Origin: a virus
Virus record (IMG/VR): IMGVR_UViG_3300028388_000772
Coordinates: 1-21,711 of that record
Direction: 5' to 3' (one strand)
Length of the DNA: 21,711 bases
The notes below the pieces were generated by a model that had not been told where the DNA came from, searched no databases, and saw nothing but the letters and a program-made list of their open reading frames with translations. Below are positions 1 to 21,711 of this stretch, one piece after another. The translations under genes were made by a program, and so were the position numbers. How positions within the stretch are numbered: the first letter of the stretch is position 1; each line of letters opens with the position of its first letter.

Positions 1-777
1 GATGATATAAGACCTGAACACAATAATGCAAAGTATCTGCAATCAGTAGTTGATACAGCTGTTGAATGGTGGTCGCCTTACTCACATTTGATTGATGTCA
101 TTGGTTACGGTAATCACGAAACCGGTGTAATTAAGTTTAAAGAGTATGATCCATTGCAAGGGTTTATAGATTTATTCAACGCTAAAAATAACAGCAACGT
201 TCAAAAAGGTGGTTATGGTGGTTGGTATCAAGTAGCCGGTGGCTCGGGGGGTTCTGGTGGTGGCGGTGGAGGCCGAGCCAATGTCGCTGGGGGTTCTGGG
301 ACATCCGGCCAGGGCTATGCCGGTGGACGCGCAGAAGATGGGAATACCAGTGGTCAAAATGCTGGCGGTGGAGGTGGCGGTGCTTCCCAGGCCGGAGCAG
401 ATGGAAACTACCCTAACGGTGGTGACGGCGGTGACGGTGTCGCTTCTTCTATTAGCGGCTCTAGTGTTACTCGCGCTGGTGGTGGTGGTGGTGGAACACA
501 GGACGGGACTGCTGGTGCTGGAGGTACTGGTGGCGGTGGTGTAGGTGGTCAGTCAACAACGCCCCCCGGAAGTGGGACAGCCAACACAGGTGGAGGCGGT
601 GGAGGTGCAGCCGATAGCACTACTGGCGGTAGTGGCGGTTCTGGGGTTGTTATTATTAAATACCCCGCGAGCAAAACACCTACAATCGGGCCGGGTCTAA
701 CCTCAACCACAACCACCGTCGGTAACTTTAAAGTGACCACGTTTACTGCTGGTTCTGACGACATTACGTTTGCATAG
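1..777 (+). CDS. Partial metallophosphoesterase fused in frame to a glycine-rich tail-fibre-type C-terminus
   Basis: The frame is open from the first base of the window, so the true start lies upstream; the TTG at 88 is only an internal codon. Residues 1-76 look like the middle of a calcineurin-like metallophosphoesterase, with the metal-binding GNHE motif at residues 37-40 (nt 109-120) followed by an IK..DPL segment and GGYGGW. From about residue 77 the protein becomes a long Gly/Ser/Ala tract (to about residue 213), then GVVIIKYP and a short beta-rich tail ending near SDDITFA, which is the usual C-terminus of phage glycine-rich fibre or adhesin proteins. The phosphoesterase normally continues for several tens of residues to a GHxH metal motif; that part is absent here. 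I see no stop or frameshift at the join. It may be a genuine fusion, a deletion between Gly-coding repeats, or an assembly chimera. Its position just before lysis genes suits a fibre gene. Confidence 0.7.
   Translation, partial: DDIRPEHNNAKYLQSVVDTAVEWWSPYSHLIDVIGYGNHETGVIKFKEYDPLQGFIDLFNAKNNSNVQKGGYGGWYQVAGGSGGSGGGGGGRANVAGGSGTSGQGYAGGRAEDGNTSGQNAGGGGGGASQAGADGNYPNGGDGGDGVASSISGSSVTRAGGGGGGTQDGTAGAGGTGGGGVGGQSTTPPGSGTANTGGGGGGAADSTTGGSGGSGVVIIKYPASKTPTIGPGLTSTTTTVGNFKVTTFTAGSDDITFA
238..657 (+). repeat. GGN-rich low-complexity tract encoding polyglycine segments
   Basis: This stretch is dominated by GGT/GGC/GGA glycine codons in clusters of three to six separated by short Ser/Ala/Thr/Asn segments. 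It causes open shadow frames on both strands that should not be annotated. Such tracts are prone to recombination and to short-read assembly collapse, which matters for judging the fusion in the host gene. Confidence 0.8.
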
Positions 778-785
778 GGAATACA

Positions 786-1073
786 ATGGCTCACTACGCT
801 TTTATTAACGACCACAACATTGTCACGCAAGTTATTGTGGGACGTGACGAGGACGACCTTGTTGAAGGCGTGACTTCGTGGGAGGAATATTACGGGGAGC
901 GTCACAATCAACGGTGTTTGCGCACGTCCTACAACACTCGCGCTGGCGAACACGTCCTCGGTGGTACTCCGTTCCGAGGCAACTATGCCGGGGTGGGATA
1001 TTCCTACGATGAAACACTTGACGCTTTCCTACCCCCAAAACCTCACGCTTCGTGGACGAAAGTTAAGCCATGA
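786..1073 (+). CDS. Small conserved phage protein next to the fibre gene
   Basis: This 95-residue protein begins with MAHYAFIN and V-T-Q-V-I-V and ends with the pattern GNYAGVGYSYDxxxDAFLPPKP..W. Short proteins of this build, with an N-terminal strand pair followed by YAGxGYxYD and PPKPYPSW-like ends, recur in marine phages near fibre or structural genes. No enzymatic motif is visible and the function is unknown. A purine-rich AGGGA lies about five bases before the ATG. The gene starts 8 bases after the fibre gene and its stop overlaps the endolysin start by 4 bases (ATGA), so it is co-translated with the lysis genes. A fibre-associated or fibre-assembly role is possible from position only. 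Confidence 0.75.
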   Translation: MAHYAFINDHNIVTQVIVGRDEDDLVEGVTSWEEYYGERHNQRCLRTSYNTRAGEHVLGGTPFRGNYAGVGYSYDETLDAFLPPKPHASWTKVKP

Positions 1074-1639
1074 TCCAGCTGTATAACCCATGGCCTGAGC
1101 CATATACGATTAACGCCCGGAGCCCTTACGGACCCAGGCGTCACCCCATTACAGGCAAAATGTCATTCCATCATGGAATTGACGTAGCCGCACCGACAGG
1201 AACACCGCTAATTGCTGGTGCTGACGGCACGGTTGCCCATAAAGGATCTGGTGCTTCGGGTGGTTACACTTTGCTTATTCGACACGCAGGTAACTGGCAC
1301 ACCGTGTATTACCATTTGCAGAAGCCGTCCCATCGGCATGTGGGTGAGCAGGTGAAAGCTGGCGATCTTGTCGCTCACGTGGGCAGTACAGGTCGGTCGA
1401 CAGGTCCTCATCTTCACCTCGAAGTCCGTCGTAGTAGAAAATGGGGTGACACGGAGGATCCTGAAAAGTTTTTGGTGGGTCCGTTCCGTTCACGTGCGAA
1501 CGCGGATAATGAGCCAATATCGTCGCCCGCGGATAGGCGTCCCCGTCGACGTGTGCGGATGCCGTCTTTTGGTATTAGTGGGCGTTTGAAAGCAATGGAT
1601 GTTCGTGCGGTGGCACGGTTTATGCGAGGCCGGAGATGA
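1070..1639 (+). CDS. M23-family peptidase endolysin
   Basis: This 189-residue protein is a zinc metallopeptidase of the LytM/lysostaphin (M23) type, which cuts peptide bridges of peptidoglycan. The diagnostic residues are all present: HxxxD at H34-D38 (HHGID), the middle His at H82 (YYHL), and the HxH pair at H114-H116 (TGPHLHLEV). The catalytic domain covers about residues 15-125. The remaining 60 residues are very basic (RRPRRRVR and RFMRGRR) and may bind the anionic wall or membrane; no separate cell-wall-binding domain is recognised. There is no signal peptide, so export would depend on a holin. The start overlaps the previous stop by 4 bases, and the next gene again overlaps by 4 bases. 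It is the clearest lysis enzyme of the window. A virion-associated role is less likely given the adjoining membrane proteins. Confidence 0.9.
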   Translation: MIQLYNPWPEPYTINARSPYGPRRHPITGKMSFHHGIDVAAPTGTPLIAGADGTVAHKGSGASGGYTLLIRHAGNWHTVYYHLQKPSHRHVGEQVKAGDLVAHVGSTGRSTGPHLHLEVRRSRKWGDTEDPEKFLVGPFRSRANADNEPISSPADRRPRRRVRMPSFGISGRLKAMDVRAVARFMRGRR

Positions 1640-1875
1640 CTGAAAACAACGGAACCGGAGGTGTTCGCATTACGACGAAAGATATTTTTGAGGAAGTGCA
1701 ACGCCAAGGCCGCCTGCTGGAAAAAATAGCTAATAGTTTGCCCGATACGGAGACTCAAGTGTCTGATCATGAGCAACGTTTGCGGAAACTCGAACAACGA
1801 ATGGGTTGGATTTTTGGTGGCCTCGGCCTCCTGTCGGCCCTTGTTGGCGTGTTTTCGTTCAGCGTAGGTCAATGA
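1636..1875 (+). CDS. Single-pass membrane protein with coiled coil, holin-accessory candidate
   Basis: This protein has 79 residues. Residues 16-56 are charged and heptad-like (FEEVQRQGRLLEKIANSL and HEQRLRKLEQR), so a coiled coil is likely. A single hydrophobic segment spans about residues 57-77 and ends one or two residues before the C-terminus. This N-out coiled coil plus C-terminal anchor layout is that of XhlA-like haemolysin or holin-accessory proteins, but I see no sequence motif that proves the family. Starts and stops overlap by ATGA on both sides, placing it firmly in the lysis operon. It could regulate pore formation or anchor the endolysin. Confidence 0.75.
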   Translation: MTENNGTGGVRITTKDIFEEVQRQGRLLEKIANSLPDTETQVSDHEQRLRKLEQRMGWIFGGLGLLSALVGVFSFSVGQ

Positions 1876-2105
1876 AACCTGACCCTCAAGACCGGTGGAA
1901 AGTGCGCCGTCGCCTCATTTTCGGCGCGGCTGTTTTTGGTGCGTTGATGATTCTTGCTGGCGGTGTTGGCTTGTTTGGTGACAAATTCACGGGCGAGTTA
2001 GTGTACGGCGGTGTTACAATTATTAGTGCGGTTTTGTCCGCATATGCAGGGTTTGCCACCTTTGACGATAAATGGCAAGGAAACGGAGAAAACCCCGATG
2101 GATGA
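1872..2105 (+). CDS. Two-helix membrane protein, holin-like
   Basis: This 77-residue protein is read from the ATG at 1872, chosen because it overlaps the previous stop as ATGA; an upstream extension to 1806 would run through the coding region of the neighbour. A short basic N-terminus (DRWKVRRR) precedes two hydrophobic segments, about residues 15-36 and 42-64, joined by a short turn (GDKFTGE), with an acidic polar C-terminus. This is the topology of class II holins. No family is recognised. With the next gene it forms a pair of two-helix proteins, which could be a holin and antiholin or two co-acting holins. Confidence 0.7.
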   Translation: MKPDPQDRWKVRRRLIFGAAVFGALMILAGGVGLFGDKFTGELVYGGVTIISAVLSAYAGFATFDDKWQGNGENPDG

Positions 2106-2355
2106 GTTTGAAATTGCGAAATGGTGGACGGCTGAACGTCGCGCCTGGCTGTACAAGGTCGCTGTTGCCGCAGTGCCTTTGATGATTGCTGTGGGTCTCG
2201 TGACCGGTGACATGGCTCAACTGATTTTGAACGTGCTGTCTGCCGTTCTGGGTGTGTCGGCAACGGGTATGGCGTTGACTAATGTGACGCCCGATAGCGT
2301 GTTTAAGATTGCTGTCGAGGTTGAAGAAGACGGTGACGGTAATCCTGACCAGTAA
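2098..2355 (+). CDS. Holin, two transmembrane helices
   Basis: This 85-residue protein starts at the ATG at 2098, which follows a GGAG about nine bases upstream and overlaps the previous gene by 8 bases. The N-terminus, with WWTAERRAWLYK, is followed by hydrophobic segments at about residues 18-36 and 39-62 and an acidic tail (VEVEEDGDGN). The pattern of a W-T-x-E-R-R-x-x-x-Y entry into the first helix, a short loop, then a V-L-G-V-x-x-x-x-x-A-L-T-N second helix resembles holins of actinobacterial phages, from memory of that family. Its role would be to make the membrane lesion that releases the M23 endolysin. It is the last gene before the terminator. Confidence 0.75.
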   Translation: MDEFEIAKWWTAERRAWLYKVAVAAVPLMIAVGLVTGDMAQLILNVLSAVLGVSATGMALTNVTPDSVFKIAVEVEEDGDGNPDQ

Positions 2356-2357
2356 TT

Positions 2358-2387
2358 AAAAAAGCCCCGGCAATCCGGGGCTTTTTT
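2358..2387. terminator. Bidirectional rho-independent terminator after the lysis genes
   Basis: A run of six A (2358-2363) is followed by GCCCCGG (2364-2370), a CAAT loop (2371-2374), CCGGGGC (2375-2381) and six T (2382-2387). The perfect 7-bp GC stem with A and T runs on both flanks works on either strand. It begins three bases after the holin stop and touches the stop of the small antisense ORF, so it can end convergent transcripts. Confidence 0.95.
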
Positions 2388-2464
2388 CACTGGCAGCTGT
2401 CACACATGAGCGCTTCCATTGGATCTACTGGACACTGGTATCCGTTAACGACATCGTTTTCCAT
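2387..2464 (-). CDS. Tiny antisense ORF, 25 residues, Cys-containing
   Basis: Read on the - strand, the ATG at 2464-2462 opens a 25-residue protein ending CDSCQ, with one earlier Cys in YQCPVDP. The three Cys (C11, C21, C24) suggest a small metal- or disulfide-bound peptide. Its stop codon directly abuts the bidirectional terminator, which is what a real convergent gene would look like. I have an impression that similar tiny CPVDP...CDSC peptides occur in aquatic phages, but this is from memory and not checked. There is no strong Shine-Dalgarno; GAAATGAG lies a few bases upstream. A forward 26-codon ORF covers the same bases (2406-2486) but has no protein-like features. Confidence 0.5.
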   Translation of the reverse strand: MENDVVNGYQCPVDPMEALMCDSCQ

Positions 2465-2478
2465 GTTTTACTCATTTC

Positions 2479-2489
2479 TACGCTAAACT
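2479..2489 (+). promoter_or_regulatory. Promoter-like motif TANNSTAAAMT, copy 1
   Basis: TACGCTAAACT sits in the gap upstream of the exonuclease gene, 15 bases before its ATG. The second half (TAAACT) fits a TANNNT -10 element, giving an inferred transcript start near 2496. No TTGACA-like -35 is visible at the normal distance. The same 11-base pattern occurs in three other intergenic gaps of the window. Confidence 0.4.
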
Positions 2490-2504
2490 TCTCGGTGGAG
2501 AATA

Positions 2505-3233
2505 ATGAAAATACTTTTCTTAGACCTTGAAACGTCACCCAATTTGGCTTACGTGTGGGGCCTTTGGCAACAGAACGTTTCGATCAACCAGATGGTTAAC
2601 TCGACAGAGGTTATCTGTTTTGGTGCCCGCTGGTATGGTCAGCGGAAAGTCCATTTTAGCTCAGTTCACCATGACGGTAAAGCTGAAATGCTTAAAGCTA
2701 TACATGAGCTTTTAGATGAGGCTGATGCTGTCGTGGGGTGGAATAGTGCCGCGTTTGATATGAAGCATTTGCGTCGTGAATTTGTGGAAAATGGTATGCA
2801 TCCGCCGAGCCCGACGAAAGATATTGATTTGATGCGGGTGGCGAAGCAACAGTTTAAGTTCCCGTCGAACAAGCTTGACTATGTGGCTCAAAAGCTTGGT
2901 GTGGGTAAGAAAGTGAAGCATTCGGGTTTTGAGTTGTGGGTTGGTGCGATGGCGGGCGAGGATAAAGCTTGGCGAGAAATGAAGAAGTACCAGATCCAGG
3001 ATGTCAATTTGCTTGTTGATTTGTATGAAAAGTTTTTGCCGTGGATTAAATCTCATCCGAACCATGCGATTGAGGGCATGTCGTGTGTGAACTGTGGTTC
3101 AGCGCATTTGCAGTCTCGTGGGGTGACGAAAACGACGACGGCCGTATATCAGCGGTATCAATGCCAGTCGTGTGGTCGGTGGATGCGTGACAGTAAATCA
3201 CTTATGACGAGTAAAATGAGGCCAGACAACTAG
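2505..3233 (+). CDS. DEDDy-type 3'-5' exonuclease (RNase H fold) with C-terminal zinc ribbon
   Basis: This 242-residue protein shows the three exonuclease motifs of the DnaQ-like superfamily: Exo I in FLDLETSP (D7, E9), Exo II in VGWNSAAFD (N80, D85), and Exo III YxxxD in KYQIQDV (Y162, D166). Residues 194-223 hold two Cys pairs, CVNC (194, 197) and CQSC (220, 223), spaced as a zinc ribbon, probably for nucleic-acid binding. The start has a good GGTGGAG about four bases upstream. There is no polymerase domain, so it is a stand-alone nuclease. It lies between the lysis and packaging genes, apart from where replication genes would be expected; a role in genome end processing, host DNA degradation or recombination is possible but not shown by sequence. 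Confidence 0.85.
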   Translation: MKILFLDLETSPNLAYVWGLWQQNVSINQMVNSTEVICFGARWYGQRKVHFSSVHHDGKAEMLKAIHELLDEADAVVGWNSAAFDMKHLRREFVENGMHPPSPTKDIDLMRVAKQQFKFPSNKLDYVAQKLGVGKKVKHSGFELWVGAMAGEDKAWREMKKYQIQDVNLLVDLYEKFLPWIKSHPNHAIEGMSCVNCGSAHLQSRGVTKTTTAVYQRYQCQSCGRWMRDSKSLMTSKMRPDN

Positions 3234-3242
3234 GAGGCAGTT

Positions 3243-3599
3243 GTGACTATTCCTACTGGCGCGATGGGCGGTAGTCCGTTCCGTGACGTGTCCGAATTGT
3301 CGGATAATCCGACAGGTGGTTTTTTGCCGGATGAGAATGAGAAACCTCCGGCACAAGTTGTTGACGATTTCCACACGTATAGCGATGTGGATGCTCGTCA
3401 AGAATCGCAGCATCATACGTTGGGTGCGAACCCGACGCAGGCTTCCCCTGGGGATCATACGCATGATGGTGGTGATTCGGTGTTGCTGTTGGAGGGTTTT
3501 ACGATTAGTGGGCAGCGTACGACGGATGCGTGGGCGCAGTCGGTGAATGCTATGCTTGTCCGTCTTGGCGCAACCGATAATTCGACTGCGGCTCCGTAA
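3243..3599 (+). CDS. Hypothetical small protein upstream of terminase
   Basis: This 118-residue protein starts at GTG 3243, supported by AGGAGG about six bases upstream. It is polar and Pro/Gly/Asp-rich at the N-terminus. The centre has HHTLGANPTQASPGDHTHDGGDS, and then a short hydrophobic LLLEGF stretch. The GDHTH signature is a recurring element in phage virion and tail proteins, where it often marks a compact beta turn, so a structural role is suggested. No helix-turn-helix is visible, so it is not convincing as a small terminase despite its position. Its stop overlaps the terminase ATG by one base (TAATG). Confidence 0.7.
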   Translation: MTIPTGAMGGSPFRDVSELSDNPTGGFLPDENEKPPAQVVDDFHTYSDVDARQESQHHTLGANPTQASPGDHTHDGGDSVLLLEGFTISGQRTTDAWAQSVNAMLVRLGATDNSTAAP

Positions 3600-5188
3600 T
3601 GGTTTCGAAGCAGAGGCAACCTACGGCTAGTGAGCTGTTGCAGCTTGCTGTCGCTGAGCTTGATCAGAGTATTCATAAACCGAATATCCTGAATTATGGC
3701 GAGAAGGATTACCCGGAACAGTTACGTTTTCACCAATCTAAAGCACGCGGACGGTTTATTTCTGGAGGTAACCGTGGAGGAAAAACCGACGCCGAAGTCG
3801 TTGAGTCTATCTGGTGGGCAACTGATACTCACCCATATCTTGAGCGGCCAGCTTATTGGGGCAGTGGACCGGTACAGCTCCGTTTTGTGGTCGTCGATGT
3901 AGCGAAAGGTATCGAGCAGATTATTCTGCCGAAAATGAAGCGGTGGATTCCGCGTTCGTATCTTGTCGATGGTGATTGGACGAAAAGCTGGGATAGTACG
4001 AACTATATTTTGACGTTTGATAATGGTTCGACGATTGATTTTGTCACGTGGGGTATGGACATGATGAAACTGGGTGGTGTGCCCAGGCATGGCATTTTCT
4101 TTGATGAGGAGCCACCTCAGCATATTTTTAACGAGTCGATGATGCGTCTAATCGATTACAACGGTTTTTGGGTGATTGCGGCCACTCCGACGAAGGGTAT
4201 GGGGTGGACGTTTGATTTGCTGTGGGAGCCTGCCGTTGAAGGTAAGGCGGAAGATATTGACACGTTTACCTTGTCGGCTGAGCAGAATCCGTATATCGAA
4301 GCTGACGACGACGACATGAATTTTTACATGATGGGTATGGATAAAGAGGAGCGTGAGATCCGTGAAAAGGGTAGTTTCGTGGCTCGTAGTGGTTTGGTGT
4401 TTCCTGATATTGCTCAAAATACTGAACGCTACATTGTAGATTTTAGTCCGGCAGATGTGCCGCCAACGTGGGCAATTTATGCTTCTGTCGACCACGGGTT
4501 AAATAACCCGACAGCGTGGCTGTGGCATGCGGTGTCGCCACAGGGTGACATTGTGACGTTTGCGGAGCATTACCAGTCAAATATGGTTGTTGCGGAGCAT
4601 GCGAATTTTGTGAAGCAACGTGAAATATCGTGGGGTAAAAAGCCGGACGATATCGAGCGGATGGGTGATCCGGCGATGCGGCAACGTAATGGTGTGACGG
4701 GTACAAGCATTGTGCAGGAGTATGCGTTGAATGACGTGTTTATCAATGTAGAGAATATCCCGCACGATGTGATGATCGGTATTGAAAAAATGCAGGCATA
4801 TTTTCGTATTCGTAACGACAGTTATTGGGGGCTTGACCGGCCTAAATGGGTGATTTCTCGTAACTGCGCAAACTTTATTCGGGAAATGAAGAAGCTTCGG
4901 TGGGCGTCGTACAGTTCGGACAAAATGTCGTACGAAATGAATAAACAGGAAGTGGTGCATAAGAAAGATGACCACGCTTTTGACTCTGCCCGTTATTTTG
5001 CGACGACACGCCCCGATTTGAAGCCGTATGTGGACAGGTTGGCTACAAAAGACAAGCCAACTACGCTAAGCTATGAGGAGATGTGGTTGAAGCTGCGTAA
5101 CGATCCTGATGTGACGTTTGCAGATGATCGCAGCACAGAGGACGGTCCTTTGTGGATTACTGAAGTAGATTATGGAGCGTTAGCATAA
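3599..5188 (+). CDS. terL: Terminase large subunit
   Basis: This 529-residue protein packages DNA into the prohead. The ATPase half has a Walker A variant GGNRGGKT (residues 56-63) and Walker B IFFDEE (166-171), followed by the coupling motif ATPTKG (about 195-200). The nuclease half has the RNase H-like acidic set: D298 in YASVDHG, D357 in MGDPAM, and the DDHAFDSARY segment (D458, D462). Length and motif spacing are complete. Start is the ATG at 3599, coupled to the previous stop. The next gene also starts by TAATG overlap. The downstream order (portal, scaffold, capsid) fits. The packaging strategy (cos, pac or terminal repeats) cannot be told from this alone. Confidence 0.97.
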   Translation: MVSKQRQPTASELLQLAVAELDQSIHKPNILNYGEKDYPEQLRFHQSKARGRFISGGNRGGKTDAEVVESIWWATDTHPYLERPAYWGSGPVQLRFVVVDVAKGIEQIILPKMKRWIPRSYLVDGDWTKSWDSTNYILTFDNGSTIDFVTWGMDMMKLGGVPRHGIFFDEEPPQHIFNESMMRLIDYNGFWVIAATPTKGMGWTFDLLWEPAVEGKAEDIDTFTLSAEQNPYIEADDDDMNFYMMGMDKEEREIREKGSFVARSGLVFPDIAQNTERYIVDFSPADVPPTWAIYASVDHGLNNPTAWLWHAVSPQGDIVTFAEHYQSNMVVAEHANFVKQREISWGKKPDDIERMGDPAMRQRNGVTGTSIVQEYALNDVFINVENIPHDVMIGIEKMQAYFRIRNDSYWGLDRPKWVISRNCANFIREMKKLRWASYSSDKMSYEMNKQEVVHKKDDHAFDSARYFATTRPDLKPYVDRLATKDKPTTLSYEEMWLKLRNDPDVTFADDRSTEDGPLWITEVDYGALA

Positions 5189-5715
5189 TGAGCCGATTTC
5201 ATCTTGTGCAGGCACCTCCGCGTGAGCCCGGACATTGTTGGATCACAAAAACAGCTGTAGGTCCTTTTATCGACACTGGCATTGACTTGAGTGTGAAAGT
5301 TATTGACCGTGGACGTATCTACATTTCGATTGATGCGTTGCGGGAAATGGCGCAAGTCGCTGGCCTGTTTGACGAGGAAGAACCAAAAACTGTCGGGCTA
5401 CAGCGTAAGAAGTGGTACGACGAAGGATATAACGACGCAATGAAGGAGTTTTCAAATGAATCTGTTGATCGTTTTATTGAGCACATTAGCCGTAATTCTG
5501 CTGGGGTTGCTGGTAACGCAGCAATGGTGGCATCAGAGGGTCATTTCACGACTGCTGGAGCAGCAGTCCCTGAACCTGAAGACGCTACAGCAGAGTCACA
5601 ACCAGTCATTGAAGAATCTAACGGATTTGAACAGCAAAGCGCAGAACCTGCTGTCGTCGAAGGATCCGTTAGCGTTCCAGCAGATTCAAGCAATGAACGA
5701 AACTACCGACTATAG
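5188..5715 (+). CDS. Hypothetical protein with folded N-terminus and disordered acidic tail
   Basis: This 175-residue protein starts on the A of the terminase stop (TAATG). Residues 1-60 look folded (MSRFHLVQAPP, GHCWITKT, GPFIDTGIDL, GRIYISIDALREMAQVAGL). From about residue 90 it becomes Ala/Glu/Ser-rich and low in complexity. The C-terminal 87 codons overlap a second gene in another frame that encodes a membrane coiled-coil protein. The N-terminal block looks conserved in type; the tail may be under weak constraint because the other frame governs the bases. The position between terminase and portal is common for small accessory genes. Function unknown. Confidence 0.75.
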   Translation: MSRFHLVQAPPREPGHCWITKTAVGPFIDTGIDLSVKVIDRGRIYISIDALREMAQVAGLFDEEEPKTVGLQRKKWYDEGYNDAMKEFSNESVDRFIEHISRNSAGVAGNAAMVASEGHFTTAGAAVPEPEDATAESQPVIEESNGFEQQSAEPAVVEGSVSVPADSSNERNYRL

Positions 5716-5872
5716 TGGATATAGCGATTATGATCCGTCGGACGAGGCAGAGCTAGACCGTATCGCTAAACGTAACCCGAACTTGGCAGCAGGAGAAGAC
5801 ATAGATGGCCGAGAAGCCCGACAGTTATTCGCAGAACTTACAGGCATCGATCCAGAGTTCTACGGTAATTAA
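5456..5872 (+). CDS. Membrane-anchored coiled-coil protein overlapping both neighbours
   Basis: This 138-residue protein has an N-terminal hydrophobic helix (about residues 2-22, LLIVLLSTLAVILLGLLV), then a Gln/Leu/Asn-rich amphipathic stretch (about 30-68) likely to be a coiled coil, then an acidic segment ending ELTGIDPEFYGN. AAGGAG lies about nine bases before the ATG, supporting independent initiation. It overlaps the previous gene by 260 bases and the portal gene by 68 bases, both in other frames. A frame that keeps a clean membrane helix plus heptad-like region over such a length is unlikely by chance. It could be a spanin-like or virion membrane protein; this is inference only. Confidence 0.7.
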   Translation: MNLLIVLLSTLAVILLGLLVTQQWWHQRVISRLLEQQSLNLKTLQQSHNQSLKNLTDLNSKAQNLLSSKDPLAFQQIQAMNETTDYSGYSDYDPSDEAELDRIAKRNPNLAAGEDIDGREARQLFAELTGIDPEFYGN

Positions 5873-7991
5873 ATTACCCGAGGACGGGCTTAACATTGAT
5901 AAATACCGCCAGTCGAAAGAGGCGCAGAATCTTGTAGCGTGGGTGCAGTCTGAGTGGACGAAAGCGAAGACTGCCCGTAGCCAAAAGCAACTGCAGTGGT
6001 TTAACAACATGTCCATGTTTTATGGACACCAGTGGGTTGAACAGACTCGTGGTAATTTCCCGGAGGATCATCGGGATAAGTTGTTTACGCCTCGTAAGCC
6101 GTATTATCACCAGCGTAAAACGATTAACCGTGTCAGGTCGTATGTGCGGTGGGAAATGTCGAAAATGTTGTCGTCGTTTCCTACTGCGCAGGCGATTCCT
6201 TCGTCTAGTGAGGATGAAGACCAGAGGGCTGCGTTTGCTGCTGAGCAGGCGTGGACTTCGATTAGTGAGTCGAAGAAACTGCGTCACCACATGTCTCGTG
6301 CGGTTTGGTGGACGATTGTTACCGGCAACGGGTTTTTGAAGACGCATTGGGATACGACTTGTATGGACCGTGTGTCTGGCGAAATGGGCGACATTAAATA
6401 TGGGCATGTGACGCCGTTTCACTTGTTTGTGCCGGATATTCGTGAGCAGGATATTGAAGACCAGCCGTTTGTGATTAACGCTTACACTAAACCTGTCGAA
6501 TGGGCTCAGCATTATTTCGCCGCTGAGCTGGGTGATATCAAGCTTTCACCGTCGACGAGTGCGGCGAACCAGATTCTTGACGAGGCTTACCTTAACTTGG
6601 GTAACAGTAAAGCCCCAGACAGCGTGATTGTGTATGAGACGTGGGTGAAGCCGGGTGCCCACAAGATGATGCCTAACGGTGGGGTCATTATCACTGTTGA
6701 CGACGTGCTGATTAGTGTTTACAAAGAAGGTTTCCCGTACCAGCACAACATGTATCCGTTTACTAAGTTTGAGCACATTCCGACAGCAACGTTTTATGCT
6801 GACAGCCCGATTGTGGACTTGTCGCAGTTGCAGAAAGAATACAACTCATTGCGTTCAGAAATCAGTGAGGCTGGTCGTCGTATGGCTAAACCTCAGCTGA
6901 TTGCCCCGCAGGGCAGTATTGTTCCATCGAAACTGACGAACGAACCTGGTCTGGTCATTCAATACAAGCCTGGTATGAATCCTCCGCAACCGATGCCTTT
7001 ACAGCCGTTGCCACAGTATTACTTGGATCAGCAGGATCGTGTGTTGAATGACTGGATTGACATTTCTGGTGAACGTGAAGTATCGCGTGGCGATACACCT
7101 CCGGGTGTGACATCTGGTACTGCAATTAGCTATTTGCAGGAAGCGTCTAACCAGTATTTGACTCCGCAGTTCCAAAGCATTGAATCGGGCGTGGAAAAGA
7201 TTGCAACGCAGACGATTGAGTTGTTTGTCCAATATGTGGACATTCCTCGTAAGATTCGCACTGTCGGAGCTGATGGGGCGTTTGACACGATGTTGCTGCG
7301 TGGTGCTGATATTGCGTCGGGTACGGATGTTCGTATTGAGCCTGGTTCGTCGTATGCGAAGTCTAAAGCTGCTCAAGAGGCTCGTGTGATGGACATGTTT
7401 GCTGTGGGCATTATTGACCAGCCGACAGCGCTGAAGCTGCTTGAAGTGGGCGGTGTGCAGAAGATTGCGGACACGTTGAATGTGGCGGAGCGTAAGGCTC
7501 AGCGTGAAAACATTAAGATGAAGATGTTGACGCCGATGGAAATCGAGCAGGCCCGCATGCAGGCTATGCAGGAAATGATGGCGCAGTTGCCGCCAGAGGC
7601 TATGCAGGATCCTGAAATTATGGCTGAAATTGAAAACATGCCTGCACCGCCGATGATTCCTGTCGACGATTTCGACATGCATGAGATTCACATTGAAACG
7701 CATAACCGGTTCCGTATGTCGCAAGAGTACGAAATTTTGCCGGAAGAAGTTAAGGCACAGTTCGCGTCACATGTGGCAGAACATGAGAGAATTGTTCAGC
7801 AGAAACAGTTAATGAACTTCTTGGAGATGATTCCGGGGGACGGTTCGGAAGCGGGCGGCGCTCCTATGGGCGGAGACAGCATGGAAGTGCCTATTCCTGG
7901 CCCAGAGGCAGGTCCAGGCGCTACAATGGCTCCTAACGGAGCAGTACCCGATATGACCCCCGAGCAAGGAGTGGAAGATGGCCGACTTTGA
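5805..7991 (+). CDS. Portal protein
   Basis: This 728-residue protein forms the portal ring through which DNA enters and leaves the head. The N-terminal region has the WVQSEWTKAK...QLQWFNNMSMFYGHQW pattern, followed by NRVRSYVRWEMSKML and GNGFLKTHWD, all typical of large portals of podovirus-type phages. The central part includes a YADSPIVDLSQLQKEYN helix and GVTSGTAISYLQE. From about residue 585 it turns Met/Glu/Gln/Pro-rich, matching a helical barrel plus flexible tail. The start at 5805 has AGGAG about nine bases upstream and lies inside the previous gene. It overlaps the next gene by 14 bases. Position right after terminase and before scaffold and capsid confirms the call. Confidence 0.92.
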   Translation: MAEKPDSYSQNLQASIQSSTVIKLPEDGLNIDKYRQSKEAQNLVAWVQSEWTKAKTARSQKQLQWFNNMSMFYGHQWVEQTRGNFPEDHRDKLFTPRKPYYHQRKTINRVRSYVRWEMSKMLSSFPTAQAIPSSSEDEDQRAAFAAEQAWTSISESKKLRHHMSRAVWWTIVTGNGFLKTHWDTTCMDRVSGEMGDIKYGHVTPFHLFVPDIREQDIEDQPFVINAYTKPVEWAQHYFAAELGDIKLSPSTSAANQILDEAYLNLGNSKAPDSVIVYETWVKPGAHKMMPNGGVIITVDDVLISVYKEGFPYQHNMYPFTKFEHIPTATFYADSPIVDLSQLQKEYNSLRSEISEAGRRMAKPQLIAPQGSIVPSKLTNEPGLVIQYKPGMNPPQPMPLQPLPQYYLDQQDRVLNDWIDISGEREVSRGDTPPGVTSGTAISYLQEASNQYLTPQFQSIESGVEKIATQTIELFVQYVDIPRKIRTVGADGAFDTMLLRGADIASGTDVRIEPGSSYAKSKAAQEARVMDMFAVGIIDQPTALKLLEVGGVQKIADTLNVAERKAQRENIKMKMLTPMEIEQARMQAMQEMMAQLPPEAMQDPEIMAEIENMPAPPMIPVDDFDMHEIHIETHNRFRMSQEYEILPEEVKAQFASHVAEHERIVQQKQLMNFLEMIPGDGSEAGGAPMGGDSMEVPIPGPEAGPGATMAPNGAVPDMTPEQGVEDGRL

Positions 7992-8178
7992 TGTGATTGC
8001 GGACACGACGCCGCAGTTGGAGTTTGCGCCGACTCGTAACTATGGTCGTAAGACTATTAGCGAGTTGAAGACTGAGCTTCAGGCGAAAGATGACACGACG
8101 TACACCGATGCAGCCATCCTTGAGATGACGTACAACGATTTGGTGAACGCTATTCGTGTGACACCTGACGCAGAGTAA
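7978..8178 (+). CDS. Small hypothetical protein after the portal
   Basis: This 66-residue acidic protein starts at ATG 7978, preceded by AAGGAG about six bases upstream, and overlaps the portal stop by 14 bases. The C-terminal half (ISELKTELQAKDD and AAILEMTYNDLVNAIRV) looks like two short helices. No motif is recognised. Translational coupling to the portal suggests a head-assembly or head-tail accessory role. It ends the packaging operon before a promoter-like gap. Confidence 0.7.
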   Translation: MADFDVIADTTPQLEFAPTRNYGRKTISELKTELQAKDDTTYTDAAILEMTYNDLVNAIRVTPDAE

Positions 8179-8194
8179 CAAACTTATAACTAAA

Positions 8195-8205
8195 TACAGT
8201 AAACT
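8195..8205 (+). promoter_or_regulatory. Promoter-like motif TANNSTAAAMT, copy 2
   Basis: TACAGTAAACT lies in the 78-base gap before the scaffold gene. The TAAACT half would give a transcript start near 8212 and a leader of about 45 bases. That leader contains a G/C-rich inverted sequence (8222-8235) and a strong AAGGAG before the scaffold ATG. The gap also has an A/T-rich stretch (TTATAACTAAATA) just upstream. A promoter here would drive scaffold and capsid, the proteins needed in greatest amount. Confidence 0.45.
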
Positions 8206-8256
8206 AGAAACCAAACAGCTAGGGCCCCCTGGGGGTACGGCGAAAAGGAGTATGTA

Positions 8257-9108
8257 ATGGACGAAGCTGCAGGTACAGAGGTTGACACTTCGACGGAAGT
8301 TCAAGAGCCTTCAGGGCCGGTAGAAACAGCGGAACCTACCGCTGATGTCGAAACTGACACATCATCGGTGAATCCCGCTTGGGAATCCGTACGTACAAAA
8401 CTCGATCCTGTGAGTTTTCATGCGATCGAAGACGAACTGAAGAAATGGGACAAGTCCGCAGAATCGCGTATTTCGTCGCTTAACCAGCAACTTAAGCAGT
8501 ATAACGAGCTTGGGTCGCCGGAGCAGCTGCAAACATACGCTTCTATTGCTCAGAAGCTTGATACTGAGCCGGAAACTGTTTACAACGCTCTCGGTGAGTT
8601 TTTGAAGCAAAATGGTCGAATGCCCGAAACTGAGCAAGAAATGCAGGACGCGGTAGACGATCAGGAAGACGCAGAGTCTGAAGAGAATCCTTTGGATCCT
8701 CGTATTGCGCAGTTGGAACAACAGCAGCAGCAATTACAGGAGTTCCTTGCTCAGCAGGAGCAGGTGAAAATCCAGCAGGAAGCTGACCAGGCTTTAGATC
8801 AGGAAATCCAGGAACTTCGACAGCAGATGCCTGACTTCACGGAAGATGATGTGAAGGAAGTGTTGATGCGGGCGGCGTTCCAGCTTCAGAGCGGCAACCA
8901 GAAGGTAAAACTTGCTGATGTGGCTCAGGAGTACATGGATAAGACAGTAAACCGAATTCGCGCAGTACCGCGCCCAGGAGATTCGGCCCCGCGTCTACTT
9001 CCAACATCTGGTGGTGTCCCCAACGGACAGCAGCAGGCCCCGTTGGGCAAGATGTCAAGGACGGATGTGCAAGATTACATTGCAGCATCTTTGCAGCAGG
9101 GTAGGTAA
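8257..9108 (+). CDS. Capsid scaffold protein
   Basis: This 283-residue protein lies just before the capsid gene. It is acidic in the first 40 residues, helical in the middle, and strongly Gln/Glu-rich with coiled-coil character (about 150-190, including a five-Gln run), and it ends with a short basic-helical segment KMSRTDVQDYIAASLQQ. This composition and position are those of scaffold proteins, which guide capsid protein assembly and then leave or are degraded. The AAGGAG at 8245-8250 and ATG at 8257 make the start secure. No protease motif is visible in it, and no separate prohead protease gene is seen nearby. Confidence 0.88.
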   Translation: MDEAAGTEVDTSTEVQEPSGPVETAEPTADVETDTSSVNPAWESVRTKLDPVSFHAIEDELKKWDKSAESRISSLNQQLKQYNELGSPEQLQTYASIAQKLDTEPETVYNALGEFLKQNGRMPETEQEMQDAVDDQEDAESEENPLDPRIAQLEQQQQQLQEFLAQQEQVKIQQEADQALDQEIQELRQQMPDFTEDDVKEVLMRAAFQLQSGNQKVKLADVAQEYMDKTVNRIRAVPRPGDSAPRLLPTSGGVPNGQQQAPLGKMSRTDVQDYIAASLQQGR

Positions 9109-9145
9109 GGGACTTCTCCTTTAACTATCGAAAGGAAATTAATCA

Positions 9146-10366
9146 ATGCCTGCAACCCTTGCAACCATTGAGTCTTACCTCAAGGAGGTGTACCAGGGAC
9201 GTATCCGCGAGCAGCTGAACGATGAAATCGTTGCGCTGAAGCGTATTACTCGCAGTGGCTCTGGTGTCACCAACGAAACTGGTGGTAAGTATGTTACGTT
9301 CCCGATCCACACCCGCCGTAACAGCGGTATTGGATCGCGTTACGAGTCTGAGGCTCTGCCGACCCCCGGTCAGCAGGGGCACGCTGCGGCTCGTATCGGC
9401 CTGAAATACGCTTACGGTGGAGTTCAGTTGACTGGTCAGGCTATCAGCCTGTCGGACACTGACGCCAAAGCGTTTGCTAAGGCTCTGGATACTGAGGTCG
9501 AAGGTCTTAAGAACGACCTGAAGAAAGACATGAACCGTCAGGTGTACGGTACCGGTAACGGTGCTGTGGCTGTCGCTTCTGGTGCTGAGACTGGACAGGT
9601 TATCCCTGTTTACGACGCTCGCCTGTTCCAGATTGGTATGGTGATTGACACTCAGACTGGTACTACCGTGGACAACGAAGACCTCGTTGTGACTGCTGTG
9701 GACTTGACTGCTGGTGCCAACACTGTGACTGTTTCCGGTACTATCGGAACTTCTACCGCCGACGGGGACATTCTGGTCCGTGCCGGTTCTGGTGTGGGTG
9801 CTTCCGGTAACCGTGAACTTACCGGTCTGGCCGCTATCATCAGCGACTCGGGTACTCTGTACAACATTGACCCGTCGACTGAGCCCGAGTGGAAAGCAAC
9901 CGTTGACTCTAACGGTGGCACCAACCGCGCACTGTCGGAGTCTCTGATGATTCAGATGACCGATGACATCCGTGTGAAGGGTGGTTCGACCTCCCTGATC
10001 CTGCAGTCGCTTGGTGTTCGCCGGGCGTACTTTAACCTTCTGTCGCAGCTCCGTCAGACGGTTAACACGCAGGAGTTCACTGGTGGATTCAGCGGTCTGG
10101 CGTTCACCACTGACCGGGGTGAAATCCCTGTCGTGGCTGACCCGGATGCTCCGCTGAACAAGCAGTGGTACATCAACGAGGACGCGGTGACTTACTACCG
10201 CGACGAGGACTGGCACTTCATCGACCGTGACGGTTCGATGTGGAAGCAGGTCCGCGACTCGAACGGTGACTACGACGCTTACTACGCTCGTATGGTGGAA
10301 TACCACGAGCTGGGTACTGACCGTCGTAACACCCACGGTGTAATTGAGGACATTACCGAAGCCTAG
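9146..10366 (+). CDS. Major capsid protein, HK97 fold
   Basis: This 406-residue protein is the main shell subunit. The N-terminal helix (ESYLKEVYQGRIREQLND) leads to a beta segment around KYVTFPIHTRRNSGIGSRYESE, a long spine-helix region (about 103-135), and a C-terminal region with SLILQSLGVRRAYFNLL and FSGLAFTTDRGEIPVVAD. Residues about 155-216 form a beta-rich insertion (VIDTQTG, LVVTAVD, NTVTVSGT, DILVRAGS), as in capsid proteins with an added barrel domain. Codon use differs from the neighbours: C-ending codons for Tyr, Asn and Asp and CTG for Leu are much preferred, as expected of a very highly expressed gene. AAAGGAA precedes the ATG. A strong hairpin follows the stop. Confidence 0.93.
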   Translation: MPATLATIESYLKEVYQGRIREQLNDEIVALKRITRSGSGVTNETGGKYVTFPIHTRRNSGIGSRYESEALPTPGQQGHAAARIGLKYAYGGVQLTGQAISLSDTDAKAFAKALDTEVEGLKNDLKKDMNRQVYGTGNGAVAVASGAETGQVIPVYDARLFQIGMVIDTQTGTTVDNEDLVVTAVDLTAGANTVTVSGTIGTSTADGDILVRAGSGVGASGNRELTGLAAIISDSGTLYNIDPSTEPEWKATVDSNGGTNRALSESLMIQMTDDIRVKGGSTSLILQSLGVRRAYFNLLSQLRQTVNTQEFTGGFSGLAFTTDRGEIPVVADPDAPLNKQWYINEDAVTYYRDEDWHFIDRDGSMWKQVRDSNGDYDAYYARMVEYHELGTDRRNTHGVIEDITEA

Positions 10367-10380
10367 TCTTCGTTCTCAGT

Positions 10381-10424
10381 GGCCCGTCCCCTATAATGGT
10401 TAGGGGGCGGGCCAACATCTTTTT
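10381..10424 (+). terminator. Rho-independent terminator after the capsid gene
   Basis: The arms GGCCCGTCCCCTA (10381-10393) and TAGGGGGCGGGCC (10401-10413) pair over 13 bp with a single T-G wobble, leaving a 7-base loop. Five T (10420-10424) follow six bases later. The spacing to the T run is longer than ideal, so the site may act as a partial terminator or as a 3' end that protects the capsid message while allowing read-through to the display genes. Confidence 0.85.
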
Positions 10425-10433
10425 GGAGCTTCT

Positions 10434-10952
10434 ATGGAATTTGAGTACCCGTTCTACGCGACAAGCACTGTCTTGCCGGAGGGTTTGTCGACGGATGATT
10501 ACCGTCACGAGTTTTACAAAAACAACCGGTATATGGGTATTGAGCAGGAATATACGGTTGCGGGTGGTACCGACGGAACCCAACCAACATTTAATGGCGA
10601 CCCGCTGTTTTCCGGTAAATATGTAATTTTTGGCAGCACTGTGTATTTTGATGTACAAATTGATTTTGACAACATTACGTCTTTTGGTACTGGTCAGTAT
10701 TATGTGTCGCTTCCGTTTGCGTCGAAATATGGTTGCATGATTCGTAACGGATGCTTGCACGATAACGATACGGGGTTTCAATATCACATTTCTGGTCACG
10801 TAGCTGCTGATTCTGACGAGTTGCAATTATTTACAACAGATTTGTCAGGTCAAAGGCTTCGTGATTACCCGTTTGAGCAGGGCGAGCCTGTCACGTTGAC
10901 GACAGCAGACAATTTTCACATTTCCGGTACGTACATTGTTGACGACAGTTAG
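10434..10952 (+). CDS. Virion surface protein with beta-rich C-terminal domain (decoration candidate)
   Basis: This 172-residue protein follows the capsid terminator; GGAG lies five bases before the ATG. Residues 1-31 carry the pattern LPEGLSxxDYxHxFYxxN, which aligns without gaps with the N-terminus of the next gene's product. The rest is beta-rich ([55 protein letters not shown]) and reads like a jelly-roll or C1q-like display domain. I infer that the shared N-terminus binds the virion and the C-terminal domain is exposed. Enzyme motifs are absent. Location directly after the capsid gene fits a head-decoration or head-fibre protein. Confidence 0.7.
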
Positions 10953-10960
10953 GAGTAGTC

Positions 10961-11509
10961 GTGCAAGATAAGATTGTTTTTTTCCAGTCGGCGTCTGAAC
11001 TGCCTGAGGGTTTGTCTCTTGCTGACTATGAGCACCAGTTTTATACGACGAATGCTGGTAAGGAGCTTCTTACTGTCGAAATCGAAGATCTTGGCGACGG
11101 TAACGCTATTGTTTACGATGCAACTGTGGGGGCTTGGAAAAATGGCGCTGGTGCTGTAGGCCCAGAAGGTCCTGAGGGTCCGGCTGGCCCTACGGGTCCG
11201 CAGGGTCCCGCTGGCGCAACAGGTGCTACTGGTCCGCAAGGCCCGCAGGGTGAGACTGGGCCTGCTGGTGCTGATTCGACGGTTCCCGGCCCGGAAGGAC
11301 CCCAAGGCCCGCAGGGTGAGACAGGAGCGCAGGGTCCGACAGGTCCGCAAGGCCCGGAGGGCGACACTGGTCCTCAAGGGCCACAAGGTGTCCAAGGCGA
11401 GCAGGGTGATCCTGGCGTGGTAGCTGCTACTTCTCCGCTAACTTATGACAGCGGGACCCAAACTGTCGCGTTGGGGGCTACCACGTGGGGGCAATTAGCT
11501 GGCTCGTAA
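10961..11509 (+). CDS. Collagen-like virion protein
   Basis: This 182-residue protein starts at GTG 10961, with TAGGAG about five bases upstream. Residues 1-31 share LPEGLSxxDYxHxFYxxN with the preceding gene's product at identical positions. Residues 32-63 are a short linker domain ([18 protein letters not shown]). Gly-X-Y triplets run from G64 to G152, rich in Pro at X and Gln or Glu-Pro pairs, with one break (GADSTVPG at 103-110). The C-terminus ([22 protein letters not shown]) is a short beta segment that may start or cap the triple helix. Such proteins form trimeric fibres on phage heads or tails. Bacteria do not hydroxylate proline, so stability would rest on charge pairs and Pro content. 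Confidence 0.85.
11237..11322 (+). repeat. Direct repeats inside the collagen-like gene
   Basis: The 20 bases at 11237-11256 recur exactly at 11303-11322, and a 15-base part at 11231-11245 recurs from about 11343. They encode the PQGPQGET triplet unit. Unequal exchange between such units would change fibre length in steps of three residues. Confidence 0.75.
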
Positions 11510-11517
11510 GCTAAAAT
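11507..11517 (+). promoter_or_regulatory. Promoter-like motif TANNSTAAAMT, copy 3
   Basis: TAAGCTAAAAT begins on the stop codon of the collagen-like gene and ends six bases before the ATG at 11524. That distance would place transcription start on the A of the ATG, which gives a leaderless message. No Shine-Dalgarno-like sequence precedes this ATG. No -35 element is seen. Confidence 0.4.
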
Positions 11518-11523
11518 CTACGT

Positions 11524-11994
11524 ATGGTTACTTCATTAGGACAATCCCCGCAGGTATACAACTCTGACTTAGGCGAGTTCGTACGTGACGACCACGTGCG
11601 TTTTGCTGAAATTCTGAAAGATCTTAAACCAACCTACAGTTTGGTATATATTCCGCAGAAAGACCGCAGCACGCCGGAAGAGCATCAAAAGCCGTGGGCT
11701 ATCCTCGACAGTCCCGACAATCTGCAGGAATACATTGTGCGTTACCTGTCGGAAGAGGAGATGAAAGAGCCGCATAAAATTCTTGCGTGGCTGTTTGACG
11801 GCGATTTGACTCGACACGGGGCAGATAACGTGTTGAAGCGTATTGAAGCAGAGGAGAACGCGAAAAAGCTGCTGGAATTAAAACAGCAGGAGGACGAATT
11901 AGAGGATAGAATGGAAATCGCTGAATTCTTTGTTACTGGGGGGCGGGACAAAAAGCACACCTTCACTTATAACGGAAAGAAGTTTGAACGATGA
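11524..11994 (+). CDS. Conserved-looking hypothetical protein before the head-tail adaptor
   Basis: This 156-residue, charged, mostly helical protein has no transmembrane segment. Readable blocks are RFAEILKDLKPTYSLVYIP, KPWAILDSP, EYIVRYLSEEEM, a helical KRIEAEENAKKLLELKQQEDELEDRMEI stretch that could be a coiled coil, and a short C-terminal FTYNGKKFER. The FTYNGKxF end and position between head decoration and adaptor genes suggest a virion or assembly protein; function is not recognised. The start has no ribosome-binding site and sits 14 bases after the previous stop. The stop overlaps the adaptor ATG by 4 bases (ATGA). Confidence 0.75.
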   Translation: MVTSLGQSPQVYNSDLGEFVRDDHVRFAEILKDLKPTYSLVYIPQKDRSTPEEHQKPWAILDSPDNLQEYIVRYLSEEEMKEPHKILAWLFDGDLTRHGADNVLKRIEAEENAKKLLELKQQEDELEDRMEIAEFFVTGGRDKKHTFTYNGKKFER

Positions 11995-12644
11995 GTTATG
12001 TCTCGCCGACGAAAACCGTTCAAGACGTTTTCGATTATGTGAAACGTGTGTTTGGTGATGAAGCTGGTGTGCAATTAAGCAGTGCTGACATTATTCGTTG
12101 GATTAACGAAGCCCAACGGGAAATTAACCGTCAGAACGCAGTGCTGCAGCAAGTGGCGACGACTGCGTTAAACGCTGGGCAAGCTGAATACACCCTGTCG
12201 GGGGTGACTCCTGCGATTTACGAAATTAACAGCCTGCTGATTAATGGTCGTCGGATCGGTAACATTTCTGTGTCTCAAGCGGAGGAATCAATTTCGCTTG
12301 CAGATCCTGAAAGTGAAGAGACGGGGGCTCCCCAGTTTTGGTATGAGTGGGCGAACACGATTACTTTTTGGCCCGTACCAAGTACTGCGGGGACGATTAA
12401 GATTCGCTACACGGCAGTGCCTGCAGACATTAGTGCTGCGGGGGACACGTTGACTATGCCTGATGAGTATTTTATGGATGTCGTCAATTTTGTGTTGAAG
12501 ATGGCGTATGAGATGGATGAGAATCCTGAAATGATGCAAGCAAAATCGGTCGAGTTTAACCAGAGTCTTGCCGAAAGGGGCGAACAGTTCCGCAATGCGG
12601 AACACATGACATACCCGAAGATTACGGTATACGAACTGTTTTAG
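11991..12644 (+). CDS. Head-tail adaptor / tail-tubular-A-like protein
   Basis: This 217-residue protein has an N-terminal helix-rich region (TVQDVFDYVKRVFGDE, DIIRWINEAQREINRQNAVLQQ) and then a beta sandwich-like section (EYTLSGVTPAIYEINSLLINGRRI, APQFWYEWANTITFWPVPSTAGTIKIRYTAVPAD), followed by MPDEYFMDVVNFVLKMAYEM. This order (helical DNA-tail ring, ITFWPVP strand, P-xEY helix) is that of podovirus gp4/tail-tubular-A type connector proteins that ring the portal. It starts by ATGA overlap and is followed after 9 bases by the gp10-like gene, the usual partner. Confidence 0.8.
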   Translation: MSYVSPTKTVQDVFDYVKRVFGDEAGVQLSSADIIRWINEAQREINRQNAVLQQVATTALNAGQAEYTLSGVTPAIYEINSLLINGRRIGNISVSQAEESISLADPESEETGAPQFWYEWANTITFWPVPSTAGTIKIRYTAVPADISAAGDTLTMPDEYFMDVVNFVLKMAYEMDENPEMMQAKSVEFNQSLAERGEQFRNAEHMTYPKITVYELF

Positions 12645-12653
12645 GAGCGGCCC

Positions 12654-14195
12654 ATGCCAGGTCAGGCTATCCAAGTGGGGCCGTTTATTGGTGGCCTTAA
12701 CACGTTCAGTGACCCTTCCGCTGTTGCTGACAATGAGCTTGTCGTGTGCGAAAACTTTGAATTGGATTTGGATGGTTCGTTAAAGTCTCGCCCCCCGATT
12801 GTTGACACGGGTGTTGCGTTTCCTTTAAGTACGACAGGTGACATTAACCTGCTTGGCTACTATTACACGGGCTCCGGCGATGCTTACTTGATTGCTAGCG
12901 ATGGCGACAGTTCCACGTATTACTACAACGGTGTGACGTGGACGTTGATTACGAGTGCGTTGTCTGCTGAGGCTTTTGCCCAGTTTGACGATAAAGCATG
13001 GTTGTCTGCTGCTGTCGGATCTAGCCAAACGGGTGGTTATTGGGATCCTTCTGGTGGGTTTACGACGGACAGTAACATGCCTGAGGGTGAAATCATGGTG
13101 GTGTTTAAAGGCCGCATGTGGATTGCTGAGGGTAAAGACAGTACTAATAATGGTACTCGTTTGTATCGGTCGAGGACTCTTGCTGATCCGAGCTTGTGGC
13201 AGGCAACAAACGATTTTATTGACATTGGTTCAGGTGACGGTCAAAACATTGTCAATTTGGCTGTGTATTTCAACACGTTGCTTATTTTCCGTACTGGATC
13301 TATTTATGGTTTGCAGTATGCGACAGATCCTGCATCAGCTGTGGTGGCGTTGGTTGTGCCAAACGTGGGTCTTGCCAGTAAGGATGCGTTAGACCAGTTT
13401 GAAAGCTTCATTTATTTTATGTATGAAGATAAAGCGTACGAGTTTAGTAATAACCGTGCCGCTCAAATCAACGTAAAAGTGCCGTTTACTGCGACATCGA
13501 CGACTGACATTTACATTCCGTTTGCTGTTTCCGAGTTTAACCGTCGAGTTATTTTCTCTTACTACAACGTGCTATACGTGTATAGCTTGCGGACTCGAAC
13601 ATGGACAACATGGAAATCGGATTCGTTTGGCGCTATCGGCAAAATTGTGAAGCAGGACAATCCGACGGGTGCGTCCACTGCAATTGCACATAAGTCTGTG
13701 GAGGTTGCTGCTGGCGGTTCGAGAAGCACTCCTACCCTGTCGATTACTGACGAAGTGGGTAACGACACGGAAACGATGACGTGTACGATGCAGACGAAAA
13801 ACTTTAACTACCAGGCAGGTTCTGTCTATAAACGCCTGTTCTGGTGGGGTGTGGACGCTACGTTTAAACAGACTGTCCGAGGTTTGGCTTTCCCAATTAC
13901 GTTTAACTTTACGGTCACGTGGGGCGGGTTGGCGACAAGCCTGTGGAGCAGTTTGACGGATAATACTTGGTTTAGGCCGTTGAGTGAGTCGCCTGACGTT
14001 GAAACCGATGTGGACATTACTGGCACTTTGGTGGGCCGTAAGTTTATTAAATTCTTTAAGAGTCTTCGGTTTAGGCAGATTTATTACCGTGTCGAGTTTG
14101 ATACTGATGGTTCTCAGTCGACAGCTCCGGTAAAATTGTTTTCACTGATGACGTATGTGAATCCGAAAGAAACAGTGTCCCGACAGGTTAGCTAA
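12654..14195 (+). CDS. P22 gp10-like tail hub / DNA stabilization protein
   Basis: This 513-residue protein begins IQVGPFIGGLNTFSDPSAVADNELVVCENFELDLDGS, a typical opening for gp10-type packaged-DNA stabilization proteins and related beta-propeller tail hubs. Repeated short beta segments follow (for example LNLLGYYYTGSG, MVVFKGRMWIAEG, LAVYFNTLLIFRTGSIYGL, VIFSYYNVLYVYSLRTRTWTTWKS), consistent with propeller blades. The C-terminal third has strands such as FNFTVTWGG and a final FRQIYYRVEFDTDG. The role would be to plug the head after packaging and attach fibres. GGAG lies about five bases before the ATG. A tail-tubular-B role is the alternative. Confidence 0.8.
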   Translation: MPGQAIQVGPFIGGLNTFSDPSAVADNELVVCENFELDLDGSLKSRPPIVDTGVAFPLSTTGDINLLGYYYTGSGDAYLIASDGDSSTYYYNGVTWTLITSALSAEAFAQFDDKAWLSAAVGSSQTGGYWDPSGGFTTDSNMPEGEIMVVFKGRMWIAEGKDSTNNGTRLYRSRTLADPSLWQATNDFIDIGSGDGQNIVNLAVYFNTLLIFRTGSIYGLQYATDPASAVVALVVPNVGLASKDALDQFESFIYFMYEDKAYEFSNNRAAQINVKVPFTATSTTDIYIPFAVSEFNRRVIFSYYNVLYVYSLRTRTWTTWKSDSFGAIGKIVKQDNPTGASTAIAHKSVEVAAGGSRSTPTLSITDEVGNDTETMTCTMQTKNFNYQAGSVYKRLFWWGVDATFKQTVRGLAFPITFNFTVTWGGLATSLWSSLTDNTWFRPLSESPDVETDVDITGTLVGRKFIKFFKSLRFRQIYYRVEFDTDGSQSTAPVKLFSLMTYVNPKETVSRQVS

Positions 14196-14206
14196 CTAAA
14201 AGGAGT

Positions 14207-14217
14207 TAGGGTAAACT
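14207..14217 (+). promoter_or_regulatory. Promoter-like motif TANNSTAAAMT, copy 4
   Basis: TAGGGTAAACT ends four bases before the ATG at 14222. The nearby AGGAG (14201-14205) lies 16 bases from the ATG, too far for normal use. If this is a -10, the message would start at or next to the ATG. The short spacing makes this the least certain of the four copies as a promoter. Confidence 0.35.
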
Positions 14218-14221
14218 AACT

Positions 14222-14419
14222 ATGAACCGTTTTCGTAAACAATTTAGCGAAGTTCCCCAAGCGGGGGGCGGGTTTAACGCTTACGCTGCGGGTAAAAAAC
14301 ATTATGGATCTGGTCGGCCCATGCCGACGGTGGGTCGAGTAAAAAACAAGGTAGGTTACGGCGTTAGGGACGGCAAAGCCAACGCGAGGCGTGAAGCGAT
14401 GTTGAGGAGGCTTTCTTAA
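14222..14419 (+). CDS. Small basic Gly-rich protein
   Basis: This 65-residue protein is rich in Arg, Lys and Gly (MNRFRKQFS, GGGFNAYAAGKKHYGSGRP, NARREAMLRRLS). It looks partly disordered with a C-terminal amphipathic helix. No known domain. It is the first of four small genes joined by TAATG, so its stop is the next gene's start. The charge suggests nucleic-acid binding or binding to acidic virion proteins; this is inference. Confidence 0.7.
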   Translation: MNRFRKQFSEVPQAGGGFNAYAAGKKHYGSGRPMPTVGRVKNKVGYGVRDGKANARREAMLRRLS

Positions 14420-14598
14420 TGGCTAAGAAAGTGTGGGATACGAAAAATCCCAAGCCGAAGAGTGAACGTAAGTCTTTGTCGCCGTCTCAAAAATCTGAGG
14501 CTAAGTCTCGTGCGAAGGCTGCTGGTCGCCCGTATCCGAATCTTGTTGACAATATGGCTGCGGCTCGTGAGAAAGCTATGAGAAAGAGGGCTTCGTAA
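14419..14598 (+). CDS. Very small Lys/Arg-rich protein with RPYPNLVDNM motif
   Basis: This 59-residue protein starts on the A of the previous stop (TAATG at 14417-14421). The first 30 residues are Lys/Ser/Pro-rich (KNPKPKSERKSLSPSQK), followed by AKSRAKAAGRPYPNLVDNMAAAREKAMRKRAS. The RPYPNLVDNM core preceded by a SxxQKxxAKxRAKAAG helix recurs in small proteins of many phages, from memory. Function is unknown. The protein is strongly basic. Both ends are coupled by TAATG, so it is real despite its length. Confidence 0.7.
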   Translation: MAKKVWDTKNPKPKSERKSLSPSQKSEAKSRAKAAGRPYPNLVDNMAAAREKAMRKRAS

Positions 14599-14738
14599 TG
14601 CGTCGGGATTATGGAACGATGGGTAATCGGCTTGCCCCGCAACGTGATGACATGTCTGCCCGTAAAGACATGGAAGAAGAGCGTAAGCGTGCCCGACAGG
14701 ATGCGATGATGAAGCGCCTGTCGATTGGTGGTAAGTAA
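14598..14738 (+). CDS. Very small charged protein, 46 residues
   Basis: The ATG at 14598 shares its A with the preceding stop. The product reads MRRDYGTMGNRLAPQRDD, then a charged Met-rich helix (ARKDMEEERKRARQDAMMKRL) and ends SIGGK. The stop again overlaps the next ATG (14736-14740). It has a composition like the products of its neighbours. Evidence for it is the coupling, the intact frame and the use of the same CGT/GCG-type codons. No function can be given. Confidence 0.6.
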   Translation: MRRDYGTMGNRLAPQRDDMSARKDMEEERKRARQDAMMKRLSIGGK

Positions 14739-15070
14739 TGGATATGGATCGTACTTTTAGAACGCCTCCTCCTGAGATTGATAGGGATGAGCTTGCGTTT
14801 CGTATGGCGATGGCGAACATTGGTAAGCCGGATGCGTATATGGGTGATTTGCTTCCTGCTCCGCGTCAGATCGGTCAGTCTGTGACGCAGGGTGAGGATA
14901 TGCGTCGTGCTGAAATGGATGCTCAGTTGGATGCGATGATGCGTCGTATGCAGGAGCAGCGTGCTGGCCGTGAAATGCAAAATCAGGGGCCTGTTGATGT
15001 TCCGCAGAAGCCTGAGCCGAGGCGGGATGTGGCTGAGTTTTTGCGTGGTTTGATGGGTGGTGGTCGATAA
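14738..15070 (+). CDS. Met/Arg-rich hypothetical protein
   Basis: This 110-residue protein starts by TAATG coupling. It contains RTFRTPPPEIDRDELAFRMAMANIGKPDAY, a Met/Gln/Arg-rich helix (AEMDAQLDAMMRRMQEQRAGREMQ), a Pro-rich linker and a C-terminal helix DVAEFLRGLMGGGR. Such helix-plus-linker proteins in this position are often minor virion or ejection components. No motif is recognised. The stop overlaps the next ATG at 15070. Confidence 0.7.
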   Translation: MDMDRTFRTPPPEIDRDELAFRMAMANIGKPDAYMGDLLPAPRQIGQSVTQGEDMRRAEMDAQLDAMMRRMQEQRAGREMQNQGPVDVPQKPEPRRDVAEFLRGLMGGGR

Positions 15071-15846
15071 TGGCTAGGTTTTACGAACGACAAGTTCAAA
15101 GCAGTAAAGCTGTTAGGCCCCCATCTTCTTTCTCCCCTCCCAAGCCCCCACCAGCTCTTGTTCCCGGCCCTACAGGCACTGACCCTACAGGCTACTCTGC
15201 ACGAACTGGGGGCGCTGGAGCTAGTCGTGACCCTAGAGTTGGAGGCAGTGGTTTTGACTCTGGCGGAGGCGGTTCCGACTCTGGTGGGGGCGGAGGCCGT
15301 AGCGAAGAACGCTACTGGTACCAACCAGACTGGCGAGACAGTGCCTACAACCAACAACTCGCCGCTATTAACCGTGCCCTCTCAGACTTTGAAACCGAAC
15401 TCGGCCTACGCGGCGAACGTTACGGCACCGACTACATGGAAGGTGTCCGCAAACTCGGCTACCGGCCCGGCGAAGAATTCTCCGCAAACGTCGACATTTT
15501 CAGTCTTCCCGGTGTTGCCGAAACAGGTACATCAGGTGCTGCCGGACTCGCAGCAGCCCGCAGCGTTATGTCGCCCGACGAATCACCTATCCAACGGCTT
15601 GGTACCGCAGGTGGGCAATTTGATTACGAAGGCGAGTATGACCCGTTTACTGCAGCAGCCCGTGGAACACGGACTGCCCGTGACGAATTCGCTGGGCGCG
15701 GCATGCTCCGGTCTAGCGATTTCGCTAAATCATATGCCGACTTCCAGGATCGTTTGCAAGACCAACTGTCGTCGATGGAACGTGGACGGTCACGGTTTTA
15801 CGAGGATGCTGCAATGGATCTTGCTCAGCGTCGTAGTCGCCGGTGA
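15070..15846 (+). CDS. Virion protein candidate with Pro/Gly-rich N-terminus
   Basis: This 258-residue protein starts by TAATG coupling. Residues 1-75 are disordered and Pro/Gly/Ser-rich, with glycine runs (SGGGGSDSGGGGG). The remainder is helical with polar turns (YNQQLAAINRALSDFETELGLRGERYGTDYMEGVRKLGY, FAGRGMLRSSDFAKSYADFQDRLQDQLSSMERGRSRF, ending RRSRR). The region 15110-15700 uses C-ending codons far more than the genes on either side, then the usage returns. The helix-rich second half resembles a minor internal or ejection protein. Overlapping +2 frame openness is a shadow of this composition. Confidence 0.72.
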   Translation: MARFYERQVQSSKAVRPPSSFSPPKPPPALVPGPTGTDPTGYSARTGGAGASRDPRVGGSGFDSGGGGSDSGGGGGRSEERYWYQPDWRDSAYNQQLAAINRALSDFETELGLRGERYGTDYMEGVRKLGYRPGEEFSANVDIFSLPGVAETGTSGAAGLAAARSVMSPDESPIQRLGTAGGQFDYEGEYDPFTAAARGTRTARDEFAGRGMLRSSDFAKSYADFQDRLQDQLSSMERGRSRFYEDAAMDLAQRRSRR

Positions 15847-15861
15847 GTATAGGACTCGATA

Positions 15862-17163
15862 ATGACAATGGATCGTGGAATGAACCGGGTTCGTGTCCGG
15901 GGCGCTGGCGTGCCGATGAATGTGCCTCAAGACACTGAACAACCTCCCCCTACTAACCCGTACTACCCGTACCCTGGCGAGCGCCCCGACCAACCTTCAG
16001 AGCAGGCTTCTAGTTGGGATCCGGTGAGGGAACTTGCTGAGCGAATTGCTGGCGGTGCGAGGGAAGCTGTTAGTGGTTTTGGTGATACTGCTGTCGGACA
16101 GTTTTTGAGGAATGCTTCACCTCGCGGGCCAGAAGGCGCTAGGGAGCGGTTTAACGAAGATGTCCAAGGTTTGGGAGATCTTTTGGGACGCAGTTTTCAA
16201 AACATGCTTGCAGGTGCGGGCAGTGTTTTTAGCGACGGTCGGGAAGAAGGCAGCCCAGTTGTTGACTCTCCTTTTACTAGCAGCGATGCCGTCCAACAGT
16301 TGACGCAAGCAGGCCCAGCAGCCCCTTCGTTTGACGAAATGCTTGCACAGTACCAGTTTGATGCTTCGCCTTACGACAGGGCAGCTGACTACATGACAGA
16401 GCGGCGGGCAGCTCAAATGCGTGCCATTCAAGACATGTACAACCAGTATGCCGCTGAAACACAAGCTAACGTGGACCGTATTGGCGACATTTATGGTGGT
16501 GCCGAAGCGGGCATTGGTGAGACGTACGACAGTGCTACACAAGCTATTGCTGATGCGTATGCTTCGTCTCAGCAGCAAGCCGCCGACCAGATGGCTCGAC
16601 TAGGTATTGAAGAGGCAGCCCCAGCTGTTATGGATCCGATGGCTTTGTCGCAGGCTGAAACCCTGTCGGGGTTGGAAACTAACCGTGCGTCTGGTTTGGG
16701 TGCTACTCAGCGGTTTGGTGCAACGGCCGGTGGTTTTGCTTCCGACATGGCGACAGTTGCTCAGCAGCAGGCGTTGGAGAACCAGCGCAGTGCTACGGAT
16801 CAGCTGGTTGATCAGTTGTTTGAGTTGGAAATGCAGCGAGCCCAGGCTGAGCAAGCTTACGACCCGTATTCGCGGTTGTTGCAGGAGATGGAAGCTCGCA
16901 GTGCCTACGAACAAATGGTTAACCCACAGCCAGATCCAGCAGCAATGCAGGATCAGGCCGAGTTCTTGTATCGCCAGGAACAGGATGATATTGAAAACTT
17001 TAACCGCCGTGTCGACAGCTATCAGGAAAATCTTCCCGGAGAGATTGAAGAAAGCCAGCAAGCTGCGTACGAAGCTGCTATGCGGGACGCACAAACTGGT
17101 ATGTTTGGACCTAGGTTAAAAGCGGAGGCAGACGCCTATTTTGCGGGACAAGGTGCCCAATAG
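15862..17163 (+). CDS. Internal virion / ejection protein candidate
   Basis: This 433-residue protein has a disordered Pro-rich N-terminus (residues 1-50), then a helical region with Gly/Ala-rich segments (about 55-115), then a long Gln/Ala/Glu-rich helical part (about 165-410) that includes AAQMRAIQDMYNQYAAETQANVDRI-like helices and QQAADQMARLG. This composition matches internal ejection proteins of podovirus-type phages, which leave the head with the DNA and span the envelope. There is no lysozyme motif. The start at 15862 has AGGA about nine bases upstream; ATG 15868 is a second option two codons later. It precedes the giant ejection-type gene by 12 bases. Confidence 0.65.
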   Translation: MTMDRGMNRVRVRGAGVPMNVPQDTEQPPPTNPYYPYPGERPDQPSEQASSWDPVRELAERIAGGAREAVSGFGDTAVGQFLRNASPRGPEGARERFNEDVQGLGDLLGRSFQNMLAGAGSVFSDGREEGSPVVDSPFTSSDAVQQLTQAGPAAPSFDEMLAQYQFDASPYDRAADYMTERRAAQMRAIQDMYNQYAAETQANVDRIGDIYGGAEAGIGETYDSATQAIADAYASSQQQAADQMARLGIEEAAPAVMDPMALSQAETLSGLETNRASGLGATQRFGATAGGFASDMATVAQQQALENQRSATDQLVDQLFELEMQRAQAEQAYDPYSRLLQEMEARSAYEQMVNPQPDPAAMQDQAEFLYRQEQDDIENFNRRVDSYQENLPGEIEESQQAAYEAAMRDAQTGMFGPRLKAEADAYFAGQGAQ

Positions 17164-17175
17164 TAAGGAGTAAAG

Positions 17176-20100
17176 GTGGTTGAGAAACGTCAGGACGCCT
17201 TTACAGAATACGTAAAAAGCCGTCAAAATCAGACTGGCGATATTGGCGTTAGTTTTAGTCCTTATGCGGGCGGTGTAAGTGGTGGTGCTCAAAAACCGCA
17301 GGAACGCGGCTGGTTGGGCACTCTTGTCGATTTTCTTAATACTGGTGTATATGCGGGAACTACGCAACTTAACCGCATCATGGACATTCCACAGAATGTA
17401 GAAAAGATCCAGCAAAAAGCTGAGGCGGGCGACACTGGCGGAGCGGTTCTCGATTCGATTGCTACTGTTGGTGGTGTTATCCAAGCTCCGATTCGTGGTG
17501 CGACGACTCCTATTCGCCGCGTTCTTGGCCAAGAAATCCAAGAAGGCGAAGACGACACGTATGAAGCCATTATTGAACGCGGTGTCGATATGGCTAACGC
17601 TGGAAACCCTAACTACGTTGACGTGGAAGACAATGTAAATCGGTGGGGTAAAGCTGGTGTTGGTTTAGCTTTAGATATTGGTCTTGACCCGTTGACTTAT
17701 GCAACGTTTGGTGCGTTGGGTGCTGCAAAACTTGCCACTCGTGGTGGGGCTGCTGCAGCAAAAACGGCGGAAGAAATTGCTGAAAATGCTAACAAAATTC
17801 CGACACCTACTCAAGCGTTAGCTAAGGATCTGCCGGAAGCTGCCGCATTGCCGGAACTTGGGGCGGCACAGCGACTTAACATTCCTGGGACAGGCGTTCC
17901 TAAAGTCCCTGCAGACACTCCGCGGATCACCGCCAACGAGGGTGCCGACAACATGCCTGTCAACAACATTGCAGAAACGGTCGCTAAAGCCGCTGACGAC
18001 GATGTTCTCAATAGCCGCCGTGTCGAAGAAATCGCTAACGAGCAAGTTAGCAAAGCTGTCGATAGCAAAATTGTTCGAGACAATAAAGGCCAACAGATTA
18101 ACCTCCGCGGTGGCTTAGAAAGTTTCTTTAACTTCTTAAAGAAAGCGACACCTAAAGGTTCTGCATCGAAACTTACCGGCACGCTGGGTTCGTTTATTAA
18201 ATTGCTTGATGACGATATTGCCAAGATTGGTGGTTCGGTCCGTCTTGAAGAAGCAATCCCCGGCTATGTGGCGGAAACTATTGAGGGTGCTGCTGCAAAG
18301 ATTGCTCCGACAGTTGAAGGTGCTTTGCGTCAATACCAGCAGGTGCAGAAAGTTAACACTCCGGCTGCTCGGGCTATCCGCGAAGCTATTGAGACTCGTG
18401 TGTTGACACCGCTGCAGGCACGGTATAACAGCGCTGTGCAGGCGGGTAAGAATGTTACTGCGTTTGGTACTCCCCGCACCGCTCGGGATGCTGCTTTGCA
18501 AGCTTCTGAGGCGTCTGCTGCTGAGATGGTGGCAACGAACTTACGCCGTTTGACGGAGGGTTCGAGAGCCCGTGGTGTGGCGCTTATGGGTGAGGATTTG
18601 TTTAACGCCATTTCTAATATGCAGGCTAACGATCTTGCCCCGATTTTGGATGATCTTGATTTGTTGTTGCGTTCTGACGGTGTGGTAAAAGATATTGCGC
18701 CGTTGCTGCAGGGCGACGTGTCGTCTCAGTTCTTGAAACTGTTTGACATTGATAATGCGATGTATTCGGCGGCGAAGCTTGATGTTGCTAAGCGGTTGGA
18801 GGATGTCACTCAGGGAGCACCTAAGAGTACGCTAGACGAGGCTTTGGATGTTGCCGACGAATCAACGTTGGCTGCTGATGAGCTGTCTGACGCACTTGCA
18901 GCTTTTGGTATTGCACCCACTCGATTTAGTTTCTTGCGTAATGAACAAAACTTTGACGAAGTTGTATCAATGTATACGGCAGCTGTCGAGGAAGCAGCAA
19001 AAGCGGCAAAACTTAATTTTCTCGACGAAGGCTTGTTGAAAAAACGCGGCTATGTTTTTTGGACCGACAACGGTGTTCCCCGTACCGAAAACATTTTTGG
19101 TGAGGGTAAAGGTATTCTGCGCAATCAAATTTCTACGTATGGGCAGTTTAATTACATTCTTGCAGCAGCAAAGAAGATCCAAGAACGTTTCTTAAAAGCA
19201 CCGTTTACTAGCAAACTGTTTCCCGAGCAACGAGCTAGTTTGAAAGAAGCGTTGACTCTTGCGGCTATGCGCACAATGGAAAAAACACTTGAAGCTAAAG
19301 GTGTGCCAATCACAATGGACATGAAACTTGTCAAGGATGGCGCTTCTCAATTCCGTAATTTGCGTTTTAGCCGAGTGTACGACGAGTTGGCGAAAAACGA
19401 CAGGTTGCGCACGTCTTTGCGTTTCGCATTGTTTAACCCTAAAACTGGTCTGCCTTTCACTAAATTAATGGATGGTGTAATGACTGCCGTGTCTGGAGGC
19501 ACTAAGGACGAAGTGCTTGCAGTTCTGCGCTCTGTCGAAACCCGTAACGGTGTCCGCGTATTTGATCCGAAAACGGGTAAAACGAGCTACCAAACAGGGA
19601 AAACTATTCCCAACTTTTTCTCTGATCCTAAAGCGACAGCAAAGTTTGGTCGGACCTCCTTTAACTCAGGCAAAGTAAGCGACGACATTGCCCAAGCAAT
19701 TGTCGATAGCCGAGCAGCTTTTGACGACATTTCTGAGATTTACGCCAAAGAGTACCGTACTCGCGGAATGGCTGAAGCCGAAGCCGTATCAGCAACTGTT
19801 GGCGAAATCGTTATGAAGATGCTGAACGACCCCACTAAAGTTGCACAAACTGGTCTCGCTATTGCAAAGTCTGGCCGCATGGTGGGCGACACGGTAGAAA
19901 CTATCGGTGACATGACTAACCTGGGCATGGTGCTAGGCAATGCTCGGGTCCAAGCTAGCCTCGGCACAAACTTTAAAGGCAGTGCAGAAGCAATGGTTGA
20001 TACTGCGGAAGCGGTGGCTAAACGTGATCCTGAGGCTGTGTCGAAAGCGCAGACGAAAGCTAACGAGCTTGACGATGAAATTGTGCAGGGTGCAGATCAA

Positions 20101-21711
20101 GCAGCTAAGCAGGCTGTGGAAGACGTGTTAGCTGGCCGTGTGACTGTGCAGAACCAAAAGCTAGTTGATGAAGTTGTGGGCGAGGCGGTTGATCACGCAA
20201 ACGACGCATATAAAGCATGGACAACTCGTGGCTACGCCAGTATTAAAGCAGGCATTGCTCGGGCCTTGAACCCACTTAACAAATTCTTTAATGTTAACCG
20301 TGGCATGAATGCGGACAACCTGCTGTACGTGTCTCAAATGTTTAGAGGCCAAGAAAATCTACACCACGCTTTTCACAAAGAGTTGTTTGAACCAATTAAC
20401 CGGCTCGGCAAAAAATACAATGGTTACGTTGACGACAGCACCACAATTTTGCAGGCAGCCTGGAATGCGATTCGTGGTGGCTATCAAGCTCCCGGTGTTG
20501 CGGGCCAAGCACAAAAAGAGCTAACACCGTTTGTCGGTAAATTCTTTAACTTGGACGGTGATCCGGCTAACTCTCTTATGGGTGCCGCAATTATCCGCGG
20601 CGGTGGAAACTTGGATCGCATTAACCAAGTAATGGCAAGCAAGCGTGTGCTTGAAACGACAGCAGATAGTGTGCCTTTAACACCCGACGAGTATTTTGAT
20701 TTGGGCAAAATTGTCGAGGAACTTGGACCCAGTGCAAGCGCTCAAGACATTACACGAGCTTTGGGTGAACAGTGGAAGACGTGGGATGTCCGCGACCCCG
20801 TATTGTTTTTGGATCGCATGACTCGTGCAACAACGCAGATTATTGGCGAAGTTGGGTACGTTAGCAAGATGCTGGATGTTTCCCAAACATTGGGTCTTGC
20901 GAGCAAAACTCCTAGAAAAGGTTTTGTTAAATTACAGCCTGAAACTAATGTCACCCTGTCGGCTCACATCAGCGGCGAATGGTTTGTTGATCCCGAAGTG
21001 GCCGAAGCTTTTACTAACTTAAGTAAGCATATGGATGAAATTGGCCGCACAGGCGTATCAAAGATTGAGCGTCAAATTGACGAATTTACTGACGCCTTCA
21101 AATATGGTGCTACGCAGGCTCGGCTTGGCCACCACACCCGTAACTTTGCGGGTGGTTTGTCAATGACGGGTATGGCTCAAGGTATTAAACATTTTGACAA
21201 GGCGTTTAAAGAATCGTTAAAAATTACACCTAAAGCTAGCAACATTCAGTTGACTGATCGTATAGGTACTCAAGCTATCCAGGATGTTGACTATCTTGCA
21301 ATGCTGACGCGGCTTGACGAGCCTTTGCGTCGTACAGTAAATAATGCTGACGAATCTGCTCGGGTTGTTCACAAAGGGTCAAAACGCAGCATTACTGAGG
21401 GTGAGTTGGTTGATGCTATTGCTCGTTACGGTATTGACCCGCCAGTTGCTGCTGCTGAATCGTTTGCCACGTTAGGTACGGCACAGGGTCGAGTAGGTCG
21501 TTACACTCAAAAACTTTTGACTTTTGCCAGCATTGGTTTGGCTTCTCGGGGTGGGCGATTTGAAAAGTTTTGGACGGGGCTTTCGCAAGCACAAGACCAC
21601 ACGAACCGTAATCACATGTTTATTCAATATGTGATGCAAGCTGTTGATGGCCAAAAAATGTCTAGGGGTATTGGTAAAACAGTTAAATTTGATTTCAGTA
21701 AAGATGACGTG
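17176..21711 (+). CDS. Giant ejection-type virion protein, 3' end beyond the window
   Basis: The GTG at 17176 follows AAGGAG at 17165-17170. The frame stays open for all 1512 codons to the window end, with no stop. The N-terminus has GWLGTLVDFLNTGVYAG (residues 45-61) and then ALDIGLDPLTYATFGA (about 165-180). Patterns of this type, a short amphipathic L-x-D-x-L-x-x-G helix and an LDPxTY stretch, recur at the start of very large phage internal proteins. Most of the rest is helical with Ala/Lys/Asp/Glu bias. Residues 1318-1327 read GHHTRNFAGG, resembling the FHxRNxxGN element of such proteins, and the last residues visible are FDFSKDDV, which in comparable proteins precedes a PFYTW-like motif. 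No lysozyme, polymerase or nuclease motif is recognised. It likely enters the host cell wall with the DNA; the end and any extra domains lie outside. Confidence 0.75.
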   Translation, partial: MVEKRQDAFTEYVKSRQNQTGDIGVSFSPYAGGVSGGAQKPQERGWLGTLVDFLNTGVYAGTTQLNRIMDIPQNVEKIQQKAEAGDTGGAVLDSIATVGGVIQAPIRGATTPIRRVLGQEIQEGEDDTYEAIIERGVDMANAGNPNYVDVEDNVNRWGKAGVGLALDIGLDPLTYATFGALGAAKLATRGGAAAAKTAEEIAENANKIPTPTQALAKDLPEAAALPELGAAQRLNIPGTGVPKVPADTPRITANEGADNMPVNNIAETVAKAADDDVLNSRRVEEIANEQVSKAVDSKIVRDNKGQQINLRGGLESFFNFLKKATPKGSASKLTGTLGSFIKLLDDDIAKIGGSVRLEEAIPGYVAETIEGAAAKIAPTVEGALRQYQQVQKVNTPAARAIREAIETRVLTPLQARYNSAVQAGKNVTAFGTPRTARDAALQASEASAAEMVATNLRRLTEGSRARGVALMGEDLFNAISNMQANDLAPILDDLDLLLRSDGVVKDIAPLLQGDVSSQFLKLFDIDNAMYSAAKLDVAKRLEDVTQGAPKSTLDEALDVADESTLAADELSDALAAFGIAPTRFSFLRNEQNFDEVVSMYTAAVEEAAKAAKLNFLDEGLLKKRGYVFWTDNGVPRTENIFGEGKGILRNQISTYGQFNYILAAAKKIQERFLKAPFTSKLFPEQRASLKEALTLAAMRTMEKTLEAKGVPITMDMKLVKDGASQFRNLRFSRVYDELAKNDRLRTSLRFALFNPKTGLPFTKLMDGVMTAVSGGTKDEVLAVLRSVETRNGVRVFDPKTGKTSYQTGKTIPNFFSDPKATAKFGRTSFNSGKVSDDIAQAIVDSRAAFDDISEIYAKEYRTRGMAEAEAVSATVGEIVMKMLNDPTKVAQTGLAIAKSGRMVGDTVETIGDMTNLGMVLGNARVQASLGTNFKGSAEAMVDTAEAVAKRDPEAVSKAQTKANELDDEIVQGADQAAKQAVEDVLAGRVTVQNQKLVDEVVGEAVDHANDAYKAWTTRGYASIKAGIARALNPLNKFFNVNRGMNADNLLYVSQMFRGQENLHHAFHKELFEPINRLGKKYNGYVDDSTTILQAAWNAIRGGYQAPGVAGQAQKELTPFVGKFFNLDGDPANSLMGAAIIRGGGNLDRINQVMASKRVLETTADSVPLTPDEYFDLGKIVEELGPSASAQDITRALGEQWKTWDVRDPVLFLDRMTRATTQIIGEVGYVSKMLDVSQTLGLASKTPRKGFVKLQPETNVTLSAHISGEWFVDPEVAEAFTNLSKHMDEIGRTGVSKIERQIDEFTDAFKYGATQARLGHHTRNFAGGLSMTGMAQGIKHFDKAFKESLKITPKASNIQLTDRIGTQAIQDVDYLAMLTRLDEPLRRTVNNADESARVVHKGSKRSITEGELVDAIARYGIDPPVAAAESFATLGTAQGRVGRYTQKLLTFASIGLASRGGRFEKFWTGLSQAQDHTNRNHMFIQYVMQAVDGQKMSRGIGKTVKFDFSKDDV

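Follow-up and report, generated by a model that had tools for sequence, protein, structure and literature searches.

The window analysed here, a linear virus record, has a length of 21,711 bases, and its first gene on the plus strand, ORF 1-777, reads as an enzyme fused in frame to an adhesin. Very probably this gene does not encode a fusion protein but is a technical chimera, in which two unrelated phage genes were misjoined at a short DNA word common to both; the apparent enzyme-fibre fusion is almost certainly a data error and not new biology. ORF 1-777 is a single open frame that is left open by the left contig edge. In it, a calcineurin-like metallophosphoesterase (MPE) segment of 78 residues is followed by the motif GGYGGWY and then by a Gly_rich_2 tail fibre, of which the final ~180 residues are present (Table 1). 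The translation starts with DDIRPEHNNAKYLQ...VIGYGNHETGVIKFKEYDPLQGFIDLFNAKNNSNVQKGGYGGWYQV, continues with AGGSGGSGGGGGGRANVAGGSG... and has the C-terminal end GGSGVVIIKYPASKTPTIGPGLTSTTTTVGNFKVTTFTAGSDDITFA. An earlier sequence-only reading had reported the motifs GNHE (109-120) and GGYGGWY (208-228) in one frame with a glycine-rich turn. Both coordinates proved exact, and the glycine-rich stretch starts directly after GGYGGWYQV. It had also noted that the GHxH metal motif of the enzyme is missing, and the motif is indeed absent throughout 1-777 because the frame leaves the MPE sequence ~60 residues ahead of it.

Table 1. Features at the left end of the window.
Feature	Position	Strand	Remarks
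MPE gene, internal fragment	1..207	+	corresponds to about residues 87-154 in the homologue L001 (296 aa), GNHE included; left limit, contig edge; right limit, join
Join, GGTGGTTATGGTGGTTGGTAT (GGYGGWY)	208..228	+	word fits both gene families
Gly_rich_2 / phrog_2295 tail fibre, C-terminal ~180 residues	229..777	+	N-terminal ~130 residues missing
Small phrog_7759 protein	786..1073	+	3' of the fibre gene in relatives too

A search of viral contigs with residues 1-78 gave 354 relatives, and identity is 68-87% in the best 80. At the DNA level the enzyme half aligns with one of these loci, L001, over exactly 1-228 with 77.6% identity and no gap (E 4e-47), a similarity well above chance. In the best 80 of the 354 relatives the segment equivalent to residues 1-78 lies in the middle part of proteins of ~295 residues, and about 20 residues past GGYGGW these proteins continue with HGSGGGG(V/I)VT(R/K)G, with small variations, followed by GH(I/V)H. 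All 80 frames running from GNHE to GGYGGW were checked; none that is long enough to judge leaves the MPE pattern after GGYGGW, and the only relatives among them without GHxH are those cut by their own contig end. A Pfam search with the 78-aa fragment alone gave no match, and the fragment is identified as MPE through its full-length relatives, which matched phrog_7339 in 13 of 13 alignment rows and PF00149 in 8 of 13 (best E 3e-7). The metal-binding motif GNHE of PF00149 is invariant in the relatives' alignment, as is GGYGGW in all 13 rows. The N-terminal DxH and GD motifs, which appear as SDIHWD and NGDFF in the relatives, have their position upstream of base 1 and hence off the contig, while the C-terminal H and GHxH metal motifs of PF00149 are absent in 1-777 and present in the relatives untruncated by contig ends. 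The family itself, to which L001:4657-5544 and about 350 further loci in viral contigs belong, is widespread and highly conserved, with HGSGGGG(V/I)VT and GH(I/V)H as recurrent motifs; it occurs in contigs up to 113 kb and is only weakly recognised by Pfam.

The second half belongs to a different gene. Residues ~63-221 matched PF21722 (Gly_rich_2) with 31.9 bits, over the Pfam curated cut-off of 24.3 bits, and residues 70-243 matched phrog_2295 (E 1.1e-26). The PF21722 match spans profile positions 73-225 only; the N-terminal positions 1-72 of 226 are replaced by MPE sequence, and ORF 1-777 does not hold a full-length Gly_rich_2 domain. The fibre C-terminal part starts at about residue 79. The fibres of the relatives L081, L085, L088 and L089 are ~300-330 residues long, and their first ~130 residues are fibre sequence as well, starting with MALDFP..., followed by VVAGGGGGG... 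and then by a TVTVGAGGAG-like stretch and SVF.xITSxGGGGGG. In the same four relatives the fibre gene is followed by the phrog_7759 gene, an order that anchors the fibre half to the phage of the window. When the fibre half was compared at protein level with annotated phage records, nothing matched, probably as a result of low-complexity filtering of the sequence. In a profile search of solved structures the only matches were gp41-5 constructs, which we took as spurious. The 44.8-kb phage record L108 contains eight Gly_rich_2 matches, several large fibre frames among them.

The two families meet at a word that both possess. The 18-nt sequence GGTGGTTATGGTGGTTGG (208-225) occurs verbatim in the MPE locus L046 and in the fibre loci L175, L176, L180 and L204, and these four fibres carry GGGYGGW at the column where the fibre half of the window begins. 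At the same column the fibre L221 has GGGYGGWYNGAGGSSGGSGGGGG (GGGYGGWY), compared to GGYGGWYQVAGGSGGSGGGGGG in the window. When 72 distinct MPE genes were compared with 138 distinct fibre genes, 208 of the 213 15-mers common to both groups lay at GGYGGW or HGSGGGG; thus, the join is located at one of only two sites where the families look alike at the DNA level. Since both proteins have the same motif in the same frame, a join at this word is in frame automatically. The open frame is all that speaks for a functional two-domain protein, in which the N-terminal half of a phosphoesterase would be combined with a glycine-rich receptor-binding tip. Such a protein is extremely improbable, as its catalytic fold would be cut ahead of the C-terminal metal motifs, all 80 closest relatives (the best 80 of 354) are plain MPEs and the fibre relatives are devoid of MPE sequence. 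The suggestion of the sequence-only reading that the join, if real, would tie an enzyme to an adhesin was therefore not borne out: the relatives are full enzymes with GHxH on the one side and fibres with their own N-terminus on the other. The same reading had named a full enzyme C-terminus with GHxH in related genomes as evidence against a real join, and the relatives carry the full enzyme with this motif.

The two sides of the join are mismatched in composition and in phylogenetic context. At 36% GC, 1-228 is among the lowest 0.03% of all window segments of this length (median 50%). GC content is 31-34% in the closest MPE loci and about 50% in most of the close relatives on the fibre side; in three fibre relatives, the stretch of 228 nt preceding the join column has 57-59%. 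Codon-usage likelihood of 1-228 was not an outlier (-1.07 versus -1.01 for the window genes, sd 0.11); since it did not separate the segment from these genes, only GC content was used as compositional evidence. The MPE profile found no match in 16 records of fibre-side relatives, five of them of 41-45 kb, and was positive in three control records. Conversely, Gly_rich_2 was not detected in 16 MPE-bearing records of up to 113 kb, and the same search was positive in six fibre records. As the records may be fragments, this lack of co-occurrence is suggestive rather than absolute.

Outside its left end the contig looks sound, since from 1.6 kb on it is colinear with L081, a single alignment over 1595-9004 giving 83% DNA identity. 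The nearest relatives of the terminase are those of Microbacterium phage Shocker (50% identity) and of Arthrobacter phages, and the phage of the window is therefore probably an actinophage. Further genes of the window include a stand-alone DNA polymerase exonuclease subunit (2505-3233; phrog_403, PF13482), with the M23 endolysin region on one side and the terminase on the other, and, a short distance 3' of the SU10-like major capsid gene (9146-10366), a collagen-like protein with GPQGPxG repeats (10961-11509; PF01391). A 1512-residue open frame (17176-21711) without Pfam or PHROG match runs off the right contig end.

Exact and near-exact searches of viral contigs for the MPE half and for the junction found nothing, and neither a parent MPE nor a fibre with identical DNA turned up in the viral collection, a result that, like the inconspicuous codon usage of 1-228, counts against the technical chimera. 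A degenerate pattern leading from GGYGGW to polyglycine matched 18 contigs, none of which had GNHE upstream of it. Nearly all of these 18 matches are glycine-rich fibre-type ORFs; in L205 the frame read stops at once. The MPE-fibre junction was thus absent from all other viral contigs searched. These results also bear on illegitimate recombination between co-infecting phages at the GGYGGW word, which would have placed an MPE fragment ahead of a fibre C-terminus, probably in a minority dead-end molecule. In favour of such an event, recombination could make use of the 18-nt word just as assembly could, and the frame stays open. Nevertheless, we consider it unlikely: its product would be devoid of the H and GHxH metal motifs of the enzyme and of the N-terminal part of the fibre, none of the records checked contained both families, their GC contexts differ strongly, and with no second instance seen the product would be unique among the sequences examined. 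That recombination at this word gave rise to a real in-frame fusion of an MPE segment and a glycine-rich fibre tip in a phage is very unlikely. If true, it would suggest that glycine-rich coding words are recombination points for swapping fibre ends.

We infer a technical cause for the join rather than real recombination. In the proposed chimera, the left 207-228 bases would derive from a different, low-GC phage with a ~295-aa MPE, and the GGT-rich word at 208-228, which encodes GGYGGWY in both proteins, would have linked this piece to the broken fibre gene of the window's phage. The assembler may have joined the two in its graph, or templates may have been switched when the library was amplified; the data do not discriminate between these routes. 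Only 228 nt separate the join from the contig end, a distance that would correspond to about one short-read pair. Presumably the phage of origin has an intact MPE gene, and the true first ~130 residues of the fibre would be encoded on sequence outside the contig. An assembly error at GGT-rich DNA had been put forward by the sequence-only reading as the other option, and the occurrence of the GGT-rich join word verbatim in both families favours it, albeit indirectly.

Two gene calls are corrected accordingly: the MPE should not be ascribed to the phage of the window, and the fibre gene is 5'-incomplete. Beyond this record, a widespread viral phosphoesterase has matches of 15-21 nt to glycine-rich fibre genes at the words coding for GGYGGW and HGSGGGG. 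They constitute a hazard for viral assemblies made from short reads, in which false fusions of enzyme and adhesin could start from such matches.

Compared to known genes, each half of ORF 1-777 is a truncated member of its family. Among the viral MPEs (phrog_7339; PF00149 in 8 of 13 alignment rows), L001:4657-5544 is 87% identical over residues 1-78 and has GNHE and GGYGGW in common with the window, whereas the window's enzyme sequence ends ahead of HGSGGGG and GHxH and lacks the N-terminus, which lies beyond the contig edge. The Gly_rich_2 / phrog_2295 fibres L088:6452-7444, L085:7017-7988 and L221 share with the window the glycine-rich C-terminal block, GGSGVVIIKYP, the ending IGxGLTSTTTT..FKVTTFTAGSDDI and the downstream phrog_7759 gene. 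In contrast to these fibres, the window is devoid of the N-terminal ~130 residues and carries MPE sequence in their place.
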